Virus record (IMG/VR): IMGVR_UViG_3300048839_001888
Coordinates: 1 to 46,840 of that record
From: a virus
Strand: one strand, 5' to 3'
DNA length: 46,840 nucleotides
Positions within the stretch are counted from its first letter, which is position 1. Every line of letters begins with the position of its first letter. Both the position numbers and the translations under genes were made by a program. Below, piece by piece: positions 1 to 46,840 of the stretch. The notes below the pieces were generated by a model that saw only the letters and a program-made list of their open reading frames with translations, had not been told where the DNA came from and searched no databases.

Positions 1-411
1 TCAGGCGGCACCGAGGAGGTGCCTGCGCTGCTCCGGCCAAGCGACCGGGAAGGGCTCCAGCAGGTCGGCCAGTTGCATCTCGGGCGGCTGGCGGCCGTCC
101 AGGATGGCCTCGACGATGTCCGGGGCGAGCAGGGTCAGGCGCAGCACCCGGCTGACGTAGGAGGCGTTGATCTTCTCGGCCGCCGCGATCTCCTCGACTG
201 TGGCCACCTTTCCGCCCTCCAGCATCCGGCGCCAGCGGAATGCCCGCGCCAGTGCCCTCGCCATGGTACTGTCCAGGCGGCGGCGTGGCTCGGGCAGCAG
301 GGCATGGCCCTCGGGGGCCAGCACCAGCTTGCGCCCGCCCCGCTTGCGGATGCGGAAGGGCACCGTGACGGTCACGCTGCGGCCGTCGGGGGAGAGGACA
401 ATATCGGTCAT
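1..411 (-). CDS. HTH protein at the end of the serine-recombinase operon
   Basis: This 136-residue protein is encoded last in the minus-strand recombinase operon, and its start codon overlaps the recombinase stop by ATGA. The N-terminal half is basic (an RKRGGRK stretch near residue 22). The middle carries a helix-turn-helix-like segment around residues 70-90 (TVEEIAAAEKINASYVSRVL), which resembles the HTH found in ParB/Korb-like and recombinase-associated proteins. Small HTH proteins of this kind are often found directly after DUF2924-linked recombinases in alphaproteobacterial prophages. A role as a DNA-binding accessory factor or regulator of the recombinase is inferred from context. The stop codon is the first three bases of the window, so the gene is complete. 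Confidence 0.8.
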   Translation of the reverse strand: MTDIVLSPDGRSVTVTVPFRIRKRGGRKLVLAPEGHALLPEPRRRLDSTMARALARAFRWRRMLEGGKVATVEEIAAAEKINASYVSRVLRLTLLAPDIVEAILDGRQPPEMQLADLLEPFPVAWPEQRRHLLGAA

Positions 412-1727
412 CGGGCGGCCTCCCTGTTCTGGCGGTCGCCGATCCGGCGGAGCTCCCCGACCAATCCGGCCAAGCCCTCGACGCGCATGCGGATGGCGAT
501 GCCCTCCAGGCCCACGTCCACCCGTTCGATGAGCAACTGGACGATGCGCGCCTGCTCGGCCGGGAACAGCTCGTCCCAGACCGGGTCGAGGCGCTGGAGG
601 GTCTCCAGCACCTCGGTCTCCGGGATCGCCTCCTCCCTTCGGACATCTTTCCAGGTGCGCACCACCACCTCGGGCGTGCGCAGCATGGCCCGCATCTGGT
701 CGATGACGGCGGCCTCGATCTCGCCGGCCGGGACGCGCCGGACGGGGCAGGTTTCGGGCCCCAGCTTGATGACGTCGGTGGTGACGTAGTAGCGGTATTG
801 GCGGCCCTTCTTGCGGGTGTGGGTCGGCGTCATGGCCCGCCCGGTGGGGCCGAAGACCAGCCCCCGCAGCAGGGCCGGCGACTGCTCCCGGGTGCGGGCG
901 GCCCGACGCCGGGGATGGGTGGCCAGGATCGACTGGACATTGTCCCAGGTGTCACGCTCGATGAGAGGCTGGTGCTCGCCGGGCCAGGCGGTGCCCTTAT
1001 GGACCGCCATGCCGATGTAGGCCTGGTTGCCCAGGATGCGGTAGAGGTCCATCTTGTTGAGGGGACGGCCGCTGCGGGTGGCGATGCCCAGGGCGGCCAG
1101 TTCCTTCACCAGCAGGGTGGCGGAGCCCACCTTGAGGAAGCGCTCGAAGATGGTCCGCACCTGGGCGGCCTCGGCCTCCGCAACCACCAGCTTGCGGTCC
1201 TGGACCCGGTAGCCCATGGGAGGAATGCCGCCCATCCACATGCCCTTGCGCCGGGAGGCCGCGAACTTGTCCCTGATCCTCTCCCCGATCACCTCGCGCT
1301 CGAACTGGGCGAAGCTGAGCAGAATGTTCAGGGTGAGACGGCCCATGGAGGTGGTGGTGTTGAAGTGCTGGGTGACCGAGACGAAGGTCACCCCCTTGCG
1401 GTCGAAGACTTCGACCAGCTTGGCGAAGTCCATAAGGGAGCGCGACAGGCGGTCGATCTTGTAGACCACCACCACGTCGATGCGGCCCTGCTCGATGTCG
1501 GCGACAAGGCGGCTCAGCGCCGGCCGTTCCAGGGTGCCGCCGGAGAAGCCGCCGTCGTCGTAATGGTCGGGCAGCAGGACCCAGCCCTCGGCCTTCTGGC
1601 TGGCCACGAAGGCCTCGCAGGACTCCCGCTGGGCGTCCAGCGAGTTGAATTCCATGTCCAGCCCTTCCTCGCTGGACTTGCGGGTGTAGACGGCGCAGCG
1701 CACCTTGCGCAGGGGCTCCTTTCTCAT
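408..1727 (-). CDS. Serine recombinase (resolvase/invertase family integrase)
   Basis: This 439-residue protein is a site-specific serine recombinase and the likely integrase/excisionase of the element. The N-terminal catalytic domain begins with YTRKSSEEG, in which the serine of the Y-x-R-x-S motif (about residue 18) is the expected nucleophile, and continues through VVYKIDRLSRS and the LSFAQFEREVIGERIRDK helix typical of resolvases. A recombinase domain follows (MGGIPPMGYRV onward), then a zinc-ribbon-like stretch with cysteines near ETCPVRR. The start at 1727 is preferred over 1775 because it gives an ATGA overlap with the DUF2924 stop, like every other junction in this operon, and because homology starts there. 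At about 440 residues it is at the short end for large serine integrases. Confidence 0.93.
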   Translation of the reverse strand: MRKEPLRKVRCAVYTRKSSEEGLDMEFNSLDAQRESCEAFVASQKAEGWVLLPDHYDDGGFSGGTLERPALSRLVADIEQGRIDVVVVYKIDRLSRSLMDFAKLVEVFDRKGVTFVSVTQHFNTTTSMGRLTLNILLSFAQFEREVIGERIRDKFAASRRKGMWMGGIPPMGYRVQDRKLVVAEAEAAQVRTIFERFLKVGSATLLVKELAALGIATRSGRPLNKMDLYRILGNQAYIGMAVHKGTAWPGEHQPLIERDTWDNVQSILATHPRRRAARTREQSPALLRGLVFGPTGRAMTPTHTRKKGRQYRYYVTTDVIKLGPETCPVRRVPAGEIEAAVIDQMRAMLRTPEVVVRTWKDVRREEAIPETEVLETLQRLDPVWDELFPAEQARIVQLLIERVDVGLEGIAIRMRVEGLAGLVGELRRIGDRQNREAAR

Positions 1728-2173
1728 GACGGCCTCCGGTGGTTCTTCAGGGCGAAGAAGGTCCAGCCGTTCCATCGCGTGCCGGTGATGGCCCGCGCGA
1801 TGGCCGACAGGGACTTGTAGGGCCGGCCCTGGTATTCGAAGCCGTCATCCAGGACGGTGACGTGGTGCTCGACGCCCTGCCATTCCCGGACCAGCCGGGT
1901 GCCGGTGATGGGGCGACCGTCATCCGGGCGCCGGGCCCGCTTGGCCGGGTCGCCGCCGTCCAGGTCCTCGGCCAGGGCCTCCAATCGCCGGATGGTGTCC
2001 GGCTTCAGGCCGCCGTGGGCCAGTTCCTGGATACGGTAGGCCAAGCGGCTTTCCAGGAAGCGCCGGTTGTAGGGCGGCGGCTCCGTGTCGAACATCTCCT
2101 TCCACAGCTTCTTCAGGTCGGGGGTCGGGGTGGTCTTCAAGGCCGCCACCTGGGCCAGCGTGCTCTCGGTCAT
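1724..2173 (-). CDS. DUF2924 domain protein
   Basis: This 149-residue protein has the features of the DUF2924 family: an N-terminal LKKLWKEMFDTEPPPYNRRFLESRLAYRIQE-type segment and a C-terminal domain containing GTRLVREWQGVEHHVTVLDDGFEYQGRPYKSLSAIARAITG. The family is found almost only beside serine recombinases in alphaproteobacterial prophages and islands, so an accessory role in recombination (for example directionality or synapsis) is plausible but not demonstrated. The start at 2173 creates an ATGA overlap with the upstream small gene; longer versions in the same frame would run through that gene and are less likely. The C-terminal part looks like a small beta-rich, possibly nucleic-acid-binding module. 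Confidence 0.88.
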   Translation of the reverse strand: MTESTLAQVAALKTTPTPDLKKLWKEMFDTEPPPYNRRFLESRLAYRIQELAHGGLKPDTIRRLEALAEDLDGGDPAKRARRPDDGRPITGTRLVREWQGVEHHVTVLDDGFEYQGRPYKSLSAIARAITGTRWNGWTFFALKNHRRPS

Positions 2174-2373
2174 GCGGGGTCTCCCTTGCCGTCGCGGTGT
2201 TCCGCATGACCGCTCCGGTGGGGCGGGAAGTCGAGGAAACTCTCTCCGTTTCCGGCGGATAAAGGACTGGACTTCCGGGACCGCATCCGCATGAAGCCGG
2301 CCGCCAGTATCTCGGCCACCTCGTCCAGCCTCTCGGCGGCGGTCATGCGGTCGGGGGAGAGGGCGTTCGACAT
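2170..2373 (-). CDS. Small conserved protein, first gene of the recombinase operon
   Basis: This 67-residue protein carries a conserved-looking helix (MTAAERLDEVAEILAAGFMR followed by MRSRKSS) of a type commonly found upstream of DUF2924 and recombinase genes. The stop overlaps the DUF2924 start (ATGA). The start at 2373 was chosen because it precedes the helix closely; the in-frame start at 2457 would extend into the operator region. The function is unknown. Its position as first gene of the operon suggests a regulator or recombination directionality factor, but this is only inference. Confidence 0.7.
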   Translation of the reverse strand: MSNALSPDRMTAAERLDEVAEILAAGFMRMRSRKSSPLSAGNGESFLDFPPHRSGHAEHRDGKGDPA

Positions 2374-2455
2374 GGCGTTGTTCCATTCCGTAGCGGGTTC
2401 GAGGTAGAAACGCGCCTGTCGACGCCCGATTGGGACAGCGGAAGGATAGGGCTGC

Positions 2456-2480
2456 ACGCTCGCGATTGACTCGCGAGTGT
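2456..2480. promoter_or_regulatory. Inverted-repeat operator between the divergent operons
   Basis: A perfect 7-bp inverted repeat, CTCGCGA (2459-2465) and TCGCGAG (2471-2477) separated by TTGAC, extends to an imperfect 10-bp repeat over 2456-2480. It lies between the minus-strand recombinase operon and the plus-strand XRE gene. The spacer and first base of the right arm form the -35-like TTGACT, so a bound dimer would block that promoter. It is the obvious candidate site for the adjacent XRE protein. Confidence 0.7.
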
Positions 2481-2494
2481 TTACCGTTTAGGGT
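2466..2494 (+). promoter_or_regulatory. Candidate promoter for the XRE gene
   Basis: A -35-like TTGACT (2466-2471) is followed after 17 bases by a weak -10-like TAGGGT (2489-2494), about 20 bases before the XRE start. The -35 sits inside the inverted repeat, which fits autoregulation. The -10 match is poor, so exact promoter placement is tentative. Confidence 0.4.
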
Positions 2495-2515
2495 ACAGGG
2501 TGATTGGAGATTGGA

Positions 2516-2875
2516 ATGAAGAAGTCGGAGACTCTCGGAGAACGCATTCGCCGGCGCCGGATGGAACTACACCTTGGCCTCCGGGAGACCGCGCGCCAGG
2601 CGGACATCTCGGCCACCTTCCTGTCGCGTATCGAGACAGGGGCCGAGAAGGCGGTTCCGGCCGAGAAGGTGATCCGGAGACTGGCCGAGATCCTCCAGGA
2701 CGACTTCGACGAACTGATGGCCCTGGCCGGCCGGGTATCGAGCGAGGTCACGGATTACGTGAAGGCGGACCCGCGGATGCCTGAGTTCCTGCGCAGGGCG
2801 AAGGAACAGAACGTCTCGGCGGAAAAGCTGATGGCGCTTCTGGACAAGGCCCAGGGAAAGAAAGGCAAAGGGTGA
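2516..2875 (+). CDS. XRE-family HTH transcriptional regulator
   Basis: This 119-residue protein has an N-terminal XRE/Cro-CI helix-turn-helix (roughly residues 8-62), with GLRETARQADISATFLSRIE as the HTH core and a following helix KVIRRLAEIL. The C-terminal tail is short, charged and lysine-rich. The ATG at 2516 is chosen because GGAG at 2506-2509 is ideally spaced; an upstream TTG at 2504 has no such signal. It overlaps the downstream ImmA/IrrE-like peptidase gene by TGATG. XRE repressor plus ImmA-type protease is a known arrangement for controlling mobile elements, in which the protease cleaves the repressor after a signal. A role as the lysogeny or excision repressor acting at the inverted repeat at 2456-2480 is inferred. 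Confidence 0.9.
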   Translation: MKKSETLGERIRRRRMELHLGLRETARQADISATFLSRIETGAEKAVPAEKVIRRLAEILQDDFDELMALAGRVSSEVTDYVKADPRMPEFLRRAKEQNVSAEKLMALLDKAQGKKGKG

Positions 2876-3570
2876 TGCAGCCGATGAAGGTTCCCTTCCT
2901 GAAGCCCGGCGACATCGACCATGCGGTTTCCGATCTGCTCCGTCGGTATGCGGCGTGGAAGAAGGTCGCGGTCAAGCCGCCCATCGATGTGGACGAGATC
3001 GTCGAGGGATATCTGGAACTGACGTTGGAAATCGTCGATCTCAAGGAGCGCCTCGGCATGCCGGACGCCCTGGGAGCAACATGGCTCGACGAGGGGTGCG
3101 TCCGCATCGACCAGTCTCTGGAAGGCAAGGAGGGACGTCTGGCCTTCACCATCGCGCATGAGATCGGCCATTGGCAACTGCACCGGCCCATCTACGAGAT
3201 GGAAAAGGTCACGTTGCCTCTCTTTCCCACCCAGCCCGGTGGAAAACCGGCCGCGGCCATCGTGTGTCGTACCGGGGACAGCAAGGCACCCGCCGAATGG
3301 CAAGCGGACCAGTTCGCCGCCCGGTTGCTGATGCCGGCGTTCGCGGTACGCACGACCGCCATGCAGGTCTGTGACGGCAAGACGCCGGCCTGGGATGGAT
3401 TGGCCGACAGCAGGAAGGCTGGGTTTCTCGACCAGCGCCTGCGCACCCTGGCCGACGGGGTCATCGCCGAAGGGGGCTTTCTCAACGTTTCCAACGAGGC
3501 AATGTGCTACCGGCTCCTCGACCTCAAGCTGGTCGAGGATGCGGCGGCGCGCCGGGCGGCCCTGATCTGA
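2875..3570 (+). CDS. ImmA/IrrE-type metallo-endopeptidase
   Basis: This 231-residue protein contains the zinc-peptidase motif HEIGH (about residues 95-99) within TIAHEIGHWQLH, followed by EWQADQFAARLLMP, whose acidic residues would supply the third zinc ligand. This is the layout of the ImmA/IrrE (DUF955) family. ImmA of ICEBs1 cleaves its partner XRE repressor ImmR, and IrrE/PprI cleaves DdrO, so cleavage of the adjacent XRE protein is the best guess for its role. ATG at 2875 shares its first base with the XRE stop (TGATG); a GTG at 2872 is also possible. Translational coupling to the regulator supports a repressor/antirepressor pair. Confidence 0.88.
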   Translation: MQPMKVPFLKPGDIDHAVSDLLRRYAAWKKVAVKPPIDVDEIVEGYLELTLEIVDLKERLGMPDALGATWLDEGCVRIDQSLEGKEGRLAFTIAHEIGHWQLHRPIYEMEKVTLPLFPTQPGGKPAAAIVCRTGDSKAPAEWQADQFAARLLMPAFAVRTTAMQVCDGKTPAWDGLADSRKAGFLDQRLRTLADGVIAEGGFLNVSNEAMCYRLLDLKLVEDAAARRAALI

Positions 3571-3619
3571 CCATCAATTGCGTTTCGAGTGCTTCCGTTG
3601 TCACGAAAGGAATTCGTCG

Positions 3620-4795
3620 ATGCCCAGCCATCGCTTCCGTCTCTTCGGCAACCTCCATTTTCTCCAGGCGATTGACAAACCCGGCTGCCTGGGCCGCCTT
3701 CTGGCCCGGCACCAGGATTATTTCACCCGGCAAGGAATCGACATTGATGCCCTGACCAACGACGACGATTGCGCCCGCCGGTTGCTCGACGTCTTCACCA
3801 GCACCGCCGAGCGCATGCCTGGCGATCTGCTGAGCGATCTCTACATGCTGGATGAGGTGGGCGACGAGGATGGTCACCACCGCATTCTCGACGAGGCCCA
3901 TGCCCGCGGAATCGATCTCGGGGGCTTCCCGGACGACATCCCGGCCGGCGATTTTGCGATCCTTGTTTTTCTCGACCATCCGGACCTGATCAGGGTGTGC
4001 CGGGAAAAGATGGTCGCCCGGCAAGTGAAGCGCTACTATGAGTTCCGCTCGCGGGATGACCGCCGGTTCACCCTGGCGGAAGTGGAAACCGCCGTGGAGG
4101 CCATCAAGGCGGACCTGGCCTCCTGGTTCGAGGAGCGCAAGCGAAGCCGGACCTGCGAGTTCTTCGTCTACCAGGAAGACGACGAGATCCACGCCCTCAT
4201 CACCCATGGGGGATTGTTCCGGGCCGATGGAAACATCACCGCCCGCCTCGAACTGTCGCGACTCGGCTGGCGGCCACAGAAGCACGACTCGATCATCTAT
4301 GACATCAAGACCGGCCTCCTGAAGATCCATGCCAGCTACGCTCCCGAACGCCGGGCCTATCGCGAGGCGCTCGGTCGGGCCCTGGCCGGCGATGCCGGCT
4401 ATTTCATCGATTCCGCGCCCTATACCCTGGAAAGCCTGCGCACCAACGGCGGCGTTCTCTCCCTGGTGGACGGCATGGAGGAGGCGCGCCTGACCGAGGT
4501 CGCCATCGAAACCGGGGCTGCCGGTTGCCGGCTGATGGAACTCAAGGGAGATGACCTGACGGCGGCGGTCGCCGGCCAGGGTGCTCTTGCCGTCGCACCG
4601 GGAGAGATCGTCCGGGCCTGTTTCGCGCTGGGTTACCGGAGCGGCGGAAAGGCCCGGAAGCTGGAGGTTCGCCTTCCCAACGTCGCCGATTACGACCGCG
4701 ACCGGGATGGCGACGTGACGGAAGCCTTCGTGCGGGCAAACGGTTTCATCGCCGCCAACCAGACCTGTGCCGATGACCTGGTGGACGCGGCTTGA
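3620..4795 (+). CDS. Uncharacterised protein, first of a two-gene module
   Basis: I do not recognise this 391-residue protein as a named family. It begins HRFRLFGNLHFL, has an acidic N-terminal half, a helical middle (TLAEVETAVEAIKADLASWFEERK), then a beta-rich core with FFVYQEDDEIHALITHGG and HDSIIYDIKTGLLKIHASY, which reads like a compact globular domain rather than a structural phage protein. No signal peptide, membrane segment or catalytic motif is apparent. AAAGGA at 3606-3611 sits 8 bases before the chosen ATG, better than the upstream in-frame start at 3578. The 3' end overlaps the next gene by 23 bases, so the two products are probably made together. Its place after the XRE/ImmA pair suggests control by that switch. 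Confidence 0.8.
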   Translation: MPSHRFRLFGNLHFLQAIDKPGCLGRLLARHQDYFTRQGIDIDALTNDDDCARRLLDVFTSTAERMPGDLLSDLYMLDEVGDEDGHHRILDEAHARGIDLGGFPDDIPAGDFAILVFLDHPDLIRVCREKMVARQVKRYYEFRSRDDRRFTLAEVETAVEAIKADLASWFEERKRSRTCEFFVYQEDDEIHALITHGGLFRADGNITARLELSRLGWRPQKHDSIIYDIKTGLLKIHASYAPERRAYREALGRALAGDAGYFIDSAPYTLESLRTNGGVLSLVDGMEEARLTEVAIETGAAGCRLMELKGDDLTAAVAGQGALAVAPGEIVRACFALGYRSGGKARKLEVRLPNVADYDRDRDGDVTEAFVRANGFIAANQTCADDLVDAA

Positions 4796-5885
4796 AACGG
4801 CGCCCGATTTCGGAGGGCCGCGCCGCCACATCCAGGGGATGCTTGGCGAGGATGCGACGGCCTGCCTGGAAGCCGGGGGCATCCTCCGCCAAGGGCGGAT
4901 CGCGCCGACGTTTCCGTGCACGGTGAATCGGGGACACGGCTGCCGCCGCGACGTGGTCGAGATCTCTGGCGAGTATCATGCCGTCTGCGGGAACCGCCCG
5001 GCCGAGTGCCCGGACATCATTCTGTCCGCCCGCGACGTGGCGCATCTCGCCCTCGACATGAACGCCCTGTGCCGGGCCGTCGGCCGGGCGCTGGATATCC
5101 GAGGCAATCCCGAAACCCTCCGCGATATCGGCGGGGTCCACAAGGTCGGCGCCGTGCAACTGTCACCGGGCGTCCGTCACCCGGTTTTTCTGATTCGCCG
5201 TCTATCGGACCTCGGCTATTTCGAAGCGATAGGGGCTCTGGCGGCGCGGCAGAACGGCACGCCGTTCACGGCATTGGTGCCCACCGGTCGATTCCTGACG
5301 GACGATGTCGAGAGGCTGGCCGAAGACCGCGGGGTTCGGATCGTCGTGCTTTCCGGCCTCCTCCGGCTGAACGGCACCGGGTTCACGACGACGGCCACGC
5401 CGGAGACGGTGTTCGCGCCGGTCGGAGTCCGGGGATCTGCAGGCCTGACCATGCCGAACGATATCGTTGCGCGTGCCCTGGTCTGCGATGGGAAATCCTC
5501 TCATGTCTGGCGCGATCTCGACGAAGGGCAGTACCAGTCCCTCGTGGCGGAAGCCGGCAGCTATGACGTGTTCGCCGATCAGCGCCGGCATCAGGTCCTG
5601 AAAGGCGGACAGGCCGGTTCAAAAGAGCCGATTCCGGATTCCCGGTTCACCAGCATCCTGGCCGCCATAACCAGTCGCGGGCATTACGATCCGAACATCA
5701 CGGGCCCCGACCTCGCCTCGGGCAAGCAGATATTCCAGAAGGCCCGGCCCGTTTTCGACATCAAGCATGGGCGGTCCTCCTGGCGCCTGTTCAAGAGCAT
5801 TCCGCACGAGGAAGGCCACACGGTCTACGCCTTCCGCCCCGACCCAGGCATTTCGTTCGCCTTCGTATTCCTTCCCCAGGATTGA
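4773..5885 (+). CDS. Uncharacterised protein with N-terminal Cys cluster, second of a two-gene module
   Basis: This 370-residue protein has four cysteines at about residues 49, 57, 72 and 79 (context TFPC, GHGCRRDVV, AVCGNRP, ECPDI), spaced like a zinc-binding site, followed by helical and mixed segments. The C-terminal third contains WRLFKSI and ends in an aromatic, beta-like tail (FAFVFLPQD). I cannot name a family or activity. It overlaps the preceding gene by 23 bases, and the alternative GTG at 4767 would add two residues. The pairing of a cysteine-cluster protein with an unknown partner behind an XRE/ImmA switch recalls defence or superinfection-exclusion modules, but this is inference only. 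Confidence 0.8.
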   Translation: MTWWTRLETAPDFGGPRRHIQGMLGEDATACLEAGGILRQGRIAPTFPCTVNRGHGCRRDVVEISGEYHAVCGNRPAECPDIILSARDVAHLALDMNALCRAVGRALDIRGNPETLRDIGGVHKVGAVQLSPGVRHPVFLIRRLSDLGYFEAIGALAARQNGTPFTALVPTGRFLTDDVERLAEDRGVRIVVLSGLLRLNGTGFTTTATPETVFAPVGVRGSAGLTMPNDIVARALVCDGKSSHVWRDLDEGQYQSLVAEAGSYDVFADQRRHQVLKGGQAGSKEPIPDSRFTSILAAITSRGHYDPNITGPDLASGKQIFQKARPVFDIKHGRSSWRLFKSIPHEEGHTVYAFRPDPGISFAFVFLPQD

Positions 5886-5907
5886 CCATCCCTTCGGATT
5901 TTCGGGC

Positions 5908-5950
5908 CATACAGGCCGGATACAGCCTCCATCCCCTCCGCATACAGACC
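5908..5950 (+). repeat. Three ATACAG repeats phased at 11-bp intervals
   Basis: ATACAG occurs at 5909-5914, 5920-5925 and 5942-5947, with starts separated by 11 and 22 bases, so all copies face the same side of the helix. They lie in the 114-base gap upstream of the Com-like gene. Such phasing is typical of activator or repressor sites, but no binding protein is known. Confidence 0.4.
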
Positions 5951-5999
5951 GCCCCCGCAGATTGCCTCCGTCACGCAAACCACTTGCACGGAGACGATC

Positions 6000-6212
6000 A
6001 TGAAAGGGCAGGAATGGCGCTGCGGCCGCTGCGGAAAACTCCTTGGCGTCGTCGATGACGGTCGCCTTCACCTTCGCTTCGCCCGCGGCCACGAGTACCT
6101 GGTCGGCTTTCCCGCCACCAGCGTCTGTCGCGGCTGCCGCACGCTGAACGAAGCGAAGGGCCCGTCCGACGTGGCGTCCCCGCCGCCGGCAACGTCGTCT
6201 TCCCCCCGCTGA
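6000..6212 (+). CDS. Com-like zinc-finger protein
   Basis: This 70-residue protein starts WRCGRCGKLLGVV and later has SVCRGCRTLNE, so it shows two CxxC pairs about 30 residues apart. This matches the layout of phage Mu Com (CxxC-GKLL ... CxxC-xTLN), a zinc protein that activates translation of the mom DNA-modification gene by binding its mRNA. GGAGA at 5990-5994 gives a good ribosome-binding site. No mom-like gene is adjacent, so its target here is unknown; it could regulate another mRNA, possibly in the modification cluster at 18802-22052. The C-terminal tail is low-complexity (Pro/Ser/Ala) and probably disordered. Confidence 0.7.
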   Translation: MKGQEWRCGRCGKLLGVVDDGRLHLRFARGHEYLVGFPATSVCRGCRTLNEAKGPSDVASPPPATSSSPR

Positions 6213-6302
6213 TCCCTTCCCACGGTTTTCATCCAGAGGCGCGCGACGCCCTGACCCGGCCAAGAAGAGGCGCTGGACGCCCGGCCGCGAGGCAGGCGTT
6301 CC

Positions 6303-7058
6303 ATGCGAGCCCTCTGGCAGTCGTTTCATGCCCATTTCATGCTGTCCGTCCAATCCCTCAAGGCCAAGCAGGAATTCGGATCTCTTCGCCCGTCCCATCC
6401 AGAGTTGCAGCGGTTCTCCGATCCTTCTGCGGTACTGGACTACCTCCATTCCCGAAATGGCGATCTGGACGACAAGGATTCCCTTCTGGCCATCCTCGTA
6501 GAGTCCGTCCAAGCCGACCGAAACGATATGGCGATGACGATGCTGTGGCTGGCGCTCTGGCCGGCCCTGGACAATCTCTACCGGAGACTGCTGCGCCATT
6601 TCCGCCAAGCTCCCGACGATCTGGTTTCGGCGATATCCGAGCAGTTCACCCTGGCCGTCCACCGGGCCGATCTCTCTGGAATCCGCCGCCTCGCCGCCAC
6701 CCTGGTGCGCAACGTCGAGCGTGACGTGCGGCTGGGGTTGCGGCGGAGATGGGAGGAGCAGTCCCTCCGGGTCGATCTTCCCGACCCCGACGTTCTGGGC
6801 AATGCCGTACCTGGCCGTCTGCCCAAATCATCTCATCTTGGCCTGCCTCCCGGCTCGGGCACCGATGCCGAAACGGCCATGCTCCGCGAAATCCTCGCCC
6901 ACATGGTCGGAGCCGATGCCGACCTTGTCGTTGCTGTCGTGATTCTGGGGGAGGGACAGCGGGAGGTCGCCAGCCGGTTCGGGATCGGCCACGACGCCGC
7001 GCGCAAGCGCCTCCAGCGAGCCCTGCGGCGCATTCGCGAAGCCCTGGAGAAAAACTGA
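6303..7058 (+). CDS. Sigma-70-like RNA polymerase sigma factor
   Basis: This 251-residue protein ends in a sigma region 4-like helix-turn-helix: EGQREVASRFGIGHDAARKRLQRALRRIREAL (written here only for its layout, residues about 217-248). The upstream half is helical with a tryptophan-rich segment (MLWLALWPALDNLYRRLLRHF) compatible with a sigma region 2-like domain, and DVRLGLRRRWEEQ resembles an inter-region linker. A phage-encoded sigma factor could direct early or late transcription of this element. The start at 6303 has a weak ribosome-binding site; an in-frame ATG at 6339 is an alternative. It is separated by about 90 bases from both neighbours, so it may have its own promoter. Confidence 0.65.
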   Translation: MRALWQSFHAHFMLSVQSLKAKQEFGSLRPSHPELQRFSDPSAVLDYLHSRNGDLDDKDSLLAILVESVQADRNDMAMTMLWLALWPALDNLYRRLLRHFRQAPDDLVSAISEQFTLAVHRADLSGIRRLAATLVRNVERDVRLGLRRRWEEQSLRVDLPDPDVLGNAVPGRLPKSSHLGLPPGSGTDAETAMLREILAHMVGADADLVVAVVILGEGQREVASRFGIGHDAARKRLQRALRRIREALEKN

Positions 7059-7149
7059 GGGCCGCCTGTCCCATTCGGCCCGCGCAACCCGCGTTTTCAT
7101 TTCGAGAGCGCCGGAATGGCCGGCGAACGAATTCGAGGACCACCTCGTC

Positions 7150-7347
7150 ATGAACGAAATTCCGAACGACACACGGAGCGAACTCCGCCGCCTTCCCGGC
7201 CTTTTCCGGCGTTGGGAATTCGAGCAGGTAATCCAGCCCGGGAGGGACTATCGCATTGAGGATGCGGGTTCCGCCAGCGACGGCACGACCCTCTATGCCA
7301 TCTACCAAGCCGTTGCCCCCCTTCCGGAAACGGGAGAGCCGCAATGA
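7150..7347 (+). CDS. Small hypothetical protein
   Basis: This 65-residue protein has an arginine-rich N-terminus (RSELRRLPGLFRRWEFEQ) and a more polar C-terminus, with no recognised domain. Its stop overlaps the start of the next gene by ATGA, which supports its being translated. It opens the early gene cluster. The 91-base gap before it contains a 6-bp inverted repeat (CGCCGG 7109-7114 and CCGGCG 7120-7125). No function can be assigned. Confidence 0.65.
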   Translation: MNEIPNDTRSELRRLPGLFRRWEFEQVIQPGRDYRIEDAGSASDGTTLYAIYQAVAPLPETGEPQ

Positions 7348-7823
7348 CTTGCAACAGGATCACGATCTACGACCTCCCCGAAATGGATGGCGGCGACGTC
7401 GCCGCCCTGTCTCCGGAGGAGCTGATGCTCCTGCTGCAGGACCTGGACGGCGTGGCCCAGGAACTGGCCCTGGCCGAGACCATCCTGCGCACCGGCCTCG
7501 ATCTCCGTTACGGCGCCCAAGCCGCCGCCCTGCGCCGGGCCGAGGGCAAGGATACCGGCACCGTCCGGTTCGGTGACGGCGACTTCGTGGTGGTGGCCGA
7601 TCTGCCCAAGAAGGTCCGCTGGGACCAGGACAGGCTCACCGCCGTGGTCGCCGAGATCCGGGCGTCCGGCGAGGACCCCGCCGAATACGTCGCTACCGAA
7701 TTGAAGGTCTCGGAGCGGGCCTACGGCGCCTGGCCGTCGTCGATCCGCGCCGCCTTCGAGCCCGCCCGCACCGTGGGTGTGGGCAAGCCTTCCTACCAGA
7801 TCGTCAAGAACCAGGAGAAGTAA
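7344..7823 (+). CDS. Conserved hypothetical phage protein, early region
   Basis: This 159-residue acidic, helical protein contains LSPEELMLLLQDLDGVAQELALAE and a C-terminal segment with KVRWDQDRLTAVVAEIRASGEDPAEYV. I recognise the type as a common early protein located upstream of Sak4-like ATPases in alphaproteobacterial phages, but it has no known activity. It overlaps the previous gene by four bases and sits one base before the next. A structural or regulatory role in the recombination module is the most that context allows. Confidence 0.75.
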   Translation: MTCNRITIYDLPEMDGGDVAALSPEELMLLLQDLDGVAQELALAETILRTGLDLRYGAQAAALRRAEGKDTGTVRFGDGDFVVVADLPKKVRWDQDRLTAVVAEIRASGEDPAEYVATELKVSERAYGAWPSSIRAAFEPARTVGVGKPSYQIVKNQEK

Positions 7824-7824
7824 G

Positions 7825-8121
7825 ATGACCCCGACCGACAAAATCGCCGCCCTGCGCAAGCGCAGCTACTCCCTCGAAGCCCTCCCCGACATCATCCGCG
7901 TCCCCGCCCTGGGCGCGCGGCGGGAGGAGGTCATCCGGCCCATCGAGCACGCCACCCTCGACGACATCTCCTTCGCCATCCTGGCGCTGGATGCCGAGAG
8001 CGATGCCCTCTGCGGTCGCCTCAATGCCCTCCGCCGCCTGCACACCATGGCCCGCAAGGAGGGCGCCCTCGGGGCCGACCGCATCCTGGACGCCATTCCG
8101 CCCGAAAAGGAGTCCAAGTGA
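7825..8121 (+). CDS. Small hypothetical protein upstream of the Sak4-like ATPase
   Basis: This 98-residue protein is mostly helical (LDDISFAILALDAESDALCGRLNALRRLHTMAR) and probably forms a coiled coil or small helical bundle. The start MTPTDKIAAL at 7825 follows an AGGAGAAGTAAG segment and lies one base after the previous stop. Its stop shares a base with the ATG of the ATPase gene (TGATG), so they are coupled. No family or function is recognised. Confidence 0.7.
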   Translation: MTPTDKIAALRKRSYSLEALPDIIRVPALGARREEVIRPIEHATLDDISFAILALDAESDALCGRLNALRRLHTMARKEGALGADRILDAIPPEKESK

Positions 8122-8888
8122 TGGCCATCTCGCTCGCATCCCTGAAGCGCGGCCTGGGCTTGGCCGCGCCCCGCATCCTGGTCCACGGCGTGGCCGGGGT
8201 GGGCAAGAGCACCTTCGCGGCCGGCGCCCCCGACCCGGTGTTCATCCTCACCGAGGACGGGCTCGGCACCCTGGACGTGCCCCACTTCCCGCTGGCGCGG
8301 TCGTTCCCCGAGGTCATGGAGGCGCTGGCCGCCCTCTATACCGAGGAGCACGCCTTTCGCACCCTGGTCATCGACAGCATCGACTGGCTGGAGCCGCTGA
8401 TCTGGGCCCAGGCTTGCCGGGAGAACGGCTGGAAGTCGATCGAAGACGCCGGCTACGGCAAGGGCTACGTCGCCGCGCTGGATCTCTGGCGCCAGTACCT
8501 GGACGGGCTTAATGCGCTGCGCAACGACAAGGGCCTCGCGATCATCCAGATCGCCCACACCGAGATCAAGCGCTTCGACAGCCCGGAGCACGAGCCCTAC
8601 GACCGCTACATCATCAAGCTCCACGGCCGCGCCGCCGCGCTCTTGCAGGAGCATTCCGACGCGGTGCTGTTCGCCAACTACCGGATCAGCACCGTCAAGG
8701 CCGAGGTCGGCTTCAACAAGAAGGTGACCCGGGCGCTCGGCTCCGGCGAACGCGTCCTCCACACCGCCGAGCGACCGGCCTTCCTGGCCAAGAACCGCTA
8801 CGGCCTGCCCGACGTCCTGCCGCTCTCCTGGGAGGCCTTCTCCCAGGCCATGCCGATCCCCGCCGAACCCACCCCCAGCAACTCGTAA
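8121..8888 (+). CDS. Sak4-like RecA-fold ATPase (AAA family, phage recombination)
   Basis: This 255-residue protein has a Walker A motif GVAGVGKST at about residues 23-31 and a Walker B-like TLVIDSIDWLE at about 81-91, in the arrangement of phage nucleotide-binding proteins of the Sak4/RecA-like group. Such proteins promote single-strand annealing or recombination together with an SSB-like partner. The immediately following DUF669 protein and PD-(D/E)XK nuclease give the typical context. The C-terminus is variable and proline-rich. The ATG at 8121 is preferred; a GTG at 8118 would also overlap the preceding stop. Confidence 0.85.
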   Translation: MAISLASLKRGLGLAAPRILVHGVAGVGKSTFAAGAPDPVFILTEDGLGTLDVPHFPLARSFPEVMEALAALYTEEHAFRTLVIDSIDWLEPLIWAQACRENGWKSIEDAGYGKGYVAALDLWRQYLDGLNALRNDKGLAIIQIAHTEIKRFDSPEHEPYDRYIIKLHGRAAALLQEHSDAVLFANYRISTVKAEVGFNKKVTRALGSGERVLHTAERPAFLAKNRYGLPDVLPLSWEAFSQAMPIPAEPTPSNS

Positions 8889-8908
8889 CCCGGAAAGGAA
8901 CCCGACCC

Positions 8909-9451
8909 ATGGCACATTTCGGAGCCACCTTCGACGCCACCACCGTCGAGCCCAGCAAGCCCATCGAACTCCTGCCGCCCGGCCGCTACCTGGTGCAGAT
9001 CGTCGCCAGCGAGATGCGCGCCACCAAGGACGGCCAGGGCCAGTACCTGTGGCTGGAACTGGACGTGCTGGAAGGCGAATTCCAGGGCCGCAAGCTGTTC
9101 GACCGCCTCAACCTAGTCAACAACAACCCGACCACGGTGGAGATCGCCCAGCGGACGCTGTCGGCCATCTGCCACGCCACCGGGCGCATGCAGGTCCAGG
9201 ACAGCGAGGAGCTGCACCTGGCGCCGATGACGGCGGACGTCCGGGTACAGCCCTCGAAGACGGAAGGCTACGGCCCCGCCAACACGCTCCGCTACCTGCC
9301 GCTGGAGCGCCCCGGCCAGCAGCCGCCTTCCCCCACGACCCGCGCGAGCGGGGTTGGCGGGGCGGCCGCGAGCGCGGGGAACCGTCCTGCCGCGCCCGTC
9401 GCGGCGGCCCGCCCGTCCGGCGCCACGCCGCCCTGGCGGAAGAACGCGTGA
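8909..9451 (+). CDS. DUF669 family protein, probable single-strand DNA-binding partner
   Basis: This 180-residue protein has the DUF669 pattern: LLPPGRYLVQIVASEMRATKDGQGQYLWLELDVLEGEFQGRKLFDRLNL (residues roughly 21-70; quoted in parts: PPGRYLVQI, GQYLWLELDV, GRKLFDRLNL), then a variable part and a disordered, proline/alanine-rich tail ending PPWRKNA. Family members sit beside Sak4-like or RecA-like phage ATPases and have an OB-like fold, so it likely binds ssDNA and its tail may contact the recombinase. GGAAAGGAA upstream provides a ribosome-binding site. It is separated from the ATPase by 20 bases and belongs to the same operon. Confidence 0.85.
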   Translation: MAHFGATFDATTVEPSKPIELLPPGRYLVQIVASEMRATKDGQGQYLWLELDVLEGEFQGRKLFDRLNLVNNNPTTVEIAQRTLSAICHATGRMQVQDSEELHLAPMTADVRVQPSKTEGYGPANTLRYLPLERPGQQPPSPTTRASGVGGAAASAGNRPAAPVAAARPSGATPPWRKNA

Positions 9452-9535
9452 CGGAACCGGGAAAGACGCCACCGCCATCAGGTCGCCAAACATGAAGGGC
9501 GGCGGCGTCCCCGCCAGGACATCGGAGAGACATCC

Positions 9536-9928
9536 ATGGACGACAACATCATGGGGGGAGCGCCCGAGGAGGGCAATCCCCGGCCCGCCCCCGGCTTGCC
9601 CGCCAGCCGCGCCGACTGCCGCGCCCGGTTGGCCGGGCTGCGGGACGACATCGCCGCCATCAAGGCGCAGATCGCCGCCGCCGACATCGCGCGTCAGAAG
9701 GAACGGGGCCGCATGGACCCCCGCTGGTTCCACCGCGCCAAGACGGCGCTTCGCCACAAGCAGCGCGAGGCCGACGAGATCGCCACCCACATGGCGACCC
9801 TGCCCGGCCGCAGGGAGGCCTTCAAGGACCGCCTGATCGAGGTGGTGCGCGAGGGCTATGACGACGCCGAATGGCGGGCCGTCATGGACGAGGCTCATCG
9901 CCGCCTGGACGCGGACGGAGGTGCGTGA
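9536..9928 (+). CDS. Coiled-coil hypothetical protein
   Basis: This 130-residue protein is rich in charged and alanine residues, with CRARLAGLRDDIAAIKAQIAA and ALRHKQREADEIATHMATL forming likely long helices or a coiled coil. The C-terminus contains EWRAVMDEAHRRLDADGG. There is no recognised domain. The stop shares a base with the start of the nuclease gene (TGATG), indicating coupling. It is probably an accessory protein of the recombination module. Confidence 0.7.
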   Translation: MDDNIMGGAPEEGNPRPAPGLPASRADCRARLAGLRDDIAAIKAQIAAADIARQKERGRMDPRWFHRAKTALRHKQREADEIATHMATLPGRREAFKDRLIEVVREGYDDAEWRAVMDEAHRRLDADGGA

Positions 9929-10857
9929 TGGCTGTCCTCCCGCCCCGCCCTTCCGCGACCGTCGAGGCCATTTATGCCGCCTACGAGGCCGACGGCGACG
10001 ACGGTTTCCGCGACCACCTGGGCGCCTCCCTGATCGGCAAGGACTGCGAGCGCACCCTCTGGCACGACTTCCGCTGGGCCACCCGGTCGCGCTTTCCGGG
10101 ACGCATCCTCAGGCTGTTCGAGACCGGGCAGCTGGAGGAGGCCCGGCTGGTCCGCAACCTCCGGCGCATCGGCGCCACGGTGCTGGACGTCGATCCCGAC
10201 ACCGGCCGGCAGTGGCGGGTCGAGGCCTGCGGCGGCCATTTCGGCGGTTCTCTGGACGCGGTGGCCATCGGCCTCCAGGAGGCGCCCAGGACCTGGCACG
10301 TCCTGGAGTTCAAGACCCATTCCGCCAAGTCCTTCGCCGAGCTGCGCCGCGACGGGGTGCGGCTCTCCAAGCCACGGCACTTCGCCCAGATGCAGGTCTA
10401 CATGCATCTCACCGGCCTCACCCGGGCCATGTACGTGGCGGTCCGCAAGGACACCGACGAGATCCATGTCGAGCGCCTGCCCGCCGACCGCCAGGAGGGC
10501 GAAAGACTGTTGGCGAAGGCCGGGCGGATCGTCTTCGCCCAGCATCCGCCGGCCCGCGTTTCCGACGATCCCGCCTGGTGGCAGTGCCGCCTCTGCGAGT
10601 ACCACGAGGTCTGCCACGAAGGCGGCGCCGCCGAGACCACCTGCCGGTCCTGCCTGCACAGCACCCCTGTGGAGGACGGCTGGCATTGCGCCCGCTGGGA
10701 TCGCGCCCTGTCGTCCGCCGACCAGCGCCGGGCCTGCGAGCGCCATCTCTTCATCCCCGACCTGGTGCCCGGCGTCGTGCTGGACGCGAGCGACGACTGG
10801 ATCGAGTACGGTCTGAGGACGGGCGGCACCTGGATCAATGGAGTCCGCCCATGCTGA
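9928..10857 (+). CDS. PD-(D/E)XK nuclease with C-terminal Cys cluster
   Basis: This 309-residue protein has the hallmarks of the PD-(D/E)XK (Cas4/exonuclease-like) superfamily: GGSLDAVAIG provides the catalytic Asp, and WHVLEFKTHSAKSF the E-x-K pair, followed by QMQVYMHLTGLTRAMYVAV, the typical Q-x-x-x-Y helix. The C-terminal part contains cysteines in CRLCEYHEVC and TCRSCLHSTP...CARW, which may bind zinc or an iron-sulfur cluster as in Cas4/AddB-like nucleases. A role as a recombination exonuclease working with the Sak4-like ATPase is likely. The start at 9928 overlaps the previous stop, and its stop overlaps the start of the helicase. Confidence 0.85.
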   Translation: MAVLPPRPSATVEAIYAAYEADGDDGFRDHLGASLIGKDCERTLWHDFRWATRSRFPGRILRLFETGQLEEARLVRNLRRIGATVLDVDPDTGRQWRVEACGGHFGGSLDAVAIGLQEAPRTWHVLEFKTHSAKSFAELRRDGVRLSKPRHFAQMQVYMHLTGLTRAMYVAVRKDTDEIHVERLPADRQEGERLLAKAGRIVFAQHPPARVSDDPAWWQCRLCEYHEVCHEGGAAETTCRSCLHSTPVEDGWHCARWDRALSSADQRRACERHLFIPDLVPGVVLDASDDWIEYGLRTGGTWINGVRPC

Positions 10858-12422
10858 CCCTCCGCCCTTACCAGCGCGCCGCCGTCGATGGCATCTACGA
10901 CTACTTCGGCCGCCATGCGGGCCATCCCATCGTGGTGATCCCGACCGCGGGTGGAAAGTCGCTCGTGCTTGCCGCCTTCGTCAAGGAGGTGCTGGAGCAA
11001 TGGCCCGACCAGCGCATCCTCATCGTCACCCATGTGCGGGAGCTGATCGCCCAGAACTTCGCCGAGCTGATGCGCCTCTGGCCCGATGCCCCGGCCGGCA
11101 TCTATTCGGCCGGACTGGGACGACGCGACATCGGCGCCCGCATCCTGTTCGCCGGCATCCAGTCGATCCACAAGCGGGCCTACGACGTCCAGCGCTGCGA
11201 CCTGGTGTTGGTGGACGAGGCCCACCTGATCCCCCGCGCCTCCGACACCATGTACCGCCGCTTCCTGGACGATCTTGCCGTCATCAACCCCTACCTCAAG
11301 ATCATCGGCCTGACCGCGACGCCCTACCGGCTGGACTCCGGGTCCCTCCACAAGGGCGAGGACGCCCTGTTCTCCGATATCGCCTACGAGGTCTCGGTGC
11401 GCGAGCTGATCGACCAGGGATACCTTTGCCCCCTGGTCAGCAAGGCCGCCACCACCCGTCTCGACGTCACCGGGGTCGGCAGCCGTGGCGGCGAGTTCAT
11501 CCCCAGCCAGTTGCAGGCCGCCGTCGACAAGGACGACATCACGGCTGCCGCCGTGGACGAGATGGTGGCCTACGGCCGGGACCGCCGCTCCTGGCTCGCC
11601 TTCTGCGCCGGGGTCGACCACGCCGGCCACGTGGCCGAGGCGATCCAGGCGCGGGGCTACACCTCGGCCACCATCTTCGGCGACACGCCCAAGACCGAGC
11701 GCGACCAGATCGTCGCCGCCTTCAAGAAGGGGGAAATCCGCTGCCTCGCCTCCATGGGGGTGCTGACCACCGGCTTCAACGCCCCCGCCGTCGATCTGAT
11801 TGCCATGCTGCGGCCCACCAAGTCGGCGGGGCTCTTTGTGCAGATGGCCGGGCGCGGCACCCGGCTGGCGGAGGGCAAGGACAACTGCCTGGTGCTGGAC
11901 TTCGCCGGTAACGTCGCCCGCCACGGTCCCATCGACGCTGTGAAGCCCAAGGAACCCGGCAAGGGGGACGGCGAGGCCCCGGTCAAGGTCTGCCCCGACT
12001 GCGACAGCATCCTGGCGGCGGCGATCCGGGAATGTCCCGACTGCGGCCACCTGTTTCCGCCGCCCGAGATCAAGATCGAGGCCTCCGCCAGTACCCTGGA
12101 GATCCTGTCCTCTGGCAAACCGCAATGGGTGGCGGTGACCGGTGTCGCCTATGACCTCCACGAAAAACCCGGCAAGCCGCCCAGCCTGCGTGTCGACTAC
12201 CGCTGCGGCCTGATGCGCCACCGGGAATGGGTCTGCATCGAGCATACCGGCTACGCCCGCGAGAAGGCGGTCGCCTGGTGGCGCCGCCGCGCCCCCAATC
12301 GCCCGGTGCCGGCCACCGTGGAACAGGCCCTGCGGCAGTCGGACGATCTGCTAGTCCCCGCCGAGATCGCCCTGCGGCCCTGCGGCCGGTTCACGGAGGT
12401 GGTCGATGCGAGGTTCCCATGA
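10851..12422 (+). CDS. Superfamily 2 DEAD/DEAH-box helicase with zinc ribbon
   Basis: This 523-residue protein opens with LRPYQRAAVDGIYDYF (Q-motif-like), has Walker A PTAGGKS at about residues 31-37, DEAH at about 122-125, TATPYR (motif III-like), and C-terminal helicase motifs including MGVLTTGFNAPAVDLI and QMAGRGTRL. After the helicase core is a zinc ribbon VCPDCDSI...CPDCGHLF. This is the usual phage SF2 helicase linked with a nuclease and Sak4-like protein, acting in replication or recombination. The start overlaps the nuclease gene by 7 bases. The C-terminal 150 residues are a variable domain also found in related phage helicases. Confidence 0.93.
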   Translation: MLTLRPYQRAAVDGIYDYFGRHAGHPIVVIPTAGGKSLVLAAFVKEVLEQWPDQRILIVTHVRELIAQNFAELMRLWPDAPAGIYSAGLGRRDIGARILFAGIQSIHKRAYDVQRCDLVLVDEAHLIPRASDTMYRRFLDDLAVINPYLKIIGLTATPYRLDSGSLHKGEDALFSDIAYEVSVRELIDQGYLCPLVSKAATTRLDVTGVGSRGGEFIPSQLQAAVDKDDITAAAVDEMVAYGRDRRSWLAFCAGVDHAGHVAEAIQARGYTSATIFGDTPKTERDQIVAAFKKGEIRCLASMGVLTTGFNAPAVDLIAMLRPTKSAGLFVQMAGRGTRLAEGKDNCLVLDFAGNVARHGPIDAVKPKEPGKGDGEAPVKVCPDCDSILAAAIRECPDCGHLFPPPEIKIEASASTLEILSSGKPQWVAVTGVAYDLHEKPGKPPSLRVDYRCGLMRHREWVCIEHTGYAREKAVAWWRRRAPNRPVPATVEQALRQSDDLLVPAEIALRPCGRFTEVVDARFP

Positions 12423-12775
12423 TCTGCGCCGTCTGCCGCCGCGAAGGGCGCGGGTTCGGTTTCCATCCGGCCTTCGTCCGCCGGCCCGGCCGTCCCAGCG
12501 CCGCCTGTTCCATGACCTGCCTTCACATCATCGCCGCAAGGAGGGAAGCCATGATCGACCCGACGCCCAATGAACGGGCCGCCATCCGCCACGGCGGAGA
12601 CATGGGCGGCGAGGTGCTGGACAGCCTGGGCCGAACTGATCTCGCCCTGCTCTCGGAAGCCGAATGGCTCACCTTCGTCGAGGCCATCGTCACCGGCTAC
12701 TGCGACCGTCTCCGCGAACTGGCGGGAAAGGACCGGAAGAGCCTGAATCGCGCGACCGGGGAGGTGCCCTTCTGA
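12419..12775 (+). CDS. DUF6511 family protein
   Basis: This 118-residue protein has an N-terminal Cys motif (ICAVCRREGRGFGF, and later CSMTCLHII), which probably binds zinc, followed by MIDPTPNERAAIRHGGDMGGEVLDSLGRTDLALLSEAEW-type helices (quoted in parts: DPTPNERAAI, EVLDSLGRTDLA, EAIVTGYCDRL). This is the layout of the DUF6511 family of alphaproteobacterial phages. Its function is unknown. Its ATGA overlap with the helicase and TGATG junction with the primase place it firmly in the replication operon. Confidence 0.8.
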   Translation: MICAVCRREGRGFGFHPAFVRRPGRPSAACSMTCLHIIAARREAMIDPTPNERAAIRHGGDMGGEVLDSLGRTDLALLSEAEWLTFVEAIVTGYCDRLRELAGKDRKSLNRATGEVPF

Positions 12776-15042
12776 TGGCCCCCGATTTCATGGCGCGGCA
12801 CGGCGCCCGGCTGGTGGACCAGGGGTGGCCCGTCATTCCCATCTGGCCGGGCACCAAGAAGCCGGGGCGCTTCCATCGTGGCGAATGGCGCGACCAGCCC
12901 GGCTGGACCCGCCACTGCGACCGTCCGACCACCCTGAACGAGGTGGAAATCTGGGAAAAGTGGCCCGACTGCGCCGTCGGCATCGCCTGCGGGTTCGTCG
13001 TCGGCATCGACATCGATGTGCTGGACGCCGAGCTGGCCCACCGGCTGGAGGCCCTGGCCCGCGAGATGCTGGGCGATACCCCCCTGCTGCGCATCGGCAA
13101 GGCTCCCAAGAGGTTGCTGGTCTATCGGACGGAGGTCCCGTTCTCCGGCCCCAAGCGCGCACCCCTGGAAATCCTGGCCCATGGCCGGCAGTTCGTCGCC
13201 TTCGCCCTCCATCCCGACACCGGGCGGCCCTACGACTGGCCGGAGGAAAGCCCGCTGTCCGTGTCCCTGGACCAGCTTCCCGCCGTCACCGGGGAGGGCG
13301 TCGGCGCCTGGCTGGAGGCCGCCCATGCCTTGCTGCCCCCGGACATGAAGCCCGCCGTCCTACCCGCCGCGACAGGCCAAGGCACGCCCGCCCATGCCTT
13401 GGCCGGGACCCGCGAGGCCATTCGGGAAGCGCTGGTCTTCATCCCCAACGCCGATCTCGACTACGACAGCTGGGTGCGAATCGGTATGGCCCTCAAGGGG
13501 GCGCTGGGCGAGGACGGCGCCGACCTGTTCGCCGCCTGGTCGGCCCAGTCCGCCAAGCACGTCCCGGACACCACGGCCAAGGCCTGGGGCAGCTTCCGTC
13601 CCACCGCCATCGGCGCCGGCACCCTCTACCACCATGCCATCGCCGCCGGCTGGAAGCCCGATCCCGCCCTGGTGCTGGACGGCACGGCGCCCCGCGATCC
13701 CGTCCACCCCGCCGCCGGGCTGCTGGCCAGGGTCCAGGCGCCGGCCGAACCGGGCCCGGCTCCTCATCAGGTGGTGGCGCCTCTTCCCGATCTCTCCGGC
13801 CTCGACGGTGCCCTCGGGCTGTTCGTCTCCTACATCCTGGACACCGCCATCCGCCCACAACCCTGGCTGGCGGTCGGCGCCGCCCTGGCGGCCCTGGGTA
13901 CCCTGATTGGCCGGCGCTACCGCACCGCCTCCAACCTGCGCGCCAACCTCTATGTGGTCGGCATGGCGGCCAGCGGCGGCGGCAAGGACCATGCCCGCAA
14001 CGCCATCAAGGAGGCCTTTCTGGCCGCTGGCCTCGCCGAGCACCTGGGCGGCAACCGCATCGTCTCCGGCGCCGGGCTGCTGGCCGCCCTGCACCGCCAG
14101 CCCGCCTCCCTGTTCCAGATCGACGAGTTCGGGCAGTTCCTCGCCACCGTCGTCGACAAGCGCCGGGCGCCCAAGCATCTCGCCGAGGTCTGGGACCTGT
14201 TCACCGAGCTTTCCACCAGCGCCGGCAATACCTTCTTCGGCGCCGAGTACGCCGACCAGAAGCAGCGGCCCCGCCAGGACATCATCCAGCCCTGCTGCTG
14301 CCTGCACGCCACCACGGTGCCGGAGACCTTCTGGACGGCGCTCCGCAACGGCTCCCTCCAGGACGGTAGCCTGGCCCGCTTCCTGATCTTCCGCAGCCCC
14401 GACGACATCCCCGACCGCAACCTGGTGCCGCGCCCCCTGTCCGAGGTGCCGCCCGCCCTCGTCGCCGCCCTCAAGGCGGTCGCGGCCGGCGTGCCGGGCG
14501 CCACCAAAGGCAACCTGGTTGCCTCCGGCGCGCCCACCGTCCGGCCAGCCCCCCTTCCGGTCCCCATGGACGCCCCGGCCGAGCGGCTGTTCGCCGACCT
14601 GGACGCCGAGATCACGCTGCGCCAGCGCCAGGCCCTGGGCTCCGGCCACGGCGCCGTGCTGGCCCGCGTCTGGGAGAACACCACCAAGGTCGCCCTGATC
14701 CGGGCCGTCGGCGGCGATCCCGCCCGGCCGGTCATCCGCCTCGCGGACGCCGAATGGGCCCGCGCCCTGGTCGCCCATTGCGTGGACACCCTGCTCACCG
14801 AAGCCGAGCGCCACGTCGCCGACAACGAGATCGAGCGCAACCACAAGCGCGTCCTGGAGATCGTCCGCCAGGCCGGGCGCAAGGGCATCACCAAGAAGCA
14901 CCTCTACGACCGCACACGCTTCCTCACCCGCCGCGACCGCGAGGAGATCCTCGCCACCCTGGCGGAAAGCGAGCGGATCGTCCAGGAAGTGCGGAAAACC
15001 GGCACCAAGCCCTTGGTCCTCTTCAGGGTGGTGGAGCCATGA
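12775..15042 (+). CDS. Primase-polymerase / DUF3987-like ATPase fusion
   Basis: This 755-residue protein combines an N-terminal archaeo-eukaryotic primase/polymerase domain (GWPVIPIWPGTKKPG near the start; VVGIDIDVLDAE supplying acidic metal ligands) with a PriCT-like middle segment (FIPNADLDYDSWVRIGMALKGA) and a C-terminal ATPase/helicase-like domain of the DUF3987 type (LYVVGMAASGGGKDHARNAIKEA as Walker A variant and SLFQIDEFGQF as Walker B-like). It most likely primes and helps unwind DNA at the phage origin. The start shares a base with the DUF6511 stop. An AT-rich, inverted-repeat region begins directly after its stop, which is consistent with an adjacent origin. Confidence 0.88.
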   Translation: MAPDFMARHGARLVDQGWPVIPIWPGTKKPGRFHRGEWRDQPGWTRHCDRPTTLNEVEIWEKWPDCAVGIACGFVVGIDIDVLDAELAHRLEALAREMLGDTPLLRIGKAPKRLLVYRTEVPFSGPKRAPLEILAHGRQFVAFALHPDTGRPYDWPEESPLSVSLDQLPAVTGEGVGAWLEAAHALLPPDMKPAVLPAATGQGTPAHALAGTREAIREALVFIPNADLDYDSWVRIGMALKGALGEDGADLFAAWSAQSAKHVPDTTAKAWGSFRPTAIGAGTLYHHAIAAGWKPDPALVLDGTAPRDPVHPAAGLLARVQAPAEPGPAPHQVVAPLPDLSGLDGALGLFVSYILDTAIRPQPWLAVGAALAALGTLIGRRYRTASNLRANLYVVGMAASGGGKDHARNAIKEAFLAAGLAEHLGGNRIVSGAGLLAALHRQPASLFQIDEFGQFLATVVDKRRAPKHLAEVWDLFTELSTSAGNTFFGAEYADQKQRPRQDIIQPCCCLHATTVPETFWTALRNGSLQDGSLARFLIFRSPDDIPDRNLVPRPLSEVPPALVAALKAVAAGVPGATKGNLVASGAPTVRPAPLPVPMDAPAERLFADLDAEITLRQRQALGSGHGAVLARVWENTTKVALIRAVGGDPARPVIRLADAEWARALVAHCVDTLLTEAERHVADNEIERNHKRVLEIVRQAGRKGITKKHLYDRTRFLTRRDREEILATLAESERIVQEVRKTGTKPLVLFRVVEP

Positions 15043-15449
15043 CGATGCCCACCATCATCCAGAAAAGCGTAATTGGCGAAGGGCGTTTACGCTTTTCTTT
15101 TCGCTTTTATCTCGTTGAGATCGTTTGGTGTTTTCCAGATAAGAGTAAAGAGAAGAAGAATATAAGAGGAAAAACCGCCAGCCTCCGGGTCATGGGGGCA
15201 TGGCATATTCCCAGGAAACACGTTCGCTTTACGCTTATCCAGTTTTTCGCCAATGAAATCATCAAGATAAAGGCGAAAAGAAAAGCGTATGGGCGTTCGT
15301 CTTGCCGCTCTTTTCTCCCGCTGGCCCCCGCGAGGGCCGCCGGGCATCCCCCTTTGCCGAACCGTACCCCCCATCGGGTTCGGGCGGCGGCTCCGTCCCA
15401 GCCCGGACGCGGCCCTCGCCCCGACCGCTCGAACCACGAGGAGGTCTCC
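15043..15449. other. AT-rich noncoding region with inverted repeats, candidate replication origin
   Basis: This 407-base gap between the primase and resolvase genes is distinctly A+T-rich compared with the rest of the window. It holds two 25-base arms, 15088-15112 and 15265-15289, that are inverted copies with one mismatch. The core ACGCTTWTC occurs four times: forward at 15089-15097 and 15231-15239, reverse at 15062-15070 and 15280-15288; the 11-mer AGAAAAGCGTA occurs directly at 15061-15071 and 15279-15289. A further pair, ATTGGCGAA (15072-15080) and TTCGCCAAT (15246-15254), is inverted. The frame from 15039 is open but its composition is unlike the coding regions. Iteron-like repeats next to a primase suggest an origin or a complex regulatory site. 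Confidence 0.5.
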
Positions 15450-15950
15450 ATGACCCTTTCCGATCCCGTCCGGGGCCAGAGCCCCGGCGTCACCCTCTGT
15501 CTCGACCTCGGCACCGTCACCGGCTGGGCCATGAGGCTGGCGGACGGCACCATCGTCAGCGGCACCATGGCCTTCAAGTCCGGCCGCTACGAGGGCGGCG
15601 GCATGCGCTACCTGCGCTTCCGCGCCTGGCTGGAGGAACTGGCCCGCTCGGCCCCCGGCCTGGCGACGGTCTACTTCGAGGAGGTCCGCCGGCACGTGGG
15701 CACCGACGCCGCCCACGTCTACGGCGGGATGCTGGGCCACCTGACGGCCTGGTGCGAGCAGCGGCGCCTGCCCTACCAGGGCGTCCCGGTCGCCACCATC
15801 AAGCGCCACGTCACCGGCAAGGGCAATGCCGACAAGGCCGCCGTCATCGCCGCCGTGCGGGCCAGGGGCTTCGCTCCCGCCGACGACAACGAGGCCGACG
15901 CCATCGCCATCCTGCTCTGGGCCATGGAGACGAAGGGAGGCGTGCGATGA
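15450..15950 (+). CDS. RuvC-like Holliday-junction resolvase
   Basis: This 166-residue protein fits a phage/bacterial RuvC-like RNase H-fold nuclease: LCLDLGTVTGWA gives the first catalytic Asp, VYFEEVRRHVGTDAAHVYGGM gives the Glu, and a C-terminal DDNEADAIAILLW gives the last acidic residues. Such enzymes resolve branched DNA before packaging. GAGGAGG at 15439-15445 places the start at 15450; upstream in-frame extension into the AT-rich region is rejected. Its stop overlaps the next gene by ATGA. Confidence 0.87.
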   Translation: MTLSDPVRGQSPGVTLCLDLGTVTGWAMRLADGTIVSGTMAFKSGRYEGGGMRYLRFRAWLEELARSAPGLATVYFEEVRRHVGTDAAHVYGGMLGHLTAWCEQRRLPYQGVPVATIKRHVTGKGNADKAAVIAAVRARGFAPADDNEADAIAILLWAMETKGGVR

Positions 15951-16144
15951 GGCGCTTCCCGAAAGGCTACGGCGGCACCCGCCGCGACCCCGAGCAGGTC
16001 AAGCGCGACGGCTGGCGGGAGCAGGGCGTCCTGGTGGTCGACCTGTCCGACAACCGGCTCACCTGGCCGGAACGGGAACTGGTCAAGCAGCTTGGCCAGA
16101 AGCTCTACGGCAAGCGCCCGGGCCAGGAGGTGCGCCATGGCTGA
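15947..16144 (+). CDS. Small hypothetical protein after the resolvase
   Basis: This 65-residue basic protein (MRRFPKGYGGTRRDPEQVKRDG ... LTWPERELVKQLGQKLYGKR, quoted in parts) has no recognised domain but is overlapped at both ends by its neighbours: ATGA with the resolvase and 8 bases with the DUF6362 gene. The basic composition suggests nucleic-acid contact. No function is assigned. Confidence 0.7.
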   Translation: MRRFPKGYGGTRRDPEQVKRDGWREQGVLVVDLSDNRLTWPERELVKQLGQKLYGKRPGQEVRHG

Positions 16145-16574
16145 CTGGACGCCGGAACAGGTCGAGGAACGGCTGGAGGAAGCCGCCGATGTTCTCAAGC
16201 GCCTGCCCGAGGAGAAGGTGCGGGGGCATTTCAACGTCTGGCCCGAGGTCATCCACGACTTCGGCGACAGGATCGGGCAGGAGCCCAGCCCCATGCGCCG
16301 CCCCCCGCCGTCCGCCGCCGCCATCTCCCGAATGGAGGAAGCCCTGACCTGGGTTCGTTTCCTCGCCCCGGAGGACGGCAAGCTGCTCTGGGCACGGGCG
16401 GAAGGCGCCTCGTGGAAGGAAATCTGCTGGCGCTTCGGCATCGCGCGGGCCACCGCCAACCGGCGCTGGCAATACGGTCTCGGCGTCATCGCGCTGCGGC
16501 TGGAGGGCCATCGCGTCCCGGCGAAGCGGTCGCGGTCCTTCGTGGTGGACCGGGTGCGTCGGCTGTCAACCTGA
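16137..16574 (+). CDS. DUF6362 family HTH protein
   Basis: This 145-residue protein has the DUF6362 layout, with an N-terminal helical part (PEQVEERLEEAADVLKRLP) and a C-terminal helix-turn-helix (EGASWKEICWRFGIARATANRRWQYGL). The HTH resembles sigma region 4 and other recruitment helices, so it could be a transcriptional regulator at the end of the early operon, possibly for later genes. It is followed by a long noncoding repeat-rich stretch where its sites could lie. The C-terminus is basic (VPAKRSRSF). Confidence 0.8.
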   Translation: MADWTPEQVEERLEEAADVLKRLPEEKVRGHFNVWPEVIHDFGDRIGQEPSPMRRPPPSAAAISRMEEALTWVRFLAPEDGKLLWARAEGASWKEICWRFGIARATANRRWQYGLGVIALRLEGHRVPAKRSRSFVVDRVRRLST

Positions 16575-16581
16575 AAATGCC

Positions 16582-16626
16582 CGTGAGACATTTTTTCGTG
16601 AGACATTGGAAGGCGAGACACCCTCC
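16582..16626 (+). repeat. Three 15-bp direct repeats after the DUF6362 gene
   Basis: The 11-mer CGTGAGACATT occurs at 16582-16592 and 16597-16607, and a degenerate third copy, GGCGAGACACC, begins at 16612, giving a 15-bp period. They begin 8 bases after the DUF6362 stop. They could be operator sites or a remnant of coding sequence, and I cannot tell which. Confidence 0.5.
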
Positions 16627-16711
16627 GCGTTGGCGGGCTACATTCCGGTCAGACTTGCGGAAGGCGCGTTCCCCTCGCCACCGCCACCGCCAACCCGGAG
16701 GACCTCGACCG

Positions 16712-16876
16712 ATGACCGCCCTTTCCACCACCATCCGCGACGCCGGGACCGCCATGGCCATGCCGTCGGCGATGCAACCGGAAAGGGAAACCGCCCTCGG
16801 ATATGAGCCGGAGAGAACGGTTTCGGCACGGAAGTCTGGCGGGCAGTGGAGATTCGAACCTACCGTAAGCCATTGA
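16712..16876 (+). CDS. Possible small protein in the repeat-rich gap
   Basis: A 54-codon frame (MTALSTTIRDAGTAMAMPS onward) starts ten bases after GGAGG at 16697-16701. It has no recognised domain, and the end of the frame runs through the tRNA-like segment, so it is only weakly supported. It could equally be noncoding. Confidence 0.3.
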   Translation: MTALSTTIRDAGTAMAMPSAMQPERETALGYEPERTVSARKSGGQWRFEPTVSH

Positions 16877-16915
16877 AATCGCGGGTCCTCCGTGGCGCAC
16901 AGCCTATGCTGGCGC
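16837..16915 (-). other. tRNA 3'-end-like remnant, possible old attachment site
   Basis: Read on the minus strand, this stretch ends GGTTCGAATCTCC followed shortly by CCGCCA, which resembles the T-loop and CCA end of a tRNA, preceded by CAATGGCTTACGG. The T-stem and D-arm do not pair, so it is not a working tRNA. Such fragments are often left by tyrosine-recombinase integration, whereas this element carries a serine recombinase. Confidence 0.3.
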
Positions 16916-16954
16916 CCTCAGCCCGGAAGATCGCCACCGACAGCCCGAAATTTT

Positions 16955-17116
16955 GGGAAGCCACCCGCTCGGGAGTCCACCCCGGCACCGCCTGAAACCA
17001 GCGACAATTCAAAGCCTTGACCTGGATACCCCCAGGTGGCTTCCGGCCCCCGGCGGAGTCCAGCCGGAAGCCACCCGGAGTCCACCTGCGGAATCCAGGT
17101 CCAGGAATCCACCCGG
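16955..17116. repeat. Cluster of direct and inverted repeats with a 13-bp hairpin
   Basis: GGAAGCCACCCG followed by GGAGTCCACC occurs twice (from about 16968 and about 17066). GGTGGCTTCCGGC (17035-17047) and GCCGGAAGCCACC (17063-17075) form a perfect 13-bp stem with a 15-base loop. Outside it, CCTGGATACCCCCAGGTGG and CCACCTGCGGAATCCAGG are partly complementary, so a longer imperfect structure is possible. There is no T tract, so a simple terminator is unlikely. The remainder of the gap up to 17308 shows nothing else I can identify. Confidence 0.55.
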
Positions 17117-17308
17117 ATTCATCTCCTCCCTCTTCGTGGGGCCGACCTCCATCGCGGTCGCGCCCCTTTCCTGAATTCCCCGGCGGCCACCGGGGATATG
17201 ACGCGACCATGTGCGATCCGAGCTTCCATCGGGTCCGGTGGTCGCCTTCGTGTGACCCCCTGATTCGCGTCCGGGGCGTGGCCGCGCCGGACCCGATGGA
17301 GACCGACC

Positions 17309-17977
17309 ATGACGACCAAGAAGGAAACCGCCCAGATCGAACTGCCGCCCATCAACCTGGAGATCATCGAGATCACCCTGGTGGGCGACACGCCCCTCAT
17401 CTCGCATGCCTGGTCCGAGAAGGCCAAGCGGGAGATGCTGGGCAAGCAGATGAAGGTGGCGAAGCCCGCCAAGGAAGCCAAGGACCCCCACGAGGACTTC
17501 CAGCAGAGCCTGTACCGGATCGAGGGCGGCGGATACGGCTTCCCGTCGGTGGCCTTCAAGGCGGCGGCGGTGACCGCCTGCACCTCGGTCGCCGGCATCA
17601 CCAAGGTGGCGGCCCGGCAGGCCTTCCACGTGATGGGCGCGCAGTCGGCGGTGCGCGGCGCCTTCAACGGGGCGCTGATGCGCATGGACCTGGTGAGCAT
17701 CCTGGGGGCCGAGCCCGAGATGCGCGAGGACATGGTACGCGTCGGCATGGGCACCGCCGACATCCGCTACCGGGGGCAATTCTGGCCCTGGCACGCCACC
17801 GTGCGGGTCCGCTTCAACGGCAACGTGCTGAGCGCGGCGCAGATCGTGAATCTGTTCAACACCGCCGGTTTCGGCGTCGGCATCGGCGAATGGCGGCCCG
17901 AAAAGGACGGCCAGTTCGGCATGTTCCATGTGGCGACCGCCGGGGAGTTGGCGGGCCTCGTGGCGGAGGCCGCATGA
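17309..17977 (+). CDS. Conserved phage protein of unknown function (TPLISH motif)
   Basis: This 222-residue protein contains LVGDTPLISHAWSEKAKREML near residue 24, SVAFKAAAVTACTSVAGITK and a C-terminal FNTAGFGVGIGEWRPEKDGQFGMF (quoted in parts). I recognise this as a widespread phage protein usually encoded close to ParB-methyltransferases and MTases. The TPLI-H region and GIGEWRPEKDG segment are its signatures. Its activity is unknown; an RRM- or Cas7-like fold has crossed my mind but is not shown by the sequence. The stop overlaps the next start (ATGATG context). Confidence 0.8.
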   Translation: MTTKKETAQIELPPINLEIIEITLVGDTPLISHAWSEKAKREMLGKQMKVAKPAKEAKDPHEDFQQSLYRIEGGGYGFPSVAFKAAAVTACTSVAGITKVAARQAFHVMGAQSAVRGAFNGALMRMDLVSILGAEPEMREDMVRVGMGTADIRYRGQFWPWHATVRVRFNGNVLSAAQIVNLFNTAGFGVGIGEWRPEKDGQFGMFHVATAGELAGLVAEAA

Positions 17978-18483
17978 TGTCCGGCGCGGAATATGCCTGG
18001 AGGGACGGGGCTCGCCTGCAAAAGGGGGCGTCCGTCCCGGCCCAGGCGGTCGGAGAGCGGCTGGAACGGCTGCGCGCCGAAAACGGTGGCGAACTGGTGC
18101 CGGAGGCGGTAGTGGCGGACGCCCGCGATCCGGCCTCGCCCCTGCATTCCCTGTTCGAATGGGACAATGCCGAGGCGGCGCGCCAGCACCGCCTGTCCCA
18201 GGCTCGTGCCCTGATTCGCGCGGTGGTGGTCCGCTACCGCGCCGAACCCGAGGACAGCCCCCGCAACATTGTCGCCTTCGTCAACGTGAAGGAGAGCGAC
18301 CGCCAGTATTACACCGCGACCGCCGTCGCGCTGTCCGATCCCGAACGGCGGGCCATCGTTCTCCGCCAGGCTTGGGAGGATTTCCAGGCCCTGCGCAAGC
18401 GCCACCAGGACCTCGTCGAATTCGCGGCACTGTTCGCCACCCTCGACGAAATCGAGGCCGCCCTCCCGCCCCTGGCGGCGTGA
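17974..18483 (+). CDS. Hypothetical phage protein paired with the TPLISH protein
   Basis: This 169-residue protein has a conserved-looking core SPLHSLFEWDNAEAARQHRLSQARALI followed by a beta segment (PRNIVAFVNVKESDRQYYTATAVALS) and a C-terminal helix (RQAWEDFQALRKRHQDLVEF). The FEWD...A...R..QA pattern is common in phage proteins adjacent to the previous family, so the two probably work together. It starts by ATGA overlap with that gene. Function unknown; possibly linked to DNA modification or packaging control. Confidence 0.8.
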   Translation: MMSGAEYAWRDGARLQKGASVPAQAVGERLERLRAENGGELVPEAVVADARDPASPLHSLFEWDNAEAARQHRLSQARALIRAVVVRYRAEPEDSPRNIVAFVNVKESDRQYYTATAVALSDPERRAIVLRQAWEDFQALRKRHQDLVEFAALFATLDEIEAALPPLAA

Positions 18484-18790
18484 CCCTGTCGGCTTGGCTA
18501 GGCTGGGTGAGGCATGGCGGGGCGATGGCCCGGCAAGGCAGGCGAGGCCCGTTCCGTTTAGGCAAGGCGTGGCGAGGTTAGGCGAGGCGGGGCAGGCTTG
18601 GCGCGGCGGGGCAAGGTGTGTCCGATGTGTGGCGTGGCAGGCATGGCGCGCTGCGTCAGGGTCTGGCATGGCGAGGTTAGGCGGGGCTGGGTACGGCAGG
18701 CGAGGCTTGGCGAGTTCTGGCGGGGCCTGGCACGGCGGGGCTTGGCGAGTCGAGGTGCCTTCCGCCTCTTTCTTCTCTTCCTTTCGGGAC
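18484..18790 (+). repeat. G-rich degenerate repeat block, noncoding
   Basis: About 300 bases between two genes are made of short, imperfect units such as GGCGAGGC, GGCATGGC, GGCTTGGC and GGTTAGGC, repeating every 5 to 10 bases. The plus strand is strongly G-rich with very few runs of C, an asymmetry seen nowhere else here. A frame is open through it, but its translation is repetitive (alternating AWRG/GEAW) and is probably an artefact. The block could form G-rich secondary structure, act as a transcript-processing or recombination site, or be a remnant of repeat expansion. Confidence 0.65.
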
Positions 18791-18801
18791 GCTCTTTCAA
18801 C

Positions 18802-20058
18802 ATGACCGATCTTCGTTTCCAGCCCTCCGCGATCGAGCACTGGCCGATCGAGCGGCTCGTTCCCTATGCGGCGAATGCCCGGACCCACAGCGCGGAGCAG
18901 GTCGTCCAACTGGCGGCAAGCTTGGCCCGCTTCGGGTGGACGGTGCCGGTCATGGTCGACGAGAAGGGCGTGCTCATCGCCGGCCACGGCCGGCTGCTGG
19001 CCGCCCGCCATCTCGGACTCAAGGAGGTGCCGGTCATCCGGCTCCACCACCTTGGGGAGGCGGATGCCCGGGCTTACCGTCTGGCCGACAACAGGCTGGG
19101 AGAACTATCGACCTGGGATGACGAACTGCTCGCCGCCGAACTCTCCTGGCTGCAGGAGGAGGGTCTCGATCTTGACGTCATCGGGTTTTCCGACGAGGAC
19201 CTGGAGCGGCTGCTGGCCGGGGATGTCGGCGACGGTCCCATGGACGGCGACGAGGATGCTGTCCCGGAGCCGCCCGCCGATCCCGTCACCAAGCCGGGCG
19301 ATCTCTGGCTGCTCGGGTCCCATCGCCTGCTCTGCGGCGACGCCACGGTGCTGGCCGATGTTGAGAAGGTACTCGGCGGGAACTCGGCGGACATGTGCTT
19401 CACCGACAGCCCCTACAATATCAACTATCACGCGCCCCGGAACGGGGCCAAGGACCGCCGCATCCTCAACGACGCCCTGGGCGAGGGCTTCGCGGCTTTC
19501 CTTTACGACGCCTGCATCAACATCCTCGCCGTCACCAAGGGCGCGGTCTACATGTGCATGTCGTCTTCCGAACTGCACACATTGCAAAAAGCTTTCGTCG
19601 CGGCCGGCGGCCATTGGTCGACCTTCGTCATCTGGGCCAAGAACACCTTCACGCTCGGGCGGTCCGATTACCAGCGCCAGTACGAGCCGATCCTCTACGG
19701 CTGGAAGGAGGGCGGAGCGCACCACTGGTGCGGTGCCCGTGACCAGGGCGACGTGTGGTTCGTGGACAAGCCGGCGCGCAACGACCTGCATCCCACCATG
19801 AAGCCGGTGGACCTGGTGGAACGGGCGCTGCGCAATTCGTCGAAGAGCCGCGACATCGTGCTCGATCCCTTCTGCGGCTCGGGGACCACCCTGATCGCCG
19901 CCGAGACCACGAGCCGTGTCTGCCTCGGCATCGAGATCGATCCTCGCTACTGCGATGTCATCGTCAATCGCTGGCAGAACCTTACCGGCGGCACCGCCAC
20001 CCTGGAAGGGGACGGGCGGACGTTCAATGAGATCGCGGCCCTCAAGCCCGCCGCCTGA
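18802..20058 (+). CDS. ParB-domain DNA methyltransferase
   Basis: This 418-residue protein has an N-terminal ParB/Srx-like nuclease domain (LVPYAANARTHS, then VLIAGHGRLLAARHLG with the GHGR motif and ADNRLGE) followed by an N6-adenine or N4-cytosine methyltransferase. The MTase shows TDSPYNINYH as motif IV (DSPY instead of the usual DPPY) and DPFCGSGTTLIAAE as motif I (AdoMet binding), in beta-class order. It probably methylates phage DNA to evade host restriction. The start at 18802 is the first residue of the conserved domain; its ribosome-binding site is weak. It opens the modification gene cluster. Confidence 0.93.
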   Translation: MTDLRFQPSAIEHWPIERLVPYAANARTHSAEQVVQLAASLARFGWTVPVMVDEKGVLIAGHGRLLAARHLGLKEVPVIRLHHLGEADARAYRLADNRLGELSTWDDELLAAELSWLQEEGLDLDVIGFSDEDLERLLAGDVGDGPMDGDEDAVPEPPADPVTKPGDLWLLGSHRLLCGDATVLADVEKVLGGNSADMCFTDSPYNINYHAPRNGAKDRRILNDALGEGFAAFLYDACINILAVTKGAVYMCMSSSELHTLQKAFVAAGGHWSTFVIWAKNTFTLGRSDYQRQYEPILYGWKEGGAHHWCGARDQGDVWFVDKPARNDLHPTMKPVDLVERALRNSSKSRDIVLDPFCGSGTTLIAAETTSRVCLGIEIDPRYCDVIVNRWQNLTGGTATLEGDGRTFNEIAALKPAA

Positions 20059-20069
20059 CGGAGCCCCCC

Positions 20070-21116
20070 TTGCATGACCTGGCTCTACATCCCGCCCGCG
20101 GTGCTGGCGGCGGAGACCCTTTGCTCGGGCTTTCCCTCTGCTCCGGCGCCGGAGGCCTCGACCTCGGCCTCCACATCGCCGAGCCCGGATACCGTGCTGT
20201 GGGCTATGTCGAGCGGGACGCCTTCGCGGCGGCCGTGCTCGTGGCCCGGATGGAAGAGGCGGCCCTGGCGCCGGCTCCTGTCTGGGACGACCTTGGAACC
20301 TTCGACGGCCGCCCGTGGCGTGGCGCGGTGGGCGTCCTCCTGGCGGGCTATCCTTGTCAACCATTTAGCATCGCCGGCAAGCGACGCGGCACCAGCGACC
20401 CCCGCCACCTCTGGCCCCATGTCGCCCGCGTCATCGGCGAATGCCAACCCCGATTTGTTTTCCTGGAGAACGTCCCCCACCATCTCCACCTCGGTTATCG
20501 CGAGGTCCGAGGCGAGCTGGAAGGCATGGGTTACCGGGTTGCGGAAGGACTCTTCTCGGCGGAGGAAATTGGCGCACCCCACCGGCGGGAACGGTTGTTC
20601 GTGCTTGGCCTGGCCGACGCCCCGGGCCTGCTCGGGCCTGCGCTCCAGCGGTGCCAACCGGGCGGAGATGCTGCGCCTCTGGCCGACGCCCCTGGCCTCG
20701 GACGGCGAGAAGCCGAGCGGCGGCAACCGTCGCAACGCCGACCTGACGGGCAGCGCGCGGCGCTGGGCCACCCCCTCGGCGCGGGACTGGCGGAGCGGCC
20801 GGGCCAGCCCGGCGACGCTGGCCCGCAACAGCCGGCCCCTGAACGAGCAGGCGGTCAGTCGGTCGCCGGGAACTTCCGGGAACCTGCCTTCCCTCCCGGA
20901 CCCGGCGACGCCGAGGGCTGGCGGGAATACCTGCGCTGGAGACCGGACGCTGAACCCGCTGTTCGTCGAGGCCCTGATGGGCTGGCCGCCGGGCTGGACG
21001 GACCCCGAGCCCTCCGCTGGCGGGTCGACCGCCTGCGGCTCTGCGGCAACGGCGTGGTCCCGCTGGCTGCGGCGCATGCGTGGCGAACTCTCAAGGCTCG
21101 GCTGGGAGTCCCCTGA
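20070..21116 (+). CDS. DNA (cytosine-5) methyltransferase, in a frame that overlaps another long frame
   Basis: This 348-residue frame has the C5-MTase motifs in order: LSLCSGAGGLDLGL (motif I, AdoMet), GYPCQPFSIAGKRRG (motif IV with catalytic Cys near residue 96), FLENV (motif VI), PHRRERLFVLG (motif VIII-like), and LRLCGNGVVPLAAAHAW near the end (motif X). It starts with TTG at 20070, six bases after GGAG at 20060-20063; there is no in-frame ATG before motif I. The central part (about residues 190-290) is low-complexity in this frame and poor in G/C third positions, and it overlaps completely with the frame starting at 20074. I consider it a real enzyme for self-methylation of phage DNA. 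Confidence 0.75.
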   Translation: MHDLALHPARGAGGGDPLLGLSLCSGAGGLDLGLHIAEPGYRAVGYVERDAFAAAVLVARMEEAALAPAPVWDDLGTFDGRPWRGAVGVLLAGYPCQPFSIAGKRRGTSDPRHLWPHVARVIGECQPRFVFLENVPHHLHLGYREVRGELEGMGYRVAEGLFSAEEIGAPHRRERLFVLGLADAPGLLGPALQRCQPGGDAAPLADAPGLGRREAERRQPSQRRPDGQRAALGHPLGAGLAERPGQPGDAGPQQPAPERAGGQSVAGNFREPAFPPGPGDAEGWREYLRWRPDAEPAVRRGPDGLAAGLDGPRALRWRVDRLRLCGNGVVPLAAAHAWRTLKARLGVP

Positions 21117-21120
21117 ATGA
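20074..21120 (+). CDS. Second long frame overlapping the cytosine methyltransferase (WPTP-type phage protein)
   Basis: This 348-residue frame, offset +1 from the methyltransferase, starts with ATG at 20074 four bases after the TTG of that gene and ends in an ATGA overlap with the next gene. It begins MTWLYIPPA and later has LWPTPLASDGEKPSGGNRR, RRWATPSARDWRSGR, NSRPLNEQA and LNPLFVEALMGWPPGWTD. I recognise these signatures from a widespread family of phage proteins. Over 20641-20760, 38 of 40 codons in this frame end in G or C, against 27 of 40 in the methyltransferase frame. Both frames therefore look selected. It is either a true overprinted gene or, less likely, reached by frameshifting. 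Confidence 0.5.
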   Translation: MTWLYIPPAVLAAETLCSGFPSAPAPEASTSASTSPSPDTVLWAMSSGTPSRRPCSWPGWKRRPWRRLLSGTTLEPSTAARGVARWASSWRAILVNHLASPASDAAPATPATSGPMSPASSANANPDLFSWRTSPTISTSVIARSEASWKAWVTGLRKDSSRRRKLAHPTGGNGCSCLAWPTPRACSGLRSSGANRAEMLRLWPTPLASDGEKPSGGNRRNADLTGSARRWATPSARDWRSGRASPATLARNSRPLNEQAVSRSPGTSGNLPSLPDPATPRAGGNTCAGDRTLNPLFVEALMGWPPGWTDPEPSAGGSTACGSAATAWSRWLRRMRGELSRLGWESPE

Positions 21121-22052
21121 CCGCCCATGTGCTCAGCTTCTCCGGCGGCAAGGACTCGACCGCCCTCTACCTGCTGGCCATGGAACTGGGCCAGAAGCAC
21201 GGCTTCCCGTTCCTGCCGGTCTTCGCCGATACCGGCAACGAGCATCCCGCCACCCTGGACTATGTCCGCGACCTGCCCGGCCGTACCGGCGGCCCCGCCA
21301 TCCGCTGGGTCAAGGCCGACTTCGCCGGGGATATCGCGAGGAAACGCACCTTCGTCGCCGAACGCTGGCCGGAGCATGGCGTGCCGGCGGAGCGGGTCGC
21401 CCGCGCCCTGGAGGTGCTGCGGCCCACCGGGGTGCCGTTCCTCGATCTCTGTTTGGTCAAGGGACGCTTCCCGTCGCGCCGCGCCCAGTTCTGCACGGGG
21501 GAACTGAAGATCGCCCCGATCATGGAACAGGTCGTCATGCCGCTGCTCGACGCGGGACGGCGCGTCCTGTCCTGGCAGGGGGTACGGGCGACCGAGAGCC
21601 CGGCCCGTGCCCGGCTGGCGAAATTCGAGCATCGGGGAGATGGCTACTGGATCTGGCGGCCCCTGCTGCGATGGACGGCCGATGAGGTCTTCGCCCTGCA
21701 CCGGCGCCACGGCATCGAGCCCAATCCCCTCTACCGGGCCGGCATGCACCGGGTCGGCTGCATGCCCTGCGTCAACTGCCGCAAGGACGAACTGCGCCAG
21801 ATCGCCCGGCGCTACCCCGAGCAGATCGAGCGGATCGCCGAATGGGAGGCCCTGGTCGCCCAGGCCAGCAAGCGGGGCGCCGCCACCTTCTTTCCATCGC
21901 CCACCGCGAACGGACGCGGCCGGGTGCGGGGCGGCCCCGTCCAGCGGCACGTCGCCTGGGCGATGACCGGCCACGGGGGCCGGCAGCTCGACATGCTGCG
22001 GCTGTGCGAGGACGCGACCGCCTGCGCTTCCGCCTACGGGCTCTGCGAATGA
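21117..22052 (+). CDS. PAPS-reductase-like (PP-loop) protein
   Basis: This 311-residue protein has the PP-loop SFSGGKDSTALYL at about residues 7-19, then VFADTGNEHP, and a C-terminal cysteine motif (CMPCVNCRKDELR) that could bind metal or an iron-sulfur cluster. It belongs to the phosphoadenosine phosphosulfate reductase/DndC-like superfamily, members of which act in sulfur metabolism or DNA phosphorothioation. It overlaps the ATGA at the end of the second frame upstream. Its link to two methyltransferases suggests DNA or nucleotide modification, but a true Dnd system is not present, so the reaction is unknown. Confidence 0.85.
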   Translation: MTAHVLSFSGGKDSTALYLLAMELGQKHGFPFLPVFADTGNEHPATLDYVRDLPGRTGGPAIRWVKADFAGDIARKRTFVAERWPEHGVPAERVARALEVLRPTGVPFLDLCLVKGRFPSRRAQFCTGELKIAPIMEQVVMPLLDAGRRVLSWQGVRATESPARARLAKFEHRGDGYWIWRPLLRWTADEVFALHRRHGIEPNPLYRAGMHRVGCMPCVNCRKDELRQIARRYPEQIERIAEWEALVAQASKRGAATFFPSPTANGRGRVRGGPVQRHVAWAMTGHGGRQLDMLRLCEDATACASAYGLCE

Positions 22053-22273
22053 GGCAGTCCCGCCGCATGTCCATGCTGGAGGCCATCGCCAACGTGGCGG
22101 TCGGCTACGGCATCGCGGTAGCCACGCAGGCGGTGGTGTTTCCGCTCTTCGGGCTGCATGCCAGCCTGTCCGACAACCTGCTGCTGGGGGCCATCTTCTC
22201 CATCGTATCGATCCTACGCAGTTTCCTGCTTCGCAGGCTGTTCGAGGGCCTGCGGCGGCCCGTCACGAAATGA
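22049..22273 (+). CDS. Small membrane protein (DUF7220-like)
   Basis: This 74-residue protein has two hydrophobic segments (ANVAVGYGIAVATQAVVFPLFGL and NLLLGAIFSIVSILRSFLL, about residues 14-36 and 43-61) separated by a short loop and a basic C-terminus. It matches my recollection of the DUF7220 family of phage-associated two-helix membrane proteins. It overlaps the PP-loop gene by ATGA. The role is unknown; superinfection exclusion or membrane signalling is possible. Confidence 0.7.
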   Translation: MRQSRRMSMLEAIANVAVGYGIAVATQAVVFPLFGLHASLSDNLLLGAIFSIVSILRSFLLRRLFEGLRRPVTK

Positions 22274-22314
22274 TCGATCGGCGCCGAAAATAGCAATCGG
22301 ATTAGCAACTTATC

Positions 22315-22348
22315 GACTTGGCTTCGGCGGGAAACAGAGCGTTCATGG
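22315..22348 (+). promoter_or_regulatory. 34-bp element, copy A, before the 22375 gene
   Basis: This 34-base stretch begins GACTTG, contains GGCGGGAAA, and ends AGAGCGTTCATGG, 26 bases before the start codon at 22375. A close copy occurs at 23989-24022 before the gene at 24052 (29 bases from the start). The preceding sequence is A+T-rich. Two matching elements at matching distances suggest a shared phage promoter or operator. Confidence 0.55.
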
Positions 22349-22374
22349 TGACCATCGGAAACGGAGGAAACGCC

Positions 22375-22596
22375 ATGACCAAGCAGCCCAAGGGCCGGAT
22401 CGAGATCAACACCAGCGAGTTCCAGTTCGCGCATGGGAAGAAGCCGCGCGGCCGGGGCCACTGGGCCTTCCTTCTGCCGGGCGACCCGGAACCGGCCTTC
22501 TTCTCCGGCACCTACACGGAGGCCTGCCGGCAGGCCAAGGCGCTGGCGGCCGAGCGGTTCCCCGGCCGCTACCTCACCATCAAGCTGGGATCGTGA
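22375..22596 (+). CDS. Small hypothetical protein under the 34-bp element
   Basis: This 73-residue protein (MTKQPKGRIEINTSEFQF, then a WAFLLPGDPEPAFFSGTYTEACRQAKALA core) looks globular, with an aromatic beta-like part and a C-terminal helix. GGAGG within 22361-22370 precedes the chosen ATG at a good distance. It starts the first of two small-gene clusters that share a similar upstream element. No family or function is recognised. Confidence 0.7.
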   Translation: MTKQPKGRIEINTSEFQFAHGKKPRGRGHWAFLLPGDPEPAFFSGTYTEACRQAKALAAERFPGRYLTIKLGS

Positions 22597-22603
22597 GGGC
22601 GCC

Positions 22604-22936
22604 ATGAAGGCCGAGACGATCCTGCCCACCGCCAACGAATCCTGGGGCTTCTGGGGCACCAGTCGCCACAACGGCTACGACCAGGACCTGACCTGGACGG
22701 TGACCAGCCGCTTCCTGGCCACGACCTTCAAGCTGGCGCCGGAAAAGGTCCGCGACCTGCTCGACCACCGCTTCGGCCGCCACTTGGCCGACGACCTGAG
22801 CTTCATCCCCGGCGGGCCGGTCAGCGAGAAGGCCATCGCCGCCCATCTGAAGGCCCGCTTCGCCCAGCCGGCCTGGAAGCAATGGGTCAGGACCACGCTC
22901 CGGGAGATCGGCTCCGGGCTGGGGGACGCAGCATGA
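22604..22936 (+). CDS. Hypothetical phage protein
   Basis: This 110-residue protein begins MKAETILPTANESWGFWGT, a pattern I associate with small proteins in alphaproteobacterial phages and islands, and contains DLLDHRFGRHLADDLSF, which looks like a compact helical domain. It lies 7 bases after the previous stop, and its own stop overlaps the following small gene. The function is unknown. Confidence 0.72.
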   Translation: MKAETILPTANESWGFWGTSRHNGYDQDLTWTVTSRFLATTFKLAPEKVRDLLDHRFGRHLADDLSFIPGGPVSEKAIAAHLKARFAQPAWKQWVRTTLREIGSGLGDAA

Positions 22937-23106
22937 CCGCCGAAACCGAAATCGAGCGCCTGCTTGCCGAGAACGCTTCCCTGCGCAAGGTGCTGCGGGC
23001 CATCGACGTGGCCGCCGCCGAGGTCGAGGCGACGGAAGGCCCGGCCGACGACCGGGCGCTCTGGACCGCCATCCTGGAGGCGCGCCGCCTGCTGGCCGGC
23101 ACCTGA
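22933..23106 (+). CDS. Short coiled-coil protein
   Basis: This 57-residue protein is predicted to be almost entirely helical (TEIERLLAENASLRKVLRAIDVAAAEVEA), with heptad-like hydrophobic spacing that fits a coiled-coil dimer. Its start overlaps the previous stop (ATGA). There is no known domain. It could be an adaptor or small regulator. Confidence 0.6.
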   Translation: MTAETEIERLLAENASLRKVLRAIDVAAAEVEATEGPADDRALWTAILEARRLLAGT

Positions 23107-23125
23107 CCGCGCGCGGCTCCCTTCG

Positions 23126-23187
23126 GCCCCGACCGGGTCCGCCCGGCGGGGCTCGGGGCGGTAGAAGCGCCGCGACGGTCGCGGCGC
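23126..23187 (+). promoter_or_regulatory. Two adjacent GC-rich hairpins
   Basis: GCCCCGACCGGG (23126-23137) pairs imperfectly with CCCGGCGGGGC (23142-23152), and GCGCCGCGA (23167-23175) pairs perfectly with TCGCGGCGC (23179-23187) around a 3-base loop. They lie in the 102-base gap upstream of the DUF3489 gene. There is no following T tract. A transcript-processing, attenuation or stabilising role is possible. Confidence 0.45.
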
Positions 23188-23208
23188 CCTGCCGAAAGGA
23201 AGACTCCC

Positions 23209-23697
23209 ATGACCAAGCTTTCCGACACCCAGCTCGTGATCCTCTCCGCCGCCGCCGGCCGCCCCAGGGGCCGCGTCCTGCCCTTGACCGTCGCCCTCAA
23301 GGGCGCCGCCGTCGGCAAAGTGGTCGACAGCCTGATCGCCAAGGGCCTGATCGAGGAGACGGCCGCCACCGCCAAGGATGCCCGCTGGCGCGACGCCGAG
23401 GAAGGGGCCATCACCCTGCGTATCACCCGCGCCGGCATCCGGATCATCAATGCCGAAGACGAGGGCGCCGCGGCGGAAGCCACCCCGCCCCGCAGTCGCG
23501 AGGGCAGCAAGCAAGATCGGCTGATCGAGATGCTGAAGCGCCCCCAGGGCGCCTCCCTCGCCGAGATCGCCGAAACCTTCAAGTGGGCGGCCCATAGCGT
23601 CCGGGGGGCCATCGCCGGGACGCTCAAGAAGAAGCTGGGGCTGACGGTTACCTCCGAGAAGGTGGACGGCAAGCGCGTCTACAAGATCGCTGTTTGA
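23209..23697 (+). CDS. DUF3489 domain protein (HTH)
   Basis: This 162-residue protein has two parts: an N-terminal winged-helix-like domain (LSDTQLVILSAAAGRP, VVDSLIAKGLIEE) and a C-terminal DUF3489-type segment (SKQDRLIEMLKRPQGASLAEIAETFKWAAHSVRGAIAGTLKKKLG, quoted for layout only in parts: QDRLIEMLKRPQGASLAEIA and HSVRGAIAGTLKKKLG). This is the usual small HTH protein of that family, often found in phages and plasmids. AAAGGAAGA provides the ribosome-binding site. It probably regulates nearby genes. Confidence 0.88.
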   Translation: MTKLSDTQLVILSAAAGRPRGRVLPLTVALKGAAVGKVVDSLIAKGLIEETAATAKDARWRDAEEGAITLRITRAGIRIINAEDEGAAAEATPPRSREGSKQDRLIEMLKRPQGASLAEIAETFKWAAHSVRGAIAGTLKKKLGLTVTSEKVDGKRVYKIAV

Positions 23698-23707
23698 GGA
23701 GACGGTC

Positions 23708-23914
23708 ATGGCTGCCGAAGACCGCCTTCCGCCGCCCGACCTCGGCCGGCTCGGGAAGGTCCTGGCGAAGGTCGCCCTGTCCCTGCCGGTGGAGGTGGGC
23801 GAGGAACTCGCCGCCGCCCTGGCGGAGTTGGCCGCCGGCCCGGTCCCCCAGGCCTGGGCCGGGGACCTGGAGGCGGAAGTGCGACGCATCCTCCGCCTGC
23901 GCGCCACGGACTGA
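23708..23914 (+). CDS. Small hypothetical protein
   Basis: This 68-residue protein is rich in alanine and leucine (KVLAKVALSLPVEVGEELAAALAEL), probably two helices, and has no recognised domain. It starts 10 bases after the DUF3489 stop and is followed by a strong hairpin at 23922-23952. Translation is likely given its third-position composition and position in the operon. Confidence 0.6.
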   Translation: MAAEDRLPPPDLGRLGKVLAKVALSLPVEVGEELAAALAELAAGPVPQAWAGDLEAEVRRILRLRATD

Positions 23915-23921
23915 TCCGGCA

Positions 23922-23952
23922 CCGCCCCGGCTGGGCTCTCCCGCCGGGGCGG
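23922..23952 (+). terminator. Strong GC-rich hairpin, possible terminator
   Basis: CCGCCCCGGC (23922-23931) and GCCGGGGCGG (23943-23952) form a perfect 10-bp stem with an 11-base loop, 8 bases after a stop codon. No T run follows, so this is not a classical intrinsic terminator; it may act with Rho or protect the transcript end. The second copy of the 34-bp element starts shortly after it, which fits an operon boundary. Confidence 0.45.
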
Positions 23953-23988
23953 ATATCGCTCCTACATATTGGAAACAGGCGGACTTTG

Positions 23989-24022
23989 GACTTGATGTCC
24001 GGGCGGGAAAGAGCGTGCATGG
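23989..24022 (+). promoter_or_regulatory. 34-bp element, copy B, before the 24052 gene
   Basis: This copy also begins GACTTG, has GGGCGGGAAA and ends GAGCGTGCATGG, 29 bases before the start of the DUF6900 gene. It follows the hairpin at 23922-23952 and an A+T-rich stretch (TACATATT). The match to 22315-22348 in length, end motifs and distance to the start codon supports a common function. Confidence 0.55.
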
Positions 24023-24051
24023 GGTCGTCCACCAGACAGGGAGACGCCACC

Positions 24052-24231
24052 ATGACCGAGCGCGACAGCACCCTCCAGGAGATCGCCAGCCGCATCCTCG
24101 ACATCGAGACCCTGGAGACCCGCCGGAGCGACGATCTTGACCTCCACGAGGTCGCGGTCTGGTCGGTCAAGCAGGCTCTGGAAGCCGCCTACGAGGCCGG
24201 CCGCGCGGCCGGCAAGGGGACGGCACGGTGA
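24052..24231 (+). CDS. DUF6900 family protein
   Basis: This 59-residue protein has the DUF6900 pattern: TLQEIASRILDIETLETRRSDDLDLHEVAVWSVKQALEAAYEAG (quoted in parts: LQEIASRILDIETLETR, DDLDLHEVAVWSVK). It is a small helical protein often found in alphaproteobacterial phages and plasmids, with unknown function. The start MTERDSTLQ at 24052 has GGGAGA upstream. Its stop overlaps the GTG of the next gene. Confidence 0.75.
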   Translation: MTERDSTLQEIASRILDIETLETRRSDDLDLHEVAVWSVKQALEAAYEAGRAAGKGTAR

Positions 24232-24449
24232 GTACGCAACCCCACCTCCGGGTCCGCCCCTCCGCCGTCCTCCGGGCGCATCCCCTGTGGTCGGAAACCG
24301 ACTTCGCCTACCTGCGCGGACGTGGCTACGGCAATGCCAGGGTTCTGGAATTTTGGGACCGCGACCTCAAGTCCGGCGCCAAGCCGGTCCACTGGCATCC
24401 CGACGATCCGAAATACCTGTCCGCCCTTCGCCACGTCGTCCACCGCTGA
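24228..24449 (+). CDS. Small hypothetical protein upstream of the terminase
   Basis: This 73-residue protein starts at GTG (24228) overlapping the previous stop (GTGA). It contains WSETDFAYLRGRGYGNARVLEFWDRD and ends with VHWHPDDPKYLSAL, and looks like a compact helical domain. No family is recognised. It lies just before the packaging genes and shares their operon direction. Confidence 0.65.
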   Translation: MSTQPHLRVRPSAVLRAHPLWSETDFAYLRGRGYGNARVLEFWDRDLKSGAKPVHWHPDDPKYLSALRHVVHR

Positions 24450-24474
24450 GGCCAAACGCCATCGCCGCGCGGCC

Positions 24475-24488
24475 ACCGGAATTCCGGT
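24475..24488. other. 14-bp perfect palindrome upstream of terS, candidate cos element
   Basis: ACCGGAATTCCGGT at 24475-24488 is a perfect palindrome in the 87-base gap before the terminase small subunit. In lambda-like phages cosN has twofold symmetry and lies next to the terminase genes. No other palindrome of this size is seen near the packaging genes. This is only a candidate; a cos site is not proven. Confidence 0.35.
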
Positions 24489-24536
24489 CCCGGCGGCTTT
24501 CGTCCAAGCCCCTTCACGAAAGACACGGTTTCCCCC

Positions 24537-25115
24537 ATGCCGGGCATGAGCGAACGACAGTATGCGGCCCATGTGGGGCTGTCGCGCGGCGCCGTGCAGA
24601 AGGCCAAGGCGGCCGGGCGGCTGGTGCTGCTTCCCGACGGCACCATCGACGCGGAGGCCTCCGACGCGCGGCGCGCCGCCGCCACCGATCCGGCCAAGAG
24701 CCGTCCGAAAGAGAGCAAGGCGTCGGACGCCAAGCCCAAGACCCAGCCGGTGGCGGTGCCTGAGGCGGCGCTGGGCTCGGTTCGCGAGACCCTGAAGGAA
24801 CAGGGCCTGCCGACCGGCAGGATCAGTTTCGTCGAGGCCCGCACGGGGCACGAGATCGCCAAGGCCCACCTCGCCCGCCTGCGCCTCCAGGAGAAGAAGG
24901 GCGCGCTGATCGACCGCGCCCGCGCGCTCGCCGTGGTCTTCAAGCTGGCCCGCCAGGAGCGGGACGCCTGGATCAACTGGCCGGCCCGTGCCGCCGCCCT
25001 GATGGCCGCCGAACTGGGGATCGAGGCGCACGTTATGCAGAAGGCCCTGGAGACCCATGTCCGCGCCCATCTCGACGAGCTGGCCGAGCCGAACCCAGGT
25101 CCCGCCTTCGGTTAG
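24537..25115 (+). CDS. Terminase small subunit-like protein
   Basis: This 192-residue protein has an N-terminal HTH of the Nu1/gpNu1 kind (MSERQYAAHVGLSRGAVQKAKAAGRL) and a helical C-terminal region (AKAHLARLRLQEKKGALIDRARALAVVFKLARQERDAWINWPARAAA) like phage small terminase proteins ("elements of external origin"). It lies directly upstream of, and overlaps by 59 bases, the large subunit. It should recognise the packaging site and bind the large subunit. The linker between the two parts is low-complexity. An in-frame ATG at 24546 is an alternative start. Confidence 0.85.
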   Translation: MPGMSERQYAAHVGLSRGAVQKAKAAGRLVLLPDGTIDAEASDARRAAATDPAKSRPKESKASDAKPKTQPVAVPEAALGSVRETLKEQGLPTGRISFVEARTGHEIAKAHLARLRLQEKKGALIDRARALAVVFKLARQERDAWINWPARAAALMAAELGIEAHVMQKALETHVRAHLDELAEPNPGPAFG

Positions 25116-27090
25116 CAGCCTGACCCCCGGTGAGACGGAAGGGTTTGACGGCGCCGACGACATTCTCCGCACCTGGTCGGAAGGCCTCCGGCCCGATCCG
25201 CTGCTCACCGTCTCCGAATGGGCCGACCGCCACCGGGTCCTGAGTTCCCGCGCGGCGGCCGAGCCGGGGCGCTACCGCACCGCCCGCACGCCCTACATGC
25301 GCGACATCATGGATGCCCTGTCGCCCGGCAGCCCGGCCCAGCGCATCGTCTTCATGAAGGGCGTGCAGGTGGGCGCCTCGGAGGGCGGCTTCAACTTCGT
25401 CGGCTTCGTCATCCACCAGGCGCCCGGCCCCATGCTGGCGGTGCAGCCCACCGTGGAACTGGCCAAGCGGGCGTCGCGCCAGCGCATCGACCCGCTGATC
25501 GAGGAATGCCCGGCCCTGCGGGAGAAGGTCCGGCCGTCGCGGGCCAGGGACTCCGGCAACACGGTGCTGTCCAAGGACTTCGCCGGGGGCATCCTGGTGC
25601 TGACCGGCGCCAACTCGGCGGTGGGGCTCCGCTCCATCCCGGCCCGGTATCTCTTCCTGGACGAGGTGGACGCCTATCCGGCCTCCGCCGACGAGGAGGG
25701 CGACCCGGTGGCCCTGGCCGAGGCGCGCTCGCTCACCTTCGCGCACCGGCGCAAGATCTTCCTGGTCTCCACCCCCACCATCAAGGGGCTGAGCCGGATC
25801 GAACGGGAATACGAGGCCAGCGACCAGCGGCGCTTCTTCCTGCCCTGTCCCCGCTGCGGGGAATACCAGTGGCTCAAGTTCGAGCGGCTGCGCTGGGACA
25901 AGGGCCGGCCCGAGACCGTCGCCTACCTCTGCGAGGCCTGCGAGAGGGGCATCGCCGAGCACCACAAGACCGCCATGCTGGAGGCGGGTGAGTGGCGGGC
26001 CACCGCCACCGCGTCCGATCCGCTGACGGTGGGCTTTCACCTCTCGGCCCTCTATTCGCCCATCGGCTGGCTGTCCTGGGAACGCATCGCCCGGTCCTGG
26101 GAGGCAGCCCAGGGGTCCGACGAGGCCATCAAGGCCTTCCGCAACACCATGCTGGGCGAGACCTGGCAGGAGGCGGGCGACGCCCCCGACTGGCAGCGCG
26201 TTTACGACCGCCGCGACACCTGGCCCAACGGCTGCGTGCCGGCGGGCGGGCTGTTCCTGACGGCCGGCGCCGACGTGCAGAAGGACCGCATCGAGGTCGA
26301 TGTCTGGGCCTGGGGACGCGGCCTGGAAAGCTGGCTGGTGGACCACCTGGTCATCGAGGGCGGACCCGACAAGGCGGAGGCCTGGGCGGAACTGGAGAAG
26401 CTGCTGGGCCGCACCTGGCCCCATGTTTCGGGTGCCCATCTGGGCCTCGCGCGGCTTGCCGTCGATACCGGCTACGAGGCCGCCGCCGTCTACGCCTGGG
26501 CACGCCGGGCGGGCTTCGGGCAGGTGGCGCCGGTCAAGGGCCTGGAGGGCTTCAACCGGGCGAGCCCGGTTTCCGGCCCCACCTTCGTGGACGCCACCGA
26601 GGGCGGCAAGAAGGTGAGGAAGGGCGCCCGCCTCTGGACGGTGGCCACCGCGACCTTCAAGTCGGAGACCTATCGCTTCCTGCGCCTGGAGAGGCCCACC
26701 GACGAGGAACTGGCCGGAGGCGCCCGTTACCCGGCCGGCACGGTGCATCTGCCAGCCTGGGCGGACGCCGAATGGTGCAAGCAGCTGGTGGCCGAGCAGC
26801 TGGTCACCGTGAAGACGAGGCGGGGTTTCTCCAAGTTGGAATGGCAGAAGGTCCGCGAGCGCAACGAGGCCCTGGACTGCCGCGTCTACGCCCGCGCCGC
26901 CGCCTGGATCATCGGCGCCGACCGCTGGGCGGAGGGGAAGTGGAAGGACCTGGAAGGCCAAGTCGGAGGACAGATGCCGGATGCCAGATGCCAGACGGGG
27001 GAAACCGAAGCGCCCGTCGCCAAGGCTGGCCAGGTACGGCACCCCGTCCGCCGTGGCCGCAAGGTCTTCCAGTCCAGCTACCTGGGCTGA
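25057..27090 (+). CDS. Terminase large subunit, lambda gpA type
   Basis: This 677-residue protein is a phage terminase large subunit of the GpA family. It has the N-terminal DPLLTVSEWADRHRVL and RTPYMRDIMDALS, the ATPase part with VFMKGVQVGASEGGFNFVG (Walker A-like) and YLFLDEVDAYP (Walker B), a zinc-ribbon-like CPRCGEYQWLKFE...CEACERG, and the nuclease domain with AGADVQKDRIEVDVWAWG and LAVDTGYEAAAVY. The C-terminus has heptanucleotide repeats in the DNA (GATGCCR three times at 26973-26993). It pairs with the small subunit to package concatemers, probably at cos sites. Overlap of 59 bases with terS is common for these genes. Confidence 0.96.
   Translation: MSAPISTSWPSRTQVPPSVSSLTPGETEGFDGADDILRTWSEGLRPDPLLTVSEWADRHRVLSSRAAAEPGRYRTARTPYMRDIMDALSPGSPAQRIVFMKGVQVGASEGGFNFVGFVIHQAPGPMLAVQPTVELAKRASRQRIDPLIEECPALREKVRPSRARDSGNTVLSKDFAGGILVLTGANSAVGLRSIPARYLFLDEVDAYPASADEEGDPVALAEARSLTFAHRRKIFLVSTPTIKGLSRIEREYEASDQRRFFLPCPRCGEYQWLKFERLRWDKGRPETVAYLCEACERGIAEHHKTAMLEAGEWRATATASDPLTVGFHLSALYSPIGWLSWERIARSWEAAQGSDEAIKAFRNTMLGETWQEAGDAPDWQRVYDRRDTWPNGCVPAGGLFLTAGADVQKDRIEVDVWAWGRGLESWLVDHLVIEGGPDKAEAWAELEKLLGRTWPHVSGAHLGLARLAVDTGYEAAAVYAWARRAGFGQVAPVKGLEGFNRASPVSGPTFVDATEGGKKVRKGARLWTVATATFKSETYRFLRLERPTDEELAGGARYPAGTVHLPAWADAEWCKQLVAEQLVTVKTRRGFSKLEWQKVRERNEALDCRVYARAAAWIIGADRWAEGKWKDLEGQVGGQMPDARCQTGETEAPVAKAGQVRHPVRRGRKVFQSSYLG
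26973..26993 (+). repeat. Three tandem heptamers GATGCCR in the 3' end of the terminase gene
   Basis: GATGCCG, GATGCCA and GATGCCA run head-to-tail at 26973-26993 within the poorly conserved C-terminus of the terminase. Together with another heptamer triplet at 27092-27112 just after the gene, they look like a local repeat expansion. No function is known. Confidence 0.5.
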
Positions 27091-27091
27091 C

Positions 27092-27112
27092 CGCTGAACG
27101 CTGATCGCTGAA
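27092..27112 (+). repeat. Three tandem heptamers CGCTGAW between terL and the gpW-like gene
   Basis: CGCTGAA, CGCTGAT and CGCTGAA are contiguous at 27092-27112, beginning one base after the terminase stop and 12 bases before the next start. They fill most of the intergenic gap and do not include the ribosome-binding site. Confidence 0.5.
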
Positions 27113-27124
27113 GGCTCCCCTCCC

Positions 27125-27334
27125 ATGACTCTGAACGATCTGAAAGCCGAGCGCGAGCGCGTGCTGGCCCGGCGCAATTCCCTAGTCAGCCGGGTGAGCG
27201 TCGGCGACCGCACGGTGCAGTACGACCTTGCCCAGGCCGACAAGGTGCTGGCCGATCTGGACCGGCGCATCGCCACCCTGGAGAAGCGCGGTCCCCGGCG
27301 GCGCATCCTGGTTTCCGCCAGCAAGGGACTATAG
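27125..27334 (+). CDS. Head-tail joining protein, gpW-like
   Basis: This 69-residue protein has the short helical gpW layout: LNDLKAERERVLARRNSLVSRVSVGDRTVQYDLAQADKVLADLDRRIATLEKR (quoted in parts: VSVGDRTVQYDLAQADKVL and DLDRRIATLEK). Phage gpW proteins fill the portal vertex and let the tail join. The position between the large terminase and portal is exactly that of lambda gpW. The basic C-terminus is typical. Confidence 0.8.
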   Translation: MTLNDLKAERERVLARRNSLVSRVSVGDRTVQYDLAQADKVLADLDRRIATLEKRGPRRRILVSASKGL

Positions 27335-27337
27335 ACC

Positions 27338-28792
27338 ATGCTTGGTGGTCTTCGGCGGAAGGTAGGCGCCTTCATCGGCGGCTTCGAGGCGGGCCTGGGA
27401 AACCGCCGCCTCAAGGCCTTCCAGCCCAGCCGCGCCCATCTCAACACCCTGATCGCGGCGGCCGGGTCCGACATCACCGCCCGCGCCCGATATCTGATCC
27501 GCAACAACGGCTACGCGGCCAACGCCATCGAAAGCTGGGCCGGCAACGTGGTCGGCGCCGGCATCAAGCCCTCGTCCCTGATCGCCGACGCCCAACTGAA
27601 GGCAAGGGTCCAGAGGTTGTGGCTCTCCTGGTCGGACGAGTCCGACGCGGAAGGCTTCACGGACTTCTACGGCCAGCAGCGCCGGGCGGCCCGCGAGGTC
27701 TTCATCGCCGGCGAAGTGTTCTTCCGCTTCCGGCCCCGCCGCCCGGAGGACGGCTTGTCGGTGCCCCTGCAGTTGCAGATGATCCCCTCCGAGATGCTGC
27801 CCTTGTCGAGAACCGAGACGCTTCCCGGTGGCAACGTGATCCGCCAGGGGATCGAGTTCGACAGAATCGGGCGAAGGGTGGCCTACCACTTCCTGCGCCG
27901 CCATCCGGGGGACAGTACCGATCCAGGTCTCGTCGGCGAGACGGTGCGGGTGCCGGCCTCCGAGATCGTCCATATCGTCGATCCGGTGGACGCCGGGCAG
28001 CTGCGCGGCGTCTCCCGCTTCGCGCCGGCCATCGTCAAGCTGTTCCTGCTCGACCAGTACGACGACGCGGAGCTGGACCGCAAGAAGGTGGCGGCCATGT
28101 ACGCCCTCTTCGTCACCACGCCCGCGCCCGGCGAGCCCTTTGACATGGCTGAGGAGACGGGCGCCGACGGCGAGCGGACGCTGGACGTCCAGCCCGGACA
28201 GGTGGTGATGCTGGAGCCCGGCGAGGAGATCCAGACCTCGGCGCCGGCCGACGTGGGCGGCTCCTACGAACCCTTCCAGTACCGGACGCTGCTGCAGGTC
28301 TCGGCGGCCCTGGGCGTCCCCTACGCCTACCTCTCGAACGACATGCTGAAAGCCAACTATTCCAACTCCCGGCTCGCCCTGCTGGAATTCCGCCGCCGGG
28401 TCGAGGCCTGGCAGCATTCGGTGCTGGTCTATCAGATGTGCCGCGCCGTCTGGCGGCGCTGGATGGACGTCGCCGTCATGTCCGGCGCGCTCGTCCTCGC
28501 CGACTACGAGACACGCCGGGCCGAGTGCCTGGCCTGCTCCTGGCTGCCGCCGCGCTGGGAATGGGTCGATCCCCTGAAGGACGCCCGGGCCGAGATCGAG
28601 CAGATCGAGGCGGGCCTCAAAAGCCGCAGCCAGGCCATCGCCGAGCGCGGCTTCGACGCCGAGCAGGTGGATGCCGAGATCGCCGCCGACAAGGCCAGGG
28701 AGAATGCCCTGGGTTTGGCGTTCGGGAAGGCTCCGGCGGCAGCGGCGGAAGTGCCCGCCGATCCGCTCGAGGAACTGGCCTCCATCACGTAA
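27338..28792 (+). CDS. Portal protein, lambda family
   Basis: This 484-residue protein is a lambda-type portal: it begins RRKVGAFIGGFEAG, and carries ARYLIRNNGYAANAIESWAGNVVGAGIKPS, LQLQMIPSEMLPLSR, HIVDPVDAGQLRGVS and LQVSAALGVPYAYLSNDMLKANYSNSRLALLEFRR, all conserved in the Phage_portal_2 family. It forms the dodecameric DNA channel at the head vertex. It starts 3 bases after the gpW-like stop. The C-terminal region is acidic and coiled. Confidence 0.95.
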   Translation: MLGGLRRKVGAFIGGFEAGLGNRRLKAFQPSRAHLNTLIAAAGSDITARARYLIRNNGYAANAIESWAGNVVGAGIKPSSLIADAQLKARVQRLWLSWSDESDAEGFTDFYGQQRRAAREVFIAGEVFFRFRPRRPEDGLSVPLQLQMIPSEMLPLSRTETLPGGNVIRQGIEFDRIGRRVAYHFLRRHPGDSTDPGLVGETVRVPASEIVHIVDPVDAGQLRGVSRFAPAIVKLFLLDQYDDAELDRKKVAAMYALFVTTPAPGEPFDMAEETGADGERTLDVQPGQVVMLEPGEEIQTSAPADVGGSYEPFQYRTLLQVSAALGVPYAYLSNDMLKANYSNSRLALLEFRRRVEAWQHSVLVYQMCRAVWRRWMDVAVMSGALVLADYETRRAECLACSWLPPRWEWVDPLKDARAEIEQIEAGLKSRSQAIAERGFDAEQVDAEIAADKARENALGLAFGKAPAAAAEVPADPLEELASIT

Positions 28793-28800
28793 GGACCACC

Positions 28801-30036
28801 ATGACCGATTTACCTCATGTCGCCTCCCGCCTGTTCGGGACGCCGCTGCTCGTCGCCCGTCCCAAGCTGGACGTCATCCTGGGCGTCCTCGGCCCCCGGC
28901 TGAGCGGCGGTGCCCTGGAGCCGCTGGACATCGGCGCCGCGCCCGGCCGAAAGGTTGAGATCACCCCGGAAGGCATCGCCATCGTTCCCGTGACCGGCAC
29001 CCTGGTGGCGCGCTCGGGCTATCTCGCGGCGGCCAGCGGCCTCATGTCCTACGGCGAGATCGGCGATACCGTCGCGGCGGCGGCCACCGATCCCCGCGTG
29101 CGGGGCCTCGTGCTGGACATCGACTCGCCCGGCGGCGAGGTGGGCGGGCTGTTCGACCTGGCGGATCGAATTTCCGCCATCAGGAAGGACACCGGCAAGC
29201 CCCTCTGGGCGGTCGCCAACGAGGGGGCCCTGTCGGCCGCCTATGCCATCGCCTGCTGCGCCGATGCCATCACCGTCACCCAGACCGGGGAGGTGGGGTC
29301 CATCGGCGTGGTCGCCGTCCATCTGGACGAGAGCGCCGCCGACCGGCAGGCGGGGCTGATCTGGACCTTCGTCCATGCCGGAGAGAGGAAGGTGGACGGC
29401 AATCCCCACGAGCCCCTCTCCACCCGCGCCCGCGCCGACATCCAGGCCGATGTGGACGCCCTCTACGAGCGCTTCGTCGCCCTGGTCGCCCGCCAGCGCA
29501 ACCTGCCGCCGGAAGCGGTGCGCGCCACCGAGGCCGGCGTCTATCGCGGCGATCTCGCCGTCCGGGCCGGTCTCGCCAACCAGGTCGGCACCCTTCGCCA
29601 GGCCGTCGCCCAGTTGGCCGGCTCGCTGTCCAAGCCGGCCGTCCGATCCCGTCCATCCCCCCGAAAGGAGGCTTCCATGTCCGACCCCGAACCGCTTGCC
29701 GAGGTGGCGATCCCGGCTCCCAGCCCCACGGCCCAGGAGACCGTCCTGCCCGTCGCCGCCGTCGATCCGGCGGTTCTGGAGCAGCGCCTGCGGGCCGAAT
29801 ACGCCGAACTGGCCGCCGTCGCCTCCCAGGCCGGCCGCTTGGGCGTCAGGGTCGATGCGGCGGAAGCCATGGCCAAGGGCATCCGCCCGGACGCTCTCCG
29901 CCGCTCGGTCCTGGAGGAACTGGCCGCCCGCTCCGAGGCCGCCGACCTGGTCGCCGCCGCGCCGCCGCCCGGCACCAAGCCGACCGCCGAAAGCCCCATC
30001 GTCAAGCGCGCCCGCGAGGCCGCATCCCGCTCCTGA
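28801..30036 (+). CDS. S49-family prohead protease (gpC-like) with fused scaffold
   Basis: This 411-residue protein is a SppA/ClpP-like protease: VPVTGTLVARSG, VLDIDSPGGEVGGLFDLAD and a nucleophile-containing EGALSAAYAIACCAD, followed by GEVGSIGVVAVHLD. In lambda, gpC is such a protease, and its C-terminal third is also made separately as the scaffold protein Nu3 from an internal start. The same is suggested here: a strong ribosome-binding site and ATG at 29677 would give the last 119 residues alone. The C-terminal part is alanine-rich and helical, as scaffolds are. Confidence 0.93.
   Translation: MTDLPHVASRLFGTPLLVARPKLDVILGVLGPRLSGGALEPLDIGAAPGRKVEITPEGIAIVPVTGTLVARSGYLAAASGLMSYGEIGDTVAAAATDPRVRGLVLDIDSPGGEVGGLFDLADRISAIRKDTGKPLWAVANEGALSAAYAIACCADAITVTQTGEVGSIGVVAVHLDESAADRQAGLIWTFVHAGERKVDGNPHEPLSTRARADIQADVDALYERFVALVARQRNLPPEAVRATEAGVYRGDLAVRAGLANQVGTLRQAVAQLAGSLSKPAVRSRPSPRKEASMSDPEPLAEVAIPAPSPTAQETVLPVAAVDPAVLEQRLRAEYAELAAVASQAGRLGVRVDAAEAMAKGIRPDALRRSVLEELAARSEAADLVAAAPPPGTKPTAESPIVKRAREAASRS
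29677..30036 (+). CDS. Nested scaffold protein, Nu3-like, from an internal start
   Basis: An ATG at 29677, in frame with the S49 protease, is preceded by GAAAGGAGG (29663-29671) five bases upstream, the strongest ribosome-binding site in this part of the window, although it lies inside a coding gene. The product of 119 residues (MSDPEPLAEVAI...) is alanine-rich and helical, ending REAASRS. The arrangement mirrors lambda gpC/Nu3, where the scaffold is translated from within the protease gene. This is inferred from position and the SD, not proven. Confidence 0.7.
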   Translation: MSDPEPLAEVAIPAPSPTAQETVLPVAAVDPAVLEQRLRAEYAELAAVASQAGRLGVRVDAAEAMAKGIRPDALRRSVLEELAARSEAADLVAAAPPPGTKPTAESPIVKRAREAASRS

Positions 30037-30050
30037 GGAGAACCTGATCC

Positions 30051-30440
30051 ATGCCCCCTCTTGTTGCCCCGCCCACCCTGGGCGATCTGCTCAAGTTCGA
30101 ACTGAACACCAGCTATTCCCGCGAGACCGTCGTCCTCAAGGCCGGCACCAGCTATCCCCTGGGCGCCGTGCTGGGCAGGATCACGGCTTCCTCCAAGTAC
30201 CGCCTGTCTCCCGCCGCCGAGGTGGTGGGCGACGAAGGCGCCGAGGTCGCCAGCGCCGTCCTGCTGCGGGCGGTGGATGCCACCGGCGCCGAGGCCATCG
30301 GCCTGGTGGCGGCGCGCGGCCCGGTCATCGTCTCCGAGGCGGCCCTGGTGTTCGACGCCTCGATCGATGACGCCACCAAGGCCAGCGTGAAGAAGGCCCA
30401 GCTGGGCGCCGCCGGCATCGTTTCCCGCGCGACTGTTTGA
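30051..30440 (+). CDS. Head decoration protein, gpD-like
   Basis: This 129-residue protein matches the lambda gpD/HDPD family in place and composition, with a beta-rich body (LKAGTSYPLGAVLGRITASSKYR, VLLRAVDATGAEAIGLVAARGPVIVSEAALVFD, quoted in parts). These trimeric proteins stabilise the expanded capsid. The position between protease/scaffold and major capsid protein is the lambda order. GAGGAGAA precedes the start. Confidence 0.88.
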   Translation: MPPLVAPPTLGDLLKFELNTSYSRETVVLKAGTSYPLGAVLGRITASSKYRLSPAAEVVGDEGAEVASAVLLRAVDATGAEAIGLVAARGPVIVSEAALVFDASIDDATKASVKKAQLGAAGIVSRATV

Positions 30441-30461
30441 TCCCCCAAGGAGAAACCATCC

Positions 30462-31484
30462 ATGGTCACCACCATCAACCCCTTCGACGCGGGCGGCTAT
30501 ACGCTCGCCGAGATGACCCAGGCCATCAACATCCTGCCCAACGTCTATACCCGCCTGGGCCAGATGGGCCTCTTCCGCTTCGAGGGCATCACCCAGCGCT
30601 CGGCCCTGATCGAGCAGGCCGAAGGCGTCCTCAACCTGCTGCCCACCGTGCCCCTGGGCGGGCCCGCCACGGTGGCCAACCGCGACACCCGGTCCATGCG
30701 GTCCTTCACCATTCCGTGGATTCCGCATGACGACGTCATCACGCCGCAGGACATCCAGGGGGTGCGGGGCTTCGGGGTGGCGGACGCCGCCGATCCCCTG
30801 GCCACCGTGATGGAGCGGAAGCTGACCCGCATGCGGGCGAAGCATGCCCAGACCCGCGAGTACATGGAGATCAATGCCCTGAAGGGCATCGTCAAGGACG
30901 GCGCCGGCACCACCCTCTACGACTACTTCGACGAGTTCGGCCTGACGCGGCAGTCGGTGGACTTCGTGCTGGGGACCGCCGGTACCAACGTCCAGGCCAA
31001 GGTGCGCGATGTCTTGCGCAAGGTGGAGACCGAGCTCAAGGGCGAGACCATGACCGGCGCCCTGGCCCTGGTCAGCCCGGAGTACTTCGACAAGCTGATC
31101 GGCCACGCCAAGGTGGAGGAGGCCTACAAGTACTATTCCTCCACCGGAGCCCAGCCCTTGCGCGACGACACCCGGCGCCGCTTCCCCTTCGCCGGCATCC
31201 TGTTCGAGGAATACAACGCCACCGTCACCCTCTCGACCGGCACCACCGAGACCCTGATCCCGGCCGGCGAGGGCATCGCCTTTCCGCTCGGCACCATGGA
31301 CACCTTCGTGACCTACGGCGCGCCCGCCAACCTGATCGAGACGGTCAATACCGTGGGCCTGCCCATGTACGCCCGCCAGATCGCGCGCAACGACGGCAGC
31401 GCCATCGACGTCAAAACCGAGGCCTCCATCCTACCGGTCAACAAGCGGCCCCGCCTGGCGGTGCGACTGCACTCGAGCAACTGA
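30462..31484 (+). CDS. Major capsid protein, gpE-like
   Basis: This 340-residue protein is a HK97-fold major capsid protein of the lambda gpE type. It begins INPFDAGGYTLAEMTQAINILPNVYTRLGQMGLF, contains RDTRSMRSFTIPWIPHDD and GVRGFGVADAADPLATVMERKL, and ends KPRLAVRLHSSN. The family shows these N-terminal and C-terminal signatures. It assembles the capsid shell with the decoration protein. AAGGAGAAACC gives a strong ribosome-binding site, as expected for a highly expressed gene. Confidence 0.95.
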   Translation: MVTTINPFDAGGYTLAEMTQAINILPNVYTRLGQMGLFRFEGITQRSALIEQAEGVLNLLPTVPLGGPATVANRDTRSMRSFTIPWIPHDDVITPQDIQGVRGFGVADAADPLATVMERKLTRMRAKHAQTREYMEINALKGIVKDGAGTTLYDYFDEFGLTRQSVDFVLGTAGTNVQAKVRDVLRKVETELKGETMTGALALVSPEYFDKLIGHAKVEEAYKYYSSTGAQPLRDDTRRRFPFAGILFEEYNATVTLSTGTTETLIPAGEGIAFPLGTMDTFVTYGAPANLIETVNTVGLPMYARQIARNDGSAIDVKTEASILPVNKRPRLAVRLHSSN

Positions 31485-31486
31485 CC

Positions 31487-31786
31487 ATGGGGGACGCCTT
31501 CGCCGATGCCATCGACGACCTGTTCGCCGACCCGAACATGGTCGTCACCGTCCTTTACCAGGGCCGGCCCGTCCGCGCCCTGGTACGGCGGCCGGACCAG
31601 CAAGTGGAATTCGGGGATACGGTCATCGTCTCGGCCACCGCCGCCTTCGAGGTGCGGGTGGCGGAGGTCCCGGCGCCCGTCGCGGGCGATGCCTTGGAAG
31701 TGGATGGGGAGACCTACATCGTCCAGGGCGAGCCCCGGCGGGATGCCGGGCGCCTCGTCTGGACCCTGGATACGCGGCCGGCATGA
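31487..31786 (+). CDS. Head-tail connector, gpFII-like
   Basis: This 99-residue protein has the layout of small phage head-tail attachment proteins: MGDAFADAIDDLFADPNMVVTVLY, a beta-rich middle (VEFGDTVIVSATAAFEVRVAEV) and a final GETYIVQGEPRRDAGRLVWTL. It is probably the gpFII-type connector between head and tail. Its stop overlaps the start of the DUF6441 gene (ATGA). Confidence 0.75.
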   Translation: MGDAFADAIDDLFADPNMVVTVLYQGRPVRALVRRPDQQVEFGDTVIVSATAAFEVRVAEVPAPVAGDALEVDGETYIVQGEPRRDAGRLVWTLDTRPA

Positions 31787-32442
31787 GACTCGAAGCGGCC
31801 CTGGAGGGCGACCTCAGGCGCTTCCTCGCTGACGAACTGAAGTCCGCCGAGGACGCCGTCACGTCCGGGGTCCGCGCGGCCACCGAGGGACTCAAGCAGG
31901 ACCTGCGCCGCCAGATCGCGGGTGCCGGCCTGGGCCAGCGCCTCGCCAACACCTGGCGGGGCGAGGTCTACCCGAGGGGAGGCCAGAGCCTCAGGGCGGC
32001 GGGCTTCGTCTTCAGCAAGGCGCCCGGCATCATCCGGGCCTATGCGGACGGCGCGGTGATCCGCTCCCGCCACGGCTACTTCCTGGCCATCCCGACGCCG
32101 GCCGCCGGCAAGCATGGCGATGGGCGCAAGAAGATCACCCCCGGCGGCTGGGAGCGCCGGCATGGCGCCAAGCTGAGGTTCGTCTTCCGGCGCGGCGGCC
32201 CCTCGCTGCTGGTCGCCGAGAACCGGCGTGCCCGCACGGGCAAGCGGGGCGGGTTCGGCAAGGCCAGCGAGTCGGCCTTGCGCACCGGGCGCGGGCTGGT
32301 GACGGTGCCGATGTTCATCCTGGTCCCCCAGGTCACCGTCAGGAAACGCCTCGACGTGGCCGGCGCCGCCGACAAGTGGATCGCCGAACTGCCCCGCCTC
32401 GTCGTCCAAAACTGGAGGGAGCCCGTCAGGACCGCGCCTTAA
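31783..32442 (+). CDS. DUF6441 family virion morphogenesis protein
   Basis: This 219-residue basic protein fits the DUF6441 family: TEGLKQDLRRQIAGAGLGQRLANTWRGEVYP, then AYADGAVIRSRHGYFLAIPTPAAG and GWERRHGAKLRFVFRRG (quoted in parts), features of tail completion/morphogenesis proteins that lie after the connector. It overlaps the previous gene by ATGA. Its last 17 bases overlap the 3' end of the antisense GNAT gene, so the toxin-antitoxin cassette was probably inserted right at this point. Confidence 0.82.
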   Translation: MRLEAALEGDLRRFLADELKSAEDAVTSGVRAATEGLKQDLRRQIAGAGLGQRLANTWRGEVYPRGGQSLRAAGFVFSKAPGIIRAYADGAVIRSRHGYFLAIPTPAAGKHGDGRKKITPGGWERRHGAKLRFVFRRGGPSLLVAENRRARTGKRGGFGKASESALRTGRGLVTVPMFILVPQVTVRKRLDVAGAADKWIAELPRLVVQNWREPVRTAP

Positions 32443-32935
32443 GTCTGGCAAGAGGCAGGAACAGGCGGCGGGACTGCCCGGAAAAGGGCTCGAAGCCATA
32501 CCGCTTGTAGAAAGTCTCCGCCTTCTCGTCCTTGGCTTCGACAACGATGGCATGGACCGCCAGGGCCTCGCTGGCTCGCATGATCCGTTCGAAGGCGTTG
32601 ATCAGCAGGAACCTGCCGTAAAGCTGTCCCTGGAAACGCTTGCCCACGGCCAAGCGGCCGATCAGGGCGGCCGGGATCGGATAGCGGGGCAGCTTGCGGG
32701 CAAGGGCCCCCGGGAGGTCATCCCGGCTGAAGCTGGCGGCGCTCAGGGTGTAATAGCCGATGATCGTCGCCGGGTCGTCCCCCACCGCCACGAACACGCT
32801 GGTGACGTTCCGGCGGCTGTCCTGGCCCGCATGGTTCCGGAGGTAGTCGTCGAGGGCAGGTTCCCCGCAGGAGAAGGCGTTCCGGTCGTGATGCGGCCCC
32901 AGCGGCTCGACGCGGGGCGGATGGAATTCGCTCAT
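32426..32935 (-). CDS. GNAT-family acetyltransferase toxin (TacT-like)
   Basis: This 169-residue protein is a GNAT acetyltransferase of the kind partnered with DUF1778 antitoxins (TacT/AtaT), which acetylate aminoacyl-tRNA. It has FSCGEPALDDYLRNHAGQDSRRNVTSVFVAV, IIGYYTLSAASF, RLAVGKRFQGQLYGRFLLINAF and ETFYKRYGFEPF, the last containing the conserved tyrosine. The acetyl-CoA loop reads RFQGQLYG rather than the usual R-x-x-G-x-G/A pattern, with leucine at the second glycine position, so activity may be altered. Its start overlaps the antitoxin stop by ATGA. It lies antisense in the late operon. Confidence 0.85.
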   Translation of the reverse strand: MSEFHPPRVEPLGPHHDRNAFSCGEPALDDYLRNHAGQDSRRNVTSVFVAVGDDPATIIGYYTLSAASFSRDDLPGALARKLPRYPIPAALIGRLAVGKRFQGQLYGRFLLINAFERIMRASEALAVHAIVVEAKDEKAETFYKRYGFEPFSGQSRRLFLPLARLKARS

Positions 32936-33213
32936 CCGCCGGTCACCCGGGCGTACCAGGCGAAAGCCTCCTTGAGCTTCTCGTTCGGCTCCGGCGGATT
33001 GAGGAGCATTTCCTGGAAGCGCTCCCATTCCTCGGGCGTGAGTGTGATCATCTCGTGCTCGCGCACCACCGCCTCCGCCTTCTGCAGGGCCACATCGACC
33101 ACGAAATCGGTCAGGGTCTTGTCCGAATAGGCGGCGGCGCGTTCCAGCTTCCGCTTCGACTGCGGGCTTAAGCGCAGGCTGACGCGTTCTTGCCGTTGGG
33201 CGGTCCTGGGCAT
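32932..33213 (-). CDS. DUF1778 antitoxin (TacA-like)
   Basis: This 93-residue protein is a ribbon-helix-helix antitoxin of the DUF1778 family: ERVSLRLSPQSKRKLERAAAYSDKTLTDFVVDVALQKAEAV (quoted in parts: VSLRLSPQSKRKLERAAAYS and TLTDFVVDVALQKAEAV), then MITLTPEEWERFQEML, which binds the GNAT toxin. It should neutralise the toxin and repress the shared promoter at 33241-33269. The toxin gene follows in the same operon. Confidence 0.88.
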   Translation of the reverse strand: MPRTAQRQERVSLRLSPQSKRKLERAAAYSDKTLTDFVVDVALQKAEAVVREHEMITLTPEEWERFQEMLLNPPEPNEKLKEAFAWYARVTGG

Positions 33214-33231
33214 GGCGGGTACTCCGGTTGT

Positions 33232-33271
33232 CCTTGTGAAAATGTACGCCCCCTAGTCACACATTTCAAGG
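33232..33271 (-). promoter_or_regulatory. Promoter and operator of the DUF1778/GNAT cassette
   Basis: On the minus strand TTGAAA (33264-33269) and TACATT (33241-33246) are separated by exactly 17 bases, the best sigma-70 match in the window. CCTTGTGAAAATGT (33232-33245) and ACATTTCAAGG (33261-33271) form an imperfect inverted repeat that spans the promoter, which fits autorepression by the antitoxin. It lies just before the plus-strand tail gene at 33279, so the toxin-antitoxin cassette is transcribed divergently from the tail operon at this point. Confidence 0.65.
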
Positions 33272-33278
33272 ATCGGTC

Positions 33279-33710
33279 ATGCCCACCCGCCGGGAAGAGG
33301 TCCTCGCGGCGCTGTACGAGCGCCTGCGGACGATCCCCGATGCCCTCGTCAAGCGGGAAGAGCCGCTGCCCGAGAAGGTCCCGGCCGGCGGGCTGGTGAT
33401 CCTGCGCGACGGCGATCCGGGCGAGCCGGAGGTGCTGCTGTCGCCGCTGAGCTACCTCTGGCGCCATCGGGCCGAGATCGAGGCGGTGGTGCAGATCGCC
33501 CCGGCCGAGGCCGCCACCGCCGCCCTGGACGCCCTGCTCCTGGAGATCGACGCCGTTCTTGCCGCCGACCGGAGCTTAAGTGGCCTGGTCGACTGGCTCG
33601 ACTGGGGCGGCCCCCAGACCCGCGACCTTGCCCTCGACGGCGCCGCCGGCCTCAGGGCCGCCGTGGTGCCGGTCTTCCTCCATTTCGAGACCTCCTCCCC
33701 CCTGTCCTGA
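33279..33710 (+). CDS. Tail terminator-like protein
   Basis: This 143-residue protein (TRREEVLAALYERLRTIPDALVKREEPLPEKVPAGGLVILRDGDPGEPEVLLSPLSYLWRHRAEIE in parts) matches a family found between connectors and tail tube proteins in alphaproteobacterial siphophages and sometimes annotated as 'acyl-CoA transferase', which is misleading. A gpU-like tail terminator role is the best fit to its place and size. The N-terminal helix and following beta segments agree with this. Confidence 0.7.
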   Translation: MPTRREEVLAALYERLRTIPDALVKREEPLPEKVPAGGLVILRDGDPGEPEVLLSPLSYLWRHRAEIEAVVQIAPAEAATAALDALLLEIDAVLAADRSLSGLVDWLDWGGPQTRDLALDGAAGLRAAVVPVFLHFETSSPLS

Positions 33711-33722
33711 AGGATCCCCAAG

Positions 33723-34661
33723 ATGGCTCTTGGCTTCGGCGCCAACGCGCGCTTCCTGGCCGCCTTCGAGTCCGACTACGGCCTGCCGCCCGCCACCGGC
33801 TGGACCGCCGTCCAGTTGTCCCGCCACGGCCTGTCGGCCAAGCAGAACCTGCTGGCCAACGACCTGCTGGGCCTGGGCCGCGACCCGGCCCCGCCCGTGC
33901 CCGGCGCGGTCAGCGTGGACGGCGAGGTGGGCGTGCCCACCGATGCGCGGGCCATGGGCTTCTGGCTCAAGGCCCTGCTGGGCGAGCCGACCTCAGCTGG
34001 CACGGGTCCCTATACCCATACCTTCGTGTCGGGGGCGCCCATCATCCCCAGCCTGTCCATCCAGGCCGCCAACCCGGACGTGCCCCTGTTCCGCACCCAT
34101 CTGGGGGTGCGCCTGGACAAGGCCACCTTCCGGCTGGAGCGGGACGGCCTGCCCGGCGCCACTCTGTCCCTCATCGCCAAGGGCGAGGTCACCGATAGCG
34201 ACTTCCGCGCCGCATCCCCCGCCCAGTATACGCCGCTGCGCTTCGGGCCCCTGCACGGCCAGATCCGCAAGGACGGCCAGCCCCTGGGCCGGGTGGTGGC
34301 GGCCGAGATCGGCTATGCCAATACCCTGGACCGTATCGAGACCATCCGCTCCGACGGCATGATCGACGGCGCCGAGCCCACGGCCGCAGCCTGCACCGGC
34401 TCGATCACGGTGCGCTTCGACGGCACCGCGCTCTTCGAGGCGGCCACCACGGGCACACCGGTCGCCCTGGACTTCGGCTACCTGCGGGATGCCAACACCA
34501 GTCTTTTGATCGCCGTCCACGAGGCCTGGCTGTCGCGGCCCGGCCTCGCCATCGAGGGACCCGCCGGCATCCAGGCGACCTTCGAATTCCAGGGCGCCCG
34601 CAACGCCGCCCTGGGCCGCATGGCGACCGTGACGCTCACCAACGATGTCGAGGGGTATTGA
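33723..34661 (+). CDS. Major tail tube protein
   Basis: This 312-residue protein is a phage tail tube protein: MALGFGANARFLAAFESDYG, VPTDARAMGFWLKALLGEPTS, then a beta-rich middle with TLSLIAKGEVTDSDFR, and a C-terminal domain (PAGIQATFEFQGARNAALGRMATVTLTNDVEGY, in parts) that resembles immunoglobulin-like tail additions. Place before the G/GT pair is as in lambda gpV. Its stop shares a base with the next start (TGATG). Confidence 0.85.
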   Translation: MALGFGANARFLAAFESDYGLPPATGWTAVQLSRHGLSAKQNLLANDLLGLGRDPAPPVPGAVSVDGEVGVPTDARAMGFWLKALLGEPTSAGTGPYTHTFVSGAPIIPSLSIQAANPDVPLFRTHLGVRLDKATFRLERDGLPGATLSLIAKGEVTDSDFRAASPAQYTPLRFGPLHGQIRKDGQPLGRVVAAEIGYANTLDRIETIRSDGMIDGAEPTAAACTGSITVRFDGTALFEAATTGTPVALDFGYLRDANTSLLIAVHEAWLSRPGLAIEGPAGIQATFEFQGARNAALGRMATVTLTNDVEGY

Positions 34662-35182
34662 TGATCAAGCTGGGAAACCGCGAGCCCATCTGGCTCGATC
34701 TGGCAGAAGGGGTGCGGGTCAAGGTCCGGCTCCTGACCACGCCGGCCTATGCCATGATCCAGGCCCAGGCCGAAAAGGTCTACGAAGACTGGGCGGAACA
34801 TCGGGCCGGGGCCGAGGGCCTCGACCCCGCCGACGGGTCCGTGCGGCGCGGCCTGATGCGCGCCCTGATGATCAAGGGCCTCGCCCTCTATGCCATCATC
34901 GACTGGCAGGGCGTCGAGGGACCCGTGACCGAGGAGGCGGTGGCGGCCTTCGTGGACCAGCAGCCCCTGCTGGCCGCCCTTTTCTACCACCGCTACCTCG
35001 CTCCCCTGGAGGAGAGGGCCGCCGAGGGAAACGCATCCGGGCCCGCGCCGCATGGCACTTCGGCGGCGGGCCTCGATATTGTCGCGGCTGTTTCGCCAGC
35101 CGCCACGCCAACCCTGGCGAAACAACCGAAGGAAGATTCGGCTGCGGTTGTCAGTGCCCCTACCGCCAGCACGAGCCTCTGA
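34661..35182 (+). CDS. Tail assembly chaperone, gpG-like
   Basis: This 173-residue protein starts IKLGNREPIWLDLAEGVRVKVRLLT and is helical with a low-complexity C-terminus. It stands between the tail tube and tape measure genes, where lambda has G and GT. The reading frame is open past a slippery heptamer at 35026-35032, so part of the ribosomes should shift to make the longer product at 34661-35403. Without the shift, translation ends at 35182. As chaperone it would bind the tape measure protein during tail assembly. Confidence 0.85.
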   Translation: MIKLGNREPIWLDLAEGVRVKVRLLTTPAYAMIQAQAEKVYEDWAEHRAGAEGLDPADGSVRRGLMRALMIKGLALYAIIDWQGVEGPVTEEAVAAFVDQQPLLAALFYHRYLAPLEERAAEGNASGPAPHGTSAAGLDIVAAVSPAATPTLAKQPKEDSAAVVSAPTASTSL

Positions 35183-35403
35183 CCGAGGCCGGCTGGCAGG
35201 CCTGGGACCTGCTGCTGCGCATCGCCGGCCAGTTCCGCTTCGCGCCCAACGGCAGGGCACTGGGAATCGACATGGGACTCGTCCTCTCCCTTTCCGACAC
35301 CCTCGGCTACGACACCGCCGCCGTCGCCGACCTGCTGCCCGACGCCGAGGCCGGCCTGCTGGAAGGCCTCGCCCGTCTTCGCAAGGAAGAGACCTCGCCA
35401 TGA
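34661..35403 (+). CDS. Tail assembly chaperone GT, made by -1 frameshift
   Basis: The product joins 34661-35032 to 35032-35403 in the -1 frame, about 247 residues. At the shift point zero-frame codons GAG GGA AAC contain GGGAAAC (35026-35032), a classic X-XXY-YYZ heptamer, as in lambda GGGAAAG. In the new frame the sequence runs RIRARAAWHFGGGPRYCRGCF...CGCQCPYRQHEPLTEAGWQAWDLLLRI (quoted in parts) and has a CxxC/CxC cluster that may bind zinc, then a helical T domain ending LARLRKEETSP. The T domain matches the usual extension in this phage group. Its stop overlaps the tape measure start. Confidence 0.85.
35026..35032 (+). promoter_or_regulatory. Slippery heptamer GGGAAAC for -1 frameshifting
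   Basis: GGGAAAC reads G-GGA-AAC in the frame of the gpG-like gene. Tandem slippage by one base places ribosomes in the frame that encodes the T domain, which is open to 35403 and has no good independent start. It is the only heptamer of this class I found in the overlap. Confidence 0.8.
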
Positions 35404-37928
35404 GCGACAGGACTCTTGCCATTCGCCTGGCCGTCAAGGACGGCGAGGTGGTGCGCCGCGCCTTGATGCAGCTGGGCGAGGACGGCTCCAAGGCCCTGTC
35501 CAGGATCGAGCAGGCCGCCAAGCCCGCTTCCAAGGGCCTGCTGGCCATCAACGAGGTGACCTCGGCCGCCAGGGTGCATCTGGAAGGCTTCGCCGGCCAC
35601 TTGGGGGGCGTCGGCTCGGCCATGCTGCGCCTCGGTCCCGCCGGCCTGGCCGCCGGGGCGGCCCTGGGCGGGTTGGCGGCGTCCCTGGGCCAGGGGCTGC
35701 ACGAGATGGAAACGGCGCAGCAGTCGCTCCTGCGCCTCGAAGCCGTCCTCAAGGCCACCGGCCATGCCTCGGGCCTGACCGGCCAGGAACTGAACGACCT
35801 CGCCGACGCCATGGAGGCTTCCACCATGGTCACCGCCGAGGGCGTCATGGATGCCTCCTCGGTGCTGGCGACCTTCCGCTCGGTCTCGGGGGACACCTTC
35901 ATCCGGGCGATCAAGGCGGCCCAGGACCTGTCGGCCGTCTTCGGGCAGGATCTGCGCTCCTCGGCCGTGCAATTGGGCAAGGCGCTGGAGGACCCGGTCG
36001 AGGGCGTCACGGCCTTGAAACGGGTCGGCGTCACCTTCTCCGCCACCCAGCGCGAGATGATCGCCGCCATGGTGGAAGCCGGCGACGTGGCCGGCGCCCA
36101 GGTGCTGATCCTGGAAACCCTGGAGCGCCAGGTGGGCGGCGCGGGGGAGGCCGAGGCCGGAGGCCTGACGGGCGCGGTCCATCACCTCAAGGCCGCCTGG
36201 GGCAACCTGCTGGAGGACCTGGCCAGGACGCCCCTGGTGGGCGGCGTGGTGCAGGCGACCCTCCGCGGCTTGACCTCCTTCGTCAACGACCTACGAGAGG
36301 GCTTCAAGGGACCCGACATCGCCAGTCAGGTCGCGACCCGCGTCCAGCAGCTGGCCGACCTGGAGAAGCGGATCAACGAGTACCAGGCGGCCGGCGCGCC
36401 CCAGCGCCGCCTCGACGAGCTCCGCCACCAGGCCCAGGTGCTCAACCGCGAGATCGACGCCCTGATCGACAAGGGCCACGCGGAAGTGGCTGCCCTGGAC
36501 GCCGGCAAGGAGGAGGCGGAGTCCGGAAGAAAGGAGGCCGAGTGGGAACGCAATGCCGAAACCATCGCCGCCCGCCTCAAGGCGCTGGAGGCCGAGAAGG
36601 TCAAGGCTGCCGTCGAGGCCGCCGAGAAGATCGCCGCCGTCCACGACCAACTGGCCCGCGATATCGCCACGGCCGAGAAAAAGCGTGGCCGGCCGGGCAT
36701 CGAGGAAGCGGAGGTTGAGCGGGAAATCGCCCTGCTCAGGGGCATCGCGGCCCGCAAGGTGGAGGCCATCGAGAAGCCTCTCCGCGAGGCGGCCGAACGC
36801 ACCGACGCCCAGGCCCGCAAGGTCGTCGCCGACCTGGAGCGCCAGTTGGGCGCGGTCAACGATCCACGTGGCACCGCCGTGGATCAGGCGCTCTCCCGCC
36901 TGCCGGAGGGGGCGACCGAGACCCAGCGCCGCGAGGTGGAACGCCTCTCCGGCGCCCTCTTCGACCAGAAGGAAGCCATCCGGGACCTCAACGAGGCCCT
37001 GGATGCGGAGGCCAAGCTCCGCGACAAGGGGGCCGAGATCACCAGGCGCCACCGCACCGCCGAGGAGGAATACCGCGATACCCTGGCGGAACTGGACGAG
37101 TTGCTGAGGAACGCCGCCCTCGACCAGGACACCTACGCCAGGGCGGTGGAGGAGGCCGAGCGGAGAAAGCTGGAGGCCTCCAGGGAATGGCAGGACGGCG
37201 CCATCCGGGCCATCCGCTCCTATGTCGACGAGGCCACCGATGGCGCCCGCGCCGCCGAGCAGGCCACCACCCGGTCGCTCCAGGCCGGGGAGGAGGCCTT
37301 CGTCAAATGGGCCACCACCGGCAAGCTGGCGGCGGGCGATCTGTTCAACAGCATCGCCGAGGAGGCCCTGCGCGCCGCCTGGCGCCTGTCGGTCGCCAAG
37401 CCCCTGGGCGGCATCCTGGAAGGGCTCTTTTCCGCCATCGGCGAGGGCATTTCGGGGTGGTTCGGGGGCGGCGGGGAAACCCCGGCGCCTCCCGAGATCC
37501 TGGAGGCCCATACCGGCGGCATCGTCGGGCGCGATCCACTCCGTCGCCGCGCCGTCGATCCGGCCGTCTTCCGGGAGGCGGAGCGCTTCCATGGCGGCGG
37601 GCTGGTGGGGCTGCGCCATGGCGAGGTGCCCATCGTCGCGCTGCGCGGCGAGGAGGTCCTGACCCGCGACGATCCCCGCCACCGCCTCAATCTGGCTGGG
37701 TCTCAAAGCGGCGTGACCGTGGTGGTCCAGCCCACCGTCACCAACAGCGTGCCCAACACCCAGGCCCGCACCGAGACCCGGCGCGGTCCCTCGGGCGAGG
37801 TGATGATCGACGTCTTCGTCGAGCAAATGGAAATGCTGATGAGCCGCAAGATCGGGCGCGGCGAGGGCCTCGCCCCCACGCTCGAACGCCGCTACGGCCT
37901 CAACCCGGCGGCGGGGGCGTATCGGTGA
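35400..37928 (+). CDS. Tail tape measure protein
   Basis: This 842-residue protein, the longest in the window, is the tape measure protein that sets tail length. It starts SDRTLAIRLAVKDGEVVRRALMQLGEDGSKAL, has a hydrophobic segment (AMLRLGPAGLAAGAALGGLAASLG), a TMP-like core (HASGLTGQELNDLADAMEASTM, FGQDLRSSAVQLGKALEDPVEGVTALKRVGVTFS), a long alpha-helical middle, and a C-terminus with VGLRHGEVPIVALRGEEVLTRDDPRH. The start overlaps the GT stop by ATGA. The ParE toxin gene ends 3 bases after it on the other strand. Confidence 0.93.
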   Translation: MSDRTLAIRLAVKDGEVVRRALMQLGEDGSKALSRIEQAAKPASKGLLAINEVTSAARVHLEGFAGHLGGVGSAMLRLGPAGLAAGAALGGLAASLGQGLHEMETAQQSLLRLEAVLKATGHASGLTGQELNDLADAMEASTMVTAEGVMDASSVLATFRSVSGDTFIRAIKAAQDLSAVFGQDLRSSAVQLGKALEDPVEGVTALKRVGVTFSATQREMIAAMVEAGDVAGAQVLILETLERQVGGAGEAEAGGLTGAVHHLKAAWGNLLEDLARTPLVGGVVQATLRGLTSFVNDLREGFKGPDIASQVATRVQQLADLEKRINEYQAAGAPQRRLDELRHQAQVLNREIDALIDKGHAEVAALDAGKEEAESGRKEAEWERNAETIAARLKALEAEKVKAAVEAAEKIAAVHDQLARDIATAEKKRGRPGIEEAEVEREIALLRGIAARKVEAIEKPLREAAERTDAQARKVVADLERQLGAVNDPRGTAVDQALSRLPEGATETQRREVERLSGALFDQKEAIRDLNEALDAEAKLRDKGAEITRRHRTAEEEYRDTLAELDELLRNAALDQDTYARAVEEAERRKLEASREWQDGAIRAIRSYVDEATDGARAAEQATTRSLQAGEEAFVKWATTGKLAAGDLFNSIAEEALRAAWRLSVAKPLGGILEGLFSAIGEGISGWFGGGGETPAPPEILEAHTGGIVGRDPLRRRAVDPAVFREAERFHGGGLVGLRHGEVPIVALRGEEVLTRDDPRHRLNLAGSQSGVTVVVQPTVTNSVPNTQARTETRRGPSGEVMIDVFVEQMEMLMSRKIGRGEGLAPTLERRYGLNPAAGAYR

Positions 37929-37931
37929 GGA

Positions 37932-38297
37932 TCAGTGCTCGGCCTCGTCATCCGCCAGATGGCGGGGAAAGTCCATGGCATCATGCAGGATGCGCAGGAC
38001 CTGGATCATCTTCCTGCCGCGCTCCCTTTCCGCTCGGAAGAGGATGACGTGCCGCGCCTTGCGTCCGAGACGGGCTGCATGAAGAGTGAGAATGCCTTCC
38101 GGCAGATCACTCCTTGCCTTGACGCCCGCCGTGGCCGGCCCTGCATTCAAGGCATCGACCGCGGCCATCAACGTTTCCGCGTAGGTGTCCGCCTGCTCTG
38201 CGCCAAAGTGCTCCGCCGTCCATTGCAAAATCTGATCGATGTCCGCTTCCACGGCGGAAGCAAGACGTACCGGCCAGAAATCACGCTGCCTGCTCAC
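37932..38297 (-). CDS. RelE/ParE-family toxin
   Basis: This 121-residue protein is a RelE/ParE superfamily toxin: RLASAVEADIDQILQWTAEHFGAEQADTYAETLMAAVDAL (in parts: ADIDQILQWTAEHFG) and a beta-rich C-terminus with GILTLHAARLGRKARHVILFRAE and KMIQVLRILHDAMD, whose Arg-Ile-Leu-His pattern is usual for ParE. ParE toxins poison DNA gyrase. It starts at GTG (38297) overlapping the antitoxin stop, and ends against the tape measure stop. Confidence 0.85.
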   Translation of the reverse strand: MSRQRDFWPVRLASAVEADIDQILQWTAEHFGAEQADTYAETLMAAVDALNAGPATAGVKARSDLPEGILTLHAARLGRKARHVILFRAERERGRKMIQVLRILHDAMDFPRHLADDEAEH

Positions 38298-38599
38298 CGC
38301 GTGCCCACGCGCTTGGCAAGGCCCTTCTTGATCGCGGCATCCGAGATGCCTTTGAGGTGGCGACGAAGCTCGCCGGAAGACTCGAAGTCCCGGTACCGCC
38401 CGGCCTCGATATCGTCGATGCCGACCTGGACGGCGGCGCGCAACGCCTCCCGGCGCGCCTGTTCGTCGGCATCCCGGCGTTCGATCATCCTGAGGCCCTC
38501 GCGGAGCACTTCGCTGGCGTTCTGGTAGCGGCCGGACGCCACCAGCCGTTCAACCAATTCGGCCTGATGGTCGGTGAGAACGACGTTCCGGGTCGGCAT
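38294..38599 (-). CDS. ParD-family antitoxin
   Basis: This 101-residue protein is a ribbon-helix-helix antitoxin of the ParD family: NVVLTDHQAELVERLVASGRYQNASEVLREGLRMIERRD (in parts: LTDHQAELVERLVASGRYQ and NASEVLREGLRMIERR), with a C-terminal toxin-binding part (GIDDIEAGRYRDFESSGELRRHL). GGTGGAG upstream is the ribosome-binding site for the start at 38599; a longer frame to 38797 lacks support. The inverted repeat at 38628-38642 is a likely binding site for it. Confidence 0.88.
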   Translation of the reverse strand: MPTRNVVLTDHQAELVERLVASGRYQNASEVLREGLRMIERRDADEQARREALRAAVQVGIDDIEAGRYRDFESSGELRRHLKGISDAAIKKGLAKRVGTR

Positions 38600-38627
38600 C
38601 GCTGAAACTCCACCTTGAAATCGCTCC

Positions 38628-38642
38628 TGGCAGAATATGCCA
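38628..38642 (-). promoter_or_regulatory. Inverted repeat before the ParD/ParE genes
   Basis: TGGCA (38628-38632) and TGCCA (38638-38642) form an inverted repeat around GAATA, 29 bases upstream of the ParD start on the minus strand. ParD antitoxins repress their own operon through such sites, so it is a candidate operator. A -35-like TTGGCA overlaps it, but the -10 is poor. Confidence 0.4.
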
Positions 38643-38691
38643 ATTCCAGATGGGGCGCAAGACCGGCCCTTCACCTTATCAGGGATCATCG

Positions 38692-39171
38692 ATGACCCTC
38701 TCCTGGCCCCCGACGCTGCCCCTGCCCACGGTACAGGGCTACGGCATCCGTCCGGGCGAGGCGATCCTGCGCACCGAGATGGAAGCGGGGCCAGCAAGGC
38801 AGAGGAAGCGCTTCACCCAGGTGCCGTCCCGTATTTCTGTCCGCTGGCTGATGAAGCGGGAGCAGTTCGCCCTGTTCGAGGCCTGGTACCGATGGCAGGC
38901 CAAGGAAGGCGGCGAGTGGTTCGAGATTCCCCTCCTGGGCGGGGTCGGTCTCGTCGAGCACGAGGCCCGGTTCACGCGGCAGTTCGAGGCCAAACTGGTG
39001 GGCGGGGTGTTGTGGGAGATCGCCTCGGAGCTCGAGGTGCGCGAGCGCCCGACTCTCTCGGCCGACGCCCTGGCCATCGCGCTGGATTCCGATCTCGCGT
39101 CCCTTTCCGCCACCGTGGACCGACTGCACGGCCTCGTCCACGTCACCCTGCCCGTTTCCTATAGCTGGTAA
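38692..39171 (+). CDS. Minor tail protein, unknown family
   Basis: This 159-residue protein (MTLSWPPTLPLPTVQGYGIRPGEAILRTEMEAGPARQRKRFTQ in parts: TVQGYGIRPGEAILRTEMEAGP, FALFEAWYRWQAKEGGEWFEI) resembles distal-tail or minor tail proteins that follow the tape measure in alphaproteobacterial siphophages. It is beta-rich with several tryptophans. AGGGA at 38681-38685 precedes the start. The exact part it plays is unknown; lambda gpM is in the equivalent place. Confidence 0.7.
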   Translation: MTLSWPPTLPLPTVQGYGIRPGEAILRTEMEAGPARQRKRFTQVPSRISVRWLMKREQFALFEAWYRWQAKEGGEWFEIPLLGGVGLVEHEARFTRQFEAKLVGGVLWEIASELEVRERPTLSADALAIALDSDLASLSATVDRLHGLVHVTLPVSYSW

Positions 39172-39178
39172 GCCCCCC

Positions 39179-39784
39179 ATGTCCCTGCAAGCCGACCTCC
39201 AGGCGGCCGTCGATCGCGCATCGGCGGCCAGCCAGAAGCTGCACGCCGTCGTCCACGGCGATGCGGCCAGCACCGTCGAAACCGAGTCCGGTCTCGTCAA
39301 GACGGTCGCCAAGGCCATCGCCGACATCGAGGCCAGCCTGGAGGCGGGACGGGCGGAACTGGACGGCAAGGTCGCGGCGGCCGCTGCCAGCGAGGATGCC
39401 GCCGCCGCTTCCGAGGCCAAGGCCCGGCAATGGGCCGAGGAGAGCGAAGACGCGGAGGTGGAAGCGGATGCCTTCAGTGCCCGCCACCATGCCCTCAAGG
39501 CCTCCGCCCACCGGGAGAAGGCCGAGCTCTGGGCGGAAGCTCCGGTGGACCAGGAGGTGGAGCCCGAGCGATACAGCGCCCGCCACTGGGCCGAGCAGGC
39601 CCGACTGTTCGCCCACGGCGGCGCCGAGTTCCACGGCCTGACGGTCGAGGACGACGGCTCGCTCATCTGGGCCCACGGCACCGCCGGCAGCTTCGCCGTC
39701 GCCGACTTCGACATCTGGTGGCTGGTGCCGCCCGGCGTCTCCCTTTCCATCGACGACCTTGGACACCTGGAAGCGAGGATCTGA
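39179..39784 (+). CDS. Tail fibre-type coiled-coil protein
   Basis: This 201-residue protein is helical and alanine/glutamate-rich in the N-terminal two thirds, with repeated motifs DAFSARHHALKASAHREKA and ERYSARHWAEQARLF, a pattern usual in the trimeric coiled-coil parts of tail fibres. The C-terminal part (EFHGLTVEDDGSLIWAHGTAGSF and a WWLVPPGVSLS ending) is beta-like. It is probably a fibre shaft or its connector to the next, receptor-binding-like protein, with which it shares the TGATG junction. Confidence 0.72.
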   Translation: MSLQADLQAAVDRASAASQKLHAVVHGDAASTVETESGLVKTVAKAIADIEASLEAGRAELDGKVAAAAASEDAAAASEAKARQWAEESEDAEVEADAFSARHHALKASAHREKAELWAEAPVDQEVEPERYSARHWAEQARLFAHGGAEFHGLTVEDDGSLIWAHGTAGSFAVADFDIWWLVPPGVSLSIDDLGHLEARI

Positions 39785-41538
39785 TGGCCACCATCGATCT
39801 CGGCAAGATCCGCCTCGCCTGGCGGGGCGACTACGACCCGGAGACGGCCTATCGGCCCCTCGACATGGTCCGCTTCGAGCGCGACCTCTTCATCTGCATC
39901 AAGGCCCCGGATGCCCCCGGCACCGATCCGGCCAGCGCCCAGCACTGGGCGCTGATGGTGGAGCGCAACGGCTTCTTCTGGCGCGGCACCTGGGACGAGG
40001 CGATTCCGTACAAGCGCAACGACGCCGCCTTTCATGGCCGCTCGTCCTACTTCTGCATCACCGACGCGCCGGCCGGAACGCTGCCCACCGACACCGACCA
40101 TTGGACCCTACTGGCCGAGGGCACCTCGATCACCGTCGATCCGGGCGACCTGATCTTCCGGGATGCGGACGACGTCGAGAAACCCTTGCCGGTTGGCGCT
40201 CCCGGACAGGCCCTGATCGTCCAGGACGACGGCCTGCCCGGCTATGGCGAGATCGATCTGCGCAAGCGCAGCCAGTTTGCCGCGCCGATCACCGCGCCGC
40301 CCTTCACCACGCCCACCGCCGGCCAGTTGATCGGCACGACCAAGTATCGGGCAGCCGTCGGTACGCCGACCCTGTTCTGGGAATCCCACGGTCATAACTG
40401 GCAGTACATCATGGGCGACCAGACGCGGGAATACGGTTCCGGCAACTGGACCTCCTGGCTCACCAGCAGCGGCAACTACATGCCGACCGACATCCAGAAC
40501 CTGGGCTGGTCCGGCGGCAACGGCGGCTTTCCCCAGTACGACAACTGGTACTACATGCATGGCCCCGCCCAGGGCCAGAACCACGGCCAGCGCACCGGCG
40601 CCTGGTCCGGGCATTCCGGCTACCGCTACAAGGTGCCGGCGACGCCGGGCATGCACAACCGGGTCTTCGTCAACTTCTGCACCGGAAACGGCTGGTGGTG
40701 GGGCGTCTTCCCCTTCCTGCTCGATCCGCGCAACGGTTACACCATCGTCAAGCGCCTGCCGGCCATGCATCCCCAGACCTGGAGCAACAGCTACCCCACC
40801 TGCTCGCTCCAGCTCACCCCCTTCGGGCAGATGCAGTACAGCCAGAACACCGGCAACATCTGGTGCCATTTCGACGTCCGCGCGGATCTGGTGGCCCAGT
40901 ATGCCGACGACGACGGCTACCTGCATTTCGGTGTCGCCATCCACACCAGCTCGACCGACACCACCTACGTCCGCATGGCGGGGGTCGCCTGCACGCCGGT
41001 CCACGATCCCGGCGTCGTCACCGAGGGCTACGGCATCTACTACGGCCTGAACGGCTGGTGGCAGTCGGAATGGGTCTGGTGGGGGCATGCCGCCAGCCAG
41101 TTCGCCTGTGTCCAGTGCGAAAACAACCGCTATCCCGGCAACACCGTGCGCTACCTCTATGCACCCGTGTTCGATCCCACCAAGGACCTGCTGCTCACCC
41201 TGATGGCCCTCAACAACAAATACTCCGCCGCTGGCTACCAGAGCTACGGCGAGCCCAGCCTGCAGATGATCCCGCAGCACCCCAACACGGGGGCCAACAA
41301 CAGCTACCGCTACATCGCCCGTGCCGGCTGGTTCAAATCGGGTCCGACCCTGGACCAGTTGGAGGCCTGGGGCGTCCTGCAGCCGTTCCAGTACGTGATC
41401 CCCAAGGAAGTGGTGCAGGAATGCCTGGGCCAGGGCGGCCACGGCGTCGATGACGTCATCCGGCTCCAATGCTCCACCTATTGCGGCTCCAGCGGGTTCG
41501 TGATGGTGGGCTATTGGGCTCAGCCCCTGGAGGTTTGA
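39784..41538 (+). CDS. Probable receptor-binding tail protein
   Basis: This 584-residue protein has two short aromatic modules at its N-terminus (GDYDPETAYRPLDMVRFERDLFICI and GTWDEAIPYKRNDAAFHGRSSYFCI) that resemble carbohydrate-binding 'GxWxxxxxYxxxDxVxxxGxxY' repeats known from tail proteins, then a large region very rich in tryptophan, tyrosine, glycine and asparagine (TREYGSGNWTSWLTSSGNYMPT and others). The latter looks like a beta-structured receptor-binding or sugar-binding domain of unrecognised family. Its composition differs strongly from neighbouring proteins, as expected for a fast-evolving host-range determinant. Confidence 0.72.
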   Translation: MATIDLGKIRLAWRGDYDPETAYRPLDMVRFERDLFICIKAPDAPGTDPASAQHWALMVERNGFFWRGTWDEAIPYKRNDAAFHGRSSYFCITDAPAGTLPTDTDHWTLLAEGTSITVDPGDLIFRDADDVEKPLPVGAPGQALIVQDDGLPGYGEIDLRKRSQFAAPITAPPFTTPTAGQLIGTTKYRAAVGTPTLFWESHGHNWQYIMGDQTREYGSGNWTSWLTSSGNYMPTDIQNLGWSGGNGGFPQYDNWYYMHGPAQGQNHGQRTGAWSGHSGYRYKVPATPGMHNRVFVNFCTGNGWWWGVFPFLLDPRNGYTIVKRLPAMHPQTWSNSYPTCSLQLTPFGQMQYSQNTGNIWCHFDVRADLVAQYADDDGYLHFGVAIHTSSTDTTYVRMAGVACTPVHDPGVVTEGYGIYYGLNGWWQSEWVWWGHAASQFACVQCENNRYPGNTVRYLYAPVFDPTKDLLLTLMALNNKYSAAGYQSYGEPSLQMIPQHPNTGANNSYRYIARAGWFKSGPTLDQLEAWGVLQPFQYVIPKEVVQECLGQGGHGVDDVIRLQCSTYCGSSGFVMVGYWAQPLEV

Positions 41539-41541
41539 TCC

Positions 41542-41964
41542 ATGTTCATCAATCTGGAACACAAAGTCGCCGAGGCCGTGAAGTTCAAGGTCGCGGCGGC
41601 CAAGTCGCCCTTCGACGATCCCGTCGCCTTCAACTTCACCGTCGCGGCTCCGGTTCGCGCGGTCGAGGACGCGGAGATCGTGGAGCCGGAGGTTTCGGTC
41701 TGGGCCATCGAGGGCATCGACGCCCCGGACGCCGAAACCCTGAAGTCCTGGCTGGCGGAGTTCGATGCCTATCTGGAAGCCACCGAATATCGCCGTGCCC
41801 GGGCCGCCGCCTATCCGGCCCTGGGCGACCAACTGGACGCGCTGCTGAAAGGCTTCGCTGAATTGCGGACGCAAGGTGCCACCCTGCCGCCCGACCTCGT
41901 CGCCGTGATCGACACCTGGCAGGCGGTCAAGGCGGCCCATCCCAAGCCGGCCTCCAATGCCTGA
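41542..41964 (+). CDS. Tail fibre-associated protein, XkdW-like
   Basis: This 140-residue protein (MFINLEHKVAEAVKFKV at the start, then YRRARAAAYPALGDQLDALLKGFAEL) carries the Y-x-x-x-R-x-x-x-YP-x-x-x-DQLDALxKG motif often found in small proteins beside phage fibres (XkdW-like). It may assist fibre assembly. It lies 3 bases after the receptor-binding-like gene and overlaps the next by 8 bases. Confidence 0.65.
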   Translation: MFINLEHKVAEAVKFKVAAAKSPFDDPVAFNFTVAAPVRAVEDAEIVEPEVSVWAIEGIDAPDAETLKSWLAEFDAYLEATEYRRARAAAYPALGDQLDALLKGFAELRTQGATLPPDLVAVIDTWQAVKAAHPKPASNA

Positions 41965-42580
41965 TCCTGCGCTCTCCGAGGCCATCCGCGAGGCCTATGC
42001 CTCCGCGCCGGCCGATGTTGTCGTCCTGCACACCCTGGAGATCTGGCACCCGTCCTTCATCGAGGACGGGGTGGCCAAGCCGATCCGGGTGGTCAGGAAC
42101 TACGAGGACACCGCGACCTGGCTGGGCCTTGGCGGGGCGGCGGTTCAGGCCGTTCTCGATGGCCTGGACGAGGAGGCGCGGCGCAAGGTCGGGCTGGTGG
42201 GCCGGATCGAGGCGGGGGCGGCGCGCGACGCCGGCCTGCTGGTGCCCTTCGTGGCGCTGGGTTTCGAGATGGAACTGCCGCCGGTGGACACCATCCCGGT
42301 GCCGGAGATCGTTGTGACGCTGGATAACGTCGGGCGCGAGATCACCCGCCACCTGGACGCCGCCGCCATCAGCCAGGATGCCATCCAGGTCACCTACCGG
42401 CCCTATCTTTCCTCTGACATCGAGGGGCCGCAACTGGACCCGCCGCTGACCATGACCTTGTCCGAGGTCGAGGTGGACGTGTTCCGGGTCACCGGCCGCG
42501 CCCGTGTCCTCGACATCGGCAACAAGGCGTTCCCCAGCCAGATCTACACCATCAGGAAGTATCCGGGACTGCGAAGATGA
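41957..42580 (+). CDS. DUF1833 tail tip protein
   Basis: This 207-residue protein has the DUF1833 pattern: VVVLHTLEIWHPSFIEDGVAKPIRVVRNYEDTATWLG and ALGFEMELPPVDTIPVPEIVVTLDNVGREITRHLDAAAIS (in parts), and a C-terminal VTGRARVLDIGNKAFPSQIYTIRKYPGLR. The family belongs to the tail tip complex, next to an NlpC/P60 protein, as for lambda gpL/gpK. It overlaps both neighbours by short stretches. Confidence 0.88.
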   Translation: MPDPALSEAIREAYASAPADVVVLHTLEIWHPSFIEDGVAKPIRVVRNYEDTATWLGLGGAAVQAVLDGLDEEARRKVGLVGRIEAGAARDAGLLVPFVALGFEMELPPVDTIPVPEIVVTLDNVGREITRHLDAAAISQDAIQVTYRPYLSSDIEGPQLDPPLTMTLSEVEVDVFRVTGRARVLDIGNKAFPSQIYTIRKYPGLRR

Positions 42581-43026
42581 TTCTTGAATTGGCGCCGGCC
42601 GCCCTGAGCCAACCCCGGCGCCGGCATTGGGCATCCGAGTATATCGGCCTGCCGTGGTCCGCCACGGGGGACGGGCCGGACGCGTTCCATTGCTGGGCGC
42701 TGGTGCGCCATGTCCAGCGGCAGCGGTTCGGCCGCGACCTGCCGGCCATCCCCAACCCGGACGACCTGTTCGCCATTGCCAGGGCCTTCCGAGACCACCC
42801 GGAGCGCAGGCGCTGGGACCTGGTCGATGTGCCCGAGGAAGGCGACTGCGTCCTGATGCGCCAGGCCCGCTATCCAGTCCATGTCGGCGTCTGGCTGGGT
42901 GTGGACGGCGGCAAGGTGCTGCATGTCGTCCGCGACAAGGGCGTGGTCGCCCAAACCCGAGACAGCCTCACCGCCCATGGCTGGCGGATCGAGGGGTACT
43001 ACCGTTTCACCGGAGACCGTCCGTGA
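42577..43026 (+). CDS. NlpC/P60-family tail hydrolase (gpK-like)
   Basis: This 149-residue protein has an NlpC/P60 (C40) papain-like fold with DAFHCWALVRHVQ supplying the catalytic Cys, and YPVHVGVWLGVDGGKVLHV the His. In tails such enzymes cut peptidoglycan or cleave tail proteins during infection or assembly. Position between DUF1833 and the gpJ-like gene is as for lambda gpK. Its stop overlaps the GTG of the next gene. Confidence 0.85.
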   Translation: MILELAPAALSQPRRRHWASEYIGLPWSATGDGPDAFHCWALVRHVQRQRFGRDLPAIPNPDDLFAIARAFRDHPERRRWDLVDVPEEGDCVLMRQARYPVHVGVWLGVDGGKVLHVVRDKGVVAQTRDSLTAHGWRIEGYYRFTGDRP

Positions 43027-45404
43027 CCCGTCCCGCCACCGTCGTCATGGTCCGTAATGCTCTGCGACCGGAGCGCGACCGTTCTGTGATGCCGGTGTTG
43101 AAGCCCATGACCATCACGGAATGGCTCGATGGGCAGGGCATCCAAGAGGCGGGGAGCGGCGGAGCCGCGACAGGGAAACAAAGAGACTGGTTCGCCCAGC
43201 CCACCCTCTGCCTGGTCAACGGCCGCGCCGTGCTGCGGGCCGAATGGGCCGTGCTGGTGATCCGGGCCGGCGACGTGGTCTGTTTCGTGGCGCTTCCCCA
43301 CGGCGGCGGCGGAGGCGGCGGGGGCGGCAAGAACCCGCTCCGCACCGTCCTCATGGTCGCCGTCATGGTGGCCGGCATGGCGCTGGGGGCCGCTTATGGC
43401 GGGGCTCTGGCCGGGAGCTTCGGCTTCGAGGGCGGGGCGGCGGCCTTCGGCTCGGTCACCTGGGGGCAGGTGTTTGGCGGCGTCATCTCGGGCGCGGTCA
43501 ATCTGGTGGGTGGGGCGCTGGTCAATGCCCTGGTCCCGGCCCCCAGCCCATCGCGGCCCTCGGCCGACTGGGGCCTGGGGAGCATCGGCAGCCCGCCCAG
43601 TCCGAGCCCGACCTATTCCCTGCAGGCCCAGGGCAACCAGGCACGCCTGGGCCAGCCGATCCCGGTCATCTATGGCCGCCATCTGGTCTATCCCGACCTC
43701 GCGGCCGAGCCCTGGTACGAGTACGCCGACAACGAGCAGTACCTGCACCAGCTTCATGTCATCGGCCAGGGCCATTACGACCTGGAGGCCATCCGCATCG
43801 AGGACACCGACATCGGCAACTTCGCCGAGGTCGAATATGAAATCGTCGAGCCGGGCGGCGCCGTCACCCTGTTCGACCCGAACGTCACTTCCGCGCCCGA
43901 GGTGGCCGGGCAGGAACTGACCGCGCCCAACGATCTCGGATCGGGGGAGTCCGGATGGATCGGTCCCTTCGTCTCGGCGTCGGCCGAGACCACCGCCACC
44001 CGGATCGGGATCGACATCGTCTTCGCCCGTGGCCTCTACTACGCCAATGATTCCGGCGGGCTCGACAGCCGGTCGGCCAGTTGGGTGGTCGAGGCGCGGG
44101 CCATCGACGATGATGGCCTAGCCATCGGCGATTGGCAGCAACTGGCCTCGGAGAGCCATTCCGCCGCCACCAACACGCCGATCCGGCGGAGCTACCGCTA
44201 CACCGTGACGCCGGGCCACCATGAGGTCCGCCTCAAGCGCACAGACGACAAGGACACCTCGTCCCGCACCGGCCATGAAATTCGCTGGGCGGGCTTGAGC
44301 GCCTGGCTCCAGGACGAGCCCGACTATGGGCCGGTGACCCTGCTCGCCATCCGCATGCGGGCCACCGACAACCTCTCCCAGCGCACCTCGCGGCTGATCA
44401 ACTGCATCGTCACCCGCAAGCTGCCGGTCTGGACCGGCGACGGGTGGTCGGCCCCGCAGCCCACCCGCTCCATCGCCTGGGCCTTCGCCGATGCCTGTCG
44501 CGCCGAGTACGGCGCGGAACTGGTCGACGCCCGGATCGACCTCGCTGGACTGCTGGGACTCGATGCCGCCTGGGAAGGTCGGGGCGACCACTTCGACGGG
44601 GTGTTCGACACCTCCATGACCGTCTGGGAGGCCCTGACCCGCATAGCAAGGGTGGGACGCGCCGTGCCCATCCAGCAGGGCGGCATCCTGCGGATCGTCC
44701 GCGACGCGCCGCAGAGCCTGCCGGTGGCCCTGTTCGGGCCGCGCAACATCGCCAAGGGCAGCTTCCGCATCCGCTATGTCATGCCGGGCGAGGAGACCGC
44801 CGACGCGGTGACGGTCGAATACTTCTCGGCCCGCACCTGGCGGCCCGACGAGGTCACCGCCAAGCTCCCCGATTCCGCCGAGGAGAAACCGGCCCGTCTC
44901 CAGCTCACCGGCTGCACCGACAAGGACCATGCCCAGCGGGAAGGCCTCTACATGGCTGCCGCCAACCGCTATCGGCGCAAGCTCGTCACCTTCCAGACCG
45001 AATTGGAGGGGCTGATCCCCACCTATGGCGACCTGATCGCCGTCGTCCACGACATGCCCCGCTGGGGCCAGGGCGGCGAGATCGTCGGCTGGGACGGAGA
45101 AACCCTGGTCACCTCCGAACCGTTGGAATGGACCGATGGCCCCCACTACCTGGCGCTTCGCCGCCCGGACGGGGCCATCGCCGGTCCCTATCCGGCGATC
45201 CCCGGCGAAACCGACTACGAGGCGGTGCCGCAGGCGCCCCTCGACATCGAGCCCTACACCGGCGGAGAGGCCGAACGCACCCATTACGCCTTCGGCCCCT
45301 CGGACGCCTGGAGCCTGTTCGCCCGGGTGCTGGCCATCCGGCCGCGTGGTGAGCGGGTCGAGATCGCCTGCGTCGGCGAGCACGACGCGGTCCACGTCAA
45401 TTAG
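43023..45404 (+). CDS. Tail tip / host-specificity protein, gpJ-like
   Basis: This 793-residue protein is the tail tip protein. The first 200 residues hold a gpI-like part (TITEWLDGQGI, WAVLVIRAGDVVCFVALP), a run of nine glycines, and hydrophobic segments (TVLMVAVMVAGMALGAAYGGALAG, VFGGVISGAVNLVGGALVNALV). Then LGQPIPVIYGRHLVYPDL and a gpJ-like core with VIGQGHYDLEAIRIEDTDIG, FDTSMTVWEALTRIARVGRAVP and a C-terminal domain. A fused gpI part appears to be built into the protein. It starts at GTG 43023 (GTGA overlap); ATG at 43047 is an alternative. Confidence 0.88.
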   Translation: MTRPATVVMVRNALRPERDRSVMPVLKPMTITEWLDGQGIQEAGSGGAATGKQRDWFAQPTLCLVNGRAVLRAEWAVLVIRAGDVVCFVALPHGGGGGGGGGKNPLRTVLMVAVMVAGMALGAAYGGALAGSFGFEGGAAAFGSVTWGQVFGGVISGAVNLVGGALVNALVPAPSPSRPSADWGLGSIGSPPSPSPTYSLQAQGNQARLGQPIPVIYGRHLVYPDLAAEPWYEYADNEQYLHQLHVIGQGHYDLEAIRIEDTDIGNFAEVEYEIVEPGGAVTLFDPNVTSAPEVAGQELTAPNDLGSGESGWIGPFVSASAETTATRIGIDIVFARGLYYANDSGGLDSRSASWVVEARAIDDDGLAIGDWQQLASESHSAATNTPIRRSYRYTVTPGHHEVRLKRTDDKDTSSRTGHEIRWAGLSAWLQDEPDYGPVTLLAIRMRATDNLSQRTSRLINCIVTRKLPVWTGDGWSAPQPTRSIAWAFADACRAEYGAELVDARIDLAGLLGLDAAWEGRGDHFDGVFDTSMTVWEALTRIARVGRAVPIQQGGILRIVRDAPQSLPVALFGPRNIAKGSFRIRYVMPGEETADAVTVEYFSARTWRPDEVTAKLPDSAEEKPARLQLTGCTDKDHAQREGLYMAAANRYRRKLVTFQTELEGLIPTYGDLIAVVHDMPRWGQGGEIVGWDGETLVTSEPLEWTDGPHYLALRRPDGAIAGPYPAIPGETDYEAVPQAPLDIEPYTGGEAERTHYAFGPSDAWSLFARVLAIRPRGERVEIACVGEHDAVHVN

Positions 45405-45414
45405 GGAGGAAACC

Positions 45415-45741
45415 ATGTGGCGCAATTTGCCCCCGGAGATGCAAAACACCCTGGCCGGCCTCGCCTGGGCCGTCTGGTGGTCCCTGATCGGCCGCAGCCT
45501 CTACCACGCCAACAAGGTCCGGCTCGGCCATCGCCGCTTCTGGTCCTGGACGCTGGCCTGGGAGCTGATGATCGCCATCGGCATGGGCGTGGTGGCCGGG
45601 GGCGCCGCCGAGTACCTGCAACTCGGGGGCATGGCGGCGGCGGGGTTCATTGCCGCCGTCTCCTATCTCGGCCCCCGCACCATCGAAGCCGTCCAGGCCT
45701 GGGCCGAACGCAAGGCCGGCATCGACGATCCGGCCGACTGA
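45415..45741 (+). CDS. Holin-like membrane protein
   Basis: This 108-residue protein has several hydrophobic stretches (TLAGLAWAVWWSLIG, FWSWTLAWELMIAIGMGVVAGG, GGMAAAGFIAAVSYLG) and a charged C-terminus, and lies immediately before a lysozyme-type gene with one gene between. Size and layout fit a phage holin (LydA-like). GGGAGGA gives a strong ribosome-binding site. As holin it would set the time of lysis. Confidence 0.75.
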   Translation: MWRNLPPEMQNTLAGLAWAVWWSLIGRSLYHANKVRLGHRRFWSWTLAWELMIAIGMGVVAGGAAEYLQLGGMAAAGFIAAVSYLGPRTIEAVQAWAERKAGIDDPAD

Positions 45742-45785
45742 TCCGCTTTCCGTTCCATCATCCGTCATCCGAAAGGAGGAGAGCC

Positions 45786-46340
45786 ATGCTCGCCGTCCTG
45801 CCCGCCGTCTTTGGCTTCGCCGCGCCCTTCCTGCCGGTCCTCTTCAAGACCCTGCAGGGCTGGCTGGACAACCGCCATGAACTGGAGATGTTCCGGCTCC
45901 GCCTGCAGGCCGGCGCCCAGGAGCACCTCTGGCGCATGGAGGAGATCAACGCCCGCGCCGATATCGAGGAGGCGCGCGTCCTCCACCAGCCACAGCAGTC
46001 CTTCGGCGTCCAGGTGCTGGACGCGGCGGCACGCTCCAAGTGGGGCCCCTGGGCCACCGTGCCGGCCTTCTATCTCTTCACCCTGCTGGATTTCCTCTCC
46101 GGTCTGGTGCGGCCCGCCATCACCTATGCCGCCTTCGCCGGCTATCTGGCCTACAAGTGGGCGCTCTTCGCCGAATACACCGGGCCCCGCTACGAGAGCA
46201 GCGCCGAGAACGCCATCCTCCTTCTCTGGAGTGAGCAGGACTGGGCGGTGCTCACCCTGGTACTGAGCTACTGGTTCGGGCTGCGCCAGTACAAGGCCGT
46301 CTTCGGCGGCAACGCCACCCACGGCGGGGCGGGGAAATAG
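45786..46340 (+). CDS. Membrane protein of the lysis cassette
   Basis: This 184-residue protein has an N-terminal hydrophobic segment (VLPAVFGFAAPFLPVLF), a helical, charged middle (LEMFRLRLQAGAQEHLWRMEEINARADIEEARVL) and two further hydrophobic segments (TVPAFYLFTLLDFLSGLVRPAITYAAFAGYLAYKWALF, in parts). A strong ribosome-binding site (AAAGGAGGA) precedes it. Proteins of this layout often lie between holin and endolysin in alphaproteobacterial phages. It may be a second holin, an antiholin or a spanin-like protein. Confidence 0.72.
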   Translation: MLAVLPAVFGFAAPFLPVLFKTLQGWLDNRHELEMFRLRLQAGAQEHLWRMEEINARADIEEARVLHQPQQSFGVQVLDAAARSKWGPWATVPAFYLFTLLDFLSGLVRPAITYAAFAGYLAYKWALFAEYTGPRYESSAENAILLLWSEQDWAVLTLVLSYWFGLRQYKAVFGGNATHGGAGK

Positions 46341-46342
46341 CC

Positions 46343-46840
46343 ATGGCCACCGCCCTCGACTTGGCCTTCGAACTGGCCACCCGGCCGGGGTTCGACTGCC
46401 TGCACGATCCCGACACCGGCACGGTGATGATCGAGTCCTACCACGATCCGGTCGGCTATCCGACCATTGGCTATGGCCGGCTGCTGTCGCGCATTCCCTG
46501 GGAGCCGCTGGACAAGTACCCGCCCATCACCCCAGAGCGGGCCAGGGAAATGGCACTGGAGGACCTGGGCAGGGCCCTTGCCGCCGTCCGCCGCCTCTGT
46601 CCCGTGCCGTTGACCATGCATCAGCAGGCGGCGCTGGCCGACTTTGCTTTCAACTGCGGTGCCGGCAACCTCCAGGCCAGCACGCTGCGCCAGTGCGTGC
46701 TGCGGGGCGACCACGAGGAAGCCGCCCGCCAGTTCGTCCGCTGGGTCTTCGCCCGCGGCGTCAAGTTGCCGGGACTTGTGAGGAGAAGGAGAGCGGAGGC
46801 GGAGGTGTATCTCGCTGCGGGATGGCAGACGGTTATCTGA
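46343..46840 (+). CDS. Endolysin, GH24 lysozyme-like
   Basis: This 165-residue protein has the lysozyme signature SYHDPVGYPTIGYGRLL: aspartate and threonine six residues apart as in T4 lysozyme D20/T26. PLTMHQQAALADFAFNCGAGNLQASTLRQCV is the usual helical C-terminal half. The glutamate normally nine residues before the aspartate is not in that place: a glutamate lies only four residues before it (MIESYHD). The protein also has an insertion before this (CLHDPDTGTVM). It is the last gene and ends with the window. It should cleave peptidoglycan at lysis. Confidence 0.87.
   Translation: MATALDLAFELATRPGFDCLHDPDTGTVMIESYHDPVGYPTIGYGRLLSRIPWEPLDKYPPITPERAREMALEDLGRALAAVRRLCPVPLTMHQQAALADFAFNCGAGNLQASTLRQCVLRGDHEEAARQFVRWVFARGVKLPGLVRRRRAEAEVYLAAGWQTVI

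Follow-up and report, generated by a model that had tools for sequence, protein, structure and literature searches.

Locus and reading frames

The window, i.e. the whole stretch of 46,840 nucleotides that was analysed, is a viral record with terminase, portal, head, tape-measure and lambda-J-like tail genes. Between positions 20,070 and 21,120, both the ORF listing and the sequence contain two open frames of 348 codons on the same strand, frame 1 starting with TTG and frame 2, in the +1 register, with ATG. Their start codons are 4 nt apart and the shared stretch amounts to about 1,050 bases. The features of this region are the following:

20060..20063, + strand: GGAG, candidate Shine-Dalgarno sequence for both frames (read from the sequence; presumed function)
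20070..21116, + strand: frame 1, putative alpha subunit (348 aa, starting with TTG), a C5-cytosine DNA methyltransferase that has motifs I-VIII and X
20074..21120, + strand: frame 2 (+1), putative beta subunit with WPTP repeats and LNPLFVEALMGWPPGWT, 348 aa, ATG start
20145..20594, + strand: frame-1-constrained block, residues 26-175, motifs I-VIII (substitutions mostly at frame-1 codon position 3)
20670..20894, + strand: frame-2-constrained block, frame-1 residues 201-275, WPTP / presumed target-recognition region (substitution rates)
20895..21044, + strand: frame-1 residues 276-325, with constraint on both frames, holding the frame-2 motif IX-like LNPLFVEALMGWPPGWT
21045..21113, + strand: alpha motif X (GNGVVPLAAAHAW), frame 1 constrained again (substitution rates; invariants G326, N327, G328 and V329)

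The first-pass annotation had described both ORFs, the GGAG and an ATGA junction between the end of frame 2 and the next ORF (ATG 21117), and all of these were found again in the sequence. Its counts of codons with G or C at the third position were reproduced to within one codon: 38/40 in frame 2 vs 26/39 in frame 1 for positions 20641-20760, and 25/30 vs 24/29 for positions 20221-20310.

Upstream, an ORF at 18598-20058 (+) is a fusion of a ParB-like N-terminal domain and an N4/N6 DNA methylase, so that two DNA methyltransferases lie side by side. The downstream ORF, 21117-22052 (+), whose start overlaps the frame-2 stop in the ATGA, belongs to the phosphoadenosine phosphosulfate reductase family. 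An antisense ORF of 629 codons, 20085-21974 (-), lies across the pair, in a GC-rich window that has many long spurious ORFs.

The GGAG is spaced 6 nt from TTG 20070 and 10 nt from ATG 20074, and the motif is not conserved in all relatives. The second codon of frame 1 is CAT, AAT or GAT, ending in T in 97 of 97 distinct ORFs, a count that treats related loci as independent and whose P value is not to be taken literally; elsewhere, NAY codons end in T in 36% of cases. It is this terminal T that creates the frame-2 ATG, and across the same 97 ORFs the amino acid at codon 2 of frame 1 varies while the ATG stays constant. In phage S72, two frame-2 stops lie close to the frame-2 start, so that beta must start internally there.

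Conservation of the second frame

In GC-rich phage DNA, where long spurious ORFs are numerous, frame 2 might be a chance ORF or a side effect of frame-1 codon usage. The window taken alone is compatible with this explanation: when synonymous codons were permuted with the frame-1 protein and codon set kept, 8.7% of the shuffles were also free of frame-2 stops (P=0.087). As this is not beyond chance, the openness of frame 2 in the window was dropped as proof, and it is the comparison of relatives that places frame 2 beyond chance.

Searches of viral contigs returned 58 loci with frame 1 and 80 with frame 2, corresponding to 87 distinct loci, about 55 of which came from frame-1 similarity only; one locus has 44% GC. 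In each of the 87, the open part of frame 2 covers 0.90-1.00 of the match. The same frame is open in six of seven sampled phages of 47-59% GC, which were fetched by frame-1 similarity and provide support largely separate from that of the viral loci. Among loci from bacterial genomes, mainly Alphaproteobacteria, both frames are intact in 78 of 80, a set that had been selected by frame 2.

In 73 aligned loci, no internal frame-2 stop occurs in residues 11-186 (68.5 expected) or in residues 187-336 (30.1 expected), i.e. none in 98.6 expected for residues 11-336 combined, in counts that treat phylogenetically related loci as independent. Over the whole frame-1 ORFs there are 23 frame-2 stops, all outside residues 11-336. 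Frame 3 of the same loci contains 476 stops vs 469 expected in the C half; in the N half it is also depleted (135 vs 268), which indicates that the frame-2 expectation for the N half is inflated and lends the chance explanation some support there. Nevertheless, the relatives do not gather frame-2 stops, among either the 87 or the 73 loci, and the overprinted pair proposed in the first-pass annotation passes this check.

Openness is retained at a base composition at which it is not readily explained by chance. In the shuffle test on the longest frame-2 run, P=0.0005 was obtained for ABMM1 and BUCT711 and P<1/2000 for Mel-JY01, S72 and C75C1, the phages of 47-50% GC each being significant (P<=0.0005); the values are 0.0195 for S9-5 and 0.025 for phPA-G. 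The viral contig of 44% GC (L054) gives P=0.0015, and in Paenibacillus phage Diva the frame-2 run is individually significant (P<1/3000). For the N part alone, the combined Fisher P is about 1e-9 over 11 records that were not chosen on frame 2 and are partly related. Conservation at 44-59% GC, with P<=0.0005 in five such records and P=0.0015 in L054, together with the ATG kept in 97/97, argues against a chance ORF, as do the substitution pattern of the C half and the homology between frame 2 and a portion of single-chain enzymes, both described below. This explanation is therefore regarded as having a practically negligible probability.

A few loci deviate from the common layout. In L101 frame 1 stops early and frame 2 is still open, L213 has one stop in frame 1 and L232 one in frame 2; decay or sequence errors are possible in each case. 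In four further loci (L050, L040, L071 and L115), the copies carry an interruption at an identical position in the two frames, or a duplicated N-terminal part: in L050 about 1.15 kb separates residues 154 and 155, with the same break in both frames, and in L040 and L115 the N-terminal part is duplicated. A search of Rfam gave no intron match in the loci with interrupted copies.

Distribution of selection along the overlap

Substitutions were mapped in 31 close pairs, in bins of 25 residues and frame-1 numbering. In the N half, changes at frame-1 codon positions 1/2/3 number 175/58/700, as expected of a frame-1 gene; residues 26-50 and 76-175 are frame-1-like and residues 51-75 mixed, so that five of the six bins of 26-175 are frame-1-like. 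In the C half the counts are 591/67/184, and the freest position is the third position of frame 2. This is most readily apparent in residues 201-275, where frame-1 position 1, the frame-2 wobble, changes at 0.22-0.26 per codon vs 0.04-0.07 at position 3. Residues 276-300 (0.112/0.097/0.116) and 301-325 (0.071/0.011/0.053) show rates that are low or even at every position, and in residues 326-348, which contain motif X, the pattern is frame-1-like again, with a position-3 rate of 0.181 vs 0.076 and 0.016. The change from frame-1 to frame-2 selection thus falls near residues 176-200.

The amino acids of frame 2 do not drift freely in the C half, where the nonsynonymous/synonymous ratios are 0.07 (NN/NS) and 0.20 (SN/SS); in the N half, SN/SS is 0.94. 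For comparison, phantom +1 frames of neighbouring ORFs gave 0.21-0.31 (NN/NS) and 0.74-1.26 (SN/SS), a rough yardstick since these ORFs were picked mechanically and probably include wrong frames. Taken with this control, the ratios indicate amino-acid constraint on frame 2 in the C half and none that is detectable in the N half. Over the 31 close pairs and 73 aligned loci, the N half of beta therefore avoids stops without detected amino-acid constraint, and it appears to be an extension that is translated yet under weak constraint. In distant pairs compared with codon shuffles, the excess identity of frame 2 is greater than that of frame 3 only in residues 81-186, 276-312 and 313-345, and slightly in 187-275, a result that is hard to interpret because frame 3 is also above the null.

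The first-pass annotation had regarded both frames as selected. This holds for frame 1 in the catalytic part and motif X, for frame 2 in the WPTP part and for both in residues 276-325; it does not extend to frame 2 from end to end. With this partition, the reading as an overprinted pair is supported.

The transition near residues 176-200 is also what would be expected if a programmed +1 frameshift near residue 186 gave a single chimeric protein, with motifs I-VIII encoded in frame 1 and the recognition region and motif IX after them in frame 2; single-chain homologues show precisely this order within one frame. However, beyond the frame-2 block the constraint returns to frame 1 at motif X (326-348), so that a chimera would need two opposite shifts, and the frameshift alternative offered in the first-pass annotation, in its simple one-shift form, does not fit. 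The openness of frame 2 through the whole N half and the conserved ATG would, moreover, be needless for a late shift. The chimera is consequently assigned a very low probability.

The two predicted products as probable parts of one enzyme

The identification of frame 1 as a C5 methyltransferase agrees with the first-pass annotation: residues 21-181 match PF00145 (E=5e-29), the protein matches phrog_363 (E=1e-56), and catalytic motifs I, IV (PCQ), VI (ENV) and VIII are all present. Invariants of the alignment include PCQ, ENV and GNGV, and motif X is found after a variable region, where GNGVV is invariant and constrained in frame 1. The AF2 model of alpha contains a confident catalytic core and a C-terminal helix with little confident structure between them, and is closest to M.HaeIII and M.HhaI (Foldseek E of about 1e-13 to 1e-12 over about 170 columns), a likeness also found by sequence.

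Beta has no match in Pfam or NCBIfam. It matches phrog_1008, labelled DNA methyltransferase, with E=1.4e-21, and other betas match the same family with E=1e-9 to 1e-73. Its invariant residues are W3, N294, P295, F297, M302, P305, G307 and T309, all but W3 within LNPLFVEALMGWPPGWT. The AF2 model of beta alone is poor (mean pLDDT 52.5), and PDB sequences searched with the beta profile yielded nothing meaningful, the best match being MS2 coat protein (E=0.022).

The relation between the two products emerges from Mycobacterium phage Rita gp76, a single-chain actinophage enzyme. In profile comparisons, the frame-1 profile aligns with residues 3-159 of this protein (E=4e-35) and the beta profile with residues 199-352 (E=6e-14); its translation continues into GNGVVPQQA and a short tail at the end, and it is matched by both phrog_363 and phrog_1008. 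The presence of both profiles on one chain indicates that the two frames correspond to consecutive parts of one enzyme. The location of motif IX on the second polypeptide is supported by the homology of beta to the motif IX region of Rita gp76 and by the invariants, and the WPTP/LNP part is assigned to target recognition and motif IX from its position between motifs VIII and X. The protein whose WPTP motifs were named in the first-pass annotation is not an unrelated one but a homologue of the recognition and motif IX part of single-chain phage C5 methyltransferases.

Two independent functions, with alpha a complete methyltransferase and beta a separate protein such as a regulator or an anti-restriction factor, would agree with the lack of Pfam and NCBIfam matches for beta and with its N half, which has no counterpart in the single-chain homologue tested. 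Such an alpha would have to contain its own target-recognition region and motif IX, yet these are absent as judged from the extent of the Pfam match (only profile positions 4-161 of 324, in the first half of the protein), the fold (residues 186-268 and 294-327 have pLDDT <50) and the invariants (none in residues 176-275 of the alignment). The conserved part of beta, furthermore, aligns after motif VIII of the single-chain methyltransferase. Independent functions are accordingly considered highly unlikely. Given the homology of beta to the recognition and motif IX part, alpha and beta are probably two pieces of a single enzyme.

The preferred reading, with a probability of roughly 0.87, is that the locus encodes a two-subunit C5 methyltransferase whose alpha and beta chains come from almost fully overlapping frames. 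Alpha would supply AdoMet binding, catalysis (PCQ, ENV) and motif X, and beta the target-recognition region with the WPTP repeats and motif IX (LNPLFVEALMGWPPGWT). Both chains would be made from one messenger, their two start codons, 4 nt apart, probably being served by one ribosome-binding site. The chains would then associate, presumably as a heterodimer, and methylate phage DNA, most likely as a guard against host restriction. Comparative sequence analysis argues for this reading through the open frames, the retained beta start, the partitioned selection and the occurrence of both parts in one single-chain homologue.

It is conceivable, if rather unlikely, that the N half of beta plays a separate role (e.g., in controlling the amount of alpha or the pairing of the chains), that frame-sharing is kept since recognition changes are tied to an intact catalytic gene, and that the +1 ORF of streptococcal phages, described below, is a relic or a parallel case.

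Annotation and significance

Annotators often retain one frame: alpha in Salmonella phage S9-5 and Acinetobacter phage ABMM1, and beta alone in Alfacinha1 ('cytosine-specific methyltransferase') and phPA-G ('hypothetical'). Many records have no beta subunit or call it 'hypothetical' or 'methyltransferase', and cloning a phage methyltransferase from a single annotated frame would leave out its recognition subunit. Near-complete overlap of two long conserved genes on the same strand is rare; in this case the two would be halves of one enzyme on the same DNA, with selection split between the frames. The family may serve as a large natural data set on the evolution of overlapping frames from single-chain or split enzymes.

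Comparison with known systems

The closest known systems are M.EcoHK31I and gp49/gp50 of Paenibacillus phage Diva. The beta polypeptide of M.EcoHK31I is likewise read from an alternative frame within alpha, and at the present locus, too, the second polypeptide is encoded inside the first in another frame.

According to PMC3404938, two-polypeptide C5 methyltransferases are already known in M.AquI and M.EcoHK31I; the latter (YGGCCR; Lee, Kam, Shaw 1995) is described there with motifs I-VIII and X on the large subunit, motif IX on the smaller polypeptide and the predicted target-recognition domain in the larger subunit. The distribution of motifs I-VIII and X on alpha and IX on beta is the same here, a likeness drawn from the description of that enzyme. 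In contrast to M.EcoHK31I as portrayed there, it is the beta frame that is constrained between motifs VIII and IX; a further difference is that beta starts 4 nt after alpha and equals it in length. This near-total overlap with starts 4 nt apart is the layout of the window locus and of most relatives.

In phage Diva, gp49 and gp50 ('g49 internal gene', both annotated as DNA methyltransferase) form a similarly nested pair in the +1 register. Gp49 matches the frame-1 profile (E=1e-33) and gp50 the frame-2 profile (E=8e-16), the C-terminal end of gp50 consisting of LNPDWVECLMGFPIGWTD and a short tail. The pair differs in having a shorter beta (234 aa), whose start lies 184 nt into alpha.

Rita gp76 combines the alpha catalytic blocks and the beta WPTP/motif IX blocks in one chain and one frame, without a second subunit and with no excess +1 openness (P=0.60); prophiGD91-2 and JKSyngboy are further single-chain forms. 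The split actinophage pairs Catdawg gp6/gp5, Float294 gp62/gp61 and ArV1 067a/067b, which are M.AquI-like, carry the catalytic and recognition blocks on partly overlapping ORFs and have motif X on the second ORF, whereas in the present locus motif X lies in frame 1, on alpha, and the arrangement is thus not of the M.AquI type.

C5 methyltransferases overlapping totally in different frames have been reported for streptococcal phages (the 5093 group and MM1) and Tn5252 (PMC5601072). In the two streptococcal examples checked, phages 5093 (L236:6067-7026) and MM1 (L237:7480-8637), a +1 ORF over the N part is likewise significant, with 143 and 161 codons and P<=0.0007, but motifs IX and X are both read in the frame of the main ORF. 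MM1p15, the only annotated second ORF that was compared, did not match the frame-2 profile. The occurrence of a long +1 ORF in these single-chain enzymes means that openness of the N half alone is not diagnostic of an alpha/beta system.

Beyond M.EcoHK31I and the streptococcal reports, no general description of such overlap was found in the readily accessible literature. Two-part C5 enzymes as such are already known; the new elements are the co-starting, full-length layout, the map of selection and the breadth of occurrence, the selection being unusually clean and the arrangement widespread.
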